Program-made: the position numbers and the translations under genes
Shown here: in pieces, positions 1-64,000 of the stretch
Layout of the letters: the number at the start of each line of letters is the position of its first letter
Numbering within the stretch: the stretch's first letter is position 1
Notes under the pieces: generated by a model
Told to the model about the DNA's origin: nothing
Databases searched by the model: none
What the model saw: only the letters and a program-made list of their open reading frames with translations
Assembly: GCA_020627685.1 (NCBI GenBank)
Contig: JAHDGK010000003.1
Location: 1-64,000 of the forward strand
Source of the DNA: Granulosicoccus sp.
GTDB lineage: Bacteria; Pseudomonadota; Gammaproteobacteria; Granulosicoccales; Granulosicoccaceae
Reading direction: 5' to 3'
Length of the DNA stretch: 64,000 nt

Positions 1-164
1 TTGCGCCAGACAAGTTGGTGGAGAGTTTGGTTTTAGATAAGCGCGTGGTGGCTTTGAATTTATACAAGCCTACGGTAAGGCACCCAATAGGCTTGGCCAC
101 GTTAGACCATGAGCCAAGCTTGCCCGCAATATCGGCACTTCAAGCGTGTATTGGCAGAGACTGA
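1..164 (+). CDS. LysR-family regulator, 3' fragment
   Basis: The window opens inside a reading frame (frame 3) that runs to a TGA at 162-164 and codes for about 53 residues. They look like the end of a LysR substrate-binding domain: a hydrophobic stretch with the pattern LVLDKRVVALNL, then PIGLATL, then a short helix containing PSLPAISALQ just before the stop. The DNA-binding part lies outside the window, so neither target nor effector can be named. The family assignment rests only on this C-terminal pattern. The following 111 bases hold the promoter and operator of the next gene. Confidence 0.5.
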   Translation, partial: APDKLVESLVLDKRVVALNLYKPTVRHPIGLATLDHEPSLPAISALQACIGRD

Positions 165-250
165 TCCAATTTGCGGCACGCGATTTCTATCTCCAAACCC
201 ACAAATTACCTGTGACTTCAAATTTTATTTGTTGTAGCACTTGATTTTTC

Positions 251-266
251 TAAGACGAACGGTCAT
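251..266. promoter_or_regulatory. Probable TetR operator, copy 1
   Basis: TAAGACGAACGGTCAT lies 10 bases before the tetR-like start codon. It matches the site at 931-946 at 14 of 16 positions. The right half (CGGTCAT) is intact and the left half is degenerate. Its position over the probable promoter or ribosome-binding region fits autorepression. The assignment to this regulator is inference from location. Confidence 0.6.
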
Positions 267-275
267 ATTGTAGCC

Positions 276-836
276 ATGTCAAAACAAAACCACCGAAACA
301 AAATCCTTGCCGCAGGCCTTGCTGTGTTTCATGAACATGGGTTTAACGGCAGTGGCGTACAGGATGTTGTTTCCTTTGCCGGTGTTCCTAAAGGGTCTTT
401 CTACAACCATTTTAAAAGCAAGGAAGCATTGGGGTTGGAGGTTTTAGATGCGTATTGGGAGGCTGGTACGGAAGGGCGGGATGTACTTCGTGCCTCCGGA
501 GTGCCGCCCTTGAAGCGTATCGATCGTCATTTGACGTTATTCGGTTACGACAAGAACGGCTGCTTAGTCGGAAATTTTAGTGCTGAGCTTGCTGGAATAG
601 ATGAGATTCGATATCGACTGGCGGAACTCTATGAGACGTGGATCGACGAGGTGGCCATCTGTATTCGGGAAGGGCAGTTGGATGGCACGATACGCGATGA
701 CGACAAAGCTGCAAACCTCGCAGAGTTTGTTGTTGAGGGTATTGAAGGAGCGAAACTGAAAGCCAAAATTGATCAAGACCCAGGCGCTGTAAATCGCTAC
801 CGTAAATCCATACGGTTGTTTCTGCAAAGTCGCTGA
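276..836 (+). CDS. TetR/AcrR-family transcriptional regulator
   Basis: A 186-residue one-domain repressor. Residues about 7-50 form the TetR helix-turn-helix, including GVQDVVSFAGVPKGSFYNHF and the KSKEAL that follows. The rest is the ligand-binding domain, similar in layout to AcuR/NemR-type regulators. There is no clear Shine-Dalgarno before the ATG; the upstream bases hold a palindromic operator instead. A second, perfect copy of that operator precedes the metallo-hydrolase gene downstream, so the protein probably represses both itself and that gene. The inducer is unknown, though a small reactive or xenobiotic compound would be typical of this subfamily. Confidence 0.88.
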   Translation: MSKQNHRNKILAAGLAVFHEHGFNGSGVQDVVSFAGVPKGSFYNHFKSKEALGLEVLDAYWEAGTEGRDVLRASGVPPLKRIDRHLTLFGYDKNGCLVGNFSAELAGIDEIRYRLAELYETWIDEVAICIREGQLDGTIRDDDKAANLAEFVVEGIEGAKLKAKIDQDPGAVNRYRKSIRLFLQSR

Positions 837-860
837 TCGTAAGAAACTTATTCTCTAGAC

Positions 861-902
861 ATGAGGGGCATTAACTTTCACCCCTCATAAAACCCACTTT
901 TT
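861..902 (+). terminator. Probable terminator after tetR-like gene
   Basis: ATGAGGGG (861-868) and CCCCTCAT (881-888) form a perfect 8-bp stem with a 12-base loop. Nine bases of AC-rich sequence separate it from a run of five T's at 898-902. The gap before the T run makes it an imperfect intrinsic terminator. Confidence 0.5.
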
Positions 903-930
903 AATTAGTTCGATTTTTTATTCATATTTT

Positions 931-946
931 TAAGATGACCGGTCAT
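931..946. promoter_or_regulatory. Probable TetR operator, copy 2 (perfect palindrome)
   Basis: ATGACCGGTCAT at 935-946 is a perfect 12-bp palindrome, and the flanking TAAG is also shared with the site before the regulator. It lies 56 bases upstream of the metallo-hydrolase start, a normal promoter position. This makes the hydrolase operon the probable second target of the TetR-like protein. Confidence 0.65.
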
Positions 947-1001
947 TTTATATAGTAATCACAACCATTCTGTTAATCAACGTTTAGGACAATAAAACAC
1001 T

Positions 1002-1997
1002 ATGTCTAATTCAGCATCGAAAAACCTGACCCGACGAAATTTTCTCGGAAATACCGCTGGTCTTGCTACTGCAGGTATCGCATTGACCTCTTTTGGTATG
1101 CCTCTGCAGGCGGCAACGCCAATCGTAGGTTCTCAGGTCTCACAAATTTACCGGCGGAAGCTTGGATCTTACGAAATCACCGTATTAGGTGATGGATATG
1201 TGGACTTGCCCCATGCGATTTGGGCCAACCCCGGTGCCGAAAAACTGGATGAATACCTAGAAAAAGCCTATCTGCCTGGCGGATCGATTCGTAATGGCGT
1301 TAACGCCTATCTCATAAACACCGGTGAGAAACTGATACTAGTTGATAGCGGTGCTGCCGGTTTATTTGGACCTAATGCTGGATTGTTTCCGGGCAATTTG
1401 TCTGATCTTGGTTTGAAGCCTGAGGACATCGACAAAATTTTAATTACTCATGTTCATCCTGATCATATTGCGGGTCTTATGACAAGTGAGGGTGGTGTGG
1501 CTATTCCTAATGGGCAGGTTCACCTTGAAGGTATTGAACTGGATTACTGGACGAGTTCATCTGCTCAATCGAAGGCAGTTGATATTTCTAAGCCATGGTT
1601 CGATCTGGCTCGTGGATGGCAAAACGCCTATGACGGTCGAATTTCAACATTCAATGGAGAGACCGACCTAGGTGATGGCATCACAGCTTTCCCATTACCG
1701 GGACATTCACCTGGGCACACAGGTTTTCGTGTTGAGAGCCAAGGAGAAAGTTTGCTTATTATTGGCGACGCAGTCATTAGTGCGGCCATTCAGTTTGCTA
1801 ATCCGGAGGCAGGCGCTATTTGGGACACCAGTGCCGAGGACTCCATACGATCTCGCAAAACCTTATTCGATATGGCGGCAGAAGATCGAACGTTGATCAC
1901 GGCAACTCATATTCCATTCCCCTCTTTTGGTTACGTCGATCGGCGTGCTGATGGATCGTATGCCTACGTACCAGAAGAATGGCGTTACGGCTCATAA
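1002..1997 (+). CDS. Tat-exported MBL-fold metallo-hydrolase
   Basis: A 331-residue protein. Residues 1-38 form a twin-arginine signal (TRRNFLG, then a hydrophobic stretch and AQAA-like end QAA), so it probably folds in the cytoplasm and is exported. The mature part has the metallo-beta-lactamase metal motif HVHPDHIAG near residue 150, a second histidine in GHSPGH near 240, the aspartate of GDAV, and a late histidine in ATHIPFP. This resembles methyl parathion hydrolase-like and lactonase-like members, but the substrate cannot be read from sequence. AGGA lies 11 bases before the ATG. It is the likely target of the adjacent TetR regulator. Confidence 0.85.
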   Translation: MSNSASKNLTRRNFLGNTAGLATAGIALTSFGMPLQAATPIVGSQVSQIYRRKLGSYEITVLGDGYVDLPHAIWANPGAEKLDEYLEKAYLPGGSIRNGVNAYLINTGEKLILVDSGAAGLFGPNAGLFPGNLSDLGLKPEDIDKILITHVHPDHIAGLMTSEGGVAIPNGQVHLEGIELDYWTSSSAQSKAVDISKPWFDLARGWQNAYDGRISTFNGETDLGDGITAFPLPGHSPGHTGFRVESQGESLLIIGDAVISAAIQFANPEAGAIWDTSAEDSIRSRKTLFDMAAEDRTLITATHIPFPSFGYVDRRADGSYAYVPEEWRYGS

Positions 1998-2061
1998 AAC
2001 TTGTGTAAACAATAATGAATCGCTCGTGCGAAAGACGAGCAAACCAATCAGGAACATTGTA

Positions 2062-2466
2062 ATGATAAACCTAAGGACTGAAACTAACGCCGATGAGTTA
2101 CACAATTTTGAAGTCTATGCTGACATTGTGGATGCACTTCGGCCGTATATAGAAAGTGCTAAAACGGGCAATGGGAAGCTCTCGAAAACTGCATTTTTTG
2201 ATCATGCGCATATCGTTGGTTCCGTTGATGGAGCATTCTATAATTTGGATGCCGACACCTTTTCTGGGCTTGTAACTGAAGGCGGTGAGTCGCCTAATAT
2301 AAAAAGTCACATTGCCTGGATAGATGTCTCAGGTCCAGCTGCCGCCGCAAAAGTGGAATTTATTGATTGGAATGGGATTCGGTTTACCGACTTTTTCGTG
2401 CTCTACAAGCACGATGGTCAATGGAGAATCAGTGGGAAAGTATACGATTCACATTCTCGCAATTAG
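2062..2466 (+). CDS. Putative lumazine-binding / NTF2-like protein
   Basis: I place the start at the ATG at 2062, which has an AGGA ten bases upstream. Longer in-frame versions would overlap the previous gene and add non-homologous sequence. The 134-residue product fits the small cone-shaped NTF2-like fold of the Lumazine_bd_2 family: a helical N-terminus, the FFDHAHIVG segment, and a C-terminal beta region ending in GQWRISGKVYDSH. Such proteins often bind small ligands and accompany oxidoreductases or hydrolases. It follows the metallo-hydrolase by 64 bases on the same strand and is probably co-transcribed under the TetR-like regulator. Its function is unknown. Confidence 0.7.
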   Translation: MINLRTETNADELHNFEVYADIVDALRPYIESAKTGNGKLSKTAFFDHAHIVGSVDGAFYNLDADTFSGLVTEGGESPNIKSHIAWIDVSGPAAAAKVEFIDWNGIRFTDFFVLYKHDGQWRISGKVYDSHSRN

Positions 2467-2587
2467 CCTCAGATTCAGATAATTCTGTATGCGACCATGG
2501 TCCTAAGTGGATAGAACTACATGAAGTTTGAATAGTTCTATCCACGAAGTTATAAATTACACACAACCTGCATGTAAAGAAATCGAA

Positions 2588-3016
2588 ATGAAAAATATCA
2601 TCATAACGATGATCCTATTACTTGGTTCATCTTTTACTCGAGCTGCGGGTACATATTTCAATTTGGATGAAGAGTTAGTAATTGCCAGACAATTAATAGT
2701 CGAAAGGCGATTCGAACTCGCCATTGATAGACTTGAAGATGTAGTAGATAGTGACGCTGGCAACGCAGACGCATGGAATTTACTCGGTTACGCATCGCGT
2801 AAATTTGGCGATTTGGAAAAATCAGCTAAGGCTTATACCGCGGCTCTTAATATCGATCCAGGCCATAAAGATGCGTTGGAATATCAAGGCGAGTTGTTTT
2901 TGATGTTGGGAGATAAGATCGCGGCAGAAGGAAATCTTAATACGCTTAAATTATTGTGTCCTCACGGATGTGAGCAGTATCAGGAATTGAAGGCAGCCAT
3001 TTCCGCTCATCGGTAA
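2588..3016 (+). CDS. Secreted TPR-repeat protein
   Basis: The ATG at 2588 starts a product with a clean signal peptide: lysine at position 2, then a hydrophobic core and a cleavage-like ARAA/TRAAG near residue 20. An upstream in-frame ATG would bury this signal. The 142-residue protein has about two tetratricopeptide repeats (pattern NADAWNLLGYASRKFGDLEKS, then AYTAALNIDPGHKDALEYQG), followed by a tail with two cysteines (LLCPHGCEQY). TPRs mediate protein contacts, so a periplasmic adaptor is likely. It does not obviously belong to the preceding operon. Confidence 0.75.
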   Translation: MKNIIITMILLLGSSFTRAAGTYFNLDEELVIARQLIVERRFELAIDRLEDVVDSDAGNADAWNLLGYASRKFGDLEKSAKAYTAALNIDPGHKDALEYQGELFLMLGDKIAAEGNLNTLKLLCPHGCEQYQELKAAISAHR

Positions 3017-3153
3017 GAAACCGATAGTAGAAGCAACTCTAGGCACCCGTTAATTCGCAGCTTGCTGACTCCGACAAAATTCCAATAATTCGACAAATTT
3101 ACGCAATAACTAAAACAAATCACACTATCCATTATTATTATTTGTATTTATTG

Positions 3154-3187
3154 CCGAAATAGGCTTTATTACGCACAATAATTTCGG
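3154..3187 (+). promoter_or_regulatory. Inverted repeat ending at the fdsB ribosome-binding site
   Basis: CCGAAAT (3154-3160) and ATTTCGG (3181-3187) are complementary with a 20-base spacer. The right arm overlaps the GGAG that precedes the fdsB start. It could be an operator or an mRNA hairpin that hides the ribosome-binding site. A 7-bp repeat can arise by chance. Confidence 0.25.
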
Positions 3188-3196
3188 AGTGGTGAG

Positions 3197-4888
3197 ATGG
3201 CTTCTTCCAACAATGCATACGGCGTGTGGAAATCTGGGCGAGGAAAAGGGCGTCCGACGCCCAAGGGTCGGCAGATAGATGACACGGCAATCGAGCAGGT
3301 TCGTGCTCTATTGGGTGACAAGGAGCGCCGCCGCGACCTTTTAATAGAGCATCTGCACCTGATTCAAGACGAGTATGGGCATCTGTCGATAGCTCATATG
3401 CGTGCCTTGGCAGAGGAAATGCGCCTCTCACAGGCTGAAGTGTATGAAGTGGCGACTTTCTACGCTCACTTCGACGTCGTGATGGAAGACGAAACGCCGC
3501 CTCCTGCACTGACTATTCGAGTCTGTGATTCCCTGGCTTGCGAGATGGCAGGCGCTCAGCAGCTGATGTCGGAGCTTAAGAAAGGCTTGAACCCCGAAGA
3601 TGTCAGAGTTGTGCGAGCACCGTGCATGGGGCGTTGTGATACAGCACCTGTGCTTGAAATAGGGCACAACCATATTGACCATGCAACAGCCGATCTGGTT
3701 TCAAAAGCTATTGAGAATGACGATACTCATGCACACATGCCGGACTACGAAGGTTTTGCTGCGTATGAGCAGGCGGGCGGATATGCTCAGCTCAAGGCAT
3801 TGCGAGAGGGTGCGGCAACACCTGAACAGATTCAGGACAAAGTATTGGAATCGGGGCTGCGGGGTTTAGGTGGGGCAGGTTTTCCGTCTGGCCGAAAGTG
3901 GTCTTTCGTCAGAGCTGAAGAAGGCCCTCGATACTTGGCGGTTAATGGTGATGAGGGTGAGCCCGGTACCTTTAAGGATCGTTATTACCTCGAACGCACA
4001 CCGCATCTATTCTTAGAAGGAATGCTGATCGCTGCTTGGGCAGTTGAAGCAGAGACCTGCTACATCTATATGCGCGATGAGTATCCGGCTGTGTTGCAAA
4101 TTCTGCGTGATGAGATTGCCAACCTGGAAGCCGCCGGCATTGTCAGCGAAGGCTACATCGATTTAAGACGTGGCGCCGGTGCGTACATCTGTGGTGAAGA
4201 GAGCGCCATGATCGAATCGATTGAAGGTAAGCGTGGTATTCCCCGTCACCGCCCACCGTTTGTCGCGCAGAAAGGTATCTTCGACCAACCCACATTAGTC
4301 CATAACGTTGAGACGCTTTATTGGGTCACCCGGGTTTGTCGAGAAGGTCCTGAAGTACTCAATTCAACTGAGAAGAATGGCCGGGTAGGATTACGTTCCT
4401 ACTCCATATCTGGACGCGTTAAAAATCCCGGCGTGCATCTGCTTCCGGCTGGATCCACCATTACCGACTTGATTGACGCAGCGGGCGGCATGTTGGAGGG
4501 GCATACGTTTAAAGCCTATCAACCAGGCGGGCCTTCAGCCGGAATATTGCCAGCCTCTATTAATGATGTGCCTATGGATTTCGATACCTTGCAGCCGCTA
4601 GGCTCTTTTATCGGGTCCGCTGCTATCGTTATTTTATCGAACAAAGACAGCGCTAAAGCTGCAGCCTTAAACATGCTGCGTTTCTTTGAAGATGAAAGCT
4701 GTGGTCAATGTACTCCGTGCAGGGTGGGTTGCGAGAAGGCGGTTAAGTTGATGGAAAAAGACAAGTGGGATAAACCCTTGTTGGAAGAACTTTGTACCGT
4801 CATGGTAGATGCATCTATTTGTGGTCTGGGCCAGGCAGCGCCAAATCCCATTCGCTTAACCATTCAACACTTTGCGGACGAGGTATAA
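3197..4888 (+). CDS. fdsB: NAD-dependent formate dehydrogenase, fused gamma-beta subunit
   Basis: The 563-residue protein fuses a NuoE-like domain (about 25-165) to a NuoF-like domain (about 180-560). The first has four cysteines spaced for a 2Fe-2S cluster (C110, C115, C143, C147). The second shows the FMN/NADH motifs GLGGAGFPSGRKW and NGDEGEPGTF and the 4Fe-4S motif SCGQCTPC. In FDS-type formate dehydrogenases these two parts are often separate FdsG and FdsB subunits. The protein passes formate electrons to NAD+ in the cytoplasm. It starts the operon and is followed three bases later by the catalytic subunit gene. Confidence 0.92.
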   Translation: MASSNNAYGVWKSGRGKGRPTPKGRQIDDTAIEQVRALLGDKERRRDLLIEHLHLIQDEYGHLSIAHMRALAEEMRLSQAEVYEVATFYAHFDVVMEDETPPPALTIRVCDSLACEMAGAQQLMSELKKGLNPEDVRVVRAPCMGRCDTAPVLEIGHNHIDHATADLVSKAIENDDTHAHMPDYEGFAAYEQAGGYAQLKALREGAATPEQIQDKVLESGLRGLGGAGFPSGRKWSFVRAEEGPRYLAVNGDEGEPGTFKDRYYLERTPHLFLEGMLIAAWAVEAETCYIYMRDEYPAVLQILRDEIANLEAAGIVSEGYIDLRRGAGAYICGEESAMIESIEGKRGIPRHRPPFVAQKGIFDQPTLVHNVETLYWVTRVCREGPEVLNSTEKNGRVGLRSYSISGRVKNPGVHLLPAGSTITDLIDAAGGMLEGHTFKAYQPGGPSAGILPASINDVPMDFDTLQPLGSFIGSAAIVILSNKDSAKAAALNMLRFFEDESCGQCTPCRVGCEKAVKLMEKDKWDKPLLEELCTVMVDASICGLGQAAPNPIRLTIQHFADEV

Positions 4889-4891
4889 ACA

Positions 4892-7666
4892 ATGAGCGAT
4901 ACAGTCACATTTACGCTCGATGGTCAGCAAGTTACAGCCAAGGTTGATGAGTCACTTTGGGAAATTGCAAAGCGTCAGGGCACGCTGATTCCTCATCTTT
5001 GTCATAAAGACTCTCACGGCTACCGATCGGATGGTAACTGCCGGGCATGCATGGTTGAGATAGAAGGCGAACGTACACTTGCGGCCTCGTGCATCCGAAC
5101 TCCCAGCGAAGGCATGGTAGTGAATACGCAGAATGAGCGTTCGGTAGCAGCCCGTAAGATGGTTGTCGAATTGTTGGTAGCTGATCAACCGGAGCAGGCT
5201 AACGCTCACGATCAGTCATCTCACTTCTGGGATATGGCGAACATGCAGGACATTAAAGTCAGCCGATTCCCTGCGATGGAGCAGACGCGTGTTCCTTTAT
5301 TAGACGCCTCTCACTTAGCCATGAGTGTCAATTTGGATGCCTGTATTCATTGCAACCTGTGCGTACGAGCTTGTCGTGAAGTTCAGGTTAACGATGTTAT
5401 TGGCATGTCAGGTCGTGGGCACGATGCAAAAATCACATTTGATTTCGACGATCCTATGGGTGCTTCAACCTGTGTTGCCTGTGGTGAATGTGTTCAGGCT
5501 TGCCCGACAGGCGCCTTAATGCCGGCAACAGTTTTGAATGAAGAGTTGGTGGGTGACAGTAAAGCGTTTGATAGAGAAGTTGAAAGCGTCTGTCCTTACT
5601 GCGGTGTTGGTTGCCAGCTTTCCTTTAAAGTCAAAGAAGAGAAAATTCTATGGGTCGATGGTATTGGCGGCCCATCAAATGAAAACCGTTTGTGCGTGAA
5701 AGGTCGCTTTGGCTTTGACTACATAGCTCATCCGCATCGTCTGACTAAGCCGCTTATTCGTCGTGTCGATGCTCCTGCTAAAGGTCTTAATGTTGATCCG
5801 GCTAATCCACTCACGCATTTTCGTGAAGCGACCTGGGAAGAAGCACTTGATACGGCCGCTAACGGACTGGCTAAGCTGCGAGATGATAAAGGCGAACGCG
5901 TGGCAGGCTTTGGTTCTGCAAAATGTTCCAATGAAGAAGCGTATCTTTTCCAGAAATTAATTCGGCAGGGGTTCGGTCATAACAATGTTGATCATTGCAC
6001 GCGGCTGTGTCATGCATCTTCGGTAGCTGCGCTTCTGGAGAATGTGGGGTCGGGTGCCGTGACAGCCACCTTTAATGAAATTGAAAACGCGGATGTCGCA
6101 ATTGTTATTGGTGCCAATCCTACTGAGAATCATCCTGTGGCTGCAACGTACTTCAAGCAGTTCGCGAAGCGTGGTGGCAAGCTGATCATCATGGATCCGC
6201 GTGGTCAAGGTTTAAAGCGACATGCATCTCATATGTTGCAATTTCGTCCGGGTACGGACGTCGCTATGCTTAACGCCATAATGAGCGTCATCGTTGAAGA
6301 AGAACTCTACGATAAAAAGTATATCGAGACTTACACAGAAAACTGGGAGGCGATGAAAGAACACTTAGTCGGGTTCCCTGTTGCCAAGATGTCCGAGCTA
6401 TGTGGAATCGAGGAGGCTGTCCTACGCGATGTTGCCAGAACATTCGCTAAGGCTAAAGCTGCCATGATTTTCTGGGGTATGGGTATCTCACAGCACATAC
6501 ACGGTACCGATAATTCTCGTTGCCTGATTTCCCTGGCGCTAATGACAGGGCAAGTCGGTCGGCCGGGGTCAGGCTTGCATCCGCTACGGGGTCAGAACAA
6601 CGTGCAGGGTGCCTCAGATGCCGGGCTAATTCCTATGTTCTTACCTGACTACCAATCAGTAGAAGACGATGGCGTACGATCTGCGTTCCATGAAATCTGG
6701 GGTTCAGACAATATCGCTAGCCAGAAAGGATTAACGGTTGTTGAGATCATGGATGCGGTTCATGCCGGAGATATCCGCGGTATGTACGTATTAGGTGAAA
6801 ACCCTGCCATGTCCGATCCGGATGTTGACCATGCCCGCGATGCCTTGGCTAAGCTTGAACATCTGGTAGTTCAAGATATCTTCTTAACCGAAACGGCTAA
6901 CTATGCTGACGTTATTTTTCCGTCTTCGGCCTGGGCTGAAAAGACAGGTACGGTGACAAATACCAATCGTCAGGTACAAATGGGGCGTCCCGCTGTTGCA
7001 CCTCCCGGTGATGCTCAGGAAGACTGGTGGATTACTGTTGAACTCGCAAAGCGTCTTGGATTGGGGTGGACTTACACGCATCCTAAAGAGGTGTTTGCGG
7101 AAATGAAGTTATCCATGAACTCGTTTAACAACATTACTTGGGAGCGCTTGGAGTCAACGGCTGTGACCTATCCTTCTCTGTCCCCAGAGGATCCTGGTCA
7201 ACCTATCGTGTTTGGCGACGGGTTCCCAAGAAAAGACGGTCGTGCGAGATTCACACCCGCAGAAGTCACGCCGCCTGCCGAAGTGCCAGACACTGAATAT
7301 CCAATGATCTTGACTACAGGTCGACAGTTAGAACACTGGCATACAGGGTCCATGACTCGCCGTGCGTCTGTCTTGGACTGGGCAGAGCCTGAGGCTAATG
7401 CGTCACTGCACCCTAAAACCCTACGCCGGCTCGGCATAGTTCCGGGAGAGATGATGACGGTGCAAACTCGCCGTGGCTCAATCAGCATTATGGCTCGCGC
7501 GGATAGGGCGGTGGCTGAAGATATGATTTTTGTACCGTTTGCCTATGTTGAGGCAGCTGCAAACACGCTGACGAATCCTGTGTTAGATCCTTACGGGAAA
7601 ATTCCTGAGTTTAAGTTTGCAGCCTGTCGTGTTTACAAAACTGACGCGGAGTCGGTTGCTTCTTAG
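4892..7666 (+). CDS. fdsA: NAD-dependent formate dehydrogenase, catalytic alpha subunit
   Basis: The 924-residue molybdoenzyme oxidises formate to CO2. An N-terminal 2Fe-2S ferredoxin domain (C37, C50, C53, C67) is followed by two 4Fe-4S motifs (CIHCNLC, CVACGEC), then CPYCGVGC at the head of the bis-MGD domain. The motif RLCHASS carries Cys373, which aligns with the metal-binding selenocysteine or cysteine of formate dehydrogenases, so this is the cysteine form. The C-terminal MopB domain is complete. It forms a compact two-gene operon with the fused NADH-side subunit. No fdhD/fdsC sulfurtransferase or fdsD gene is next to it, so maturation must rely on genes elsewhere. Confidence 0.94.
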   Translation: MSDTVTFTLDGQQVTAKVDESLWEIAKRQGTLIPHLCHKDSHGYRSDGNCRACMVEIEGERTLAASCIRTPSEGMVVNTQNERSVAARKMVVELLVADQPEQANAHDQSSHFWDMANMQDIKVSRFPAMEQTRVPLLDASHLAMSVNLDACIHCNLCVRACREVQVNDVIGMSGRGHDAKITFDFDDPMGASTCVACGECVQACPTGALMPATVLNEELVGDSKAFDREVESVCPYCGVGCQLSFKVKEEKILWVDGIGGPSNENRLCVKGRFGFDYIAHPHRLTKPLIRRVDAPAKGLNVDPANPLTHFREATWEEALDTAANGLAKLRDDKGERVAGFGSAKCSNEEAYLFQKLIRQGFGHNNVDHCTRLCHASSVAALLENVGSGAVTATFNEIENADVAIVIGANPTENHPVAATYFKQFAKRGGKLIIMDPRGQGLKRHASHMLQFRPGTDVAMLNAIMSVIVEEELYDKKYIETYTENWEAMKEHLVGFPVAKMSELCGIEEAVLRDVARTFAKAKAAMIFWGMGISQHIHGTDNSRCLISLALMTGQVGRPGSGLHPLRGQNNVQGASDAGLIPMFLPDYQSVEDDGVRSAFHEIWGSDNIASQKGLTVVEIMDAVHAGDIRGMYVLGENPAMSDPDVDHARDALAKLEHLVVQDIFLTETANYADVIFPSSAWAEKTGTVTNTNRQVQMGRPAVAPPGDAQEDWWITVELAKRLGLGWTYTHPKEVFAEMKLSMNSFNNITWERLESTAVTYPSLSPEDPGQPIVFGDGFPRKDGRARFTPAEVTPPAEVPDTEYPMILTTGRQLEHWHTGSMTRRASVLDWAEPEANASLHPKTLRRLGIVPGEMMTVQTRRGSISIMARADRAVAEDMIFVPFAYVEAAANTLTNPVLDPYGKIPEFKFAACRVYKTDAESVAS

Positions 7667-7715
7667 GTAAATAGTTCGTTGTTGATTGCGTGAAGCGTTT
7701 TACGCAGCCTAAACG

Positions 7716-7757
7716 AAAAACAGGTAGTGGGTGAAACACACCCCACTACCTGTTTTT
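7716..7757. terminator. Bidirectional terminator between fdsA and sucD
   Basis: AAAAACAGGTAGTGGG and its complement CCCACTACCTGTTTTT surround a short loop. The A run on one side and T run on the other let the same hairpin act on both strands. It lies between convergent operons, 49 bases after the fdsA stop and 43 bases after the sucD stop. Confidence 0.88.
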
Positions 7758-7800
7758 ATAAAGAACCTAAAAAAGTTCTAATGGCTATATCGCCAATGCA

Positions 7801-8712
7801 TTAGCCAATAGCTTTGAGTAAGGTCTCGCCAAGCTTGGCAGGAGAAGGGGAGACAACAATACCGGCAGCTTCCATCGCCGCAGTTTTGTCTTCAGCGCCA
7901 CCTTTTCCACCAGAGATCACAGCACCAGCGTGGCCCATTGTTCTGCCCGGAGGTGCGGTGCGTCCTGCGATAAAACCTGCGATAGGTTTTTTACGGCCTT
8001 GCTTGGCTTGTTCGGTTAACCATTCAGCAGCTTCTTCTTCCGCAGAACCACCAATTTCACCAATCATAATGATGGACTTGGTTTCTTCATCGTCTAGGAA
8101 GAGGTCAAGTACGTCGATAAACTCAGTACCTTTGACCGGGTCACCGCCAATGCCGACAGCCGTTGTTTGGCCCAAGCCTGCTTGAGTCGTTTGGAAGACA
8201 GCTTCATAGGTTAGTGTGCCTGATCGTGAGACAACACCAACGGTACCGTCCTTAAAAATGCTGCCAGGCATGATGCCTATTTTGCAAGCATCAGGCGTTA
8301 AGATACCGGGGCAGTTAGGGCCAACCAGGCGAGAGTTTGAATCGAGCAGGCGAGCCTTAACTTCAACCATATCGCGGACAGGAACACCTTCGGTGATGCA
8401 GATGATTAAAGGAATCTCTGCTTCGATAGCTTCGATAATTGCACCAGCTGCTCCTGCAGGTGGAACATAAACGACCGATGCGTCAGCGCCAGTCACTTCC
8501 TTGCCTTCCTTTACCGATGCAAAGATAGGTAATTCAGTACCTGCCGCATCACCGGTTCCAGCGGTCCATGTGCTGCCGCCTTTCTTCGGGTGGATACCGC
8601 CGACCATTTTAGTGCCGTGGTAAGCCAACGCCTGTTCGGTATGAAACGTACCGGTTTTACCCGTGAGGCCTTGAACGAGAATCTTAGTGTCTTGGTTAAT
8701 CAGTATTGACAT
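7801..8712 (-). CDS. sucD: Succinyl-CoA ligase, alpha subunit
   Basis: This 303-residue subunit carries the CoA-binding Rossmann domain and the phosphohistidine loop. The start [19 protein letters not shown] is typical. The active-site histidine is in [13 protein letters not shown] near residue 258. With SucC it converts succinyl-CoA and NDP to succinate, CoA and NTP in the TCA cycle. AAGGA of its ribosome-binding site overlaps the sucC stop six bases away, so the two are translated from one transcript. Length is slightly above the 290 typical of enterobacteria. The operon contains no odhA/sucAB genes here. Confidence 0.96.
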
Positions 8713-8718
8713 GATTGC

Positions 8719-9912
8719 TTATCCTTTTACCGCCTTAACCACTTTTTGAGCGGCATCGTCCAAATCATCAGCTGCAATTACATTCAGCCCGCTTGAATTA
8801 ATGATGTCCTTACCTTCTTGTACTTTGGTGCCTTCGAGTCGGACAACCAATGGGACTTCCAAGCCCACTTCTTTAACCGCTGTTACGACACCTTCAGCGA
8901 TAACATCGCAACGCATGATGCCGCCAAAGATGTTAACGAGGATGCCTTTAACGTTAGGGTCTGATGTAATGATTTTGAATGCAGCTGTGACTTTCTCTGT
9001 GGTAGCGCCGCCCCCGACATCTAAGAAGTTCGCCGGTGATGCACCATACAGCTTGATAATATCCATTGTCGCCATGGCAAGTCCGGCCCCGTTTACCATG
9101 CAGCCAATGTCACCGTCCAGAGCGATGTACGCTAAGTCGTATTTAGACGCTTCGATTTCTTTTTCGTCTTCCTCTGTTTCATCGCGAAGTTCTGCGATGT
9201 CAGGATGGCGGAACAGTGCATTGCCATCAAAAGAGACTTTTGCATCGAGTACTTTCAAATGGCCATCTTTCAAAGTAACCAGCGGGTTTATTTCTAGCAG
9301 ACTCATGTCTGTTTCTACAAACGCGTTGTAGAGCAGGGGAAATAGCGTCTCACCATCCTTAGCTGCGTCACCACTTAGCTCAAACGCAGCATTCAGTTTG
9401 GCAACATCGTCAGCACTGATACCGGCTAACGGGTCAATAGCTATGGTGTGAATTTTTTCCGGTGTTTCGTGAGCAACAGTTTCAATGTCCATTCCGCCTT
9501 CGGTAGATGCGACGAAAGAGACTTTACTGTTTTCGCGATCTACCAGAATTGAGAGATACAGCTCTTGATCGATGTCGGCGCCATCTTCAATGTAAAGACG
9601 GTTGACCTGTTTCCCCGCTGGCCCCGTCTGCTGAGTAACCAGAGTTTTGCCAAACATTTCCTGGGCGTTGGCAATGGCATCTTCGGGGGAGAAGCACACG
9701 CGAACACCACCTTTGGCATCGGCGCCTAACTCTTTGAAGGTACCTTTTCCGCGGCCGCCAGCATGGATCTGACTCTTAACCACATAAACCGGGCCGGGGA
9801 GTGAGGACACTGCAGATTCAATGTCGTCGGAAGATAGAATAGGGGCTCCGTCTGAGACGGGGGCGCCGAATTTCTTCAGCAGCGCCTTTGCCTGGTATTC
9901 ATGGATGTTCAT
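8719..9912 (-). CDS. sucC: Succinyl-CoA ligase, beta subunit
   Basis: At 397 residues this is a full-length SucC. It begins [16 protein letters not shown], has an N-terminal ATP-grasp nucleotide-binding domain (HAGGRGKG near 52-60), and a C-terminal CoA-ligase domain with the conserved GGATTEKV and FGGIMRCD segments. It forms the heterodimer or heterotetramer with the sucD product. It is the first gene of the two-gene operon, so the promoter should lie in the 420-base intergenic stretch upstream. Confidence 0.96.
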
Positions 9913-10334
9913 AGAAGCTTCTTCTCAATGGATGGGTCAGTGAATAACGCTATCGTGCCTTTCTGACCGTGATAGTCAAAAGGGCGTAAACCAACAGCGT
10001 AATGATAGCCGGATTCGGTTGTAGCTTCTGGCTTATCACGTAAAAGCAGTTGTGTAAGCACAGCACGCTTGGTGTCTTAAAGCCTCTAAACGCGAATGGC
10101 TTGAAGCTTCGGATTCTGTAGGTATTGATCGACACCCGCTATGAGTTGCAAGAAAAGTGCAATTTTTCTCATCGTGGGGGATGGCGTTCTGTCTCGGTAT
10201 TCCTAATGTACACGGAGCCGTTGGAAAACTGTCTAAGTCTCTGTATTAGAGAGATAATTTAGTGTGCTGTTCCGCGCCTAGCAACGTTATCAGGTAACGG
10301 TAGGCAAGGGGTTACTTCGGGTTCTATGAGCTCA
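9913..10334. other. Intergenic region upstream of sucC
   Basis: No convincing gene on either strand; the few open frames are short, lack a ribosome-binding site and match nothing I recognise. It must hold the sucCD promoter (minus strand) and the 3' end of the amidotransferase transcript. Two weak hairpins are visible: TTGCA/TGCAA followed by five T's near 10148-10168 (plus orientation), and a composite stem GCCTA-CGTTA/TAACG-TAGGC at 10276-10305 without a U tract on the minus strand. Neither can be assigned with confidence. Confidence 0.5.
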
Positions 10335-11099
10335 TTAGACGGCGAGTTTGAACGTATCCAGTGATGTAGGAGTCGCGACCAAAGCGCTGGATTCTTCCAG
10401 GCTGTTCCAGTTCTCGCTATCGTTGTGCAAAGGCTCTGAAGCAATGAACAGCCCCCCATCTGCCTGCTTTTTGTAGTACAGCGTTGGGCTGCGGGAGTCT
10501 GATGAGTATCTAATGGCAATAAGACGGTTGCCATCGCTGAGCACAGCAGCAACCCGTGTCGCGTCGTTGTCGATTGCCGGTAGATTGTTGAAAAGGCTTA
10601 AAACGCTTGTTACTGCATTCTGCGCATTCTCTTCAAGCCCATGATCCAGAAGCAGTAAAAAAAACAGCTCGGAGTCGGTGTTGCCGCAGCGCTGTGAGTA
10701 GCGCTTGTCCGATAGTGTTGATTCGAGTGCACGACGGTGGTGGCCAAAACTTGTGATTTTGCCGTTGTGCATGAAGCTCCAGCTGCCCGATGTAAAAGGG
10801 TGGCAGTTGCTTCGAGATACCTGACCGAAGGTAGAGGCTCTAACATGAGCTAGAAAAAGGCGTGAGCGGATCATTGATGACAGACTGAGCAGGTTGCCGT
10901 CCGTCCAGGCGGGAAGTACGTCCCTGTAAAGTCCTAAATCTCCATTGTCGGCATACCATGCGAATCCGAACCCGTCTCCGTTGACCGCGAGCTTTGCTTC
11001 TGTCGCAGCCTGACTTTGTTCGATGAGTGAGTGCGCAGGCGTGACGATGACATCTTCAAGCGCGATGTGGGGTCCCATCCAAGCAGCGAGTCGGCACAT
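10335..11099 (-). CDS. Class II glutamine amidotransferase (YafJ/EgtC-like)
   Basis: The 254-residue protein starts MCRLAAW; Cys2 becomes the N-terminal nucleophile of Ntn-type glutaminases after Met removal. Conserved segments are NGDGFGFAWY, FLAHVRAST and SNCHPFTSGSWSFMHNGKI, typical of the GATase_4/YafJ group. No synthase domain is present, so either it acts on a gamma-glutamyl compound (as EgtC does in ergothioneine synthesis) or it supplies ammonia to an unknown partner. No egtB or egtD is nearby, so EgtC is not supported. It lies one base after the DUF6356 gene and is probably translated together with it. Confidence 0.85.
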   Translation of the reverse strand: MCRLAAWMGPHIALEDVIVTPAHSLIEQSQAATEAKLAVNGDGFGFAWYADNGDLGLYRDVLPAWTDGNLLSLSSMIRSRLFLAHVRASTFGQVSRSNCHPFTSGSWSFMHNGKITSFGHHRRALESTLSDKRYSQRCGNTDSELFFLLLLDHGLEENAQNAVTSVLSLFNNLPAIDNDATRVAAVLSDGNRLIAIRYSSDSRSPTLYYKKQADGGLFIASEPLHNDSENWNSLEESSALVATPTSLDTFKLAV

Positions 11100-11100
11100 A

Positions 11101-11358
11101 TCAGTCGTTCTTAGGCGCTGATCTGTTTTGTAATTCTTCGTTCAAAGCTGCGATTTTCCGTCTGGCCGTGGTCTCGCAAAGACACGGAATAAGCGCGTGT
11201 AGTGCGGCAGCAGCAGCGATCGAGCTCAGAATACCGGCGTACCGCATGGCATGACGGAAATGCTGGAAATAGCTTTCATTGATCGATGCAGGGTGCTCTG
11301 TAAACAGGGCGTTAAGTCGGCCAACACGGGGAAAGCTGCTTTTAACGGGTGATGACAT
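11101..11358 (-). CDS. DUF6356 family small membrane protein
   Basis: 85 residues. The N-terminus carries the family pattern LFTEHPASINESYFQHFRHA, followed by one hydrophobic helix (about 39-58, AGILSSIAAAAALHALIPCL) and a basic or coiled tail. I recognise this as the DUF6356 family; the molecular role is unknown. It is the first gene of a two-gene operon with the glutamine amidotransferase and is divergent from the Lrp-type regulator, which is the obvious candidate to control it. Confidence 0.72.
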   Translation of the reverse strand: MSSPVKSSFPRVGRLNALFTEHPASINESYFQHFRHAMRYAGILSSIAAAAALHALIPCLCETTARRKIAALNEELQNRSAPKND

Positions 11359-11458
11359 GGAAATCTCAGCGATTGCGATGAAGTGGTAATGCTGTCATAC
11401 AAATCGTGAGAAATTTGACTAAAAAACACATATAGTTGGCTTAAAATTAGGATATTAT

Positions 11459-11470
11459 CCCATTTATGGG
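11459..11470. promoter_or_regulatory. Palindrome overlapping the Lrp-like gene start
   Basis: CCCATTTATGGG, with arms CCCAT/ATGGG and a two-base centre, spans the ATG at 11466. It could be an autoregulatory operator of the Lrp-type protein in the divergent promoter region. The GGGG inside it is also the best Shine-Dalgarno for a TTG start at 11478. Confidence 0.3.
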
Positions 11471-11939
11471 GAATATTTTGGATCGTAAGAACTGCGAACT
11501 GCTGAATTTGCTTCAATCTGATGCAAGTCTGGCTGTGGAAAATCTGGCAGAAGCTGTGTCTTTGTCTCGCAATGCGTGTTGGCGCCGAATAAAGGCGATG
11601 GAAGAGGCTGGGCTTATCAAAGGGCGTGTAGCGCTGGTTGATCCTGTAAGAGTCGGGTTGCCATTAGTGGCATTGGTCATTGTCAAAACGAATCAACATG
11701 AGGCCGGTTGGTTGGCGCGTTTTCGTGCAGCCGTTTTAGAGATGCCGGAAATTGTCGCCGCGTGGCGAATGAGCGGAGATTTAGACTACGTGCTTCGTGT
11801 TCGGCTTTCATCGGTCGCAGGCTACGATGCGTTCTACCAACGGCTTATTGAACAAGTGCCCATGAGTGACGTGTCAGCCAGCTTCGTCCTCGAAGAAATT
11901 AAAGAGACGACTGTGGTGCCGGTTGGGCTCGAGGCTTAG
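11466..11939 (+). CDS. Lrp/AsnC-family transcriptional regulator
   Basis: 157 residues: a winged helix-turn-helix (about 5-60, LDRKNCELLNLLQSDASLAV, then LSRNACWRRIKAMEEAGLI) followed by a RAM/ligand-binding domain (about 70-145) with the WRMSGDLDYVLRV core. The ATG at 11466 has no Shine-Dalgarno. A TTG at 11478, four codons in, follows GGGG by six bases and would give a protein starting at the family's usual first residues, so the true start may be there. It is divergent from the DUF6356/amidotransferase pair and convergent with the P450 gene (six-base gap). The ligand is probably an amino acid, but which one cannot be told. Confidence 0.88.
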   Translation: MGNILDRKNCELLNLLQSDASLAVENLAEAVSLSRNACWRRIKAMEEAGLIKGRVALVDPVRVGLPLVALVIVKTNQHEAGWLARFRAAVLEMPEIVAAWRMSGDLDYVLRVRLSSVAGYDAFYQRLIEQVPMSDVSASFVLEEIKETTVVPVGLEA

Positions 11940-11945
11940 TTCGCC

Positions 11946-13100
11946 TTAGAGCTTAACCTTAAGTGACAGAGGTCCTCTGAACGCCCAACCACCCATCTTT
12001 ACCGGCTCTAGTATCGATAGGTTCGGGAAGCGGTCAAACAGCATGGGTAGAGCAACGTCCGCGATTAATGTCCGGGAGGCTGCGGCTCCAGCGCAGAAGT
12101 GAGGACCTGCCCCAAAGCTGATTGCCTTTGAAGTGTCCCTAGTGATATCAAATTGGTCTGCATGCTCGAATATAGACTCGTCCCTGTTACCACTGCCAAA
12201 CATAAGAAAAGCACGGCTTTGGGCATCAAATTCAATATCGTTGTATTGAAAATCTTGAGCGATGCGTCTTGGTGACATACCAATAGGGGAATTCCATCTG
12301 GCGTATTCTTCGAAGGCGTCAAGCCAGCTAGACTGTGCATTTAAAATACGTTCAAGCTGCTTGGGATGGGTAAGTAGCGCCCAGGTCGTACCGGCTATGG
12401 CGTCACGGGGTTCGTTTTGACCGCCACTGATGGCCAGTTTTATATTGGCGCGAATGCTGGGCAAAGGCTGTTCGCTTTGGTTAAGTATGCTTAATATCGA
12501 ATGATTCGGATTCTCTTTCAGCGTCGGAAGCATTGCATCTATCGAGTCATCGATGAGTTGAGTTGCCCGGTTACAGCGGCTTTCGATTTCCGGATCGCCG
12601 TTGTAGTTTGCTATGCCATCAATCATCGCTTGCGACACTTCATCCATTGCTTGGGTGGAGAGGTTTACTAAGCCTGTGATATGTCTTAACGCATGCGCTG
12701 AGACGGGCATGGCAAAGTCATTGACGATATCGATAGAGTCGTGTTTTTCCAGATCTTGTAAAACTTGTTCGGTGTCTTTTTCAAACTGAGATTTCCAAGT
12801 ATCTCTGACCGTACGAGGGGACACGGATGGCAGTATTTGTCGACGTTCAGTGAGATGTGCAGGTCCATCCTTTCTCATCATGTTCTGACCCATAAGCTGA
12901 GTCATTAAACCGTCTGGTTGATCAGAGGAGAATACAGCGACATTTTTTTCGCAGATGAAAATATCATCTCGCTTAGTGAGCAGTGTGGCATTGAGCTGAG
13001 GGACAAAGCATATTGGCGCTTCTCGTCGCATGCGCTTCAGCTCAGGGTAGGGGTCTTTCCAGAACGTCGCCAGGTCAATCCTGAATTCGGGAGGGCGCAT
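11946..13100 (-). CDS. Cytochrome P450
   Basis: A 384-residue soluble bacterial P450. The haem-thiolate loop FGAGPHFCAGAAASR is near the C-terminus and supplies the cysteine ligand. The K-helix ExxR appears as FEEYAR. The I-helix reads SGGQNEPRDAI: where most P450s have an acid-alcohol pair (E/D then T) for oxygen activation, this one has Asn then Glu. No ferredoxin or reductase gene is adjacent, so redox partners are elsewhere. It is upstream of no clear pathway genes and stands alone between the Lrp regulator and the signalling operon, which makes the substrate unknown. Confidence 0.9.
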   Translation of the reverse strand: MRPPEFRIDLATFWKDPYPELKRMRREAPICFVPQLNATLLTKRDDIFICEKNVAVFSSDQPDGLMTQLMGQNMMRKDGPAHLTERRQILPSVSPRTVRDTWKSQFEKDTEQVLQDLEKHDSIDIVNDFAMPVSAHALRHITGLVNLSTQAMDEVSQAMIDGIANYNGDPEIESRCNRATQLIDDSIDAMLPTLKENPNHSILSILNQSEQPLPSIRANIKLAISGGQNEPRDAIAGTTWALLTHPKQLERILNAQSSWLDAFEEYARWNSPIGMSPRRIAQDFQYNDIEFDAQSRAFLMFGSGNRDESIFEHADQFDITRDTSKAISFGAGPHFCAGAAASRTLIADVALPMLFDRFPNLSILEPVKMGGWAFRGPLSLKVKL

Positions 13101-13174
13101 CGCAAGATCTCGTTTTCGTACCGTTTTACCACTTACCGTACGATTTTGTCTTGCATCAAGCTAGCGGTTTTCTA

Positions 13175-13696
13175 TTACAAGCTCTTTTGCTCGGGAAAAT
13201 CGTTCATGAAGCTGTTGTACAAATCATGAATGTCATCGTTACCCGCAGGTTTTGCCTCGATCTTAAAGGCAAGCTCATAGACATTGCGTTCATCGGTTCT
13301 GCAGTACGACACGGAACTGGCGGCGTTATGAATCAAATCAAGGCCCCAGCCGGATTCAGGAATATTCGGAATACTCGTATCGTATTGTGCGATTGTCCCA
13401 TCTCGCTCAACTAGCTGACGGATCACTGTATTAGATAACGGCTTGCAGGAATCTTCTAATATGATTTTTAATGAATCATCGGAAGCAAATGCCTCTACAT
13501 TTAGATCGTCTTTTTGTTCATTATCTTGCTTGCCGTGACGAATCATGTTGCTGGCCAGTTCTGATATGGCCAGTGTAATGAAATACGCTGCCGTTCCCTC
13601 AACTTTCAGCTGTTGACAAACATCATCAATAGCCAATTCGATTTGTTCAAGGCTAGCGAGTACCCGCTTAGTGTTCAATTGCATCATTGAGTTCAT
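13175..13696 (-). CDS. RsbW-like anti-sigma / serine kinase ATPase
   Basis: 173 residues with a GHKL (HATPase_c_2) fold. The N box is ISELASNMIRHG (E46, N50, H54), and the G2 box is ESGWGLDLI near 115-122. The G1 box is unusual, EDSCKPL with D82 but Cys where DxG motifs have Gly. In RsbW/SpoIIAB systems such proteins bind a sigma factor or effector and phosphorylate a STAS antagonist. Its start overlaps the phosphatase gene by four bases, so the opposing enzymes are made together. A C-terminal extension of about 25 residues is acidic. The likely partner is the STAS protein at 22700. Confidence 0.82.
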   Translation of the reverse strand: MNSMMQLNTKRVLASLEQIELAIDDVCQQLKVEGTAAYFITLAISELASNMIRHGKQDNEQKDDLNVEAFASDDSLKIILEDSCKPLSNTVIRQLVERDGTIAQYDTSIPNIPESGWGLDLIHNAASSVSYCRTDERNVYELAFKIEAKPAGNDDIHDLYNSFMNDFPEQKSL

Positions 13697-14703
13697 TTGG
13701 CACCCTTCTCTAAAGTACCCTTAAAGTCTATGACCAAGAGCGATACATCGTCTCCAAAATCATCAGAGCCTGTCCAGTCTAATAAACCTTCTTCTAAATG
13801 ATGAGTAGCATCTATGACGCCCAGTGATGAAGATTCAATAATTCCTTGCTTAAAACGATCTATTCCGTATTCGGCACCATCTGCATCCTCGCAGTCGGTA
13901 ACACCGTCTGAATAGATAACCAGTCTGTCGTTATCTTTCAGTTGAACCTGATGAACGGTAAATTCAGAATCTACAAACATTCCAGCGGGAAATCCGCCCG
14001 TACCATGCTCCGATAATGTGCCTGTTGCTGTGTCGTAGATAATGGGGGCAGGGTGGCCAGCCTGACAGAAGCTAAGTACTCCCGTCCTTAAATCGACCAG
14101 CCCGTAAACCATGGTAAAGAACTGCAGAAAAATTTCATGGAAACAGAACGCTGTGTTGAGTTCTGTAACCGTATTAAGAACCGCCTCGTCCAGGGGCTTT
14201 TCCTTTCGGCGCTCGTAATTCCCGTACAGACTCTTCTTCGAATTCAGATGTTTCTGAATGGCAAAAGACACTAGGGCAGACGCAATACCATGCCCGGCAA
14301 CGTCTACCACATAGAATGCAAACGTGTGGTCGTTGATCAGGTGGTAATCGTAACCATCTCCGGCAAGATAGTGTGCAGGTCTGAATTTTCCAGCTGCATG
14401 TATAGAGGGAATTAGCAGCGGAGGAGGTAGTAAGTCGTGTTGCACGGTGGCAGCGAGCTGTAGCTCGTTAGTCACATCGCCGTACTGGCTTGTTAACCCT
14501 TTAATGACGCCAGCCTGTTGCTCTAACTGATGGTTGGCCTCAAGTAGATCTTTGTTCCTTTTTCGGATTTCCTCACCGGAAAGAAACAGCTCTCTTGATT
14601 TTGCCTCAAGTACACTTTCGGCTTCTTTCCTGCGACGTTTCTCACGCTCATAGGCGCGCGATATAACGCCGAGATCGGTGGTTGTTTGGTTTGCGCCCGC
14701 CAA
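13693..14703 (-). CDS. SpoIIE/RsbU-type PP2C serine phosphatase with coiled coil
   Basis: 336 residues. Residues about 15-85 are a charged coiled coil (AYEREKRRRKEAESVLEAKS...), and about 95-330 are a PP2C-type phosphatase. Metal-ligand motifs are AGDGYD (114-119), DVAGHG (134-139), SDGVTD and GDDVSLL. In partner-switching systems this enzyme dephosphorylates the STAS protein. The start is TTG at 14703: no ATG is available in frame, and AGG lies about nine bases upstream. Directly upstream in the same frame is a TAA at 14710-14712 that closes an 18-codon open frame beginning at 14766. The coiled coil may receive a signal from the H-NOX protein encoded just upstream. Confidence 0.88.
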   Translation of the reverse strand: MAGANQTTTDLGVISRAYEREKRRRKEAESVLEAKSRELFLSGEEIRKRNKDLLEANHQLEQQAGVIKGLTSQYGDVTNELQLAATVQHDLLPPPLLIPSIHAAGKFRPAHYLAGDGYDYHLINDHTFAFYVVDVAGHGIASALVSFAIQKHLNSKKSLYGNYERRKEKPLDEAVLNTVTELNTAFCFHEIFLQFFTMVYGLVDLRTGVLSFCQAGHPAPIIYDTATGTLSEHGTGGFPAGMFVDSEFTVHQVQLKDNDRLVIYSDGVTDCEDADGAEYGIDRFKQGIIESSSLGVIDATHHLEEGLLDWTGSDDFGDDVSLLVIDFKGTLEKGAK

Positions 14704-14709
14704 AACCGC

Positions 14710-14766
14710 TTACCTGCTCTCAGCAGTTGCTGTCATCATCTGCAACTCTTCTATTTTTTGATTCAT
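14710..14766 (-). other. Possible 18-residue leader peptide ORF
   Basis: ATG at 14766 to TAA at 14710 codes MNQKIEELQMMTATAESR. It lies in the gap between the H-NOX gene and the phosphatase gene and shares the phosphatase reading frame, stopping seven bases before its TTG start. The residues are helix-forming and would extend the coiled coil if the stop were absent. It may be a leader peptide for translational coupling, a recent nonsense change in a longer N-terminus, or chance. Confidence 0.3.
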
Positions 14767-14797
14767 TGGTTAGGTTCTATCGTGGGCCGCTGCAAAA

Positions 14798-15352
14798 TTA
14801 GGCTGCGTTTTTTAGGCCATGAAACTTTAGCTGTAAAGTGCAACTGTCATGACCATCGTGCATGCACTGAGAATGGTCAAGTGTGTAGTCTGTATTAAAA
14901 TGTTTGGCCGCACCGGATATTAGCCCTTCCGAAAACATACAGAGTTTTCTGCTAGAGGAGTAGTGCATCGTAAGTTCGTCCTCTGCGTCGTCATCGTAAT
15001 TGAATTTTGGTAGTGAGGCATCAGGGTGAAGTTTTCTTACTTCAACATGTATCACCCGATCTACATTGAGTAGGAATTCTTTCAGAGTTATATCGTCTGA
15101 TGTGAGTTCAGGTACGCTTGCTGCCAATATGGGGAAAGCATATTCACCAAAAGCCCTGTTGATATCCGCCATTGGAATATTAGTTTTTTTGTGTAGCGAC
15201 AGAGTTAGATTGATAAATTCTTGATCTTCGTAGGTGTCAGTAGAAATATAGATGCCGTCAGAGTTTGAATCTTGGAGCATGAAGTCCCAAGTCTCTAAAC
15301 CAAACTCTTGCTCAACCATTTCTGCCAGAGCAGTGAATATTGCACCTTTCAA
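14798..15352 (-). CDS. H-NOX haem nitric-oxide sensor
   Basis: A 184-residue stand-alone H-NOX (HNOB) protein starting MKGAIFTALAEMVEQEFG. The proximal haem ligand is H102 in DRVIHVEVRKLHP, and the propionate-binding YxSxR motif is Y131-S133-R135. Residue 140 is Phe where O2-binding H-NOX proteins carry Tyr, so NO selectivity is expected. C138, C163, C171 and a nearby histidine (H160 or H165) match the zinc site described in Shewanella/Vibrio H-NOX. It is the first gene of an operon with the SpoIIE-type phosphatase (94-base gap) and RsbW-like ATPase. H-NOX proteins usually pair with histidine kinases or diguanylate cyclases; this pairing is unusual. Confidence 0.9.
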   Translation of the reverse strand: MKGAIFTALAEMVEQEFGLETWDFMLQDSNSDGIYISTDTYEDQEFINLTLSLHKKTNIPMADINRAFGEYAFPILAASVPELTSDDITLKEFLLNVDRVIHVEVRKLHPDASLPKFNYDDDAEDELTMHYSSSRKLCMFSEGLISGAAKHFNTDYTLDHSQCMHDGHDSCTLQLKFHGLKNAA

Positions 15353-15523
15353 AATAACGACCCTTTGTCATCAATTAAGCAACTGATTCCCCGAGCATAG
15401 AATGGCAACGGAATATCAAGACTGCTTGTATCGGTATTTTCGCGCTTTAGTGCTTATAAGCTATACCGGTTGTCCTTGATTCTAGCGGCAATATCGATGA
15501 TTTATGTTGTTATAGATGGTTAG

Positions 15524-15573
15524 ACGGAATGGGGGTGGTCGCGAAAAACTATCCTAAAGTAGCCTCATTCCGT
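15524..15573 (-). terminator. Inverted repeat at the 3' end of the polysaccharide minus-strand operon
   Basis: ACGGAATG (15524-15531) pairs with CATTCCGT (15566-15573), extendable to 11 pairs with one G-U. The 28-base loop contains the stop codon of the preceding gene and a run of five T's on the minus strand. It may work as a terminator or mRNA-stabilising stem between this operon and the H-NOX operon. There is no classic U tract after the stem. Confidence 0.3.
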
Positions 15574-16955
15574 GAGAAAGGAAATTGAATGCAGCGTTTT
15601 AGGAGTTCCAGGAAACCAGAGTAACCCATGTTCGATTGGGCCGACATTGCGTCGGACAGCAGTCGTTCATCTAACGGTGCATCCAATCCCACATACAGCT
15701 GAGTGGGTCCTATTAATCCGACGGGATACTCCTCAGTTACTTTTTGCCAGCCATCCATGCGGCTTTGATGTTCTTCGGGTGTTAGTACTGATACACCAAA
15801 GAGGTTGATGTTACCTGCCACAACATCTAACACCATTGGCAGGTGACGGAAAGGAGATTCTGGGTTATCGATCAGGAAAGTCACAAACTCTTCGCGTTCC
15901 TGTGTTGTCTCACTGATTCGATTGCTCATAAAGGTTCGCTGAGTATAGACAGCTGTTGGTGAGCGAAGAAACTGCGCGGTGAGCGCAAGAAATAAGACAG
16001 GTAAAGTAATCAGGAACAACAATGCGCCCGCGAAGCGGTTCAGCCATGGGCTTGCATATTCTACGAAAAAACCTTGCCCACGTTCTGAGATAAGAAACTT
16101 ATCGGTAAGCTCAATAACTGCACCGTTGTCTACTCGGATAATCGTATTACCCGATACGATTGAATCTTTGACATGCAGATGTTCACCTATAACCGTGTTG
16201 TCCAAGATGACCGAATTTTCTATCACGGTCATTCTGTCCACGGATACGCCGTGATTGATCATTACCGGACCGGAAAGTTTACATGTGGAATGAACACGGC
16301 AATGATTACCCACATAGATATGACCCGATTGCACTGAGCGAGGATGAAATCGCGTCATATACCCTTGTTTTAATCCAATAGCCTCTTGTTTGCCACGTAG
16401 CTTTAAGGCTCCAAGAGTGCCTTCAACGGCTGCGAGATTGGCCGAATGATATCCGACAACGTCATGTATTTTGTGTACCTGGTTGTCGTCGCAATTGATG
16501 TCTTGAGTATCGCTAATATCGACTCCCGCTGGTAGCAGTGTCAACCCTGATTCTAAGCAATGAACGCCTTCAGTGACGCTCACGTGTTTTTTGAGATTAT
16601 CTCTTAATTGCGCGAATGGAGTGACATAAATACGTTCGCAGGGAACAATCATTAACTCCTGCTGTTGCAAACTCCCGCACCGTTTATAGATAGCCTCCGC
16701 TGGCTCGTTAGTTTGTGCGGAGATTACGTTGACAGTTATTCCCCATCGTTCGCCATCCGATACGATGTGGCGAAGCTCGACGACATTTCCGGACGCAGCT
16801 ATGGTGATTTGCTTAGCGTCCAGTTCTACGACTGCTTCTAGTATATGCTCCAGCAAAGTTTTGCCAGCCACTGGTAAACCTGAAACTGGTTCATCGGCAC
16901 ACAAGGGCTTTAACGACTCATACGAGTGGTTTACAGTCATTAATACGTTGGTCAT
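15549..16955 (-). CDS. Degenerate sugar nucleotidyltransferase / beta-helix / sugar-transferase-like fusion
   Basis: 468 residues in three parts. Residues 1-190 follow the sugar-1-phosphate nucleotidyltransferase layout (LPVAGKTLLEHIL is clear), but the N-terminal GxGTR-type nucleotide motif is missing. Residues about 205-290 are a left-handed beta-helix with hexapeptide-like repeats (VIENSVILDNTVIGEHLHVKDS). After a hydrophobic helix at about 307-330, residues 330-460 resemble the end of a bacterial sugar transferase (LPMVLDVVAGNINLFGVSVL, akin to LPQLxNVLxGdMslVGPRP) without the KFRSM and DxE catalytic parts. It probably has a structural or regulatory role in exopolysaccharide synthesis. 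It is the last gene of the minus-strand operon. Confidence 0.65.
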   Translation of the reverse strand: MTNVLMTVNHSYESLKPLCADEPVSGLPVAGKTLLEHILEAVVELDAKQITIAASGNVVELRHIVSDGERWGITVNVISAQTNEPAEAIYKRCGSLQQQELMIVPCERIYVTPFAQLRDNLKKHVSVTEGVHCLESGLTLLPAGVDISDTQDINCDDNQVHKIHDVVGYHSANLAAVEGTLGALKLRGKQEAIGLKQGYMTRFHPRSVQSGHIYVGNHCRVHSTCKLSGPVMINHGVSVDRMTVIENSVILDNTVIGEHLHVKDSIVSGNTIIRVDNGAVIELTDKFLISERGQGFFVEYASPWLNRFAGALLFLITLPVLFLALTAQFLRSPTAVYTQRTFMSNRISETTQEREEFVTFLIDNPESPFRHLPMVLDVVAGNINLFGVSVLTPEEHQSRMDGWQKVTEEYPVGLIGPTQLYVGLDAPLDERLLSDAMSAQSNMGYSGFLELLKRCIQFPFSRNEATLG

Positions 16956-16986
16956 GACGCTGTCTCGCCTATAGAGTTAGTCATCG

Positions 16987-18957
16987 CTAGTAAGCGCCTT
17001 TGCCTTTTAATACGGCTGGAACGGTTAGTAGCAAGATTTTTATATCGGTAAGAAAGCTATGGGTGTTGATGTAGTCAACATCCAGCTCAACCTGTTGTAC
17101 AAAAGGAATATCTGAACGACCGGATACTTGCCAGATGCAGGTTATTCCCGGTTTGATTTCCAAACGTCTTCGATTGTCAATAGTGTACTCGGCAACTTCC
17201 TGTGGTACCGGTGGGCGAGGGCCCACTAATGCCATGTCGCCTTTCAGAACATTCCATAATTGGGGTAATTCATCGATGGAAAATTTTCGTATGAACTTCC
17301 CTGTCTTTGTGATTCGGGGATCCTCCTTCATTTTGAAAAGGACACCCTGATCCATTTCGTTTTGCTCAGCTAAAGAGGACTTTAGGAACTCTGCATCTAC
17401 ACACATTGAGCGGAACTTATACATATTAAACAGCACACCCCATTTGCCCACACGCTTTTGGGTAAAGAACACAGGGCCAGGTGACTCTAGCTTTATCAGG
17501 ATCGCAACTACCAGCAGCGGTATGAACAAGATAGCCAAAGCCGTAAATGAAACGCTAATGTCCAGAAAGCGCCTCAAGGCTCTGAATGTCCAATGAGTTA
17601 AGAAGTAAGTAATATGTGACAAGTGATGCCGCAACTTTGAGCTGTTCATTGCGCTGTCCATATTAGAAAATCGTTTGACGACGCGCGCACCCGATTCCTG
17701 TTTGGTTTGCTTCCAGACACGGTACAGAAACAAAGGATTTCCCAATATGTATCGTCGCCACATTCTCTGCGGTTCCTGCAACAATCTCCAGATCCATTCC
17801 AGCCCTAGATCTTGTAACAACTTAGGGGAACGGCTTATACGTCCGGAGAAAAAGTCAAACAGGCCGCCCACTCCCATGAGCACTGGCGCGTTTATCGATT
17901 CCCGGTTTTCAGTCATCCAGAGTTCTTGTTTAGGTGCTCCAAAGGCGACTAAAACGATATCTGCACCAGAGGTGTTTACCTTCTCGATCACACCCGGTTC
18001 GTCTTCTTTGTTGAAGTAACCATGTTGAACACCGGCGATTTTTAACCCCGGATACTTCTCTTGCATGTTACTGGCTACTTTCTCAGCGATGCCTTCACGT
18101 GCTCCAACAAGAAACAATGAATGATCGTTTTCGATACATTGCCTACAGAGAAGAGGGAAGAGGTCAGTCCCGTTTACATTCGCTTTAATACGATCACCCA
18201 AAAGTCTTGCAGCCAGTTGGAGACCGCTACCATCTGCAAACACACAATCCATCTGGTTGAGTGACGCTTTATACGTAGAATCTTCGAACGTCTTGTTAAG
18301 ACAATCCGGATTGACAAAGGCGTATTTGGATTTGCTGTTTGAGGTGATGCTTTGATGAATACTCTTAAGTGCACTATCAATTGTATGATTGTGAATAGTG
18401 ACACCTAAATAGGTAAACTTATCGGGTATCCTTGCAGTAGCGGATGGCGCAATTAAGCTAGACACCAAAAACTGAAAAATTATTGAGATGGACTCTTTCA
18501 GTGTGTAATCTCTCTGAACTTCCGCATCCAGGCCTTCATATTCAATGCCCAGTTGGCGACGCAATCGCTGACGGCAGAGCAATCCAGGCCGAAGTACGTT
18601 AGCAGTCGAATGTTGACCTTCAGTATCTTGTTTGCCGATACTGGATCCCACCCAAGCGGCATGTCCTGAAGCCACGCTGAACAGTAGCCCTAGATTTCTC
18701 CCAGACTGTAACCCTGCGAAACGCTGCAGCCTGACAAACTGCCCATTCGCGGATTGGCTCTCTGTAGTGTCAAAGATTCGTTGATGCTTTCTCTTTGCAA
18801 CAATCGCTCTCCAAGCAACGAGTGGCGATAACACCACGATGAGTGTGCTCGCGGTAACACGGTCGAAGATGCCTCTTCCATCCATAGGAGATGCGTGAAT
18901 TTCCGATGAGCCGATGCGAGCATCGTTCGGATCTATCTCATTTGTCGCTTGCAACAT
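16987..18957 (-). CDS. WecG/TagA glycosyltransferase fused to undecaprenyl-phosphate sugar transferase
   Basis: I prefer the ATG at 18957 (AGGA eight bases upstream) over a TTG at 19008; the product is 656 residues. Residues 1-170 are a decayed sugar-transferase-like domain (FDRVTASTLIVVLSPL, later GLLFSVASGHAAWVG). About 175-405 are a WecG/TagA/CpsF glycosyltransferase (VNPDCLNKTF, FADGSGLQLAARLLG, FGAPKQELWM). About 450-655 are an intact phosphoglycosyl transferase: membrane helix, SPGPVFFTQKRVG, KFRSMCVDAE, DELPQLWNVLKGDM, VGPRPPVP. The fusion can both start the lipid-linked repeat unit and add a second sugar at the inner membrane. Confidence 0.88.
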   Translation of the reverse strand: MLQATNEIDPNDARIGSSEIHASPMDGRGIFDRVTASTLIVVLSPLVAWRAIVAKRKHQRIFDTTESQSANGQFVRLQRFAGLQSGRNLGLLFSVASGHAAWVGSSIGKQDTEGQHSTANVLRPGLLCRQRLRRQLGIEYEGLDAEVQRDYTLKESISIIFQFLVSSLIAPSATARIPDKFTYLGVTIHNHTIDSALKSIHQSITSNSKSKYAFVNPDCLNKTFEDSTYKASLNQMDCVFADGSGLQLAARLLGDRIKANVNGTDLFPLLCRQCIENDHSLFLVGAREGIAEKVASNMQEKYPGLKIAGVQHGYFNKEDEPGVIEKVNTSGADIVLVAFGAPKQELWMTENRESINAPVLMGVGGLFDFFSGRISRSPKLLQDLGLEWIWRLLQEPQRMWRRYILGNPLFLYRVWKQTKQESGARVVKRFSNMDSAMNSSKLRHHLSHITYFLTHWTFRALRRFLDISVSFTALAILFIPLLVVAILIKLESPGPVFFTQKRVGKWGVLFNMYKFRSMCVDAEFLKSSLAEQNEMDQGVLFKMKEDPRITKTGKFIRKFSIDELPQLWNVLKGDMALVGPRPPVPQEVAEYTIDNRRRLEIKPGITCIWQVSGRSDIPFVQQVELDVDYINTHSFLTDIKILLLTVPAVLKGKGAY

Positions 18958-19000
18958 GCGGTTAGTCCTACTTAGACTTAAGCCATTGAACGTCAGTGAT

Positions 19001-19870
19001 TTATTCAACGTCAGAAAAGAATGTTTCTTTTCCGATCGTCGCCTTGATCAGCAACCGTTGAACAACATTGAGTTTGCCTTTTTTCTTTCTGGCGAAACCT
19101 TCGGGTTCCTCGACGATAGTCGATCCGGAACGCTCAGCAAATTCGCCGTAGCGGTGTAACTCGAATTTCGAATTCTTCATGAGATCGACACTTTCTTTGC
19201 TAGCGTCCAATTTCATGAATTCCAAAATACCTTGAATCACAACGTCGGGGTTTGATCTAAGATCTTCGTACCGCACCGTGTGTATTTTGGATTTATCGGC
19301 TTTAGAAAAATCAGCGCTGGCTTTTCTGCTGAAGTAATAACACAAGCGAATAGCACTAATCACCGAGCCCGGTGCCCAATGTTTACCCCAGCCCGACCCC
19401 GCACTTAACATGGACTCAATAATGTCTGCAGGGTCACGGAGCATCAGAATGATTTTGGCTTCAGGAACTACACGCTGAATGTCCAATATGTGTCGGATAT
19501 GGTCAGGAGTTTTTTCTAAGAAAACTGATCCTTTAGAGTATTCATCGCACTTGCCCAACACCTCTCTTACTTGACGATGCATCATGTCCATGAATTCAGA
19601 TTCGCGTTGGTAAGCAGGTATACCGATACCCCCTCTACCATCTTCGAACGCCATCATGTGATCCCATGATTCAATTTGTTTCCCGAGAAAATGATTGAAT
19701 AGATGGGATTCTTGTGCCGTGCCCACTTCCGGGTGGTTGCCCAGTAGTTTCTGCAGCCATGTGGTGCCACTACGTGGTAGTCCAACCAGGAATACCAGTT
19801 CGGGATTTGCATCGGCATCGGGTACCGGCAAGATGTCAGAATCTTCGTATAAGCGTAAGGCACTGTTCAT
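19001..19870 (-). CDS. Sulfotransferase family protein
   Basis: 289 residues with the PAPS-binding loop GLPRSGTTWLQKLL at about 30-43 and the 3'-phosphate motif LRDPADIIESMLS near 145. These features define the Sulfotransfer family, which moves sulfate from PAPS to a hydroxyl or amine. Set between glycosyltransferase genes, it probably sulfates the exopolysaccharide or a lipid-linked intermediate; sulfated polymers are common in marine bacteria. The stop lies just upstream of the preferred start of the WecG fusion, and the start overlaps the GT2 gene by four bases, so it is firmly in the operon. Confidence 0.88.
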   Translation of the reverse strand: MNSALRLYEDSDILPVPDADANPELVFLVGLPRSGTTWLQKLLGNHPEVGTAQESHLFNHFLGKQIESWDHMMAFEDGRGGIGIPAYQRESEFMDMMHRQVREVLGKCDEYSKGSVFLEKTPDHIRHILDIQRVVPEAKIILMLRDPADIIESMLSAGSGWGKHWAPGSVISAIRLCYYFSRKASADFSKADKSKIHTVRYEDLRSNPDVVIQGILEFMKLDASKESVDLMKNSKFELHRYGEFAERSGSTIVEEPEGFARKKKGKLNVVQRLLIKATIGKETFFSDVE

Positions 19871-20883
19871 CGCAGACTAATCCTTAACTGCTGAGTGCGT
19901 CCAACCAGGCTGATTCCCACAGGTTCGAGCTTTTGATAAATATTTTTTGGAACCACAAGTAAAGTCACGGCAGCAACAACCGTTAGGATTGTCCGTCCTG
20001 GTTCTTTGAACAACATTGCGGGGCTTGATTTAAATGCCTGGCGTACTAGAGCGAACGAGGTATGGCCATCTTTTTGTCGTATTGCTTGTCTGGCTAGATA
20101 TCGCAATTGAAAGGCTCTGGCCAAATCCACATTCTGTTCCCACAATTCTGGAGAGTAACTTTTCAGCTTGTCCATGACCTTTTCCCAAGACGCTAGTTGC
20201 TTGGGAATGTTTGCAGACAAACTCGCTGAATTGATTCTATAAAGCGTTAGTGGGTCGGAAAGACCTTCAAATTGCCAGCTTGTTGTTGCGGCGATTCTAA
20301 TCCAGCATTCAATATCTTCTGATTGACGGAAGCTATCATCAAAGTAGTGCAGTTCATCGACACCATGAATATTTTCCATAACACCGATTTGCTCGAAGAC
20401 TTCTTTTCTTATCACTGGAGCCGATCCGTTACCGACCGGGTTCCTACACATCAGATGGGCCACAGTGATGTTGTTGAGCTTCGGCATTTGATAAGTGTTT
20501 AGATGACGACCTTGCTCATCGATAAACGCTGATCGTGAAAAACTGACGCCCACTAAGGGATTTTCGTCGAGGTGTTTGACATGAGCTAGAAGCTTGCCTT
20601 CTTCCCATAGGTCATCGGAGTCCAGCAGTGCTATGTAGTCCCCGCTGGCATGACGAATACCGGTATTGCGCGCACCGGCGAGGCCGCGGTTTTCAAGGTG
20701 CGTTACGATTTTTATACGCGGGTCGATGATGGACTCACATATCTCCAGACTTCGGTCGGGGGACTTGTCGTTAACGACGATGATCTCGAAATCGTTGTAG
20801 TTCTGGTTTAGTACTGAGCGTATTGCAGCTTCGACAAATTGCTCAACGCCGTACACAGGAATGATTACGCTGACTTTAGGCAT
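19867..20883 (-). CDS. Family 2 glycosyltransferase
   Basis: 338 residues. The GT-A domain begins at once: VSVIIPVYGVEQFVEAAIRSVLNQ, then NDKSPDRS, and the DxD-like ALLDSDDLWEEGKLL at about 91-105. It uses a nucleotide sugar to extend the repeat unit on the cytoplasmic face. The last 80 residues contain a hydrophobic stretch (TILTVVAAVTLLVVP) that may anchor it to the membrane. It overlaps the sulfotransferase gene and starts two bases after the flippase stop. The donor sugar cannot be deduced. Confidence 0.9.
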   Translation of the reverse strand: MPKVSVIIPVYGVEQFVEAAIRSVLNQNYNDFEIIVVNDKSPDRSLEICESIIDPRIKIVTHLENRGLAGARNTGIRHASGDYIALLDSDDLWEEGKLLAHVKHLDENPLVGVSFSRSAFIDEQGRHLNTYQMPKLNNITVAHLMCRNPVGNGSAPVIRKEVFEQIGVMENIHGVDELHYFDDSFRQSEDIECWIRIAATTSWQFEGLSDPLTLYRINSASLSANIPKQLASWEKVMDKLKSYSPELWEQNVDLARAFQLRYLARQAIRQKDGHTSFALVRQAFKSSPAMLFKEPGRTILTVVAAVTLLVVPKNIYQKLEPVGISLVGRTQQLRISLR

Positions 20884-20885
20884 GT

Positions 20886-22196
20886 TTAACTCCGGGCTGC
20901 TTGCGCGAGTTGTGGTGATGCGTAGCTGCCGGTTTCCTCGTCAGAACTGGTAGCTCGCAATATAGGTTTAACGTTCAAGTGATAGTAGATAGGCATATTG
21001 ATCAGGCTTGCGCCAAGAATGGCGTAGGCCACTCCTGTGATACCCCACTGGATACCGATGCAAACACTGGCAGCGAACACAGTTGTATAAGCTATGTTCC
21101 AATAAAAGTCTCTGTTAGGTACACCGCGTGCTCGCATGTACTGAGAGCATGTTTCAGTCAACGCGAGTGGAATTCCGCACAGACAAATGATGACTAAGAT
21201 AGGTAGAGCACCATTGTCTACCCACTTTTCGCCAAATATTATGGGCACGTACCAGCTAGCGAGTGCGACTTGCAATGCCACCCATGTGCTTATGAGCAAC
21301 ATGATTAAACTTACGGCTCGCATGAAGTCTCTGCGTTGAACATCCTTATCGTGACTAACACGGCACAAGGTCGGTAAAAGAGCGTTACACATAGCAGTTA
21401 ACAGGCTCTTGGTGATTCCAAGGCCTGCGTTGAAGGCGAAGAAGTAAATGCCTAATGCCTCGATTCCTAAGAAGAACCCGATTAAGATGTAGTCGATGCT
21501 GTGCCTGACGACAGTCAATATCTCAGTGCCTGCCACACAAATGCCGAAGTACAAAAGAGCGCTAGAACCTTTTAACTGAAACTTTCTGTCTGACCATGGT
21601 GATGCTTTGTGGTGAACATAGATCCAGATAGGAACCACCAATATTTTCGGCAGTATCAATGCCCAGATTCCGAAGCCTGCGAAGGCCATGGATACAGTTA
21701 GAAAAGCATCGACAATGGCTTGCCATACTTCCGCTTTGGCAATGGTTTTCATATCGCCACGGCGTGCCGTTAATGCTTGGTTAACTGCTCCCATCGGCAA
21801 CAGTAAATAGACCGCTGCAAGTGCCATGATAGGTGCGGCGATGCCGGGCTCGGAGTAGAGAGTGGCTATGGGATAGGCGAGGATGCACTGCAATACTAAC
21901 AGTGTGATTCCTATAATCCAGTTAAGGGACCATGCAGAACGACAGTTGTAATCAAGACTCTTGTCGTCACTTTTAATGAGGGCCGTGGAAGTCCCAAATC
22001 GGGATATAACCATGGCAAATTCATTAACGGTTAGCGCAATCGCGACTATCCCGAAGTGTTCCGGACTGAGTACTCGCGCGACCACTAATGTGGTTGCGAG
22101 CCTCGCAACTCTACTGACTATTTGGGCAGAGAAAAGCCACGATGCGCCAATCAGGAACATCAGGGAATTCATGCTTTTTGTTAATTTGAACTCCAC
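20886..22196 (-). CDS. Wzx-like polysaccharide flippase (MOP superfamily)
   Basis: 436 residues, almost entirely hydrophobic, with about 12 predicted membrane helices and the N-terminal pattern SRVARLATTLVVARVLSPEHFGIVAIA of the polysaccharide-biosynthesis/Wzx branch of MOP exporters. It would flip the undecaprenyl-linked repeat unit to the periplasm for polymerisation. The long form starts at a GTG at 22196; ATG at 22172 is an alternative without a better ribosome-binding site. It is the first gene of the minus-strand polysaccharide operon, back to back with the export operon at 22700. Confidence 0.88.
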   Translation of the reverse strand: MEFKLTKSMNSLMFLIGASWLFSAQIVSRVARLATTLVVARVLSPEHFGIVAIALTVNEFAMVISRFGTSTALIKSDDKSLDYNCRSAWSLNWIIGITLLVLQCILAYPIATLYSEPGIAAPIMALAAVYLLLPMGAVNQALTARRGDMKTIAKAEVWQAIVDAFLTVSMAFAGFGIWALILPKILVVPIWIYVHHKASPWSDRKFQLKGSSALLYFGICVAGTEILTVVRHSIDYILIGFFLGIEALGIYFFAFNAGLGITKSLLTAMCNALLPTLCRVSHDKDVQRRDFMRAVSLIMLLISTWVALQVALASWYVPIIFGEKWVDNGALPILVIICLCGIPLALTETCSQYMRARGVPNRDFYWNIAYTTVFAASVCIGIQWGITGVAYAILGASLINMPIYYHLNVKPILRATSSDEETGSYASPQLAQAARS

Positions 22197-22699
22197 GTCT
22201 GCTTCGTTCTGCCCTTATCAAATGTTATGTAAGCAACTGAAATATGTTGCCAATCGTTTCCTGAAGGGGCTAGCGGCCGATTACGGAAAGTGGTGCAGGG
22301 AACACCTCTCAGAACGTTACTTCAATTGGCAATCGAGTCGGAAATACTCGTGCTTTATTTCGGTTTTTTGAAGTTGATCAGCTTTTATAGCGATTGAAGA
22401 ATCGCCGTTAGGAACGCAATTTTATGCTGCTAATGCTGTCTGGTAGGACAATTAACCTACGTAGTTATCAAATAGGTAAAAGATAAGGCACTGATAAATA
22501 GAAATATTTTTCGGTTTCATTTTTAAACGCCTTGTTTATGAAATTTTGTGTGCAAATGCCTTACTGGGGGTTAACTGACATCTGAGCCAGTAATCGCACC
22601 ATAAGTACACACAGAATGAAGAAAGCACTGGATTAAACGCTCTGCGGCGCCGATACAGAGGCATAGATAATTACAACTCGCAGTTCCCGGAGTGATTTC
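22197..22699. other. Divergent promoter region of the exopolysaccharide locus
   Basis: This 503-base stretch separates the minus-strand synthesis operon from the plus-strand export operon and should hold both promoters. Open frames reading through it lack ribosome-binding sites and recognisable products. It is AT-rich from about 22480 to 22550. A perfect six-pair palindrome GCGATT-GAAG-AATCGC sits at 22390-22405. I could not pick promoter boxes with confidence. A binding site for whatever the STAS/RsbW pair controls would be expected here. Confidence 0.5.
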
Positions 22700-23041
22700 A
22701 TGGTCAAATTGCAGCACCAGCGCAGCCAAGCTTACGACACCGTTTTCATCGAAGGACGGTTAGGTGCAGCTAATAGCTCAGAAGTAGGTTCTGAGCTGGT
22801 TCAAATCTTAGAAAGTGGGCCGGGGTTGGTACACCTTGACCTTACCGAACTGTCTTTTCTTGATTCGTGCGGGCTGTCTTTGTTCGTTTCGCTGCTAAAA
22901 AGAGCCCGACAGAATGAAGGGGATCTTGTTCTGTTCAATATGAACGACAGAATACGTTCTTTATTTGAACTAACACGCTTGCACGAAATTTTCGACATTC
23001 GTCAAGATGATGATTCTCAGTTAAAGCAAGTGGGCACATAG
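22700..23041 (+). CDS. STAS-domain anti-anti-sigma factor
   Basis: A 113-residue single STAS domain. The loop LDSCGLSLF places Ser56 at the same position as the phosphorylated serine of RsbV (DSTG) and SpoIIAA (DSSG), so it should be a substrate for an RsbW-like kinase and a SpoIIE-like phosphatase. Both enzymes are encoded at 13175-14703, on the other side of the synthesis genes. GGAG lies seven bases before the ATG. It is the first gene of the export operon (33 bases before the Wza-like gene), a good position to adjust exopolysaccharide output. No sigma factor is present in the window. Confidence 0.87.
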   Translation: MVKLQHQRSQAYDTVFIEGRLGAANSSEVGSELVQILESGPGLVHLDLTELSFLDSCGLSLFVSLLKRARQNEGDLVLFNMNDRIRSLFELTRLHEIFDIRQDDDSQLKQVGT

Positions 23042-23074
23042 CCCATCCGAGTCGGAGCATCGCACCTTACCATC

Positions 23075-24775
23075 ATGAACGTGCCGCGTCTTCGCGTAAT
23101 TGCCCGGGTATCGATACCTATTGCATTAAGCATTTTGCTTAGTGCTTGCGGCTCGCTCAGCCCGACGCACTCAGATGGCCGAAGACTTCCAGAATCTAAA
23201 GACAGCTATTATGCACCAGCAGCGGTCGTTGAAAAAAAATCAGGTTATCTAAACGTCTGGCGTGCAGGGGATCTGGCAGGCGTTTGTGATAGCGAATCAG
23301 AAGTGTCGAAACACAACTTTGCTGTATCCGACAATATTTTTATAGAACTTGATGAGCTCTATAAGCCAAGGTCCAATGAGCTTTCAGAGAAAGGTATGGC
23401 TAAGCTTGACCAGATGCTTGGGCGTATTAACCAATACCAGGACGTTGCCCGTGTAGAGATCCATGGACTCACTCAAAAATCATTAATCAAGTGGTGGCGT
23501 CGGAATATAGACCACACACGAAACGATGTGCTATCCACCTATCTTCGGCTGAACTTAGGCGAAGAAATTCCATTGCGTATTGTTAGTGAGAGGGATACCC
23601 GTGACCTAGAGTCACGTTCGTCAGAGGTGCGTAGGGTATTCAATAACAAAGTATTCGCCAGAGTATTCGCTAAATCGGTAAGGGATGACACGTCGTCCAT
23701 AACGATGTGCACGCCAAGAGCTGCAGATGCGATGCTCAAGTCCTTAAGTGAAATTGGTGCTGAGAAGCAAGAGCCTGTGTTGACGAAATACGGTTTGTTT
23801 GAAGGTCCAATGATGCTTTCTATGGGAGATCGAGTGCGTATTCGAGTTCCAGAGGATACTGATATCGAAGGAATCTACGAAATAGATGCTGATGGATATC
23901 TGGATGTACCTTATGCCGGCAGAGTAAAAGCACTTGGTTTAAGAGTTGATGAACTGGAAGAGAGAGTCACGCAAAGACTGGTGGATGAGGCGATTATCCA
24001 TGAAGACTTCGCTATGCTCGATATATCGGTATTGCAGTGGTCAGTGGCTGATGTCTTTGTTAGTGGTGCTGTGTTCAATCCGGGAAGAAAAACCATCAAC
24101 GGGTTGAAGATAGAACTGAAAACCTTCAAACAGACTCAAACGTCCGGTGACGCCGCCAGGGAGCGTTTTTTAAGTAACGCATTAGTGATTGCAGGTGGCG
24201 TACGCCCTGATGCAGATATTTCGAATATTGTTATCAGAAGGAGTGGTGAGATACTGAATGTCGATATGGAAGGGGTCTTAAGCGGCGATCCTGTGCCTGA
24301 TATATCGCTCATTACCGGTGATGAGATCTACGTTCCGACGACAGGTCGGTTTAGAAAAGAACTTGCTAGGGTATCGCAGATTACTCCGCAGGGCCTCCGA
24401 TTATTTGTGTCTAATCTAACCACTCCCAGGAATCCGAATCAAGTGGATGGGGATGCTACTAAATTGCCTTATGGAACACGGTTGTTGCATGTTTTATTGT
24501 CTGCAAACTGCGTAGGGGGTACTCAGTTGACCAATAGTGCCAAGAAGGCGTTGTTGGTGACAGTCAATCCAGTGACCCAGGTAACTGAGGTTATCGAACG
24601 TGATATACAGCAATTAGTGAGTGACCCGGACAGAGATCATGTCAATCCGTTCTTAATGCCTAACGACGGTATTGCCTGCTACGACTCAAATGTAACCAAC
24701 TATCGTGATTTTGCACGTACGTTTACAGATATTCTCCAACCACTTAGTCTTTTAAAGAATCTGATTGGGGATTAG
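23075..24775 (+). CDS. Wza-like polysaccharide export lipoprotein with extra N-terminal domain
   Basis: 566 residues. A signal peptide ends in a lipobox (LLSAC, Cys near residue 25), giving an outer-membrane lipoprotein. Residues about 80-210 resemble an OmpA-like fold (FIELDELYKPRSNELSEKGMAKL), not a usual part of Wza. The polysaccharide-export domain begins near residue 250 (MLSMGDRVRIRVPEDTDIEG) and is followed by SLBB-type segments, among them VFVSGAVFNPG and ALVIAGGVRPDADIS. The protein should form the outer-membrane channel of the exopolysaccharide machine. The next gene begins one base after its stop. Confidence 0.88.
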   Translation: MNVPRLRVIARVSIPIALSILLSACGSLSPTHSDGRRLPESKDSYYAPAAVVEKKSGYLNVWRAGDLAGVCDSESEVSKHNFAVSDNIFIELDELYKPRSNELSEKGMAKLDQMLGRINQYQDVARVEIHGLTQKSLIKWWRRNIDHTRNDVLSTYLRLNLGEEIPLRIVSERDTRDLESRSSEVRRVFNNKVFARVFAKSVRDDTSSITMCTPRAADAMLKSLSEIGAEKQEPVLTKYGLFEGPMMLSMGDRVRIRVPEDTDIEGIYEIDADGYLDVPYAGRVKALGLRVDELEERVTQRLVDEAIIHEDFAMLDISVLQWSVADVFVSGAVFNPGRKTINGLKIELKTFKQTQTSGDAARERFLSNALVIAGGVRPDADISNIVIRRSGEILNVDMEGVLSGDPVPDISLITGDEIYVPTTGRFRKELARVSQITPQGLRLFVSNLTTPRNPNQVDGDATKLPYGTRLLHVLLSANCVGGTQLTNSAKKALLVTVNPVTQVTEVIERDIQQLVSDPDRDHVNPFLMPNDGIACYDSNVTNYRDFARTFTDILQPLSLLKNLIGD

Positions 24776-24776
24776 C

Positions 24777-26348
24777 GTGTCTACCTCACCAGTTTCAGAC
24801 GACGAAGACAAGCCCATTGGGCCTGAGGAATTCGACTCAGCTTCCAAGACTTCCATCAAGGTTAAAATGGAAGGCTTTAGGAGAGCTGTATTTTCCCGGA
24901 ATACCTTATCTAAGAACCAGTCTTTCATAGATAGCTCTCCCGCACTAAGCGCTTATAAACTGTTTAAGCGAAGCCCGGGAAAAATTAAAACCGTTCTTAA
25001 AACAGTATTAAAACATCGACTGTTTCGTTACGGCATTCTCTTGATAATTGGTCTTGTGTCAATCTGGTTGCCAGCGTTGACGTATGTATTCAAATCTGAA
25101 GATGTCTTTAAAAGCCCGTGGAGCATTATTATACCCGGTACCGGTATTGGCTCATCGTTGAACATTGACAGTATCGGGCAAACGACAACCTCAGTTGCAT
25201 CGCCTTACAGTAGTTCGTCAGTTGATCCAAAAGTGAACTACAAAGCCATACTCATGAGCTCTACGGTGCTGAATTCGGCGGCGGAATCGCTAGGGTTGAC
25301 GCCGAGGGAATATGGAAAACCTCTTATAAAATTGATAGATCAGACGGCTATCATGCAGATGTTGATTGAAGACAACAGTGCGGAGATGGCCTATAAGAAG
25401 TCAGTTGCATTGTATGAGGCATTCGAAAACGAGCTGGATAGATTGCGCAAAGACGAACGAACTATGATCGATAGCAGTAATCTTGATCAGCTTGAAATAT
25501 ATAGACAGCAAGTGGCGAAGGCACAAATGAGGTTGTTAGAATTTCAGTCGTCGTCATTAATTGCATCGAGTAATAAGCTTGAACTCTCATTAGCATCGAT
25601 AGACAGGCTTAATAATAGGCGTTCTGAGCTGCTGCTTAAAATAGCTTCTAATCGTGCCCGCAAGGCAGCCATCGAATCTTTTACAGGCTTAACAATTGAC
25701 AGGGCTTCTGACGTAGTTAAGCTTCAGCAAGACTCTGCAATGAAAGAATTGCAGAGTAATTTTTCCGATTTCTATAGTGACTATTTAGATCGGTCTGCAA
25801 CCCTAGGTGCGAGAAACCCGAAAGTATCCTCTATCACATCTAAGATGAAAGCGATCGTGAGAGCGATGGATGAGCGAGCGACCGTAGTCTTAGGTGATCA
25901 CGACAAAGAGTTCGTTGAGCAGTATGCAGCGGTGGTGAGTTCTGACGGTGGGAATTTCTACCTCGATCAGATTGCCATCGATGCGGAACTGGCTGCAGAA
26001 GAAAGTGAGTTGCAAGAGCTTGATTTGTTAGTCGCTGAATTAGAGCTCGGCATTCAGGAGATAACAAAAGCTACTGCCCGCTTAGACGAACTTACAAGAG
26101 CGTATCAAGTGGCAGAAACCATTTACCTGTCTGCACTTGCTAAACAGGATTTAGGGAAGTCTGATGTGTTTGCCTCTTACCCTATGGTGCAGTTGTTAGT
26201 TCCTCCCAGGTTGCCTGAAGAGCCTGAAAAACTTGCACGAATATTTGCTATCGCAGGAGCCTTGGTTGGCTCCATGTTCATTCTATTATCCTTGGCCATT
26301 CTGTGGAAACGCAACGCATTGCTCCAGAAACTATCGAAGAAAAGATAG
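24777..26348 (+). CDS. Wzz/GumC-like chain-length determinant protein
   Basis: I place the start at GTG 24777, one base after the wza-like stop, with GGGG six bases upstream; a TTG 12 bases earlier is also open. The 523-residue protein has a cytoplasmic N-terminus of about 80 residues, a membrane helix (YGILLIIGLVSIWLPALTYVF), a long periplasmic region rich in coiled coil, and a second helix near the end (IFAIAGALVGSMFILLSLAIL). This is the polysaccharide co-polymerase layout. No C-terminal tyrosine-kinase domain is present, unlike Wzc. The role is control of polymer length and coupling polymerisation to export. Confidence 0.82.
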   Translation: MSTSPVSDDEDKPIGPEEFDSASKTSIKVKMEGFRRAVFSRNTLSKNQSFIDSSPALSAYKLFKRSPGKIKTVLKTVLKHRLFRYGILLIIGLVSIWLPALTYVFKSEDVFKSPWSIIIPGTGIGSSLNIDSIGQTTTSVASPYSSSSVDPKVNYKAILMSSTVLNSAAESLGLTPREYGKPLIKLIDQTAIMQMLIEDNSAEMAYKKSVALYEAFENELDRLRKDERTMIDSSNLDQLEIYRQQVAKAQMRLLEFQSSSLIASSNKLELSLASIDRLNNRRSELLLKIASNRARKAAIESFTGLTIDRASDVVKLQQDSAMKELQSNFSDFYSDYLDRSATLGARNPKVSSITSKMKAIVRAMDERATVVLGDHDKEFVEQYAAVVSSDGGNFYLDQIAIDAELAAEESELQELDLLVAELELGIQEITKATARLDELTRAYQVAETIYLSALAKQDLGKSDVFASYPMVQLLVPPRLPEEPEKLARIFAIAGALVGSMFILLSLAILWKRNALLQKLSKKR

Positions 26349-27607
26349 TCTGGTATTCGATGTTGGGAACGTGGGGCTTCTATGTACTAGGAGCTCTTTA
26401 CGTTGTAGCGCCTGTAATCGGCTGGATTCTGTTTCTCATTGGTTTCAAAAAACTGTGTATCGCGCTTATTGAGGGAAGCTCATTTTCTCGATTTGGTGTG
26501 TCCTGGTCTGTCATGTCCTGGTTCGTTGGCATGTTTGTTATGTTGGTGGCTCTTATCATCGGGCATATCAATTACAACATTGCATTAGGCCCGATAATAA
26601 AATCTAGTATTGGTTGGGCAAAAGGGTGGGCGCTGCTAGCGTTGTTCCCCTTTATTGGCTGCTTGAACATTCGCTCGGAAGTCGTTATACGGGCCTGCTG
26701 CATCATAGGCTTGCATACAATTTGTGCTGTACCAATTTTTGTTTTAGCGTGGGCGGCAGGATTGCCACAAGTACTTTATGTGTCCCCGATACAGGCGGTA
26801 GGCGGACCGGGTCCTGAATTTTTCATGGTGAGCCTGTATGAAATCGATCCGGGATCAGGGCTGCCCCGATGGCGCATGTTTACTCCCTGGGCACCGGCCT
26901 TAGGCTTTGTCGCCAATGTCTATTTACTGTGCGCTGTCAGTGAGAAAAACTTGCGTTGGAAAATACTGGGAATTGTCGGTGCGATTCTCATGATTCTTAT
27001 GTCGCAGTCACGACTGGGTATCGTCGCAGCTATTCTGGTGCCTTCCATTACTTGGGGTGTATCTAATATTTCACATCCATTGATGCTTTTCGCTGGTGGG
27101 ATTGGTACCGCTGTTCTGGGCATTATCATGTCTCCGCTTATTCGAACTGCGGATATTGTGATGACCAAGTTTTCCGAAGCCCGTGCAGACTCTTCTCGAG
27201 TGCGGGCTGCCTTAGGTCGAATAGCCGTACAGCGTTGGCAGTCTGAAGCACCTATATGGGGACATGGGGTCGTTGAACGCGGACCGCATATGGTTGAGTA
27301 CATGCCTATAGGTTCTCACCATACTTGGTATGGATTGCTATTCGTAAAAGGTATCGTTGGTCTAGGTGCTTTGTTGATACCGATGATTTTGAGCTTTATG
27401 GAATTAGCCGTGAAGTCCAGTCGTAACAAAGAGGCTCGCCTGGGTTTTGGAATGCTACTAATGTTGTTTCTCTATACGTTCGGAGAAAACCTTGAGATTT
27501 TGGCCTATTTAATTTGGCCGGGTTTGCTCTTTATTGGAATGGGGGCGCGTTCCAGAGAGTGCCTTCACTATAAAAATGAAGAGAAAGAACGGCTATCAGA
27601 AGCCTGA
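26303..27607 (+). CDS. Wzy-like O-antigen/exopolysaccharide polymerase
   Basis: 434 residues with roughly ten membrane helices and a large central loop, resembling Wzy/O-antigen ligase proteins (segment QSRLGIVAAILVPSITWG and the late GHGVVERGPHMVEYMPIGSHHTWYG loop with conserved histidines). It would polymerise flipped repeat units in the periplasm. The long form starts at GTG 26303 and overlaps the Wzz-like gene by 46 bases; an ATG at 26360 would avoid the overlap, and neither has a strong ribosome-binding site. It completes the flippase, polymerase, co-polymerase and exporter set. Confidence 0.78.
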   Translation: METQRIAPETIEEKIVWYSMLGTWGFYVLGALYVVAPVIGWILFLIGFKKLCIALIEGSSFSRFGVSWSVMSWFVGMFVMLVALIIGHINYNIALGPIIKSSIGWAKGWALLALFPFIGCLNIRSEVVIRACCIIGLHTICAVPIFVLAWAAGLPQVLYVSPIQAVGGPGPEFFMVSLYEIDPGSGLPRWRMFTPWAPALGFVANVYLLCAVSEKNLRWKILGIVGAILMILMSQSRLGIVAAILVPSITWGVSNISHPLMLFAGGIGTAVLGIIMSPLIRTADIVMTKFSEARADSSRVRAALGRIAVQRWQSEAPIWGHGVVERGPHMVEYMPIGSHHTWYGLLFVKGIVGLGALLIPMILSFMELAVKSSRNKEARLGFGMLLMLFLYTFGENLEILAYLIWPGLLFIGMGARSRECLHYKNEEKERLSEA

Positions 27608-27622
27608 TACTAATAGCCGTTC
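27587..27622. terminator. Inverted repeat at convergent gene ends
   Basis: GAACGGCTAT (27587-27596) and ATAGCCGTTC (27613-27622) form a perfect 10-bp stem with a 16-base loop that contains the polymerase stop codon. On the minus strand it is followed by T-rich sequence, so it may terminate the AHSA1/arsR transcript; it may also end the polysaccharide export operon. Confidence 0.6.
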
Positions 27623-27650
27623 AAATAGGTTTAAAAAATATAAACGGCCT

Positions 27651-28070
27651 TTATGCGCCTGCCACTGCGCGCAATTTTTCAAAGTGCTTGTCCCATCCAG
27701 CATCCAATGCGAACAGAAAGCCTAAGTCTTTCGTTGCCTCATCGATACCTTCGTGCACGATGGTAAGTCGTGTACCACCGGCTGCGTCTTCTAATACCCA
27801 ACTTACCGTAGTGACTCCGTCGCCCATCGGTTTTAAGGAAAATGTATACACAAGCTTTGAGGGTTTATCAAACGTGGTAACGTCCCCCCAAGCTATTTTT
27901 GATTCAGGATCGCTGGCATCAGCTAACAGCGCGTAAGGCTTATTGGGTGCTAAATCGGTGGCGGCGGGGTGAAACCACTCAGCCAGCTTTTTTGCATTGG
28001 TGATGTATGACCAGACAGTTTCTCTATCCGCTTTTATGAAGATTGATTTCTGTATTGTCGTTACGCTCAT
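27651..28070 (-). CDS. AHSA1/SRPBCC-family protein
   Basis: 139 residues of the START-like SRPBCC fold: N-terminal SIFIKADRETVWSYITNAKKLAEWFHP, a central beta sheet, and the C-terminal helix with LDAGWDKHFEKLRAV. Proteins like this bind hydrophobic ligands in a deep cavity. Those encoded next to ArsR repressors form a common pair whose role is mostly unknown. It starts two bases after the stop of the ArsR gene, so it belongs to the same autoregulated operon. Confidence 0.88.
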   Translation of the reverse strand: MSVTTIQKSIFIKADRETVWSYITNAKKLAEWFHPAATDLAPNKPYALLADASDPESKIAWGDVTTFDKPSKLVYTFSLKPMGDGVTTVSWVLEDAAGGTRLTIVHEGIDEATKDLGFLFALDAGWDKHFEKLRAVAGA

Positions 28071-28072
28071 GT

Positions 28073-28411
28073 TTATTCTCCTGTCTGTTTTTGTTGAGAG
28101 TCGCGCTCAATTGTGTTCTTCAAAGAATCCAACGCGCTGTCCCAGAACTGGTTGAAATAGTTGAACCATTCTGCGGTGTTTTTTAGGCCTTGCGGATTAA
28201 GTTGATTGACTCGTTCTTTACCTCGCACCTTCACGATGATTAATTGGCCTTCTTCAAGAATGGTGAGGTGTTTTCTAACGGCAGTACGTGACATATCAAA
28301 GCGATCAGAGACTTCGGCAATGGTTAAGTCCTCTTGGCTGAGCTGCATGAGTATCTCTCGTCGGGTGGGATCACCCAGTGCTCGGAATGATTGCTGTATC
28401 TGTTGTTCCAT
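28073..28411 (-). CDS. ArsR-family transcriptional repressor
   Basis: I start at ATG 28411, which gives 112 residues beginning MEQQIQQSFRALGDPTRREIL, the family's usual opening; an upstream extension would read through the operator region. The winged helix includes LTIAEVSDRFDMSRTAVRKHLTILEEG. No cysteine-rich metal site is visible, so it is not an arsenic or metal sensor of the classic type. Two near-identical palindromes immediately upstream are its probable operators. It is co-transcribed with the SRPBCC protein, a pairing known in many bacteria. Confidence 0.9.
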   Translation of the reverse strand: MEQQIQQSFRALGDPTRREILMQLSQEDLTIAEVSDRFDMSRTAVRKHLTILEEGQLIIVKVRGKERVNQLNPQGLKNTAEWFNYFNQFWDSALDSLKNTIERDSQQKQTGE

Positions 28412-28420
28412 AAGTATTAA

Positions 28421-28440
28421 ATAACACCAAAAGGTGTCAT
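28421..28440. promoter_or_regulatory. ArsR operator, proximal copy
   Basis: ATAACACCAAAAGGTGTCAT is a near-perfect palindrome (arms ATAACACC/GGTGTCAT) ten bases before the arsR start codon. Its centre is 25 bp from the centre of the perfect distal copy, so two repressor dimers could sit side by side about two and a half helical turns apart. Confidence 0.7.
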
Positions 28441-28445
28441 AAATA

Positions 28446-28465
28446 ATAACACCATATGGTGTTAT
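28446..28465. promoter_or_regulatory. ArsR operator, distal copy (perfect palindrome)
   Basis: ATAACACCATATGGTGTTAT is a perfect 20-bp palindrome. With the proximal copy it fills the only space available for the arsR promoter. It also lies about 120 bp before the divergent molybdopterin oxidoreductase gene and could influence that gene as well. Confidence 0.78.
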
Positions 28466-28582
28466 GTCAAGAGTCGCCTTTTTAACGCCATTAAGTTTGT
28501 TAGTCTTCAAGGGCAACGTGGTGTCTTGGCCTTTCCCAAGCCGCCATCGATTTAATTGACCCGTTTATGGTATGCGCTATTC

Positions 28583-30667
28583 ATGAGCTCAACTTTTCGA
28601 CAACGATCTGTGTGCCCACACGATTGCCCTAGCGTGTGCGCACTTGATGTAGAAGTGCTTGATGAGAACACGATAGGAAAAGTGTACGGCGCGAAAAATC
28701 ACAGCTACACCCAGGGCGTCATCTGCGCCAAAGTTTCCAGATATTCTGAGCGCGTTCATCATCCAGAACGTATTACCCAGCCGATGAAGCGGGTGGGCGA
28801 TAAATCTTCCCTACGCAATGGTGGGAAAGCAGCCTTCGAGGCCATCAGTTGGGATGAGGCACTCGATGCTATCGCTGAAAAATTCCAATCTGTTATTAAA
28901 GAGCATGGTGCTGAGGCAATTTGGCCCTATCACTATGCTGGCACAATGGGCTTGGTACAAAGAGACGGCCTTGATAGGTTTCGACATGCCCTAGGGACAA
29001 CTAGACAACACTCAACGTTTTGCACTGCTTTATCAGACGCAGGATTCTTGGCTGGCATAGGTTCGAAGCGGGGCAGTGATCCTCGGCTGATGATTAAAAG
29101 TGATTTAATTGTTGTATGGGGTGGGAATCCTGTTAGCACGCAAGTCAATGTGATGACTCATGTCTCACAAGCCAAACGTTTGAATAATGCAAAATTTGTT
29201 GTGGTTGATCCTTATCGCACAAAGACTGCAGACAAAGCCGATATACACTTGATGTTGCGCCCTGGGACCGACGGGGCCCTTGCATGTGCAGTCATGCACG
29301 TTCTGTTTAAGGAAGGCTTTGCTGATCATGAGTATCTTGCTAAATACACAGACTACACAGAAGAATTTCAGTTACACCTGAATACTAAAACGCCGGAATG
29401 GGCTGCCGGTATTACGGGACTGAAGGTTGAGGATATTCTGGCTTTCGCTCGGCTGTACGGTGAAAGTAAAAACAGTTTTCTACGCTTAGGGTATGGATTT
29501 ACCCGGTCCAGAAATGGTGCTGTCAATATGCACGCTGCCAGTTGCCTGCCCGCGGTTACCGGGGCATGGCAATACGAAGGGGGTGGAGCTCTTTACAGTA
29601 ATGCATCGATCTATGCACTGGATAAAACGAGGATTCAAGGCACTGACATAGCATGCAATACTCGCGTTATTGATCAATCGCGAATTGGCCATGCGCTACA
29701 GGGTAATTCCTCTGACCTGCAGGATGGCCCTGCCATACAAGCTTTGTTCATTCAAAATACTAATCCGGCTGTGGTAGCACCGGAAACACACCGTGTGTTG
29801 GATGGTTTAAGCCGTGAAGATTTATTTACGGTAGTCCATGAGCAATTCATGACCGAAACCGCTCAGTACGCTGACATCGTGTTACCGGCAACGATGTTTT
29901 TAGAACACGATGATATCTACACCGCTGGTGGACATACGCATTTGCAAGTGGGTAGAAAATTGATCAATCCCCCGGGTGAATGTCGTAGTAATCATGAAGT
30001 TTTACAAGCACTCGCGTCTCGACTGGGATTACGTCACGCAGGCTTTAGTATGACTGAGCGCGAATTAATTTCAGATATGTTGGAAGCGTCAAGTCTGCCG
30101 TCTTTCGATGAGATGGTTGAGTCTGGCGGACATGATTGTGCCTTGGGTACGCTTGAGGCGACCAATTTTCTTGATGGATTTGATACGCCGGATAAACGAT
30201 TTCACTTTTCACCGGATTGGAGTCGAGTGGGTCGTAACGCTGAGGGTATGCCCAATTTTCCGGATCATTGGGCAGTGACTGACGATGCAACAGATGAGCA
30301 CCCGTTGCGCATGGTGACGGCGCCTGCAAGACAATTTCTCAACACCAGTTTTACAGAAACACCAACCGCAAGGCGAATGGAAAAGAATCCTTGTGTGCGG
30401 ATTCATCCTGACGATTTAGCCCACTACAGCTTAAATGATAATCAGATGGTTACCCTAGGTAACGAGTTGAGCGAAGTGTCTTTAGTGGCTAAATCCTTTG
30501 AGGGGGTTCAGTTGGGCACGATAATAGTGGAAGGAATTTGGCCTAACAAAGATTTTGAAGGTGGGATAGGCATCAATAGTCTGGTTAGCAGCGAACCGGG
30601 CAAGCCTAATGGGGGTGCTGTGTTTCATGATACCGCTGTGTGGATCAAAGCGTATTCTGCTTCTTAA
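28583..30667 (+). CDS. Molybdopterin-dependent oxidoreductase (bis-MGD family)
   Basis: I choose the ATG at 28583; a TTG 27 bases earlier adds nine residues of no family likeness. The 694-residue protein begins close to its 4Fe-4S motif (CPHDCPSVC, then GVICAKV 27 residues later), and continues through the MopB domain (KSDLIVVWGGNPVSTQ, FVVVDPYRTKTADKADIHL, MTETAQYADIVLPAT) to a C-terminal molydopterin-dinucleotide domain. It belongs to the DMSO-reductase superfamily, near BisC/thiosulfate-reductase-like catalytic subunits. There is no Tat signal, so it is cytoplasmic. No electron-transfer subunit is adjacent. The substrate is unknown. Confidence 0.87.
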   Translation: MSSTFRQRSVCPHDCPSVCALDVEVLDENTIGKVYGAKNHSYTQGVICAKVSRYSERVHHPERITQPMKRVGDKSSLRNGGKAAFEAISWDEALDAIAEKFQSVIKEHGAEAIWPYHYAGTMGLVQRDGLDRFRHALGTTRQHSTFCTALSDAGFLAGIGSKRGSDPRLMIKSDLIVVWGGNPVSTQVNVMTHVSQAKRLNNAKFVVVDPYRTKTADKADIHLMLRPGTDGALACAVMHVLFKEGFADHEYLAKYTDYTEEFQLHLNTKTPEWAAGITGLKVEDILAFARLYGESKNSFLRLGYGFTRSRNGAVNMHAASCLPAVTGAWQYEGGGALYSNASIYALDKTRIQGTDIACNTRVIDQSRIGHALQGNSSDLQDGPAIQALFIQNTNPAVVAPETHRVLDGLSREDLFTVVHEQFMTETAQYADIVLPATMFLEHDDIYTAGGHTHLQVGRKLINPPGECRSNHEVLQALASRLGLRHAGFSMTERELISDMLEASSLPSFDEMVESGGHDCALGTLEATNFLDGFDTPDKRFHFSPDWSRVGRNAEGMPNFPDHWAVTDDATDEHPLRMVTAPARQFLNTSFTETPTARRMEKNPCVRIHPDDLAHYSLNDNQMVTLGNELSEVSLVAKSFEGVQLGTIIVEGIWPNKDFEGGIGINSLVSSEPGKPNGGAVFHDTAVWIKAYSAS

Positions 30668-30680
30668 GGTTTTTTTGAAA

Positions 30681-30708
30681 GTTTCAGCACAAGGCGTGAA
30701 ACCATTTT
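30681..30708 (+). terminator. Probable terminator after molybdopterin oxidoreductase
   Basis: GTTTCA (30681-30686) pairs with TGAAAC (30697-30702) across a ten-base loop, followed by CATTTTTT. The stem is only six pairs, but the T run and its position 13 bases after the stop support an intrinsic terminator. Confidence 0.5.
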
Positions 30709-30759
30709 TTCCAAGCGGGGTCACACGTCCCGTATGTGAATGATTAGACGGGAAAAATT

Positions 30760-31239
30760 ATGAGACTTTCAACCAAAGCCATAGCTTGGACGTTTGCGCT
30801 GTTATCTGCCTTTTTTGTATTAAATTCGAATGCAGCGGAGCCGGTGGCCAAATCCCGTTTCACCGGCGTTGCCATAGGCGGCCATGACTCGGTGGCGTAC
30901 CACAGTATTCAAAGAGTTCCTCAAGAGGCTGCAGTTGAAGGGGTAAAAACTTACACGGTAGAGTACAAAGGAGCCAAGTGGCGTTTCGCCTCGAAAGAGA
31001 GTAGCGAGCTATTTGCGGCAGAACCTGAAAAATATTCACCGAGCTATAACGGCCATTGTGCTAACGCGTTAAGCCTGGGTGAAGGGCTTATTCGAACCGA
31101 CGGCACTCATTGGGAAATTTTTGATAACAAGCTGTATTTGTTTTTTGCCGGAAGAGGTCGTGACCGTTGGAACAATGGCAATTGGCAAACCTACAAAGCA
31201 GAAGCCGATGCTGCCTGGGAGCGATTGTCTAAGCGCTGA
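30760..31239 (+). CDS. Exported YHS-domain protein
   Basis: 159 residues. A signal peptide covers about 1-25 (FALLSAFFVLNSNAA). The YHS domain follows: GHDSVAYHS at about 42-50, then YKGAKWRFASKESSELFAAEPEKYSPSYNGHCANA, and YLFFAGRGRDRWNNG near 130. YHS proteins often accompany metal or copper handling, but no such gene is adjacent here. The ATG is preceded by GGGAAAAATT. It stands alone between the molybdoenzyme gene and the convergent transporter gene. Confidence 0.82.
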   Translation: MRLSTKAIAWTFALLSAFFVLNSNAAEPVAKSRFTGVAIGGHDSVAYHSIQRVPQEAAVEGVKTYTVEYKGAKWRFASKESSELFAAEPEKYSPSYNGHCANALSLGEGLIRTDGTHWEIFDNKLYLFFAGRGRDRWNNGNWQTYKAEADAAWERLSKR

Positions 31240-31283
31240 GTAATAGCTAACCAGGTTAATTTTATATACTGGTGAGCGTGTGT

Positions 31284-32153
31284 TTATTTTCTCGCCAACC
31301 ATACGCCAGCTAGTGTGATTGCAAAGCCCGTCAGCTGAATCGGGCTTAGCTTGTCATCGTAAAGAAACCACGCCATGACACTTGCCAGCGGCGGAGCTAA
31401 AAATAACAAGCTGCTTGAGCGTGTTGCACCGCCGGTTCGTACCAGCCAAATCAATAATGTGAACCCGCCAATCGATAATACAACGACCGCATAAGCCAAG
31501 GCCGACAATGTTTTCCAGTCTAGAGGTAGGCGGGTTTCCCCGAGTGCTAGCGCAAGAAGAGCGACGACGATAAATCCACCCAGTGTTTGCAATGCGCTGG
31601 CCGGCGCTAACCCGACTTCAGCAACCGACGATTTTTGCAGTAGCGTACCCGCAGTGACGGCTAATATGCTCACAATGGCTGCGAGCAGAACCACGGGCGG
31701 AAGCGCCTTGACGCCCGACGCTGCTTCACCACTGATGGTGGGGGCGATGGCTAGTGATACGCCCACCATGCCCATAAAAAGACCGATAAATGTCCATCGG
31801 TTTGGTGTCTCCTTCAGGAATCGCCAAGCTAATAAAGCGGTTAGCGGAGGCTGCAGTGTGCCTATCAGCGCCATCACGGCAGGTTGTAGTCCTTGGCCAA
31901 CGGCCCAGAATCCGGGGCCAAGGTATAAGCCGCTTAGCAGTGCTCCAACGCCGATCAGACGCAAAGAGGTTTTGACATCTGGCCATTCGCTGCGTGAGAT
32001 CAGGCAGTAAACGGTAAAGAAGGCAGCCACTATGGCGAATCGTGCACTTAAAAATAAGTTGGGTTCAGCATGGTCTGCTATTTGTCGAGCAACGATAAAT
32101 CCTGTAGACCAGATTAGTACGAAGGACCACGCAGCAAGTGAATGTAAAATCAA
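31284..32153 (-). CDS. EamA-family (DMT) transporter
   Basis: 289 residues with ten predicted membrane helices in two EamA repeats (about 5-135 and 150-287). The first helix, AAWSFVLIWSTGFIVARQIAD, and the LQPPLTALLAWRF segment are typical of RhaT/YdcZ-like drug/metabolite exporters. Substrates of this family range from amino acids to purines and cannot be assigned. The gene is convergent with the YHS gene and divergent from the secreted protein gene at 32311. Confidence 0.88.
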   Translation of the reverse strand: MILHSLAAWSFVLIWSTGFIVARQIADHAEPNLFLSARFAIVAAFFTVYCLISRSEWPDVKTSLRLIGVGALLSGLYLGPGFWAVGQGLQPAVMALIGTLQPPLTALLAWRFLKETPNRWTFIGLFMGMVGVSLAIAPTISGEAASGVKALPPVVLLAAIVSILAVTAGTLLQKSSVAEVGLAPASALQTLGGFIVVALLALALGETRLPLDWKTLSALAYAVVVLSIGGFTLLIWLVRTGGATRSSSLLFLAPPLASVMAWFLYDDKLSPIQLTGFAITLAGVWLARK

Positions 32154-32310
32154 TAGATGTTAGCCGTCGTTGCCATGTGTGCGTTGGTCGTTGAGGATTC
32201 TACTCGAAAATGATGATTTCCATTTTTTGTGCACATTTCCCGGTCAGGCTCCGTAGAGAGTGAGTCAAGCGAGGCCGCTATTCACCGCTAACTAAAAGGA
32301 TATTCGTACT

Positions 32311-33258
32311 ATGGTTTTTAAGGCACTAACAGTTTTCTCTGCATTGACAGTGGTATTACCCGCAAATGCCTCAGACCCAACGTTTACAACCGGGTCGGCC
32401 ACAGTTGTCAATGCAGGGCTTATTGATTGTGGTTCTCGCTCGCGAATCAGTCCTGTGGGTGAAATCAAATCTGATGATGGCACTGTGTGGACAGTTCCAG
32501 CACCTACGAATTTTAGCGATGCGCCAAAGGCTGCGGATATGTATAACGAATGCGGAGGAGAGAAGTTCGGCTCACTCAAGAATATTAACTTAGACGATGT
32601 TGAGTTAATGGACGCTGGCGGCACTGAAGAGTTTGTTGCCTATATTTTTGCCGACAACTATTTCGAACTTTACGTAAACGGCAAACTGATAGCCGTAGAT
32701 CCAGTGCCCTTTACACCTTTCAATTCCAATGTGGTTAGATTTAAGGCACAACGCCCCGTTACATTGGCTGTCATGGCGGTTGATTGGGAGGAGAACGTTG
32801 GTCTAGGGTCTGAAAAAAACCGAGGCAGTGCCTTTCACCCCGGTGACGGAGGTTTTGTCGCTCACATTCAAAACACAGCGGGTGACACGGTTGCACTCAC
32901 TGACAACAGTTGGAAAGCCCAGACGTTTTATACGGCCCCTTTGAAAGATCAAGCGTGTTTGGTAGTGACTGGGGAGCTGCGAGATAGTTCTCGGTGCGAT
33001 GATTCAGGTGTTGATGACGCGAGCAGCTTGTTGGCAGCTCATTGGGCGGTGCCCGATGGTTGGATGATGTCTGATTTTGATGCCAGTGCCTGGCCTGACG
33101 CAACTACCTATACCAACGATACCGTGGGTGTTGACAACAAAAAATCCTACACGAACTTTCGAGATATCTTTGATACAAAAAATGCTGACGCTCAGTTCAT
33201 TTGGTCGACTAATTTAGTATTAGACAATCTGGTTTTGCTGCGTAAGCAGATCAACTAG
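32311..33258 (+). CDS. Secreted protein of unknown function, jelly-roll-like
   Basis: 315 residues with a signal peptide (cleavage near ANA-SD at about 20). The body has the look of a galactose-binding-like beta sandwich: NYFELYVNGKLIAVDPVPFTP and the later DNSWKAQTFY and SDFDASAWPDAT segments resemble those found in carbohydrate-binding or glycosidase accessory modules. Three or four cysteines (CGSRSR, NECGG, DQACLVV, RCDD) could form disulfides. I do not recognise a named family. The neighbours are transporters and a zinc protein, which give no clue to function. Confidence 0.65.
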   Translation: MVFKALTVFSALTVVLPANASDPTFTTGSATVVNAGLIDCGSRSRISPVGEIKSDDGTVWTVPAPTNFSDAPKAADMYNECGGEKFGSLKNINLDDVELMDAGGTEEFVAYIFADNYFELYVNGKLIAVDPVPFTPFNSNVVRFKAQRPVTLAVMAVDWEENVGLGSEKNRGSAFHPGDGGFVAHIQNTAGDTVALTDNSWKAQTFYTAPLKDQACLVVTGELRDSSRCDDSGVDDASSLLAAHWAVPDGWMMSDFDASAWPDATTYTNDTVGVDNKKSYTNFRDIFDTKNADAQFIWSTNLVLDNLVLLRKQIN

Positions 33259-33317
33259 CTGGACGAAGTACATCGAAGCACAATGCAATGAGATTTTCTT
33301 AGCGCATCTACTTCATT

Positions 33318-33560
33318 TTACTGACATTGGGAGTGGGGTTTAGTAACACGGCTTGTTGATGCGGGATGTGCCAATAGTTTATCTGTTGGTCTAACGGGCC
33401 GAGTTACTAAATTCCCACCACAATTGGGGCAGGTGTTGTCAAATCTATCTGCCGCACACTCTTTACAAAACGTACACTCAAACGTGCAAATACGAGCATC
33501 GCTTGTGCTGGGTGGCAAGTCTTTATCGCAGCATTCGCAGTTGGGTTTTAGTAAGAGCAA
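33318..33560 (-). CDS. DUF1272 small zinc-ribbon-like protein
   Basis: 80 residues with the DUF1272 pattern: LKPNCECCDKDLPPS, CTFECTFCKECA and CPNCGG. The cysteine pairs are spaced as in zinc ribbons. The start is TTG at 33560, with AGGA nine bases upstream; no ATG is available. Function is unknown. It lies 28 bases after the VOC gene and is probably the last gene of the minus-strand catabolic operon, though it could be independent. Confidence 0.85.
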   Translation of the reverse strand: MLLLKPNCECCDKDLPPSTSDARICTFECTFCKECAADRFDNTCPNCGGNLVTRPVRPTDKLLAHPASTSRVTKPHSQCQ

Positions 33561-33588
33561 GATACGATTCCTTTAATTTCACGCTTGT

Positions 33589-34224
33589 CTAATCGATAAC
33601 CACAACGCCATTGGGTGTGTCGAGTTTGAAAGACAGTCCTATCTGGCCTTCTGAGATGTCTGCAAGATGGTCGACCTTTAACGCTTCAAGGATTGTTCGC
33701 AGAGATGCTGGCTCCGGATGTGACAGTTGCACTGACATCAATGTTGCTCCTAGATCTTGCTGCCCCGTGCTGGGGTGAGGGCCGGGTGACCATTCAATAA
33801 ATGCAGGTAACAAGGCGTTGCCGGGTAAATGCCCATCGGCAGGAACGGTGAGTCGCCACGATCTATCGCCACGTTGAAATTTTACGATTTCCCCAAGTGG
33901 CACAGGGCTGCTAGCCACTAGCTCATCTAAATTGTCTGTGCCTACCACCCAACATAGAGCGCGTGGGCGTTCCACAAGTTTTGCCTGAGTCGCTGGGTCG
34001 TCCAGTGTGAACCAGCGGGTTCTGCCTGGATCAGGCGCTTCGGGGTCTATAGCGATTAATTCAAAAAAACTTTCGTTTCCGGATTGCATAACGAAGTTAT
34101 GAGTGCTCATTAAATCGTGCTTGCTTCCAGCTCCCATGGTTATGCCCGACAAGGATTTAATATAGTCGGCCCCCTGAGTTAAATCGTTAGCGCCAATAGC
34201 AAAATGGTCGATCTTATTGTTCAT
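33589..34224 (-). CDS. VOC-family (glyoxalase-like) protein
   Basis: 211 residues. The N-terminus, MNNKIDHFAIGANDLTQGADYI, is the usual opening of vicinal-oxygen-chelate proteins of the Glyoxalase_3/lactoylglutathione lyase-like type. Potential metal ligands are His7 and a glutamate in FFELIAID. These enzymes act on small carbonyl or aromatic compounds through a divalent metal. It is 46 bases after the rhodanese gene on the same strand. The substrate cannot be deduced; it may remove a reactive aldehyde produced by the demethylating enzymes upstream. Confidence 0.78.
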   Translation of the reverse strand: MNNKIDHFAIGANDLTQGADYIKSLSGITMGAGSKHDLMSTHNFVMQSGNESFFELIAIDPEAPDPGRTRWFTLDDPATQAKLVERPRALCWVVGTDNLDELVASSPVPLGEIVKFQRGDRSWRLTVPADGHLPGNALLPAFIEWSPGPHPSTGQQDLGATLMSVQLSHPEPASLRTILEALKVDHLADISEGQIGLSFKLDTPNGVVVID

Positions 34225-34269
34225 ATCTTTTTTAATCTGTGCAGGTAGGTAGTTGTCGCTAGTGCGTGC

Positions 34270-34671
34270 TTAAGCTTTCTTTTCGGGAAACTCGATAGGG
34301 CCGTTGTTGGCTTCCCATGTTGAAAAACCTTCTCTGAGGTGTGACGCTTCAAATCCCATATCTTGTAGCGTGGCAACCGTTAACGCGGAACGCCAGCCCG
34401 AAGCACAATGAAAGACATATTTCTTATCTTGAGAAAAAACGTCTTTATGGTAAGGGCTGTCTGGGTCTACCCAAAACTCGATCATTCCCCTGGGTGCGTG
34501 CACACTGCCGGGAATAAATCCGCTGCGTTGTCTTTCCCGAATATCGCGTATGTCTACAATGACCGTATCAGGATCATTAACTTTAGCAATGAGGTCGGGG
34601 GTTTCGATTTCCTCGATCCGCTCTCTGGCGGCCGCTACCATTTCGGCAGCAGTGATTTTAAGTTTTGACAT
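34270..34671 (-). CDS. Rhodanese-domain protein
   Basis: 133 residues with a single rhodanese domain. The active-site loop is HCASGWRS at about 93-100, with the cysteine that carries persulfide. The preceding VIVDIRDIRERQRSGFIPGSVHAP is the family's N-terminal motif. It may transfer sulfur or handle persulfides. The gene lies between the aminotransferase (116-base gap) and the VOC gene, so it may have its own promoter. No signal peptide, so cytoplasmic. Confidence 0.9.
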   Translation of the reverse strand: MSKLKITAAEMVAAARERIEEIETPDLIAKVNDPDTVIVDIRDIRERQRSGFIPGSVHAPRGMIEFWVDPDSPYHKDVFSQDKKYVFHCASGWRSALTVATLQDMGFEASHLREGFSTWEANNGPIEFPEKKA

Positions 34672-34787
34672 GGGGCTAGGCGCTCGTGTTCAACGTTGAT
34701 TACCCTTATGTGAACATGAATGCTTGAATGTTGCAACGCCCTTAGTTCGGCAAATTCGCATCACGGAACGGGGTATTGAATTTGCGT

Positions 34788-36050
34788 TTACAAGATGCTG
34801 GACGCCATATCGAGTGCGGCTTCGGTGATCTGCAAGTCCTCTTCTGTGATTGCCAGACTAGGGTAGAGTTTGCCCGGGGACTTGAAAATACCTTTTTCTC
34901 GCAGAGTTTTATTGAATGCAGCATTCTTTTTTACGTCCACCGCTAGCCAGGATCTGTAGTCGGTTACCTGTGTGCTGGTAAAGCCAATATCGAAAAGGGT
35001 GGGGTGACCTAAAAGGACATGAGGGTGCCCATCGCGATCGAGTACCTTTGTGATCATCTTCATGATGCGCTCACCGGTGTTCTTCAAAGTTTGGTAGCTC
35101 TCGCCGCGTCGGAGAATTTCCATAGTCTTTAAACCTGCAACAGCAGCAACAGGATTGCCTGAAAGCGTGCCGAGTTGCATTAGGAATTTGTCCTGTCCAA
35201 CAACGCTTTTATCGAAATGATCCATAATCTCTTTCCGCCCGGCGACAGCCGCTAACGGAAAACCGCCACCGATGATCTTGCCCAAACTGCAAAGGTCGGG
35301 TATGACGTTGTATTCTTCTTGTGCACCTCCGTATGACAATCGAAAGCCTGTGACAATTTCATCAAAGATAAGAATGATTGAGCGCGCAGTACACTCGTCT
35401 CTTAAGTCTTTTAGAAAGCCTGGAGCCGGAGGGATAATACGCTGGAGTGGTTCTACGATAATGGCGGCAACATCATGCCCATATTCATCTAACAACGCTC
35501 TTACACTTTCTATATCGTTGAAGGGCGCAATAAGCATTTGTTCTTTTACGCCATCTGGAATTCCTGCGCTGTCAGGTACTGCTTGTGGAAAGTTAGCCAG
35601 GCGCTGGGGAGCTAAGCTCATTTGCGCTTCGGCACTCATACCGTGATAGCCACCTTCAAATTTTAGTATTTTATTTTTCCCGGTAAACGCTCTGGCTAAT
35701 CGAAGTGCGTACATGTCTGCCTCACCACCGGATGTCACATAGCGAACTTGCTCGGCACAGGGCACTGCTTTAATGATCTCTTCAGCCAATTCAATAGAGG
35801 CGCTATTGTTTGCAAAAAAGGTCATCCCTTTACCCAGTTGTGACTGAACTGCATCGAGCACTTCCGGGTGACCATGGCCCAAAAGCATCGGGCCCGAACC
35901 AATCAGGTAGTCGATGTACTCTTTACCGTTCTCATCGATAACTCGCGAGCCCTTACCTTCACGGATAAATATGGAAGGGTCGAAATTTCCAAGACCACCT
36001 CCGGGAAGCACTTGATGGGCTCGCTGAATCCAATCGTTTTGTTGTGGCAT
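34788..36050 (-). CDS. Class III PLP aminotransferase (GSA-aminomutase-like)
   Basis: 420 residues. The fold-type I PLP features are YVTSGGEADMYALRLARAFTGK, IVEPLQRIIPPAPGF, FDEIVTGFRLSYGG and the Schiff-base lysine in SLGKIIGGGFPLAAV. The gene resembles glutamate-1-semialdehyde aminomutase-like aminotransferases of catabolic clusters rather than HemL, because HemL is not expected beside oxygenase genes. It probably transfers the amino group of a demethylated intermediate. It starts 33 bases after the enolase-superfamily gene and shares its operon. Confidence 0.87.
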   Translation of the reverse strand: MPQQNDWIQRAHQVLPGGGLGNFDPSIFIREGKGSRVIDENGKEYIDYLIGSGPMLLGHGHPEVLDAVQSQLGKGMTFFANNSASIELAEEIIKAVPCAEQVRYVTSGGEADMYALRLARAFTGKNKILKFEGGYHGMSAEAQMSLAPQRLANFPQAVPDSAGIPDGVKEQMLIAPFNDIESVRALLDEYGHDVAAIIVEPLQRIIPPAPGFLKDLRDECTARSIILIFDEIVTGFRLSYGGAQEEYNVIPDLCSLGKIIGGGFPLAAVAGRKEIMDHFDKSVVGQDKFLMQLGTLSGNPVAAVAGLKTMEILRRGESYQTLKNTGERIMKMITKVLDRDGHPHVLLGHPTLFDIGFTSTQVTDYRSWLAVDVKKNAAFNKTLREKGIFKSPGKLYPSLAITEEDLQITEAALDMASSIL

Positions 36051-36083
36051 ATTCAGTGTCGAACAGATGGGTGATAAAGGGTT

Positions 36084-37196
36084 TCAGTGCGTGTACACAG
36101 CGACTGGCTTACCTAGGATATGCTCATCAGGGGTGACACCTAATCCGGGTGTGTCGTCTATCGTGATGACACCGTTTACACAGCGAGGTCCGCTGCCCGG
36201 TGCTATGTCGATATCAAGCATATCCTGACACGACCAACATGCCCGGATAAATTCTTGAGGTATAGATTGCGCAAGATGCGCGGCTTCCGTATCGGCTAAT
36301 ACAGAGCCGCCAGTTGCCATGATGAACATTTGAATGCCGTGAGCTTGCGCGATATCTCGAATTCGGCGAGCTTTGGTGAGTCCGCCAACCCGGTTAAGTT
36401 TTATGCCGAATACATCGGCTATTCCATCGCGTGCGATGCGTGCCGCATCTTGAAGCGTTACCAATGATTCATCAACGCTTATGGGAGAGGTCGTGACCTG
36501 ACGTATCCTTTCAATATCGTCTAATGTTTCTCCAGGTTGTTCGAAAGTGACACCCAGATCGGCGACTGCGTTCATCACGATGGCGGCTTCGCGGCGTGTC
36601 CAAGCCCGGTTTACGTCATAGAGAACGATCTCGTTATCTGCCCTATGCGACTCAATATGACGTATTCGTTTGATGTCTTCGTCTGTATCGCTACCGCCAA
36701 CTTTCGCTGAGTGTGCGCTGTAACCCAGCTTGCGGTAGTTCTCTATGATGCCCATCATGTAGTCCGGTGCACCGCTGGAAACCGATGAGGCGGCTACGGT
36801 ACCGTTTTCCCGTTTTCCACCCAAGAGGTCTGCTATCGGTAATCCGCAGCTTTGTCCGAGTATGTCCCAACAGGCCATATCGATGGGCTGCTTGGCATAG
36901 AGGTGCCCCGGCAACGATAAATCTAATGCGCGTTCAACCAGCTCGAGTTTCCTCGGGTCCAGTCCCAAAACGGCGGATGCCATCGTTTCAATACCGGCTC
37001 GAATACCCGGACCATGGGCGGGTACATAGGTGTGACCCCAAGGTGTACCTTCTCCCCAACCGGTAATACCTGCATCGGTCTCAACTTTAACAAGCGTGGC
37101 ATCGAGAACGTCGAACCTGAGCCGGCCACCCGATAACCAGTAGGGATCGGATAAGGGTAAGTCTTTTTGGAAAACTGAGATTCGAGTAATTTTCAT
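36084..37196 (-). CDS. Enolase-superfamily enzyme (hydroxyproline/betaine epimerase or dehydratase-like)
   Basis: 370 residues of the muconate-lactonizing/mandelate-racemase type. Metal ligands are D in YDVNRAW, E in FEQPG and D in SVDES. Catalytic lysines are in AHSAKVGG and IKLNRVGG; the S-x-K form of the first motif occurs in cis-3-hydroxyproline dehydratases, and the C-terminus, PGLGVTPDE, is close to hydroxyproline-betaine epimerases. I recall those families from memory and could not align them. Beside Rieske and dimethylglycine-dehydrogenase-type genes, a role on a cyclic amino acid or betaine is plausible. It follows the MDR gene by three bases. Confidence 0.8.
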   Translation of the reverse strand: MKITRISVFQKDLPLSDPYWLSGGRLRFDVLDATLVKVETDAGITGWGEGTPWGHTYVPAHGPGIRAGIETMASAVLGLDPRKLELVERALDLSLPGHLYAKQPIDMACWDILGQSCGLPIADLLGGKRENGTVAASSVSSGAPDYMMGIIENYRKLGYSAHSAKVGGSDTDEDIKRIRHIESHRADNEIVLYDVNRAWTRREAAIVMNAVADLGVTFEQPGETLDDIERIRQVTTSPISVDESLVTLQDAARIARDGIADVFGIKLNRVGGLTKARRIRDIAQAHGIQMFIMATGGSVLADTEAAHLAQSIPQEFIRACWSCQDMLDIDIAPGSGPRCVNGVITIDDTPGLGVTPDEHILGKPVAVYTH

Positions 37197-37199
37197 ACC

Positions 37200-38303
37200 T
37201 TACTCCATGGTGACTACGATGTTGCCGACATGTTGTTTGTCGATAAATGCTTGTTGTGCGCGGTGCAATTCAGCTAACGGGAAAGACTTTGCCAGCAGAG
37301 GCTTTACTTCGCCGGCTTCGATATAGCGGATGAGGTCGCGGAAGACTTGGGGATCTACGACGGTTGAACCGGTAAAGGTCAGGTCGTTTAAATAAAATGT
37401 TCTTAAATCAAAATCCACGATAGGGCCTGCGATAGCACCCGAACACGTGTAGCGTCCACCTCGACACAGAGTGTTTATCATTGTCGTGAATGTCGGGCCG
37501 CCGACGATGTCTGCTGCGACAGTCACCGTGTCTCGACCAATGGATGCTTGTAGAGCCTGCTTTAAATCAGCAGGTTCTCGTGGCAGTAGAACATCAGCAC
37601 CAAGGGGTGCTAATGCTGCGTGTTTATATTCTGAAGCCATAGCAACAACAGTTGCACCGCGACGTTTGGCCAACTGAATTAGGGCAGAGCCAACACCACC
37701 GGACGCACCACTTATTAAGACAACATCGGATTCAGTGACACTGGCTCTTGCGAGCATTCCCTCAGCGGTTGTGTACGAGCAGGAAAAGGTTGCAAGCTCT
37801 GCATCAGAGAGTGAAGAGTCTACGACGCCGACATTGCGGCTATCGATACAAGTATATTGCGCAAAGCCTCCGTCTCGCTCCGATCCGAAGTAAGCCGAGG
37901 AATCTTTGTTGAGAGGATCATTCCAGTTGCGCAACCAGTTATCTGTGATGACCCGTTTACCGATTAACGCTGGGTTGGCAGAGTCTCCAACGGCAACCAC
38001 CGTTCCCGCAACATCCGCTCCCTGTATTCTTGGGAAGGTAATAGGTGCTCCGCCCCAGGTCGGGTCTGACTCATCTACTTTAGCGTATTGTCCGCCGGTA
38101 GTCGCTTCGGTGACAGCTTTTGAATACCAACCGGAGCGGGTGTTAACGTCTGTATTGTTTAAGCCACAAGCAGATACTTTAATAATGACATCGTTGTCAC
38201 CGGGTACCGGCGTCGGCCATTGCTCGTGAAATACCAACTGATCTAAGCCGCCGTGACCCATAAGCACGAAGGCGTTCATTTTTGTAGGAATTGAATGTTT
38301 CAT
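37200..38303 (-). CDS. Zinc-independent MDR oxidoreductase (quinone-oxidoreductase-like)
   Basis: 367 residues of the medium-chain dehydrogenase/reductase family. The GroES-like half begins near residue 30 (VIIKVSACGLNNTDVNTRSGWY), and the nucleotide-binding half has SGASGGVGSALIQLAKRRGA at about 186-205. The cysteine cluster of zinc alcohol dehydrogenases is missing, so it is more like quinone or enoyl reductases that use NADPH. Its ATGA overlaps the stop of the flavoenzyme gene. It could reduce or oxidise an intermediate of the pathway; the exact step is unknown. Confidence 0.85.
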   Translation of the reverse strand: MKHSIPTKMNAFVLMGHGGLDQLVFHEQWPTPVPGDNDVIIKVSACGLNNTDVNTRSGWYSKAVTEATTGGQYAKVDESDPTWGGAPITFPRIQGADVAGTVVAVGDSANPALIGKRVITDNWLRNWNDPLNKDSSAYFGSERDGGFAQYTCIDSRNVGVVDSSLSDAELATFSCSYTTAEGMLARASVTESDVVLISGASGGVGSALIQLAKRRGATVVAMASEYKHAALAPLGADVLLPREPADLKQALQASIGRDTVTVAADIVGGPTFTTMINTLCRGGRYTCSGAIAGPIVDFDLRTFYLNDLTFTGSTVVDPQVFRDLIRYIEAGEVKPLLAKSFPLAELHRAQQAFIDKQHVGNIVVTME

Positions 38304-40762
38304 TGGCGTGGTTTGCTGCTGCTTGGATCGTAGGCCGGCTCGGATAAAACGATTGCATTGCGAGGTTTTCCCGCGATGATGACGGTGAGTTTTTGGCCCG
38401 GTTCTGCCGCATCAACTTTAATATACGAGAAGGCAAGGATCTTCTTTACGGTGGGGCTGTAAACAACCGATGTTGTCGAACCAACCACAATACCGTCTTT
38501 TAAGATGGCTTCGCCGCCGTGTCCGTCAACTTCACCATCTGGTTCAATGGCTAAATAGGCGCATATCCAGCGTTTGGAGCTGCCTATAGATTTTTCAGTG
38601 GCGTCCCTGCCGATGAATGTCTTATCCATTTTTACGAAACGCATAACATCTGCTTCAGGTAACGTGACTTCATTGGTGAGTTCACCGGCACCTTTAAACA
38701 TTTTTTCCATGCGCATGACATTCATGGCAAACGAACCGTAGTCGGCTATACCAAATTCTTGGCCTGCAGAATCCAGTGCATCATAGATGGGTAGCAGTGA
38801 ATCTCTAGGGGCGTGTATTTCCCACCCCAGTTCTCCTGCATAGGACATTCTAAAAGCCCAGCATGAGTAGGATGCGATGTCGATTTGTTTTGCTCTCATC
38901 CACGGGAAAGCGTCGTTGTCCAGAGCCTCAGTGGTACATTGGTTCAACACTTCGCGTGATTTGGGTCCGTTGATGGTTAGAGCTGCCCAATCCAATGAAC
39001 GATTTACAATGTTAATTTTGTTGTGACCTTCGAAGTGTCGCAACTGAACCTGTAGTAAATCGAGAAGCCGTTGTTCGAAAAATGCAGCGCAGACAAAGTA
39101 ATATCGATGTTCACTTAAACGCACGCAAGTGGCTTCTAACTCTATTCGCCCACTATCGGTCAGGAAGTGCGTGAGAATAATACGACCCTCGTCCTTAGGT
39201 AGTTTGTTCGCAATTAGCGGTTCAAGAAATTGCTCGGAGAGTTCTCCGCAGACTTCTATTTTGGTGAACGCGGATATGTCCATTAGGCCGACACTTTGAC
39301 GAACAGCAGCAACCTCGATATCAATCATGTCGTGCACAACATTGCGTCGGAATGAGTAATGATCTTTTTGCTCTACGCCATCTCTGGCAAACCAGCGAGG
39401 ACGCTCATGGCCAAAAACTTCCTCATGTACTGCACCTTTTGTATTGAGCCGCTCAAACAGGGGTGATGGCTTAATAGGACGGCCGGCCAGTCGATTGAAA
39501 TGTGGGTAGGGAATTTCGTGGCGAAGGCAGTAGTCCTCATGGGCTTTGATAACTTGCCATTTTTTATCGGCATAGGTACCAAAACGTCTGGGGTCGTAGT
39601 CTCTCATGGAGATGTCTGCCACACCGTGCACCATCCAGCGCGCCAATTCACGGGTAAGTCCGGGGCCCCATCCAATTCCAATTTGTGTACCGCAGCAGCA
39701 CCAATAGTTTTTCACACCCGGTACAGGCCCGATTAACGGATTGCCGTCTGGTGGGTGGGAGATTGCGCCGTGTACGACGCGTTTAATTCCTAGATCCTCA
39801 AAGATAGGCATGCGATTCATGGCGTTTTCAAGCCATGGCATCACCCGATCATAGTCAGCATCGAACAGCTCGTTTTCTGCCGCCCACGGGCAATGGTCTT
39901 CCCAGACAGAATTAGAGTTCTCTTTTTCGTAAATGCCGATAAGACCGGATTTCTGTTCCATGCGTATGTAGCCTGACACACGTCTGTCGTCTCTGATTAC
40001 AGGCAGTTCTTTGTCCAGATTTTCAAATTGCGGAACGGTATCTGTGACAAAGTAATGATGCGTCATTGATGTCGTGGGAATTTGAATACCCGACCATTCA
40101 CCCATTTGCCTGGCATAGGTACCACCGGCGTTAACAACATGTTCGCAAGTGATATCGCCGAGTTCGGTCGACACCTTCCATTCGCCGTTTGCCTGTTGCT
40201 CGATATTAGTGGCCTGACATCGGCGGATTATTTTTACACCGAGTTGTCTGGCACCTGTCGCAAGCGCTTGAGTGATTCCTGATGGATCTACATGTCCGTC
40301 ATCGGGTGTGTAAAGGGCTCCGAGTACACCTTCGAGGTTATAAAAGGGGTGGTGTTTTGCAACGAAAGCCGGATCAACGAGTTCGATATTGAAGCCTAAG
40401 GAACGCCCGACACTGAGCGTATGACGCAACCAGTCCATTTCATCAGGCTCATACGCCAATCGGAATGAGCCGCAGCCATGCCAGGTGACGTTTTGCCCGG
40501 TTTCTTTTTCAAGAGCACCTGAGTAGAGTCCTATGTTGTAATCCACACATTTCCCTAAACCGAAGCTGGATGTGGAGTGAGTTATCTGCCCTGCGGCGTG
40601 CCATGTCGATCCTGATGTGAGTTCGGCTTTTTCTAATAGAACGACATCGCATTGTCCTTCATGAGCCAAGTGGTAGGCGAGGCTGCACCCCATAATGCCC
40701 CCACCGACAATGACTACTTGCGCATGAGCCGGCAAACGGTTTGTAGGTTGATTTGATGACAT
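38300..40762 (-). CDS. Dimethylglycine/sarcosine dehydrogenase-type flavoenzyme
   Basis: 820 residues with the full layout of the family: FAD-binding oxidase (about 14-390, VVIVGGGIMGCSLAYHLA), a middle FAO domain, and a C-terminal GcvT-like folate domain with NGPKSREVLNQC and GELGWEIHAP. His55 in GSTWHAAG is the residue that carries covalent FAD in dimethylglycine dehydrogenase. Such enzymes oxidatively remove an N-methyl group and pass the C1 unit to tetrahydrofolate. It is the first gene of the minus-strand operon, divergent from the RpiR regulator. The amine substrate is not determined by the sequence. Confidence 0.9.
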   Translation of the reverse strand: MSSNQPTNRLPAHAQVVIVGGGIMGCSLAYHLAHEGQCDVVLLEKAELTSGSTWHAAGQITHSTSSFGLGKCVDYNIGLYSGALEKETGQNVTWHGCGSFRLAYEPDEMDWLRHTLSVGRSLGFNIELVDPAFVAKHHPFYNLEGVLGALYTPDDGHVDPSGITQALATGARQLGVKIIRRCQATNIEQQANGEWKVSTELGDITCEHVVNAGGTYARQMGEWSGIQIPTTSMTHHYFVTDTVPQFENLDKELPVIRDDRRVSGYIRMEQKSGLIGIYEKENSNSVWEDHCPWAAENELFDADYDRVMPWLENAMNRMPIFEDLGIKRVVHGAISHPPDGNPLIGPVPGVKNYWCCCGTQIGIGWGPGLTRELARWMVHGVADISMRDYDPRRFGTYADKKWQVIKAHEDYCLRHEIPYPHFNRLAGRPIKPSPLFERLNTKGAVHEEVFGHERPRWFARDGVEQKDHYSFRRNVVHDMIDIEVAAVRQSVGLMDISAFTKIEVCGELSEQFLEPLIANKLPKDEGRIILTHFLTDSGRIELEATCVRLSEHRYYFVCAAFFEQRLLDLLQVQLRHFEGHNKINIVNRSLDWAALTINGPKSREVLNQCTTEALDNDAFPWMRAKQIDIASYSCWAFRMSYAGELGWEIHAPRDSLLPIYDALDSAGQEFGIADYGSFAMNVMRMEKMFKGAGELTNEVTLPEADVMRFVKMDKTFIGRDATEKSIGSSKRWICAYLAIEPDGEVDGHGGEAILKDGIVVGSTTSVVYSPTVKKILAFSYIKVDAAEPGQKLTVIIAGKPRNAIVLSEPAYDPSSSKPRQ

Positions 40763-40822
40763 AGAATTATTTTAAACTTACCCAAAGGGCTGAGCTATTC
40801 AGACGTCGTAGACGAGCTTGTC

Positions 40823-40836
40823 GAACAGTGATGTTC
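40823..40836. promoter_or_regulatory. Candidate RpiR-type operator
   Basis: GAACAGTGATGTTC has arms GAACA/TGTTC around a four-base centre, midway between the divergent flavoenzyme and RpiR genes. It is the clearest palindrome in this 117-base region, but short and not confirmed by a second copy. Confidence 0.35.
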
Positions 40837-40879
40837 AGTCTGTTGTCATACTAATGAAACAAATGTACCCTAGTCAACT

Positions 40880-41785
40880 ATGAATAGTATATCTGTACCA
40901 ATGTCGGACGGCGCTGATTCAATACAGGTCTTGACGTCGCTCTCTGAGGAGCTGCCTCAGTTGACCCCCGAGCTTCGTAAGGCTGCCTCTTATGTTCTGG
41001 AAAATCCGAACGACGTGGGTGTATCATCTATTCGCGAAATTGCTGACGCTGCAGATGTCAAACCCAACACGTTTGTAAGGCTCGCAAGATCAATCGGTTT
41101 CGACGGGTACGAGGGATTCAGATCGCCTTTTCGTGAAGAGATCCGAAAAGGTGTTGTCAACTTCCCGGACCGAGCCCGATGGCTTCAGTCTATTGGTCGC
41201 AGTGGGAAGCTGGGTGGGTTGTACAGAAATATGGTGAGCGCGGCGATTACCAATATAGAAGAGACGTTCGCCGGTATTGATGAACGACAGCTGATGATGG
41301 CTGCAAAAACCATTTGGAAATCGCGACAAACGCTCACACTGGGTGTTGGTGTCAATAGCTCTAATGCTCAGAATTTCAGTTATCTTGCCAGTACAGGTAT
41401 GAAGCACTTCCACGCAATACCTCGATCGGGCAGTACACCCATTGATGATCTGGCCTGGGCTGACAAACGTGATGTGCTTATAGCCATAACGTGTAAGCCT
41501 TATCGTTCAGAGGTGGTGGAAGCTGTAAGGGTAGCGAAAGAGCAGGGCGTCAAAGTCATCGGAATTTCAGATAGTGCAGCTTCTCCGATCATTGTGGAGG
41601 CCGATCATGGTTTTGTAGTCTCTGCAGATACTCCCCAGTTTTTTCCCTCATCAGTCTCAACTATCGCGTTACTAGAAACCTTATTGTCATTTGTTATCGC
41701 GGTTGCGACACCCAATGTGGTCAGTCGTGTTGAAGAGTTTCATGATAGGCGGCATCAACTTGGCATTTATGAAGAGGAATGCTAA
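40880..41785 (+). CDS. RpiR/MurR-family regulator
   Basis: 301 residues: an N-terminal HTH_6 domain (about 25-100, with SIREIADAADVKPNTFVRLARSIGFDGYEGFR) and a SIS domain (about 130-270) that binds a phosphosugar or a related ligand. The core carries VGVNSSNAQNFSYLA and VIGISDSAASPI. It begins the plus-strand operon, directly followed by the Rieske gene, and is divergent from the flavoenzyme operon, so it probably controls both. RpiR proteins linked to Rieske and dimethylglycine-dehydrogenase genes suggest a response to an amine pathway intermediate, but no ligand is known. Confidence 0.9.
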   Translation: MNSISVPMSDGADSIQVLTSLSEELPQLTPELRKAASYVLENPNDVGVSSIREIADAADVKPNTFVRLARSIGFDGYEGFRSPFREEIRKGVVNFPDRARWLQSIGRSGKLGGLYRNMVSAAITNIEETFAGIDERQLMMAAKTIWKSRQTLTLGVGVNSSNAQNFSYLASTGMKHFHAIPRSGSTPIDDLAWADKRDVLIAITCKPYRSEVVEAVRVAKEQGVKVIGISDSAASPIIVEADHGFVVSADTPQFFPSSVSTIALLETLLSFVIAVATPNVVSRVEEFHDRRHQLGIYEEEC

Positions 41786-42907
41786 ATGGACAGTCAAACT
41801 GAGGCTATTAGATCCTTAGACGCAAAGTATTACGTCGACCCGGAGTTTTTTGAACGCGAAAAACACGGTGTATTAGCGCACAGCTGGCAGTTCGCCGGTC
41901 ACGCTTCTTTGCTTGAAAATTCTGGGGACTATTTCACTTTCGAGATTGCTGGTGAAAGTCTGTTTTGTGTTCGCACGGCCACCATGGAGATCAAAGCGTT
42001 TTACAACGTATGCCAACATCGCGCTCATCAATTAGTACAAGGTGCGGGCAATATGAACACGATTGTTTGCCCTTATCATGCGTGGACCTATGCCTTAACG
42101 GGAGAGCTACGTAGTGGTCCGAACATAAAGGTTGTCCCGGGCTTTAAAAAAGAGAGCATCTGTCTGAGTGATGTCAGGCTCGAAAACTTTTGCGGATTTC
42201 TATTCGTCAATCTTGACCCGGATGCGAAATCAATGGATGAGTGCTTCCCAAACGTCCGTGAAGAGTTAACGAGTTTTGTTCCGCACATTGAATCTCTCAA
42301 ACCGTTGGAATGGATTTCCATACCTGAAAAATGCAATTGGAAAGTATCGGTTGAGAATTACTCTGAGTGCTATCACTGCCAATTGAATCATCCAACCTTC
42401 GCACGAGGAGTTGTTAAACCACAAACTTACGATATCCAGCCTCAGGGATATTGTTTGCGACACACCACTGAATGTCAGAATCTGGACAAGATGTCCTACC
42501 CAATTGACTTAAGCTCGAACGAACATGCCGGTGAATATTCATCATGGTTTTTGTGGCCGCTGTTTTCGTTTCAGGTATATCCGGGAAATATATTGAACAC
42601 GTATCACTGGAGGGTGGTAGACCACGAGCACGTGGTAGTTTGGCGTGGCTGGTACTCCATGCAAGGCATTGACGAAAACGTTATTCATTCTCTAGCGGTG
42701 CAGGATAGGCAAACGACTGTCGAAGAGGATATACACCTGGTTGAATCCGTACAACGAGGCTTGCAGAGTCGGGGTTATAGGCCGGGCCCTCTGGTGCTGG
42801 ATCCATCTTGTGGCGTTAAATCTGAACACTCAATCAAAGTGCTTCAGCAATGGATGAGAGAGGGCGTAATTACCGCTGGTAACACCGTCAGCAACAATAG
42901 TCGTTAA
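41786..42907 (+). CDS. Rieske oxygenase alpha subunit (quaternary-amine type)
   Basis: 373 residues. The Rieske 2Fe-2S motif is CQHRAHQLV, with CPYHAW about 18 residues later. The mononuclear iron site is NYSECYHCQLNHP; the bridging acid is Glu where aromatic-ring oxygenases have Asp, as in carnitine monooxygenase CntA and the glycine-betaine enzyme GbcA. A C-terminal SEHSIKVLQQW is also typical of that clade. It would cleave an N-methyl or C-N bond using O2. Start ATG follows the RpiR stop without a gap. No reductase (GbcB/CntB-like) gene is present, so a remote one must supply electrons. Confidence 0.9.
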   Translation: MDSQTEAIRSLDAKYYVDPEFFEREKHGVLAHSWQFAGHASLLENSGDYFTFEIAGESLFCVRTATMEIKAFYNVCQHRAHQLVQGAGNMNTIVCPYHAWTYALTGELRSGPNIKVVPGFKKESICLSDVRLENFCGFLFVNLDPDAKSMDECFPNVREELTSFVPHIESLKPLEWISIPEKCNWKVSVENYSECYHCQLNHPTFARGVVKPQTYDIQPQGYCLRHTTECQNLDKMSYPIDLSSNEHAGEYSSWFLWPLFSFQVYPGNILNTYHWRVVDHEHVVVWRGWYSMQGIDENVIHSLAVQDRQTTVEEDIHLVESVQRGLQSRGYRPGPLVLDPSCGVKSEHSIKVLQQWMREGVITAGNTVSNNSR

Positions 42908-42936
42908 AACCCTAATCAAAAACAGGAACCGATTTC

Positions 42937-43332
42937 GTGAGCACAGAATTATTTGACGAAGATCTATTTAAGAAAGGTTTAGAGCAACGAAAGGCAACTT
43001 TGGGTGCGGAGTATGTTGAGAACAATTTGTCAGCAGCGGATGAGTTTACACGCCCTTTTCAAGAAGCCATGACTGCTTGGTGTTGGGGGTTTGGTTGGGG
43101 TGATGATGTTATCGATGCAAAGACCCGATCAATGATGAATTTATCCATGATTGGTGCGTTGGGTAGGATGCACGAATGGAAGATCCATTGTCGGGGTGCA
43201 CTAAACAACGGAGTGACTAAGGAGGAAATACGGGCCATTGTTCATGTCGTCGGGATTTACTGTGGCGTCCCTATGGCATTAGAGTGTTTCCGAGTTGCTC
43301 GAGAAGTGCTGGAAGAGGCTGGCGAGTTATAG
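42937..43332 (+). CDS. Carboxymuconolactone decarboxylase/AhpD-like protein
   Basis: 131 residues of the CMD fold. The conserved helix pair reads MLNLSMIGALGRMHEWKIHCRGALNNGVTKEEI (here MMNLSMIGAL), followed by IVHVVGIYCGVPMA. The CxxC of peroxidase-active AhpD is lacking, so decarboxylase or binding roles are more likely. The start is GTG at 42937 with AGGAA ten bases upstream. It is 29 bases after the Rieske gene, the last gene of the plus-strand RpiR operon. It may process an intermediate of the same pathway. Confidence 0.82.
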   Translation: MSTELFDEDLFKKGLEQRKATLGAEYVENNLSAADEFTRPFQEAMTAWCWGFGWGDDVIDAKTRSMMNLSMIGALGRMHEWKIHCRGALNNGVTKEEIRAIVHVVGIYCGVPMALECFRVAREVLEEAGEL

Positions 43333-43642
43333 ATATGTAATCAAATTTGATGTATTAGCAACACTAGTTGACAGTTTGATTAAGTCGTTAGTGCTTTAAT
43401 TGTTTGGCGCGTTTAGCTTATTCGTTAGCTTTGTAAAAGCGCAACCCGATATAGCTGTTCCCGGTATGGTTACCATTGTGCTGTTCACATCACGATTCAC
43501 TCATTAAGTCCTGCAGCTGGACTATGTTCGCAGCATAATGATGTCACTAGAGATCTTGGGAACACGCTCTTTGTGTTAACGAAATCCATTGATCGATAAT
43601 TAGCGCTAATCGTCAGAGCGCAGGGAATAAGCGATTATTGAC
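43333..43642. other. Intergenic region after the Rieske/CMD operon
   Basis: 310 bases without a gene. A 12-bp perfect palindrome, ATCAAATTTGAT at 43340-43351, follows the CMD stop closely and is not followed by a T run. A TTGACA hexamer near 43369 could be a -35 box for the next gene, but no matching -10 is evident. I see nothing else. Confidence 0.4.
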
Positions 43643-44899
43643 ATGACAATGTATCCAGTACTGCTGCTGCCATTCGTGGCTTTAGCAATGATGATTTTTC
43701 TACCGTTGTTCGGTGGTGATAAAAACATCTCCAAGAAATTTCGAAGCCGTAAGCGTCGAAAGATCTGGTTAGGTCGTCTTGCGGTCTTCATGTTGCTTCT
43801 ATCCACTGTGCTCACACTGGCTTGGCCGGTGCACGGAATGAGCAGTCTGGTTCAGGGCTTGCTCATAACCGCTTTGGTCATGATCCCGGCTATTGTTTTT
43901 CACCTGTTGGCATCTCTTCATTATGGTTCTTCGTCTAATGGCTTTTCTCGATGGTCCAATGACGACGACAATGAAGAGCAATGGTTTGACTCTGACGGTG
44001 ATAAATCGCAAGCCGCTACAGCTGCCGCATCTACGGTAGAAGCAAAGCAAGCAGAACCTGCCATCAGAGCCGGCTCAACAGCAATCCCACTCTCGTCAGA
44101 AGATACTCAGCGTCGTCAATCATCCTCAGCGATTCCGCTCTCTTCTGAGTATGCATCTGGCCGTCGATCAACTTCGGCAATTCATTTGTCCGCAGAGCCT
44201 TCTAGCGATCAGAAAGCGAGTGCAATCCCACTTTCATCAGGAACGCAGAAGGATCGTTTCTCTACACCGATTCAACTCGCATCAGAGAACTCCAGCCAAG
44301 GCGGGTCAGACGCCATTTCTCTTGGACAGGAACGTGACGAAAGCTCGCGCTCCATAATTCTGGGTAGTGATGAGAACAGAACTATCCGCACGACCCCTGA
44401 AGTCGAAGAACAGCTCAGTCAGGTTTCAAAGCTTGTTCAGTCTCATGATATTGGTGGTGATAGCAACCTTGATGACGATTCAGCTATTCCAATCGTCGAC
44501 AAGCCGATACGGGCCGTCCCGCAGTCGGTACTGAATCAATCGATGGATACCACCGACTCGACCGCTTTAAGTGCCATGAGTACCGAGCAAATCTCGACAC
44601 TGGTGACGTCACTTAAAGAAGAGAAAGGCAAACTACAAAAGCTTGTTATTGCTCAGCATGCGGTAATAGAGTCAGAGCGCGAGGCCAATGTTAGAAATCG
44701 TGGCATGGCGCGCGATGCTATCAAGCTCATGCACGGTGCACGCAAGAATCAAAAAATGGCTGAGAAAATGGCTCGTCGTGAGCGTACGGAAAGACAAAGG
44801 ATTGAGCTTGAGTACAAAAAAGTCTCAGTTGCTCTGAACAACGCGATGTCCATTATTTCAAGCAGACAGGGTTCACCCAACCCCGTGGGTGGTCACTAA
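43643..44899 (+). CDS. Membrane protein with seven short repeats and C-terminal coiled coil
   Basis: 418 residues, no family recognised. Three hydrophobic segments lie at about 5-23, 45-62 and 66-93. A long serine- and charge-rich linker follows and holds seven copies of an AIPLSSE-like motif at residues 146-243, every 14-16 residues. Residues about 335-405 are a coiled coil (LKEEKGKLQKLVIAQHAVIESE and on to ERTERQRIELEYKKV). The layout suggests a membrane-anchored scaffold whose repeats are docking or modification sites. The gene stands alone between the Rieske operon and the Liv operon. Confidence 0.78.
   Translation: MTMYPVLLLPFVALAMMIFLPLFGGDKNISKKFRSRKRRKIWLGRLAVFMLLLSTVLTLAWPVHGMSSLVQGLLITALVMIPAIVFHLLASLHYGSSSNGFSRWSNDDDNEEQWFDSDGDKSQAATAAASTVEAKQAEPAIRAGSTAIPLSSEDTQRRQSSSAIPLSSEYASGRRSTSAIHLSAEPSSDQKASAIPLSSGTQKDRFSTPIQLASENSSQGGSDAISLGQERDESSRSIILGSDENRTIRTTPEVEEQLSQVSKLVQSHDIGGDSNLDDDSAIPIVDKPIRAVPQSVLNQSMDTTDSTALSAMSTEQISTLVTSLKEEKGKLQKLVIAQHAVIESEREANVRNRGMARDAIKLMHGARKNQKMAEKMARRERTERQRIELEYKKVSVALNNAMSIISSRQGSPNPVGGH
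44078..44371 (+). repeat. Seven-copy SAIPLSSE-type coding repeat
   Basis: Copies read TAIPLSSE, SAIPLSSE, SAIHLSAE, SAIPLSSG, TPIQLASE, DAISLGQE and RSIILGSD, at residues 146, 162, 178, 193, 208, 223 and 237. The first copies are well conserved and the last are degenerate, which suggests tandem duplication followed by drift. Spacing is 16, 16, 15, 15, 15 and 14 residues. Confidence 0.85.
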
Positions 44900-45010
44900 A
44901 CGCGGGTCTTAATCAGTAGCAGGCTGCAGCTCAAAAATATCAAGATCTGCACCCTCAGTTAAGGGTACTATTTCGGCTGGAATTCGCTAGCAGTTTCCCA
45001 GAAATAGAGA

Positions 45011-45931
45011 ATGCCTTACCTTCTTATCGCAGAGCAGCTCCTTAACGGACTCCAGTTCGGCGTCATGCTTTTTCTCATGGCGGCTGGTCTGACACTGGTG
45101 TTCGGAGTGATGGGGTTAATCAACCTCGCACATGGCTCCTTGTTTATGGTGGGAGCTTTTTCAGCCGCCTGGGTGTCGGGTGTTAGTGGTTCTTTTACCT
45201 TTGGCCTAATAGCCGCCTTGGCGGCATCTGCCGCTGCTGGCGCGTTAATGGAGGTGGTGGTTATCCGCCGTCTCTATAAGCGAGACCATCTGGATCAGGT
45301 GTTGGCAACCTTCGCTTTAATTTTGATTTTCTCTGAAGGTACGCGATGGGTGTTTGGTTCATTCCCTTTGTACCTGAATATACCTGAAGCGCTTTCAGGG
45401 TCCGTCACGCTACCCGGTGGTATTCGATATTCGCTGTATCGACTCACGCTTATAGTTGTCGGATTACTTATAGCCCTGGGTTTGTATTTTCTTATTGCCC
45501 ATACCCGCCTGGGTGTTCAAGTGCGCGCTGGTGAGAGTGATCGGGAAATGATCGCCGCGTTGGGTGTTGATATTTCAAAGCTCTATACCATTGTCTTTGC
45601 ATTAGGTGCCGCTCTCGCAGGCCTTGCCGGGGCCTTGGTCGGGGCGATTCAATCGGTGCAGGTTGGCATGGGAGAGCCGGTATTGATACTGGCTTTCGTC
45701 GTTATTGTCATTGGCGGAATCGGATCGATAAAAGGTGCGTTTGTCGGCGCTTTGCTCGTCGGCTTGACTGACACTTTGGGTGGCTTGTTTTTACCGCCTT
45801 TTTTCGAGTTATTTATGGATGCGTCGGCGGCAGCATCGGCAGGTTCATCGTTGGCGTCTATGTCCATTTACATACTGATGGCTGTTGTACTCATTGTTAA
45901 GCCAACGGGCTTGTTCGGTGCCAAAGGATGA
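45011..45931 (+). CDS. livH: Branched-chain amino-acid-type ABC permease LivH
   Basis: 306 residues with about eight membrane helices and the signature AAGLTLVFGVMGLINLAHGSLFMVGAF. It is one of two inner-membrane permeases of a HAAT importer. The stop overlaps the LivM start (ATGA). Such systems import branched-chain or other amino acids, amides or betaines according to the binding protein, and no binding-protein gene is present here, so the substrate is open. Confidence 0.92.
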   Translation: MPYLLIAEQLLNGLQFGVMLFLMAAGLTLVFGVMGLINLAHGSLFMVGAFSAAWVSGVSGSFTFGLIAALAASAAAGALMEVVVIRRLYKRDHLDQVLATFALILIFSEGTRWVFGSFPLYLNIPEALSGSVTLPGGIRYSLYRLTLIVVGLLIALGLYFLIAHTRLGVQVRAGESDREMIAALGVDISKLYTIVFALGAALAGLAGALVGAIQSVQVGMGEPVLILAFVVIVIGGIGSIKGAFVGALLVGLTDTLGGLFLPPFFELFMDASAAASAGSSLASMSIYILMAVVLIVKPTGLFGAKG

Positions 45932-46911
45932 GCCGTGAGTCGATATTTGATTGTGTGCTTATCCTGTGTCTGGCCGCGGTGCCTATCTGGGCGCATTTCG
46001 CTGAAGAACCTTTCATTATTACGCTTGCAACAAGAGCCGCTATTTTTGCCATAGCGGGTATTGGCTTAAATCTGGTTTTAGGGCAGGGGGGACTCGTCAG
46101 TCTCGGGCACGCCACTTTTTTTGGTTTGGGCGGCTATGCCATGGGAATTTTGGCTAGCCATGCACAAACGTATATGCCCTTGAGTGAATGGCCAATCTTA
46201 ATTGAAGGTACAAAATCAATGCCTGTCATTTGGGTAGTTGCGCTGCTTGCGTCGGGTATTGCGGCGTTATTGATCGGTGCTTTGAGTTTGAGAACCAGTG
46301 GTGTTTATTTCATTATGATCACACTGGCCTTTGGGCAAATGTTTTATTACTTTGCGGTGAGTTGGTCTGCCTATGGCGGTGACGATGGTCTATCCATTTA
46401 CCTGCGTAACGATTTTCCCGGACTCAACACCTTAGACCCCATCCAGTTCTTTCTTATTGTTTTTGTTTGGTTGCTTGTGGTTTGGATTTTCACTGCAACG
46501 CTTATACGATCTCCGTTTGGATTGGCCCTTAATGCCTCTCGTCAGTCTACTGAGCGGGTAGAGACAGTCGGGATTAATCCATACCACCTAAGATTAACCG
46601 CCTTTGTTATTTCCGGAATGATCACAGGCTTAGCCGGTGCACTCTTCGCCGATTTAAATCGATTTATAAGCCCCAGTATGTTTAGTTGGCAGACCAGTGG
46701 TGAGATCATGGTGTTTGTTATATTGGGCGGTGTTGCCAGGCGCAGTGGGCCCATCTTAGGGGCCGTTGTATTTATCGCACTGGAGCATTTTTTAGGCGGG
46801 CTAAGCGACTACTGGCATATCTATTTAGGGGCGCTACTGCTGTTAGTCGTGTTGTTTGCGCGAGGTGGTTTAATCGGAATGCTGCTAGGCCGGGAGCGTG
46901 TGCATGAATAA
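45928..46911 (+). CDS. livM: Branched-chain amino-acid-type ABC permease LivM
   Basis: 327 residues with eight or nine membrane helices; the family segment GIGLNLVLGQGGLVSLGHATFFGLGGYAMG is intact. It pairs with LivH to form the channel. Its last bases contain the LivG start, so the permeases and ATPases are translationally coupled. Nothing in the sequence shows which compound is carried. Confidence 0.92.
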   Translation: MSRESIFDCVLILCLAAVPIWAHFAEEPFIITLATRAAIFAIAGIGLNLVLGQGGLVSLGHATFFGLGGYAMGILASHAQTYMPLSEWPILIEGTKSMPVIWVVALLASGIAALLIGALSLRTSGVYFIMITLAFGQMFYYFAVSWSAYGGDDGLSIYLRNDFPGLNTLDPIQFFLIVFVWLLVVWIFTATLIRSPFGLALNASRQSTERVETVGINPYHLRLTAFVISGMITGLAGALFADLNRFISPSMFSWQTSGEIMVFVILGGVARRSGPILGAVVFIALEHFLGGLSDYWHIYLGALLLLVVLFARGGLIGMLLGRERVHE

Positions 46912-47650
46912 GCCGCTGCTCGAGACTCGAGATATCTGTAAGTCATTTGGTGCCGTTCGTGCTGCACATAAAATAAATCTAGATCTGCGTAGCGGTGAGA
47001 TACACGCGCTTATTGGTCCTAACGGTGCGGGTAAATCTACGCTCATTCAGCAAATTGCAGGCGGTTTGATCCCCGACTCAGGTAGCATCCATTTATGCGG
47101 CGAAGACGTGACAAAGCAATCCACTGTCAGTCGTGCCAGACTCGGTTTAGCCCGTACTTTCCAAGTGTCAGCTCTGGCCATGGAAGACTCCGTTCTACAA
47201 AATACATTGTTGGGTGCAATGGGGAAGACGAGACAATCGTTTAAGTTTTTTGGTGCAGCAGTCTCAGAGCCGACGATGCGCTCGATGGCTGAACATGCGC
47301 TGGAGCGGGTCGGTCTTATTGACTATGCGCGTTCGCGTACCTCAGAGTTATCGCACGGTCAACGACGACAATTGGAAATAGCCATTGCGTTAACGCTCAA
47401 CCCCAAAGTTTTTGTTATGGATGAACCGATGGCCGGACTCGGTACGGAAGGTTCTCAGCAGTTGACGCAGTTTTTAGATGGCTTGAGGGAAGAGGCTCCT
47501 ATACTGTTAGTCGAACACGATATGGATGCGGTATTTGCATTGGCCGATCGAATTAGTGTGCTTGTTTACGGAGAGATACTTATCACGGGAACCGTTGATG
47601 AGGTTCGATCGAATGATGCTGTTCGCGAAGCCTATCTTGGTAGCGAGTGA
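46904..47650 (+). CDS. livG: HAAT ABC ATPase LivG
   Basis: The ATG at 46904, with GGGAG eight bases upstream, is preferred over a GTG at 46898. The 248-residue ATPase has Walker A GPNGAGKST, signature LSHGQRRQLEIA (His in place of the usual Gly in the third place), Walker B VFVMDEPMAGL and switch histidine in LVEHDMD. It powers the LivHM permease. It overlaps LivM by eight bases and LivF by one. Confidence 0.92.
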   Translation: MNKPLLETRDICKSFGAVRAAHKINLDLRSGEIHALIGPNGAGKSTLIQQIAGGLIPDSGSIHLCGEDVTKQSTVSRARLGLARTFQVSALAMEDSVLQNTLLGAMGKTRQSFKFFGAAVSEPTMRSMAEHALERVGLIDYARSRTSELSHGQRRQLEIAIALTLNPKVFVMDEPMAGLGTEGSQQLTQFLDGLREEAPILLVEHDMDAVFALADRISVLVYGEILITGTVDEVRSNDAVREAYLGSE

Positions 47651-48339
47651 TGAGTTTACTATCCCTTAAGCAGGTTGCCAGTTGGTACGGCAGTACACAG
47701 GCCCTGTTTGATGTGTCCTTCTCGCTTGAGGAGGGAGAGGTTCTGGCACTGATGGGTCGGAACGGCATGGGGAAGTCAACGACCATAAAAACGATCTGTA
47801 AGATGTTACCGGTCGGTAGTGGTGAGATATACATTGCGTCGAAAAATATCAACACCCTGCCGTCCTTCAAAGTAGCCCGTCTTGGCGTAGGCCTTGTACC
47901 CGAGGGACGTCGGTGTTTTCCCAATTTGACCGTAGAAGAAAATCTCATTGCGGCCGCACGACCCGGCAGTTGGGATTTATTGTCGGTATCAACATTATTT
48001 CCACGATTGCACGAACGCCGTAGTCAAATGGCAAACACTTTATCGGGTGGAGAGCAACAGATGTTGGCGATAGGGCGTGCATTGATGACTAACCCCAGAT
48101 TACTTATATTGGACGAAGCGACAGAAGGCCTTGCGCCATTGGTCAGACAAGAGATTTGGTCCGCTTTACATTCCTTAAAAAATAATTCGAATTTATCGCT
48201 GCTTGTAGTGGATAAGTCGCTAAGCGAACTTAAACAAGTTGCGGATAAGGTGGTCATTTTAGAAAGGGGTTCATCTGTATGGTCGGGTACAACGGCTGCG
48301 CTGTCTGACGCGGTTGTACAACAGTATTTGGGTATCTGA
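47650..48339 (+). CDS. livF: HAAT ABC ATPase LivF
   Basis: The ATG at 47650 overlaps the LivG TGA; the ORF could start at GTG 47647. The 229-residue protein has Walker A GRNGMGKST, signature LSGGEQQMLAIGRA and Walker B LLILDEATEGL. The switch-loop position is Lys in VVDKS where the histidine is normally found in LivF, so ATP hydrolysis may rely on its partner LivG. It is six bases before the EamA gene. Confidence 0.9.
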   Translation: MSLLSLKQVASWYGSTQALFDVSFSLEEGEVLALMGRNGMGKSTTIKTICKMLPVGSGEIYIASKNINTLPSFKVARLGVGLVPEGRRCFPNLTVEENLIAAARPGSWDLLSVSTLFPRLHERRSQMANTLSGGEQQMLAIGRALMTNPRLLILDEATEGLAPLVRQEIWSALHSLKNNSNLSLLVVDKSLSELKQVADKVVILERGSSVWSGTTAALSDAVVQQYLGI

Positions 48340-48345
48340 ACCGTC

Positions 48346-49215
48346 GTGACTACACCCCAACAAAGTCATCGTGCTGATGTGTTAGTGCTTGCCGCTGCTC
48401 TTATTTGGGGTGTTGCGTTTTACTTTCAAAAAACAGCGATGGATGACATTGGTCCATTGCTGTTTATTGGGTTAAGAGGAATGCTGGCGTCAGTGGCCTT
48501 GTTGCCCTTAGCGTTTTATGAACGAAAAAACACCTCATCTCCAGTGACATCTCTGTTACCCATTGCCATGTTGGGTGGTTTGCTTTTTTTTATTGCAGGT
48601 TCTATTCAACAGCTTGGACTGGTCACAGCAACAGTGACGAATACCGGATTCTTAACGGCAATCTATGTGGTTATCACGCCATTCCTATATTGGATAATTA
48701 AAAAGCGTGCGCCGGATAAGGTAACTTGGTTTGCGGTTGTCTTAGCTTTCTTTGGTGTCTGGGGATTGAGTGGAGGAACACTTGACGGTTTATCGAATGG
48801 GGATATTCTGGTCGCCTGTTCTTCGATATTCTGGGCTCTTTTGCTTATTACTACCGGTGAGTCTGCTAAACACCAGCAGCCGCTAAGCTATACCTGCATA
48901 CAGTTTTTCGTTGTGGGTGTTCTTGGACTACTCTCGGCATTACTGTTTGAAACTGTGGAGTGGGAATCGATTAAGCAAGCGGCTGTTCCTGTCCTGTATG
49001 TGGGCTTACTATCAACTGCGTTTACGTTCGCTTTAATGGCAATGGCGCTCAAACATGTCGCAGCACCGAGAGCGTCCATATTGCTCTCGACAGAAACTTT
49101 ATTTGCCGCGGCGGCAGGCTATGTCATGCTGGGCGAAAGATTAAGCATCATCGCTTGGATAGGTGCAGCCTTAATTTTAACCGCTGTACTGGTACTAACT
49201 CGTTCGCGGGCTTAA
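48346..49215 (+). CDS. EamA-family (DMT) transporter
   Basis: 289 residues with ten predicted membrane helices in two EamA repeats; conserved segments are ALIWGVAFYFQKTAMDDIGP and APRASILLSTETLFAAAAGY. GTG start at 48346, six bases after LivF, so it is in the same operon; together they could provide import and efflux of related metabolites. Its stop TAA overlaps the opposite-strand stop of the acid-sugar kinase: the sequence TTAA at 49212-49215 serves both. Confidence 0.88.
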   Translation: MTTPQQSHRADVLVLAAALIWGVAFYFQKTAMDDIGPLLFIGLRGMLASVALLPLAFYERKNTSSPVTSLLPIAMLGGLLFFIAGSIQQLGLVTATVTNTGFLTAIYVVITPFLYWIIKKRAPDKVTWFAVVLAFFGVWGLSGGTLDGLSNGDILVACSSIFWALLLITTGESAKHQQPLSYTCIQFFVVGVLGLLSALLFETVEWESIKQAAVPVLYVGLLSTAFTFALMAMALKHVAAPRASILLSTETLFAAAAGYVMLGERLSIIAWIGAALILTAVLVLTRSRA

Positions 49216-50450
49216 GCGCTTAGTACTTTGTTGGCCTTTTCAAAGAAATCCAAAGCGCCAAAATTTCCTGATTTCAACGCAATGGTTACGGCTTTACCGC
49301 TGATTCTTAATGCAGGAACGCCAGGGTCTATCATAGGACCGATTTCAAGCGCTTCCAGATTAAGTGCCTGAACGATAGCCCCAGACGTTTCCCCACCCGC
49401 GCAGATAAGCGATTTAAAATTATTTTCCAGCGCCAGTACAGCTACCTGACCGAAAAACTGTTCAATGGTGCTGGCGACGTGTTCCGCTCCGTGGCTTTGC
49501 TGCAGCGCTTTAACATTGTCTGGCGTGTCTGATGTTGACACTAGGGGTAGTGTACTTTGTGCTTTAGCCCACTCTACGACATCGCTTGGGGTGACCTGTC
49601 CGCTTAAAAGCGCTGCGATATCGATAGCCTGATGTGCACCACCTTGTTGTACATGATGCTGCACTTGAGAGAGGGTAGTTGAAGAACAGGATCCGGATAA
49701 CGCAAGCGTTGGGCCAGTCTCTCCGCGCCAGTGTGCTTGATCGGAACTTGTTTTACCGTAAAGCTTTGGAAGACCTATCGCTATGCCTGAGCCGCCAGTG
49801 AGAAGTTTGCAACCTTGTGTTGCTTCGGCTAGTTTGATTAAGTCGCTGTCGGCTACTGCATCAGCTACGATGTATTGGCGTCCGGCTGAAACTTCCTTCG
49901 TCAATTGCTCAGACGCTTTGCCATCTCTGAGTTCGTTTAAGGGTAAATGCCCGACGGGTACTGAGGTTTGATGCCCCAGCCAACGGCGCAGGTCGGAATC
50001 GGTCATCGGAGTAATAGGGTGGTTTTGCATGCCGCTCTCTGAGAGCAGAGTATCGAATACAAATAAATGACCCTGATAGATAGTGCGGCCGGTTGCCGGA
50101 AAGGCTGGGCAAACGAGCACAGCGTCTTTAGTGTCCAACGCGTCCACAAGCGCGTCGATCACAGGTCCGATATTGCCCTCAGGCGTTGAATCGAACGTTG
50201 AGCAATATTTAAAAATAATCTGTTCACAGCCTTGTTCCAACAACCAGCTTAATGCCTCTAGTGAGTCGTTAACGGCGACTTCGACAGCGCAGGAGCGTGA
50301 CTTAAGTGAAATGATTCCAGCTTCAACGTTAGTCGCTGCGGGCACGGACGGGGTGCGTACATACTGGACAGTATTCATACCGCCTTGTGCAAGCGTTAAC
50401 GCAATATCGGAAGAGCCAGTGAAGTCGTCACCGATTACCCCTATCTTCAT
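49212..50450 (-). CDS. otnK: Four-carbon acid-sugar kinase family protein (OtnK-like)
   Basis: 412 residues of the DUF1537 family: MKIGVIGDDFTGSSDIALTLAQGG at the N-terminus, FKYCSTFDSTPEGNIGPV near 80-97, and the C-terminal nucleotide domain with LICAGGETSGAIV and PMIDPGVPALRI. OtnK-type enzymes phosphorylate 2-oxo-tetronate or related acid-sugar intermediates. Its start overlaps the dehydrogenase gene by four bases, matching the LtnD-OtnK pair of threonate or erythronate pathways. The isomerase and aldolase/decarboxylase (OtnI, OtnC) are absent here, so the exact substrate is open. Confidence 0.87.
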   Translation of the reverse strand: MKIGVIGDDFTGSSDIALTLAQGGMNTVQYVRTPSVPAATNVEAGIISLKSRSCAVEVAVNDSLEALSWLLEQGCEQIIFKYCSTFDSTPEGNIGPVIDALVDALDTKDAVLVCPAFPATGRTIYQGHLFVFDTLLSESGMQNHPITPMTDSDLRRWLGHQTSVPVGHLPLNELRDGKASEQLTKEVSAGRQYIVADAVADSDLIKLAEATQGCKLLTGGSGIAIGLPKLYGKTSSDQAHWRGETGPTLALSGSCSSTTLSQVQHHVQQGGAHQAIDIAALLSGQVTPSDVVEWAKAQSTLPLVSTSDTPDNVKALQQSHGAEHVASTIEQFFGQVAVLALENNFKSLICAGGETSGAIVQALNLEALEIGPMIDPGVPALRISGKAVTIALKSGNFGALDFFEKANKVLSA

Positions 50451-51367
50451 TTGTCATCTCCTTCGGGTAGCGTCAGATTCGCTTGAGCCGCATATACCTT
50501 GGCTACTGCCGAGTCGTCTTCACCGCCCAGACCCATGCCGGAGGCAGCTATAAACTGTTGCAATGCAGTCGCCGCAATAGGGGCTGCGAACCGGCTTTGT
50601 CTGGCGATGTCACTCACTATTCCAAGGTCTTTAACAAATATCTCTACAGATGAATGAGGGGTGTAGTCGCCTTGTGCAATGTGAGGACCTCGATTCTCGA
50701 ACATCCATGATGTACCAGCACATTGTGATATCACATCGACGCAATCGGATGCCTCGATACCTTGGCTGATGCCGAATGTAAGAGCTTCGGCCGCTGCGGC
50801 TATATGCACGCCGGCCAGCAACTGATTGACCACTTTCATCGCGGAGCCGGGGCCCGCCGCATTGCCCAGCTCGAATACCTTCTCAGCTAAGGCATCCAGT
50901 ACGGGTCTAGCGCAGTCGAATGCCTGTGGCGTGCCGCTCGCCATAATGGTGAGTTGACCTGATGCCGCTTTCACTGAGCCTCCGGATATGGGAGCGTCAA
51001 GATAGTGAATGCCTCGTGCTTCGCATAGTGCTTCCATCTGCTTGGCGAATTCCGGTGGAACGGTTGCACACGCCACAATCGTTGAACCCGGCTTCATGCG
51101 ATCCACTATGCCATTGTTACCGGCGAGTACAGATTCGGTCTGCGCGGCATTGACCACCACAACGACGACGACATCTAACTCTGCAGCTATGTCATCCAGA
51201 GAAGCATGCTTGCCTTCCAAACCTACGAACCGTTGTACTGCGTCCTGATTAGGATCAAATCCGTAGACAGTAAAACCTGCTGCCAGAGCCGACTTTGCCA
51301 TGCCGAAACCCATTGAGCCTAAACCGAAAACTCCAACGTTCAAGGTTGAATTGTTTGCTGTATTCAT
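50447..51367 (-). CDS. ltnD: NAD-dependent beta-hydroxyacid dehydrogenase (LtnD-like)
   Basis: I begin at ATG 51367; longer in-frame versions reach back through the upstream terminator. The 306-residue enzyme has the Rossmann motif GVFGLGSMGFGMA, the substrate-binding DAPISGGSVKAASGQLTIM, and the catalytic lysine in KVVNQLLAG. Family members oxidise 3-hydroxy acids; with the adjacent DUF1537 kinase an L-threonate- or erythronate-type substrate is likely. The other genes of that route are not in the window. Confidence 0.87.
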   Translation of the reverse strand: MNTANNSTLNVGVFGLGSMGFGMAKSALAAGFTVYGFDPNQDAVQRFVGLEGKHASLDDIAAELDVVVVVVVNAAQTESVLAGNNGIVDRMKPGSTIVACATVPPEFAKQMEALCEARGIHYLDAPISGGSVKAASGQLTIMASGTPQAFDCARPVLDALAEKVFELGNAAGPGSAMKVVNQLLAGVHIAAAAEALTFGISQGIEASDCVDVISQCAGTSWMFENRGPHIAQGDYTPHSSVEIFVKDLGIVSDIARQSRFAAPIAATALQQFIAASGMGLGGEDDSAVAKVYAAQANLTLPEGDDK

Positions 51368-51402
51368 AGAAAGCGTGTGTGAAAGAACGAGTTTGATGAC
51401 AA

Positions 51403-51430
51403 AGAAAAGGGCCCCGTAGGGCCCTTTTCT
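51403..51430. terminator. Strong intrinsic terminator after the sugar ABC operon
   Basis: AGAAAAGGGCCC (51403-51414) and GGGCCCTTTTCT (51419-51430) form a perfect 12-bp stem with a four-base loop. On the minus strand it separates the sugar permease stop at 51457 from the acid-sugar dehydrogenase start. The symmetric A/T runs allow it to work in both directions. Confidence 0.85.
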
Positions 51431-51456
51431 GCAACGGAAGCTAATCTTATAACAGC

Positions 51457-52308
51457 TTAGCCTTTCGTTGCTCCCAATGTAAGACCAGCGATAAAGTGTT
51501 TTTGCATGGCGAAAAACATGACCACAGGTGGTACCGCAGCCAGTAGTGAAGCGGCTGATACCAATTGCCATTGGCTGACAAACTGGCCATTCAACGCTCG
51601 GACGCCTGCAGTAATTGGCAGGGCATGGTCCCCTTGAATAAGCACCGTGGCCCAGAAAAAGTCATTCCAGATGAAGGTAAATATAAGGACCGATAGCGCC
51701 GCGATTGCAGGCTTAACCAACGGTAAAACGAGGTACCAGAAAATTTTGAATTCACCGACGCCGTCTATGCGAGCAGACTCTATGAGTTCATAGGGTAGGG
51801 CTTTGATGAAATTACGCATAAAGAGCGTACAAAAACCCAGCTGGAATGCCGAGTGAAATAAAACTAAACCGGTAACTGTGTTGTACAGCCCTGTATTAAC
51901 GGATAAGTCTCGTACCGGAACCATGAGTATTTGAAATGGTACGAAATTACCGGCAACAAACACGAAAAATAAAGGAACAGCCCATTTGAATCGATATACC
52001 GACAGCGCGTAGCCGGTAAGGCAGGATAAACCGACAGCAAAAATGACTGTTGGGATGGTAATTCTGACCGAGTTCCATAGGTACATGCCTGCTTTAGACT
52101 GAACGAATACGGCCTTGTAGTTTTCGATAAGTAGAAAGTCAGAGGGAACACCAAAAACATTCCCCGAGTTGATGTCTATAGCAGGTCTGATTGACGTTAA
52201 AAATATTGCCAGCAAAGGCAATAGCCAAATGAACAACGCAATAGGCAGAAGAACTTGATAACCCCTGCGTACACCGGCCGAGGATTTTTCTATCGGTTTG
52301 GGAAACAT
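51457..52308 (-). CDS. Sugar ABC permease, MalG type
   Basis: The ATG at 52308 has AGGA about eight bases upstream and is preferred over longer versions. The 283-residue protein has six membrane helices, and the EAA loop reads ELIESARIDGVGEFKIFWYLVLPLVKPA. It is the second permease of a CUT1-type importer. It starts four bases after the MalF-type gene stop. The operon is likely for galactosides, given the downstream-acting glycosidases on the same strand. A strong terminator follows. Confidence 0.92.
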   Translation of the reverse strand: MFPKPIEKSSAGVRRGYQVLLPIALFIWLLPLLAIFLTSIRPAIDINSGNVFGVPSDFLLIENYKAVFVQSKAGMYLWNSVRITIPTVIFAVGLSCLTGYALSVYRFKWAVPLFFVFVAGNFVPFQILMVPVRDLSVNTGLYNTVTGLVLFHSAFQLGFCTLFMRNFIKALPYELIESARIDGVGEFKIFWYLVLPLVKPAIAALSVLIFTFIWNDFFWATVLIQGDHALPITAGVRALNGQFVSQWQLVSAASLLAAVPPVVMFFAMQKHFIAGLTLGATKG

Positions 52309-52312
52309 ACTC

Positions 52313-53257
52313 TTATCCTCTCTCGTCTTGGTACATACGCCACAGGAAGAAACTGATATACACAAGCATTATCAGAAATAGCACCGTGGCTATTGCCGAG
52401 CCATATCCCATTCTGAATCCGTATTCGGATAGGGCAGTCTCGAACATGTAGTACGCCAGTACGTTTGAAGAACCGTAGGGTCCACCTTGAGTCATGATCG
52501 CGATTAAATCGAACGAGCGCAAAGCGCCAATAACTGTCACAACGACGGCAATAAATGTCGCGGGCTTTAGCTGAGGCAAGATGACGTACCAGAGCATTTT
52601 CCAACCTTTGGCATTGTCTAGTCGTCCTGCTTCTACTTGATCGGGCGAGACATTATTAAGCCCTGTGAGATACAAAATCATGCAATAGGCAATCTGTGGC
52701 CATAGCCCGGCGAAGATAATGCCAAAGGTGACAAGATCTTCATCGGCAAGAATAGCCGGCGGTGTTGCGCCAAAGAATTCCCATACAATACCGACAATGC
52801 CGAAATCGGGGTTATAAAACCAGCTGAAAATCAGGCCCACAACCACTTGGCTGATAACAAAAGGGAAAAAGAAGAGTGATTTATAAAGACGAATTCCGGT
52901 AACAGTTTGATTTAGGAATAATGCGATTCCTAAGCCTGCTGGGACGGCCAGCATATACAAAAGCAACCACCAAACGTTGTTGACCAATGAGGTATAGAAT
53001 CGGTCGTCATCCATTAATTCGACGTAGTTGGCGAAGCCGACCCATTCTTTATCGCTTAGTCCATCCCATTCGTAAAAGGAGATCCAGATAGACTGGAAAA
53101 TGGGTGCGATAACGTAAATAAAGAAAAAGATAAGCCCTGGCAGAAGGAATAACCAGGGAGCTAGCTTGATTCTGTTTCGATGAAGCCAGCTTCGTTGACC
53201 ACTGGGTGGGCCGCTTGAATTGTTTAAAGCGAGTTCTGCACTATCGGTGCTAGACAT
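52313..53257 (-). CDS. Sugar ABC permease, MalF type
   Basis: 314 residues with six helices after a cytoplasmic N-terminus of about 30. The EAA loop is near 212-230 (QVEAGRLDNAKGWKMLWYVILPQLKPA). It partners the MalG-type permease and the ATPase at 62350. It lies 90 bases after the binding-protein gene; the gap holds a possible hairpin (GCCGCGG near 53290 against GCCGCG near 53325) that may lower expression relative to the binding protein, as in many sugar operons. Confidence 0.92.
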   Translation of the reverse strand: MSSTDSAELALNNSSGPPSGQRSWLHRNRIKLAPWLFLLPGLIFFFIYVIAPIFQSIWISFYEWDGLSDKEWVGFANYVELMDDDRFYTSLVNNVWWLLLYMLAVPAGLGIALFLNQTVTGIRLYKSLFFFPFVISQVVVGLIFSWFYNPDFGIVGIVWEFFGATPPAILADEDLVTFGIIFAGLWPQIAYCMILYLTGLNNVSPDQVEAGRLDNAKGWKMLWYVILPQLKPATFIAVVVTVIGALRSFDLIAIMTQGGPYGSSNVLAYYMFETALSEYGFRMGYGSAIATVLFLIMLVYISFFLWRMYQDERG

Positions 53258-53347
53258 AATTCGTTCTCCCCAGTGTTGATTACAAACCGCGGCAGCCGGT
53301 AAGGAAATTCCCTAACCCACTGCCGCGTTACTACGGATACTTAAGTA

Positions 53348-54592
53348 TTACTTGTAAACACGTTCTTGAACTTTGTCCAAACGCTTAAGGATTGCGTCTA
53401 AACGGTCAGGCTTAACCATGAATTCCTGGAAGCCTTCCATACCTGCTTTAGCCATTTCAGCTGGAGCATCACGGTCGAAGAACTGAGCCAGGCCGCTGGC
53501 CGTGCTTACAGTTTCAAAACCTTTCTGCAAGAACTTGTCGTCGCCAACAGAAGCGTTCTTGTTGATAGGTAGCTGACCGATAGTTGCGTTCCACTCAGTC
53601 TGAACGTCAGGCTGTGCGATGAATGCTAAGAACTTACGAGCATCTTCTTTGTTCTTCGCGTTGGTAGGAATGAAGAAAGCATCAGCTGGCGCTTCTTCAG
53701 CACGAGGAACTCCCGGAGTGATTTCTGGGAATGGGAAGTAGTCAATCTGATCATCAGTAAGACCAGCGTCACGCATAGCAGCAACACTGAAGTTACCCAT
53801 AACGTACATAGCAGCTTCGCCTGCAACGAAAGGTGCTAGCGCTTCCTGCCAGCTCATTGTTGCGTGGTTTTCTACGAAGTAGCCCGGCTCAACCAGTTGC
53901 TTCCACTTTTCGAACACATCAACGATGCGTGGATCAGTGTATTTGATTTTTCCAGCAGTCAGATCGTTGTGAACATCGTAGCCGTTGGTACGCAGGTTCA
54001 GGTAGTCGAATACACCTGCTGCGGTCCAAAGGTACTTAGTACCGATAGTGAAAGGAGTTACGCCTGCTTCTTTTAATTTTGCAGATGCAGCCAGTAGCTC
54101 TTCCCAGTTTGCAGGTACGTCGATGCCTTGGGCTTCGAATACATCTTTACGGTAGTAGATGCCCCACTGGTAGTAAGTGTATGGAACACCCCATTGCTTA
54201 CCATCGATAGTCATTGCAGAGCTTGTAGAAGCCAAAGACTCGTTGAAGCCTTCTGATTCCCAAAGATCAGAAACATCTTCGAACTGACCTGCATTGACGA
54301 AAGGAGCCATACGGTTGCCCGGGTACCATGAAGTGACGTCAGGTGCGTCGGCACTCAGGAAGTTACGGATCGCAGTCTTGTGAGCTTCACGATCAGTGAT
54401 GTTCACAATGACGTTGATGTCAGGGTTTGCAGCTTTGAACTTCTCAACTGCAGTTTCAAAACCTTCTTTAGGTGCTGGGTTTGGATCATCAAAATTGATG
54501 ACCAAGTCACCGGCAATGGCCGGTGCGCTGATCAGACTGGCGATTGCCAGTGCAGCAGCGGATTTTTTAAGTGTATTGAACATACGATTCAT
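53348..54592 (-). CDS. Sugar ABC substrate-binding protein
   Basis: I take ATG 54592 (414 residues); ATG 54583 is possible, and the GGAG is not ideally spaced for either. A signal peptide covers about 1-27 (KKSAAALAIASLISAPAIA). The mature protein is a cluster-B (MalE-type) binding protein: FEDVSDLW, GVPYTYYQWGIYYRKD and WQEALAPFVAGEAAMYVMG. It delivers sugar to the two downstream permeases. Alpha- or beta-galactosides are the best guess from the GH36 and GH42 genes next to it. Confidence 0.9.
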   Translation of the reverse strand: MNRMFNTLKKSAAALAIASLISAPAIAGDLVINFDDPNPAPKEGFETAVEKFKAANPDINVIVNITDREAHKTAIRNFLSADAPDVTSWYPGNRMAPFVNAGQFEDVSDLWESEGFNESLASTSSAMTIDGKQWGVPYTYYQWGIYYRKDVFEAQGIDVPANWEELLAASAKLKEAGVTPFTIGTKYLWTAAGVFDYLNLRTNGYDVHNDLTAGKIKYTDPRIVDVFEKWKQLVEPGYFVENHATMSWQEALAPFVAGEAAMYVMGNFSVAAMRDAGLTDDQIDYFPFPEITPGVPRAEEAPADAFFIPTNAKNKEDARKFLAFIAQPDVQTEWNATIGQLPINKNASVGDDKFLQKGFETVSTASGLAQFFDRDAPAEMAKAGMEGFQEFMVKPDRLDAILKRLDKVQERVYK

Positions 54593-54742
54593 AATCTCCA
54601 AAAAATGGCTTACTTTAGTTTGGCAATCAATTTTACGGGCATCGCCGTTACCCGTGATCCTGTATGGATCGAGGTGATATGTCTGTCGACATTTGAATCA
54701 CCAGTACAAATTTTGCTTGAACCTAACAATAACATTATCCCA

Positions 54743-56788
54743 CTATCCGGCTGCCCAGACAGCAATTTCGCCTTGGTGCAGTGTGCGGGAGCCAATGATG
54801 ACCGACGTTTGATCATCAAAATTGAAAAGCGGGCCCAGATTATTGGCTAAATCTACCGTTTCCATGCCGTAATTAAAGGCGAGCCGCCAGGGCCCGATTC
54901 TTTGCGTTCTTAGATACGGCCCTAAATCAACTGCATCGATATCGGCTTCACGAAGAAAATCCCCGATAATTTTCAACAACGTTGAGTTTTCCGGAATCGC
55001 ATTTACGTAATGAGTTCGTTTATCTGCATAGTGAAAGCCCCAGTTATCCTCAAAAACCGCAGCGGGTTTTAAATCACTTTGTATGCATTCGCGCCATTGT
55101 CCGCACGCAAATGTCTGATTGTCATCCGTTTGGGCAGTTAATGATTCATGTGGGGGCAAGGATTCACTGCGTATTACGCGCAATGCGATGAGTTCTTGTA
55201 AACCACCAGGCGGAAGTATCTCCGGTATTCGGTAATTTGAATTGCGACTAGCCGTTCCAGGAAAAATCGCGATTACCGTATTCGATTGATTTTTAGCGTT
55301 GAGTAAATTTTCTAATAGGGCAGGTTTGTCTTCCGTGCTGGTACAGAGGATCACTAACTTATAGCTGAGTAGTGAAGCATCAGGTGAGACAACATCGACG
55401 TTCGCTCCCCATTGGCGACACGCCCCGTACACCTTTTGGCAGAATCCTAAAGCACTAAAGTGTTGGCCACCGGGCGGTTGAATGTCCTGAATAGCGATAC
55501 CTGCATAGTCAAAGACAATTGCGATATCAGATTTAAGAGAGTCTGCAGCGTTTATTGCATATTGACTACCGGCATCAATCAGAGAGTGAGCTTTGGCATG
55601 CGTCTGAAGTGTTTGAAGTTCTCTATTGAGCTGCGCCACTTCCCGTGCCGCGACATCTTCAGTGGCGTCTGATAACAACAGGCCGGCGTGTGTTTGTTCT
55701 TGAGCAAAAGGTGCTTGACGCCAGCGAAAGTAGCTCATGACCTCTGCACCGTGAGCAAAAGCTTCCCAGCCCCAAAGGCGAACCATACCATCCACAGGAG
55801 AGGGGTTGTACGGTGCCCAGTTGACTGGACCCGGTTGTTGTTCCATTACCCACCAGCGGCCGTTACAGCAACCTCTATATAAGTCATGATGGAATGATGA
55901 TCCGTCAGGGTGACCGGTTCGGGAGAAGCGTTCCTGATCCAATGGGTCCGTATTGTCGCGTGTCAGAAAGCCCAGCGGATAGTTGTCCCACGTTGCAATA
56001 TCCAGATCTTTGGACACGAGGTGATGATCAAACTCTACAAAATTGCCCATGAAATTATGCAAGACATCCTTGCCCGGAGAATGCTCTCTTAGTACGTCAA
56101 CTTGTGCTTTGTTGAAGCTGCGAATTTGGTCGCTAGAGAATCGCCAATACGCCAGTTGATGTGACGGGTTGCTCTCAGTGACTGTGCCAGTAGGCAAACC
56201 GATTTGATCGTAGCTGTCGTATTCCATACTCCAGAACACATTACCCCAGGCTTCATTAAGCTGATGTATAGAATCGTATTGTTCACTGCACCAGTGTTGA
56301 AAAGCGGTTAAAGCGTGTTTCGAATAGCTGATGCTGGTCTCATGGCATCCGTATTCATTGTCCGTTTGCCAGGCTATAACAGCCGGATGGGTTCCGAACT
56401 TTTGCGCAAGCAGTGTGACGATGCGTTTGCATTCTTCTATATAGGGTTGATAAGAAAAGCAGTAATGTCGGCGTGATCCGAAATCCCGTATGCGTCCGTT
56501 GATATCTACCGCTAACATGTCAGGATGCTTGTCCAGCATCCAGCGAGGAGGCGTGGCTGTCGGAGTTCCCAGTACGATTGATAAGCCTTCGTTGTGAAGC
56601 GTATCTATAGCGCGCTCCAACCAGTCAAAACTTAACTGCCCTTCATGATTTTCTAATTTACTCCACGCAAATTCACCAATGCGAATAACTTGCAGGCCCA
56701 TTTCACGCATTTGTTTTGCGTCGATTGCCCAACGTTCTTCAGGCCAGTGTTCCGGGTAATAGCAAACGCCTGTTTTCAAGGTTGCCAC
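54743..56788 (-). CDS. Beta-galactosidase, GH42
   Basis: 681 residues, a normal length for the family. The (beta/alpha)8 domain begins YYPEHWPEERW; Glu145 in TDNEYG is the acid/base, and Glu316 in WWVMEQQPG the nucleophile. There is no signal peptide, so galactosides are cleaved in the cytoplasm after ABC import. The product galactose would feed GalK and GalT encoded just upstream. The start overlaps galT by 13 bases. A 150-base gap separates it from the binding-protein gene, which may have its own promoter. Confidence 0.92.
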   Translation of the reverse strand: MATLKTGVCYYPEHWPEERWAIDAKQMREMGLQVIRIGEFAWSKLENHEGQLSFDWLERAIDTLHNEGLSIVLGTPTATPPRWMLDKHPDMLAVDINGRIRDFGSRRHYCFSYQPYIEECKRIVTLLAQKFGTHPAVIAWQTDNEYGCHETSISYSKHALTAFQHWCSEQYDSIHQLNEAWGNVFWSMEYDSYDQIGLPTGTVTESNPSHQLAYWRFSSDQIRSFNKAQVDVLREHSPGKDVLHNFMGNFVEFDHHLVSKDLDIATWDNYPLGFLTRDNTDPLDQERFSRTGHPDGSSFHHDLYRGCCNGRWWVMEQQPGPVNWAPYNPSPVDGMVRLWGWEAFAHGAEVMSYFRWRQAPFAQEQTHAGLLLSDATEDVAAREVAQLNRELQTLQTHAKAHSLIDAGSQYAINAADSLKSDIAIVFDYAGIAIQDIQPPGGQHFSALGFCQKVYGACRQWGANVDVVSPDASLLSYKLVILCTSTEDKPALLENLLNAKNQSNTVIAIFPGTASRNSNYRIPEILPPGGLQELIALRVIRSESLPPHESLTAQTDDNQTFACGQWRECIQSDLKPAAVFEDNWGFHYADKRTHYVNAIPENSTLLKIIGDFLREADIDAVDLGPYLRTQRIGPWRLAFNYGMETVDLANNLGPLFNFDDQTSVIIGSRTLHQGEIAVWAAG

Positions 56789-57822
56789 TCCTGTAAATCA
56801 ATAGCGCGAAGTTGCTCCGCCGCTATTTCCGGTTGAACGGGATTTACGATGTTATTGGAGCCCGACTCGAAGCCTGCCAGATACTTTAATTTTTCTGCGT
56901 CTCTGAGCGGGGGGTGGAACGCTAAGTGAAAACAGCATTGCTTATTCAGTGCTGACTCTTCTTCATTGCAAGGTGCATTATGAAGTAAGGTGATATTGGG
57001 CGCAGAACGCTGGAACAGTAAATCGTAACGTCGTACCTGGCGTTGATAAACGTCGGCGAGTTCCTGCAGTTCTTCGTCGTCCATGTCGCTCAAACTGGCT
57101 ACATGCCTGTGCGGCACTATCCAGGTTTCATAGGCGAATCGCGCGGCAAATGGCACTATCACCGAGAAGTAGGTGTTCTCCTCAACCACCAAATGCTCTT
57201 GGGTATGTGCGTCGTTAAGCAGGCTTATCAGTAACGATTCATTGTTATTGTTTTGCGCGTGTTGGCACTGCGCTTCTCTCATTCTGCTTGCAGTGTCTGT
57301 CAGAAATGAGCTGGCGTAAATTTGTCCGTGTGGGTGCAAATTCGATACGCCAATTTCAACGCCTTTGTTTTCGAATATTAAAACGTTGGCAATACCCGGT
57401 GTTTCTGACAAGCGCTTGTATTCCGCCTGCCACAGCTTTGCAACGGCACGCATCTCAGTTGTACTTAAGCTTGCAAGCGTCGCATCGTGCCGCTCTGACC
57501 AACAGAGCACTCGGCACTGGCCATGAGCAGGGGCAGTGCGTGTTTGCCATGCGCTATCTTCGTCTGCTGCCGCACCGGGTGCTTCGAAGGAGAGGGCGGG
57601 GAAATCATTGTCAAATGCGTAAGCACCCGCGTAGTTAGGATTGTGAGTACCGTTGGCTCGAACAACGCGCGGGCACAAATAACAGTCCGGATCGTGAGAG
57701 GCTGCTGTTGAGACATTGCGGCTTGGCACAGCGCCGGACCAAGGGCGGGCTGCTGAACGCGCAGATATCATGACCCACTGCTGAAGCAGAGGTTGCCAGC
57801 GTCGTTGCCAGTTACCGCTCAC
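56776..57822 (-). CDS. galT: Galactose-1-phosphate uridylyltransferase
   Basis: 348 residues. The HIT-type active site is HPHGQIYAS with the nucleophilic histidine, and the zinc cysteines C47 and C50 are in DCYLCPR. It exchanges UMP between UDP-glucose and galactose-1-phosphate in the Leloir pathway. It overlaps galK by four bases and the GH42 gene by 13, a tight operon order. No galE or galM is nearby, so epimerase and mutarotase must be encoded elsewhere. Confidence 0.95.
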   Translation of the reverse strand: MSGNWQRRWQPLLQQWVMISARSAARPWSGAVPSRNVSTAASHDPDCYLCPRVVRANGTHNPNYAGAYAFDNDFPALSFEAPGAAADEDSAWQTRTAPAHGQCRVLCWSERHDATLASLSTTEMRAVAKLWQAEYKRLSETPGIANVLIFENKGVEIGVSNLHPHGQIYASSFLTDTASRMREAQCQHAQNNNNESLLISLLNDAHTQEHLVVEENTYFSVIVPFAARFAYETWIVPHRHVASLSDMDDEELQELADVYQRQVRRYDLLFQRSAPNITLLHNAPCNEEESALNKQCCFHLAFHPPLRDAEKLKYLAGFESGSNNIVNPVQPEIAAEQLRAIDLQEWQP

Positions 57823-59018
57823 AGAGTGGCCTCTAGGTTAAGTTGCCTGACGCCATTGCCCGGTTGCATGATGTAAAAGTCAGCGGTTAAACCGGTAGCT
57901 GCGGTATAAGCGCTGCCGACAACGGTTTTAAATTTTTCCACATCTTCATTAGGTACGAGGCTGACGGTGCATCCGCCGAAGCCTGCCCCTGTTAAGCGAC
58001 TACCCAATACGTTGTTTTGGCTTCTAGCGAGGTTAACAAGCTGATTGAGAGGTTCGCTGGATACTTCGAATAGATCTCGCAGTGAATCGTGTGAGGCATT
58101 CATCAGCTGCCCGAATTTTTTGATGTCACCAGATTCCAGCGCTGGAACAGCGGCTCTAACGCGAGCGTTCTCTTCGCAAATGTGTCGGGCTCTCATTAAC
58201 GGTGTTTGGTCGTCGGCGAATAAAGATTCGTGTTGATCCAGAAGCTCAGGAGTGAGCTCTGCCAAGTGCGAGATGTCGATAGACTGTTGCAGTAATTCCA
58301 ATGCCCTTTGGCATTCAGAAACGCGATCGTTATACGCGGATTCGTTAAGCTCTCTACGCTGATTGGTATTGGTGGCAATGATGGATATGTTTTCCAAATG
58401 AAGCGGTACCTGCCGATGTTCAAGCGTATGACAGTCAAGCATCATGGCCTGATTTTCCTGGGCAAATGCAACAGCGAACTGATCCATAACCCCGCACTGC
58501 ATGCCGACAAAATCGTTTTCAGCTGCCTGCGATATTTTGACTTGTTCAAGTAGCGATAGCTTAGTACCCATTAATGTGTTTAAGGCATAGGCTGTGACGA
58601 CTTCAATAGAGGCGGATGAACTTAAGCCGGCTCCGTTGGGTACGTTGCCGGAATACAGGCAATCAAACCCGTCCAGTTCCACACCGAGCTTACTGAATTG
58701 GTCGAGAACACCTAGCGGATAGTTAATCCAATTGTCACCGTATGTCTGATTAATTTCGAACTGTTCAAGCTGTGCCATTAAATCGAAATTAGTACTGGCG
58801 AAACGGTACTGATTGTTATGGGTTCTGCGAATGAGCAGGGTGGTGCCTTGAGTAATGCCGCATGGAAACACTAAGCCGCCGGTGAAGTCAGTGTATTCGC
58901 CAATAAGATTGATTCGACCCGGCGCAAAGAAGGTGAATATGGGTTCGTCATTGCGCCCGAATTTTTGATTGAAACGTTCCAGCAAACGTTCATTGCTCTG
59001 CTCGACAATAGCACTCAT
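57819..59018 (-). CDS. galK: Galactokinase
   Basis: 399 residues of the GHMP kinase family. The galactose signature GRINLIGEYTDFTGG is at about 32-46, the ATP motif GLSSSASIEV near 135 and the third GHMP motif GSRLTGAGFGGC near 345. It phosphorylates galactose released by the two glycosidases of the operon. It starts four bases inside the alpha-galactosidase gene end and is followed directly by galT. Confidence 0.96.
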   Translation of the reverse strand: MSAIVEQSNERLLERFNQKFGRNDEPIFTFFAPGRINLIGEYTDFTGGLVFPCGITQGTTLLIRRTHNNQYRFASTNFDLMAQLEQFEINQTYGDNWINYPLGVLDQFSKLGVELDGFDCLYSGNVPNGAGLSSSASIEVVTAYALNTLMGTKLSLLEQVKISQAAENDFVGMQCGVMDQFAVAFAQENQAMMLDCHTLEHRQVPLHLENISIIATNTNQRRELNESAYNDRVSECQRALELLQQSIDISHLAELTPELLDQHESLFADDQTPLMRARHICEENARVRAAVPALESGDIKKFGQLMNASHDSLRDLFEVSSEPLNQLVNLARSQNNVLGSRLTGAGFGGCTVSLVPNEDVEKFKTVVGSAYTAATGLTADFYIMQPGNGVRQLNLEATL

Positions 59019-61153
59019 TGGACAAGCTCCTTATGACAACCGACTAACACGGCTGACTGCGGAGGCATCACAGGCAGAGGCACACCAATTTTCATGAGTA
59101 GATCACCTGTGGTGGTCACTTCGTTTTCACACCAATGAGGCATTATTGCGTTAAATGGTGCTAGATCGGCAACGTTAATACTTTCCAGTTTAACCGTGTA
59201 ATTCATAGCCGGGTCTAAACCCCGCAATCGTAAGTTACCGGGTTTACTGGCTTTAAGGTTGCTACAGGCGACGATGCTGAAGAAAGCTTTATCCTTTTCA
59301 GCGTCGACGTTGCCGCTGGCAAGTATTGCTGGCGAGTCAGTGGGTATCTGCCAATAGGTCGCGTTTGATAACCAATCACGATTAGCCTTATACAACTGTG
59401 TGTAGTGCTGCAGCGTAATGACATCCTGTGGATCCAGGCGACGTGCATCCAGCTCAAATCCAAACTGACCCTGCAGTGCGACGATAGCGCGCGTATGTAA
59501 GCTCGTCACTCGTCCAGTCAGGTGTGCAGTCTTGTGACCAACATGTGCTCCCATAATTTCCGGAGGCATAAATCGTAGGAAGCCCTGTTGAATACTCGAG
59601 CGTTCGATGGGGTCGATATTGTCGGATGTCCATACACGTCCAGTGTGTTCTAACACGGCCATATCTATCCGGGCACCCCCTGATGCACAGCTCTCAATTT
59701 CAAGTCCGGGGCATACGCTAAGTATTCTAGCGAGTAGTCGATATAGCGCCTTTGGCTGCTCAGCAGCCTGTGCTGAATTTCCATCGCCAGCCAACACCAA
59801 ATCGCGGTTTTGATCCCACTTGATGTAGTCAATTGCATACTCATGAACCAGGGAGGTGATTCGCTCGAAAAGATAATCGGATACTTCCTCTTTTGACACA
59901 TCAAGAACCAGCTGATTGCGGGCTAATGGTGTATCGATACCGTTCACGTGCAAAGCCCAGTCGGGATGGGCGCGGTACAAATCACTGTCAGGATTGACCA
60001 TCTCAGGTTCAAACCAAAGGCCGAATTGCATACCGTGTTGGCGGACCCGGTCTACGATGGGTTGAAGTCCGTTAGGGTAAACCGTTTCATCTACATACCA
60101 ATCGCCTAAGCCGGCATTGTCAGTGCGACGATGCAGAAACCATCCATCGTCCAAAACAAATCGTTCTGCGCCGACACCTGCGGCCGCATCAATTAATGAA
60201 AATAACGCTTCTTCATCGTGGTTGAAGTAAAGAGCCTCCCAGCTATTGGCGTGGATAGGACGCGTGTTGCGAGTCCATTCCGGCAGCACAGAACTGCGCA
60301 TGTATCGATGAAATCGTTGTGTGCATTGATTCATGCCTTGCCCGCGCGAGAACACCATTGCAGGGGTAGAAACTTCTTCACCTGTTTTCAGGATGCATTC
60401 ACCGGGTAGATAGTGAACGCCGCACTGCAACGATATTTCGTTGGTACTCAGTTGTTCCACACGCAGGCTGAAATTGCCGCTCCAAGCGAGGTGAGAAAAT
60501 ATGACGTCACCGCTGTCTTCGCAAAAACCGGTGCTGCCCAACACCATGCTCGGTGAGTGCTCGTGACTGGTTCGGCCATGTAGGTTGCTTATGTCAATTC
60601 TTCCCAGCGTGATATCACGTCGGTAAGTTTGATTCTCCAGCCCCCATCGGCCATGTTGTGTTTGACACTCTCTGAAATGGCGGGGAACCGGGAGTGTGCC
60701 GGCAGCTAACCAGTCAACCGTCAGGTCAGTTTCAGCGGTGTTGATCAATCGTGTGGCCATGGTGGCCACGTCGCTTTCAGCATGCAGTGTCAGAATGATT
60801 TCAATTTTAATTTCGGTGTTCTTGTCCACCAATGTGATGGTCAGCACTTGACCCTCAACGTCGACGGACTGTGTGTTTAGTCGATGCGCAAACTGTTTTC
60901 CGGAGCGATGAGCCGATAGGGCCGGGGAGGCGACATAAGAGCTGCTCGCTTGCGGGAAGAGCGAAAGTGGTGTGACCTTATCCCGCGTGCCGAATGCCAG
61001 CGCCGTATCGTCCAAGGCCAATAGCGATTCAACGGATACATCCTCAGCTAATTGGCTACCCGACCAGAATAGTCTGGGCACGTCATGATCCTGCACCACC
61101 ATGAGCGTGGTGGAGGTGCCATCTAATCGCCAGATTGCTGGTTGAGTGGACAT
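59015..61153 (-). CDS. Alpha-galactosidase, GH36
   Basis: 712 residues, typical of tetrameric bacterial GH36 enzymes. The catalytic domain contains DDGWFLHR, the nucleophile motif YIKWDQNRD, the acid SDNIDPIER and CASGGARID. No signal peptide, so melibiose- or raffinose-type galactosides are split in the cytoplasm. It is the first gene of the minus-strand galactoside operon and is divergent from the IclR regulator; an IclR-type palindrome lies about 210 bases upstream of its start. Confidence 0.94.
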   Translation of the reverse strand: MSTQPAIWRLDGTSTTLMVVQDHDVPRLFWSGSQLAEDVSVESLLALDDTALAFGTRDKVTPLSLFPQASSSYVASPALSAHRSGKQFAHRLNTQSVDVEGQVLTITLVDKNTEIKIEIILTLHAESDVATMATRLINTAETDLTVDWLAAGTLPVPRHFRECQTQHGRWGLENQTYRRDITLGRIDISNLHGRTSHEHSPSMVLGSTGFCEDSGDVIFSHLAWSGNFSLRVEQLSTNEISLQCGVHYLPGECILKTGEEVSTPAMVFSRGQGMNQCTQRFHRYMRSSVLPEWTRNTRPIHANSWEALYFNHDEEALFSLIDAAAGVGAERFVLDDGWFLHRRTDNAGLGDWYVDETVYPNGLQPIVDRVRQHGMQFGLWFEPEMVNPDSDLYRAHPDWALHVNGIDTPLARNQLVLDVSKEEVSDYLFERITSLVHEYAIDYIKWDQNRDLVLAGDGNSAQAAEQPKALYRLLARILSVCPGLEIESCASGGARIDMAVLEHTGRVWTSDNIDPIERSSIQQGFLRFMPPEIMGAHVGHKTAHLTGRVTSLHTRAIVALQGQFGFELDARRLDPQDVITLQHYTQLYKANRDWLSNATYWQIPTDSPAILASGNVDAEKDKAFFSIVACSNLKASKPGNLRLRGLDPAMNYTVKLESINVADLAPFNAIMPHWCENEVTTTGDLLMKIGVPLPVMPPQSAVLVGCHKELVQ

Positions 61154-61364
61154 GGGTGGATCGTTTGCTCGAGTATCGTGTTATCGCGGTGTAGCCGGAT
61201 TATCTGAACATGCGCCAATTGAGGCGTGATCAGATTGCCGGTTCGGATCCATCATTCGCATCATAGCCGGTACAAATTCAGAAATTTCAGTTCGCTCTGG
61301 CTTGAGTTTCGAGAGCAATCTGATGAATTTGCTGAGTCTGCACATTGCACGTGACGGATAATAA

Positions 61365-61379
61365 TGGAACAATGTTCCA
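61365..61379. promoter_or_regulatory. IclR-type operator
   Basis: TGGAACAATGTTCCA is a perfect palindrome with seven-base arms around one central base and matches the usual form of IclR-family sites. It lies 63 bases before the iclR-like gene and about 210 bases before the GH36 start, so it probably controls both directions. The AT-rich bases beside it could hold promoter elements. Confidence 0.72.
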
Positions 61380-61441
61380 AAATTATAAGAGCGACGGTTA
61401 AAAGCTGTCAATTGAAAACGGCAAAGTGATATCGCTTATTT

Positions 61442-62278
61442 ATGACTGAAGATTCTAAAAGTGCTGAATCTGTGAAAGGGAGCCCTTCCGGTAGCACTCG
61501 GAGAGCCGCTGGCGGGGTAGTGCGCGCCATTCATTTGCTGGATCTCATTGTTGCCGAAGGTCCTCTGCGATTCGCAGAACTCGAAGAACTCAGCGCAATT
61601 CCCAAGGCGACCCTGCATCGATTGCTCAACGAGCTGGCAGACGAGCGGTTAATTCAACTGGACGAGCGCTCTTTAACGTGGTCATCGGGTTATCGAATAC
61701 TCGAAATGGCCAACCGTATTTGGACGCGATCAGATATCCGGGTACTAGCGCGCGATCAGCTGTTAGCGCTTAACGCGCTAAGCGGTGAGACTGTGCAAAT
61801 TGCCGTACTGGCAGATACACATGTCGTGGTCATCGATCATGTCGAGAGCACGCGCAGTGTCAGGCATTCAATTAGTGTGGGTAATCGCGAACCGGTTTAC
61901 TGCACCGGCACAGGAAAAGTGCTTCTGGCATGGTGCGATGAAAAGCAACAAAACGACATCATGGGCCGAATTTCATTTGCACGCTTTACGCCCAACACAA
62001 TTACTGACAAAGTAGCTCTGTCGAAAGAGCTGAGTAAAGTGAGTCAGCAGGGTTTTGCCATCGATGCGGAGGAGCGTTTTCTGGGCTCGCACTCGATAGC
62101 AGCGCCCGTTGTCGATTCCACTGGAAGGGCTATTGCAGGACTGAGTATTACAGCCCCTGCATTCAGAACTTCTGAAGATGAATTGGCTAGTTGGCGCGAT
62201 TCATTGATAGCAGCTGCCGCGGAAATTTCCAGGCGTCAGGCACCTCGTACAGGTGCCTCTCCGGAATCTCCACATTAG
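61442..62278 (+). CDS. IclR-family transcriptional regulator
   Basis: 278 residues. The N-terminal winged helix (about 25-85) includes LRFAELEELSAIPKATLHRLLNEL, and the C-terminal GAF-like effector domain includes REPVYCTGTGKVLLAW and AAPVVDSTGRAIAGLSIT. Its position opposite the galactoside operon, with a palindrome between, makes it the likely local regulator. The effector may be galactose or a galactoside, by inference only. It precedes the ABC ATPase gene by 71 bases and may share a transcript with it. Confidence 0.92.
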   Translation: MTEDSKSAESVKGSPSGSTRRAAGGVVRAIHLLDLIVAEGPLRFAELEELSAIPKATLHRLLNELADERLIQLDERSLTWSSGYRILEMANRIWTRSDIRVLARDQLLALNALSGETVQIAVLADTHVVVIDHVESTRSVRHSISVGNREPVYCTGTGKVLLAWCDEKQQNDIMGRISFARFTPNTITDKVALSKELSKVSQQGFAIDAEERFLGSHSIAAPVVDSTGRAIAGLSITAPAFRTSEDELASWRDSLIAAAAEISRRQAPRTGASPESPH

Positions 62279-62349
62279 CTGCACGAATGTAAGTTTTATA
62301 GAGTTGTCGGTTGACTCGTTTTATCGTAACACCAACGGAGACATGAGCA

Positions 62350-63450
62350 ATGGCTGAAGTAGAACTACGTAAAGCCTTTAAACGCTACGGTGATGCAGAA
62401 GTGATTCATGGCGTAGACATGAAGCTGCCCAGTGGAGAATTCATCGTATTTGTTGGTCCATCGGGCTGCGGCAAATCAACCTTGTTACGCATGATAGCGG
62501 GTCTGGAAGAGACGTCCGAAGGCTCCATTCATATCAAAGGTCGTGATGTGACTCAGGTAGAAGCCGTTGATAGAGGAATCGCTATGGTGTTTCAATCATA
62601 TGCGCTTTATCCGCATATGACGGTTGCTGAAAACATGGGTTTCGGATTACGCATGGGTGGTGCAGATAAAGAAGAGGTGGCGAAAAAAGTGGGTATTGCT
62701 GCAAAGACTCTTCAACTAGAGCAACTACTTGATCGCAAGCCCAAAAATTTGTCGGGTGGCCAACGCCAGCGTGTTGCAATAGGCCGCGCCATCGTACGAA
62801 ATCCAGATGTGTTTCTGTTTGATGAACCCTTGTCAAACTTAGACGCTGAACTGCGTGTAGAAATGCGATTGCAGATTGCGCAGTTACATAACGAGCTTAA
62901 TGCAACCATGATCTACGTTACTCACGATCAGGTTGAGGCCATGACAATGGCCGATAAGATTGTGGTTCTCAGAGCAGGCTATGTTGAACAAATCGGTTCG
63001 CCCTTAGAGTTGTACCATCATCCGGATAATCTGTTTGTTGCAGGTTTTATCGGCTCACCAAAAATGAATTTCATCGATGTCACCATTAAAGAGGGTAGTG
63101 CAACTCAGGCTATTGTGGAACTGCCTGATTCATCGACAGCAACGGTGGCCGTTGATGCATCGCGTGCAGCTGCTGGTGACAAAGCTACTCTAGGCATACG
63201 TCCTGAAGATGCTGGTGGTGACTCAGGTGATTTTTCAATGTCCATGAAAGTTGATGTTGCAGAACGACTGGGCGGGTCTACGTTTCTTTACGGTCAGTGT
63301 GGCGGCATGAAGCACTTTGTCGTCCAGAGGCCTGGTATGGAGGCAACTGGCCATGGTGACGACATAATGTTAAATATTCCGGCGCATCGTTGCTATTTGT
63401 TTGATAGCGAAGGATTGGCTTTTCACAGAAAAGCAGAAAACACTGACTAA
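62350..63450 (+). CDS. Sugar ABC ATPase (UgpC/MsmK/MalK type)
   Basis: 366 residues. The nucleotide-binding domain has Walker A GPSGCGKST, signature LSGGQRQRVAIGR, Walker B VFLFDEPLSNLD and switch histidine in VTHDQ. A C-terminal TOBE regulatory domain follows (about 240-360). It most likely energises the galactoside permeases at 51457-53257, although it is on the opposite strand 9 kb away. ATPases of this type are often shared by several importers. It ends at a strong terminator. Confidence 0.92.
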   Translation: MAEVELRKAFKRYGDAEVIHGVDMKLPSGEFIVFVGPSGCGKSTLLRMIAGLEETSEGSIHIKGRDVTQVEAVDRGIAMVFQSYALYPHMTVAENMGFGLRMGGADKEEVAKKVGIAAKTLQLEQLLDRKPKNLSGGQRQRVAIGRAIVRNPDVFLFDEPLSNLDAELRVEMRLQIAQLHNELNATMIYVTHDQVEAMTMADKIVVLRAGYVEQIGSPLELYHHPDNLFVAGFIGSPKMNFIDVTIKEGSATQAIVELPDSSTATVAVDASRAAAGDKATLGIRPEDAGGDSGDFSMSMKVDVAERLGGSTFLYGQCGGMKHFVVQRPGMEATGHGDDIMLNIPAHRCYLFDSEGLAFHRKAENTD

Positions 63451-63473
63451 GTGCTTTTAGCAAGCATCAAAAG

Positions 63474-63497
63474 AGGCCGCTTAGAGCGGCCTTTTTT
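63474..63497. terminator. Intrinsic terminator after the ABC ATPase gene
   Basis: AGGCCGCT (63474-63481) pairs with AGCGGCCT (63485-63492) over a three-base loop, followed on the plus strand by TTTTT. It lies 23 bases after the ATPase stop and 18 before the convergent aminotransferase stop. Confidence 0.85.
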
Positions 63498-63514
63498 ATT
63501 CTTAAAGATGACAC

Positions 63515-64000
63515 TTAAAGACTACTGTGCACATCGTTAAGTGCATCAGCGACGGCATCAAACATCTCATCTATTTGGTCATCGTTAATAATTAGAGGCG
63601 GGCAAAAGGCTACGCTGTCTCCCGGCGTCGCCCGAAGAATAAGATTTCTCTTGCGAGCGGCTGCCATCACTTTGGCTGCCATTTTTTGCTCTGCAGGGTA
63701 TTGCTCTTTTGTTGATTTGTCGGCCACGAGTTCAATGGCGCCAATGAGTCCGACGCTTCGTGCCTGACCGACTAAGGGATGGTTCTGTAATGCCTGAACA
63801 CGTTCTTTGAAATGTGGAGCCCTTGCTTTAACGTGGCTGAAAATATTATCTGACTCATAAATATTTAGCGTTTCCAAGGCCACAGCTGCTGACACCGGAT
63901 GACCGCCATAGGTTGTGCCGGTTCCAAACACACCCAACTTATCGCTGTAGTCTTGGAATGTGTCATAGAGATGATCAGATACCAATACTGCACCGATGGG
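63515..64000 (-). CDS. Class III aminotransferase, 3' fragment
   Basis: The frame is open to the window edge and codes for the last 161 residues of a fold-type I PLP aminotransferase (visible start PIGAVLVSDHLYDTF, then FGTGTTYGGHPVSAAVALETL and a C-terminal ILRATPGDSVAFCPPLIINDDQID). The Schiff-base lysine should lie just beyond the edge. It resembles omega-amino acid:pyruvate aminotransferases. The apparent start at 63985 is only a TTG inside the coding region. Neighbouring genes beyond the window are unknown. Confidence 0.88.
   Translation of the reverse strand, partial: PIGAVLVSDHLYDTFQDYSDKLGVFGTGTTYGGHPVSAAVALETLNIYESDNIFSHVKARAPHFKERVQALQNHPLVGQARSVGLIGAIELVADKSTKEQYPAEQKMAAKVMAAARKRNLILRATPGDSVAFCPPLIINDDQIDEMFDAVADALNDVHSSL

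Follow-up and report, generated by a model that had tools for sequence, protein, structure and literature searches.

What would maintain phosphoglycosyl transferase (PGT)-like domains that have lost their catalytic residues beside an intact one? The question is raised by two adjoining genes in a 64,000-nucleotide stretch of DNA from Granulosicoccus sp. (the window), which together encode one intact and two degenerate monotopic PGT domains. A sequence-only reading had described three PGT-like domains, two of them decayed, in neighbouring genes, and this was borne out: the coordinates of the open reading frames (ORFs) match and both genes lie on the minus strand. The features of the two genes are as follows.

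16987..18957, minus strand: psPGT–WecG–PGT fusion gene (ORF; Pfam WecG 219.3 bits, Bac_transf 229.6 bits)
18439..18882, minus strand: psPGT-N, degenerate PGT-like domain at the N-terminus of the fusion (profile–profile comparison, relatives, motif counts, model)
17749..18249, minus strand: WecG/TagA/CpsF glycosyltransferase domain (PF03808, E 3.6e-65)
17005..17574, minus strand: intact monotopic PGT domain of the fusion (PF02397; KFRSM, DELPQ and GPRP present)
15549..16955, minus strand: NTP–LbH–psPGT gene, 468 residues (ORF; homologues)
16581..16955, minus strand: pseudo-nucleotidyltransferase half without the GTR Arg or the PK Lys (motif counts, 26 proteins)
16101..16400, minus strand: short left-handed beta-helix (LbH), limits approximate (PF25084; 8x7s and eIF2B helices)
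15573..16058, minus strand: psPGT-C, degenerate PGT-like domain at the C-terminus of the 468-residue protein (homologues, PDB matches, profile–profile comparison)

The fusion protein comprises 656 residues if translated from the ATG at 18957, or 673 residues from the TTG at 19008 (ORF 16987–19008). Its WecG domain matches PF03808 over positions 2–168 of 168 with 219.3 bits, and the model of this domain superimposes on TarA/TagA structures with Z scores of 27.3–27.6 (27.6 for TarA 5wfg). The C-terminal domain is a full PF02397 match (229.6 bits over positions 1–179) with KFRSM and DELPQ, WbaP chains match it at E 2.4e-46 in a PDB sequence search, and it is predicted to be an active monotopic PGT. 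We propose that the locus specifies the enzymes that initiate a surface polysaccharide of the Wzx/Wzy type. Judged by family, the PGT domain would attach a sugar-1-phosphate to undecaprenyl phosphate, and the second sugar would be added by the fused WecG domain.

The two degenerate copies are less readily recognized. The Pfam Bac_transf profile matches neither psPGT-N nor psPGT-C of the window, both being too diverged for Pfam and more diverged than the copies of their relatives, and a scan of genome contigs with the window protein alone as the query confirmed no relative. The copies were identified through homologues in Competibacteraceae, Methylococcus, one Myxococcaceae genome and further Gammaproteobacteria (loci and genomes are numbered L and G below). 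Bac_transf scores above cut-off at the C-terminus of four of five homologues of the 468-residue protein (the NTP family; 27.1–38.3 bits, profile positions ∼88–178), the fifth (L040) being a protein that stops after the helix, and at the N-terminus of both WecG homologues (58.8 and 51.3 bits, positions ∼90–175). Pfam matches are weaker in further loci: psPGT-C of L127 falls below the cut-off (21.1 bits), the NTP protein of L209 has no Bac_transf match, and that of L195 is without a psPGT domain. Among three f194 fusions, those of L207 and L210 have a single Bac_transf stretch, which is the C-terminal PGT, and that of L209 has two such stretches; the N-copy profile gives no separate N-terminal match in L207 and L208, where a hydrophobic, proline-containing segment is present.

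Profile–profile comparison gave probabilities of 99.7% for the N-copy against PGTs, 98.1% for the C-copy against PGTs and 98.6% for the C-copy against the N-copy, from sets that include the window sequences and with E-values that derive from single pairs and not from a database. A PDB search with the NTP-family profile matched PglC (8e37, E 1.1e-5) and WbaP (8t53, E 8.6e-4) over the psPGT-C columns. Structure comparison agrees for the N-copy: residues 41–186 of the model align with WbaP 8t53 (Z 8.5, rmsd 4.2, 129 residues aligned), and PglC matches the region with Z scores of 8.7 and 8.3 over a range extending into WecG, while the first unrelated structure matches a different part of the fusion model (Z 7.2). 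The AlphaFold2 model of the 468-residue protein, built on 7 sequences, has a mean pLDDT of 43.5 and is too poor to judge the fold of psPGT-C; both models are monomers of low to moderate confidence. Chance resemblance to PGTs was rejected, since for both copies the same result comes from Pfam on relatives, profile–profile comparison and the PDB sequence search; we take both as PGT homologues.

It had also been stated that the copy at the end of the 468-residue protein lacks KFRSM and DxE. One correction applies here: the catalytic dyad of monotopic PGTs is D93–E94 of PglC (PMC12802240), which in PDB alignments falls in 'DELPQL' and not in the DAE after KFRSM. This Asp–Glu pair is lost as well, being intact in 0 of 20 aligned N-copies and 0 of 23 aligned C-copies. 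By column, Asp is found in 0/20 N-copies (a gapped column) and 1/23 C-copies, and Glu in 2/20 and 0/23, respectively; in the PDB alignments G068 has R and E at these positions in its N-copy and R and Y in its C-copy. All 23 NTP proteins searched lack KFRSM, as do 20 WecG proteins in their N-terminal part, and the Lys of this region (Lys59) is kept in 2/20 N-copies and 0/23 C-copies. The degenerate copies are without ∼39 residues after KFRSM and retain the C-terminal half. L040 (G340) lies outside the 20- and 23-copy column counts and the NTP column table, and five further f194 loci were checked separately for motifs and stand outside the same counts and table and outside the tree. Neither kind of copy is predicted to be a catalytic PGT, given its dyad and KFRSM columns. 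The domains could instead have gained a new activity, in catalysis or in lipid handling, for example holding undecaprenyl-linked intermediates for WecG, as they retain the helix together with half of the fold and one copy is fused directly to the enzyme expected to use the PGT product. However, across the columns tabulated for the 20 N- and 23 C-copies the lost dyad has no conserved acidic or basic substitute, and we consider such an activity quite improbable.

What the copies do keep is strongly conserved. All 20 N-copies and all 23 C-copies have the kink proline in their re-entrant membrane helix, and all of them likewise have the VG glycine in the folded half. The strict DX12P motif occurs in 16/18 active PGTs, one exception being the window's own active PGT with DX13P, and in 16/20 N-copies including that of the window (∼residues 43–190 in the TTG numbering), which has lost KFRSM and the DE dyad; by column it occurs in 0/23 C-copies, with N there in 12. 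The main rival to a regulatory role is that the degenerate domains are membrane anchors only, the helix tethering WecG and the NTP–LbH protein to the inner leaflet and the domains making no specific contact with the active PGT. The acceptor of WecG-family enzymes is membrane-bound, the kink proline is among the best-kept residues, and five NTP–LbH proteins do without a psPGT domain, all of which would suit an anchor. A bare anchor, however, would have no need of the half that follows the helix, and the conservation of this half roughly equals that of the helix (2.35 versus 2.43 bits per column in N-copies, 2.37 versus 2.41 in C-copies), with nearly invariant glycines. We regard the plain anchor as possible, but not as the probable answer.

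The 468-residue protein appears to have lost a second catalytic function. Its nucleotidyltransferase half had been reported to lack the GxGTR motif, and the motif columns confirm this. Across 26 proteins (L037, with its N-terminus cut by a contig end, is excluded), the GTR Arg is present in none and the PK Lys in one (L197), while the GxG glycine survives in 15, the KP Lys in 19 and the metal Asp in 18, the Asp of GD being Glu in the window protein. Judged by the Arg and Lys columns, this half is not predicted to act as a sugar-1-phosphate nucleotidyltransferase. The family profile matches eIF2B-epsilon, RmlA and GMPPA in a PDB search; all of the best 50 Foldseek matches to the low-confidence model are nucleotidyltransferases, and its NTP half matches MurU/RmlA over 118–137 columns. 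Residues 211–274 match PF25084 (E 1e-8, below the curated cut-off), and the helices of 8x7s and eIF2B align with the family profile in the LbH region.

The degenerate domains might in principle be functionless remnants of duplication in the course of decay, since their catalytic motifs are gone and the window copies have diverged further than their counterparts in relatives. Against this, they lie in open frames, the same loss recurs across several families and a Myxococcaceae genome, and each kind forms one clade in the tree (support 96/81 and 99/91; the tree includes 10 of 11 other PGTs). Values of dN/dS were 0.12–0.36 for psPGT-N in four of seven WecG-gene pairs and 0.08–0.29 for psPGT-C in five of eight NTP-gene pairs, synonymous sites being saturated in the remaining three of each and dS reaching 1.2 among the pairs used. 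In the sole unsaturated pair of active PGTs dN/dS was 0.112, compared with 0.116 for psPGT-N of the same pair, and the N-copy evolved faster than WecG in all unsaturated pairs. The copies appear to be preserved by purifying selection in the pairs measured. Pseudogene decay was rejected on selection and distribution, and a remnant without function is scarcely credible.

The two genes also co-occur. Of 48 genomes of the order, an identical set of 11 carries each of them (NTP family at E ≤1e-30, with the match in G751 covering positions 182–320 only; psPGT–WecG matches starting at model position ≤14), and in a class sample of 369 genomes all 8 with psPGT–WecG fall within the 11 with the NTP family (E ≤1e-10; match start ≤80). 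Fisher p values for co-occurrence are 4e-11 and 2e-14, with shared descent ignored. In three genomes (G177, G284 and G793) the two genes are on separate contigs. The NTP gene is immediately preceded by a PGT in 21/28 loci and in 5/5 more, giving 26/33, where L041 and L042, as repeats of L034 and L035, add nothing to the count, L040 was added from separate inspection, and seven loci were read from the 12 f194 genomes with the NTP family (L136, L137 and five others). This synteny could stem from one polysaccharide cluster moving together.

Local pairing with a PGT is not universal, since psPGT-C is missing from five loci that keep the NTP–LbH protein (L040 and L195–L198) and no PGT is found in the module's cluster in Methylococcus capsulatus (L045) and a close relative (L036), each of which has a single full-length PF02397 match in its genome, located away from the module. 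In G340 (L040) there is no PGT upstream of the NTP gene and no psPGT–WecG match in the genome, and the 469 bases preceding the NTP gene contain a second helix-like piece. The five loci without the domain indicate that psPGT-C is inessential to the module. One could suppose regulation without docking, in which NTP–LbH is a functional nucleotide-sugar sensor acting on PGT–WecG and psPGT-C is dispensable. In L195–L198 the NTP–LbH gene indeed directly follows the PGT without psPGT-C, and the family profile matches regulatory relatives, the eIF2B subunits and GMPPA (PMC11228364). Where it occurs, however, psPGT-C shows conservation and, in the measured pairs, purifying selection, and the nucleotidyltransferase half has lost its GTR Arg and PK Lys. 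We consider this reading, which overlaps the one we prefer, improbable.

Three genes next to the module encode potential signalling proteins.

14798..15352, minus strand: H-NOX (HNOB) protein adjoining the module (PF07700, E 5.4e-38)
13693..14703, minus strand: SpoIIE/RsbU-type PP2C phosphatase (PF07228, E 8e-36)
13175..13696, minus strand: HATPase anti-sigma-like kinase (PF13581, E 1.5e-12)

An H-NOX gene is also beside the module in L128–L131, and 9/27 loci (the window, L036, L037, L045 and L127–L131) have a SpoIIE gene no more than ∼3 kb away from the NTP gene. By association, the H-NOX protein, phosphatase and kinase are possible inputs to the module. Among the matches listed for Granulosicoccus exopolysaccharide and for H-NOX with partner switching, nothing in the literature concerned the module.

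Loss of catalysis with the domain kept, and from it a regulatory or scaffolding role, had been suggested previously. This interpretation is partly supported: the first element is upheld by motif loss, dN/dS well below 1 in unsaturated pairs, synteny and co-occurrence, and the second is the most economical reading. Heterodimer formation with the active domain, offered earlier as an example, may be one form of such a role. At the level of sequence, the loss of catalytic residues, the retained helix proline and C-terminal half, purifying selection, co-occurrence and synteny all point to a conserved pseudoenzyme module around PGT–WecG, composed of a dead PGT fused ahead of WecG and a second protein in which a short beta-helix follows a dead sugar nucleotidyltransferase and, in most members examined, precedes another dead PGT. 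We propose, with moderate confidence, that this module is an accessory of the initiating PGT–WecG enzyme, with docking on the PGT and nucleotide-sugar sensing as inferred features. On this view, the dead PGT domains would sit in the membrane beside the active PGT–WecG, holding or tuning the enzyme. The dead nucleotidyltransferase half would sense a nucleotide or a nucleotide sugar, in a manner comparable to the control of GMPPB by GMPPA or to the response to UMP proposed for the cytoplasmic DUF of WbaP; the adjoining H-NOX and partner-switch set may supply a signal in some genomes. A more specific version is tentative and rather unlikely in its details: psPGT-N–WecG, the dead-NTP/dead-PGT protein and the active PGT would form mixed pseudo-dimers in the membrane, an allosteric complex that gates the first committed step of polysaccharide synthesis according to the sugar-nucleotide level and, in some genomes, the H-NOX/partner-switch signal.

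If the proposal is correct, a membrane enzyme family would be regulated by its own pseudoenzymes, and the conserved dead domains of both kinds, PGT and nucleotidyltransferase, linked to a single PGT–WecG enzyme would offer a testable control module. None of the literature matches listed describes dead PGT domains of this kind, and an earlier mention is possible. Several known systems share parts of the arrangement. In the bifunctional monotopic PGTs, or Bi-PGTs (PMC10942596), an intact PGT domain is likewise fused to another enzyme domain, but here a dead PGT precedes WecG and a separate protein bears a third PGT-like domain. Large monotopic PGTs of the WbaP type also have a non-catalytic part ahead of the PGT, with proposed roles in nucleotide sensing, the DUF being proposed to respond to UMP, and in dimer shaping (PMC10942596); that part is a four-helix bundle and a PF13727 DUF, in contrast to the dead PGT and WecG found here. 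In Myxococcus xanthus, EpsW activates the PGT EpsZ (PMC12802240) and is thus a separate non-catalytic protein that acts on an initiating PGT, although it is a single-domain response regulator and the candidate here is an NTP–LbH–psPGT protein. HfiA of Caulobacter inhibits the WecG-family enzyme HfsJ (PMC3900383), an example of an accessory protein controlling a WecG/TagA-family transferase post-translationally, but HfiA is described as a small protein, with no PGT-like domain mentioned in the passages on it. The non-catalytic GMPPA binds GDP-mannose and acts as a regulator of GMPPB (PMC11228364), and both GMPPA/GMPPB and eIF2B gamma/epsilon use a nucleotidyltransferase-like fold with a left-handed helix for regulation or assembly; the bacterial protein differs from these in adding a dead PGT and in usually adjoining a PGT.

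Two PGT-like domains and a nucleotidyltransferase that lack catalytic residues are kept by selection and travel together. In the window they are encoded by two adjacent genes:

15549-16955, minus strand, ORF for the 468-residue protein (nucleotidyltransferase, left-handed β-helix and degenerate C-terminal PGT copy, C-copy)
16987-18957, minus strand, ORF for the WecG-PGT fusion (ATG start; an alternative TTG start at 19008 is possible), with a degenerate N-terminal PGT copy (N-copy)

Pfam identifies WecG and one intact Bac_transf domain in the fusion, placing an intact PGT and WecG in a single chain, and in the 468-residue protein gives nothing beyond nucleotidyltransferase and hexapeptide signals below threshold. 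The fusion is preceded on its strand by sulfotransferase, GT2 and Wzx genes (Pfam). Downstream of the 468-residue gene, H-NOX, SpoIIE-type phosphatase and HATPase genes (Pfam) adjoin the module at 13175-15352, as they do at four other loci (L128-L131); in one of these, a single ORF (L128:7159-8682) matches both SpoIIE phosphatase and HATPase, a fusion of two partner-switch genes that the window carries separately. At L036, L037, L045 and L127, a SpoIIE gene matching a Methylococcus receiver-SpoIIE protein is beside the module. The genome itself has three SpoIIE and two HNOB matches in total.

Within the window's order, the fusion and the family of the 468-residue protein (NTP family) occur in the identical 11 of 48 genomes. 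In the class sample, the degenerate PGT-WecG protein is present in 8 of 369 genomes, each of them also one of the 11 NTP-family genomes; in two of the remaining three (G199 and G153) the NTP gene is at a contig end, where absence cannot be judged. The third, G340, carries its NTP gene 469 bases from a contig end; a second helix-like piece but no PGT precedes the gene, and this genome may be a true exception. The start of this contig (L040:1-1339) holds two helix-containing family pieces in tandem. The two genes are on separate contigs in G177, G284 and G793. The module is rare, since a family match at E ≤ 1e-25 was found in only 4 of 398 genomes of the phylum sample, including its own; it is present in 12 of 58 in the sample of family f194.

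In 21 of 28 loci, the gene immediately before the NTP gene encodes a PGT; the other seven are two at contig ends, two of Methylococcus type with no local PGT, two in which the genes are unlinked, and L040. In each of five further f194 loci the NTP gene comes right after the fusion, which brings the total to 26/33. The PGT before the NTP gene is a separate protein in L138 (another class) and L046 (Myxococcaceae), three f144 genomes combine a separate PGT with a partner lacking the C-copy, and G751 has a triple fusion plus a shortened partner, also without it. An 809-residue ORF at L144:7035-9464 has a PGT match at residues 12-167 followed by a long C-terminal extension. After the module, L209:9088-10740 encodes a cytidylyltransferase-like protein and a CDP-glycerol glycerophosphotransferase (Pfam), and a similar pair is seen by eye in L207, L210 and L211; these gene contents suggest a teichoic-acid-like glycerol phosphate decoration at f194 loci.

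Both degenerate copies in the window fall below Pfam detection, so the case for PGT kinship rests on homologues. Relatives of the 468-residue protein were found by protein search of the 369 class genomes, and a scan of named genomes gave seven loci, some of them from Competibacteraceae, Methylococcus capsulatus and a member of the Myxococcaceae, the seventh (Reyranella) matching only in the nucleotidyltransferase part. The C-terminus exceeds the Bac_transf cut-off in four of five NTP-family homologues (the fifth, L040, stops after the helix), as does the N-terminus in both WecG neighbours, the matches covering the profile's C-terminal half. A later Pfam set was weaker, with L127 below the cut-off and no match in L209. 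Compared profile to profile, the scores were 99.7% for N-copy versus active PGTs, 98.1% for C-copy versus active PGTs and 98.6% between the copies. Against the PDB, the NTP family profile matched PglC (E 1.1e-5) and WbaP (E 8.6e-4), and the N-copy of G068 matched PglC at E 8.9e-10, its C-copy by itself reaching only 0.0042. The sequence-only reading that both decayed copies are PGT relatives is thus upheld. In the superposition of predicted folds that it proposed, residues 41-186 of the fusion monomer model align with WbaP (Z 8.5, rmsd 4.2, 129 residues; first unrelated row Z 7.2, on a different part of the model), which is supportive, not conclusive, and covers the N-copy, the model of the 468-residue protein being too poor.

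Landmarks of PglC are DX12P (D11, P24), the D93-E94 dyad, K59, R88, R111 and D168 (PMC12802240). Counts over the aligned copies bear out the decay described for both, the kink proline being kept throughout:

Residues retained in degenerate copies (N-copies; C-copies)
KFRSM Lys: 2/20; 0/23
D93 position, Asp: 0/20 (gapped); 1/23
E94 position, Glu: 2/20; 0/23
GPRP Arg: 7/20; 1/23
Kink proline: 20/20; 23/23
Strict DX12P: 16/20; 0/23 by column

Strict DX12P is present in 16 of 18 active PGTs, the window's own being without it. KFRSM and DELP are likewise absent from the degenerate parts of ten more proteins from five f194 loci. Lys-to-Asp spacing is 46-47 residues in active domains versus 7-8 in both degenerate kinds, lengths that depend on alignment and agree between two separate alignments. 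The absent residues coincide in part with the mobile loop or helix-turn-helix, thought to form the shape of the PGT substrate pocket (PMC10942596). Judged from sequence, the degenerate domains share homology with the monoPGT fold yet fail the catalytic tests, and are therefore not filed as PGTs. In the nucleotidyltransferase half, reported as lacking GxGTR, the GTR Arg is indeed kept in 0 of 26 family proteins and the PK Lys in one; 18 proteins retain the metal Asp and 19 the KP Lys.

Both degenerate domains evolve under constraint, which is weaker on the N-copy than on WecG. For unsaturated pairs, dN/dS was 0.116, 0.250, 0.359 and 0.261 for the N-copy (WecG, 0.061-0.139 in the same four pairs) and 0.080, 0.101, 0.287, 0.241 and 0.090 for the C-copy. 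A 71-row tree, with long branches and a root that is not fixed, has one clade per degenerate kind (C 99/91, N 96/81) apart from active PGTs (100/97).

We consider it somewhat probable that the dead domains are an accessory module of the initiating complex, in which the helix would set the dead PGT domains in the membrane beside the PGT. That they are purely membrane anchors seems less probable: the half after the helix is about as conserved as the helix itself (2.35 versus 2.43 bits in N-copies, 2.37 versus 2.41 in C-copies), arguing for more than an anchor. The two readings overlap and their estimates are not meant to total one. Docking of the accessory module on a local PGT is opposed by the Methylococcus loci and by five loci in which the C-copy is missing.

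No description of dead PGT domains was found among the literature matches listed, a search that lay outside the superfamily network study. The nucleotidyltransferase-helix part looks like regulatory relatives, among them GMPPA, which is described as having a non-catalytic role (PMC11228364), and nucleotide sensing by a non-catalytic part has been proposed for the PGT WbaP (PMC10942596). Accessory proteins are known that act on a PGT (PMC12802240) and on a WecG-family enzyme (PMC3900383). In its mode of action the module would resemble the accessory control already known for PGTs, or else pseudoenzyme subunits.
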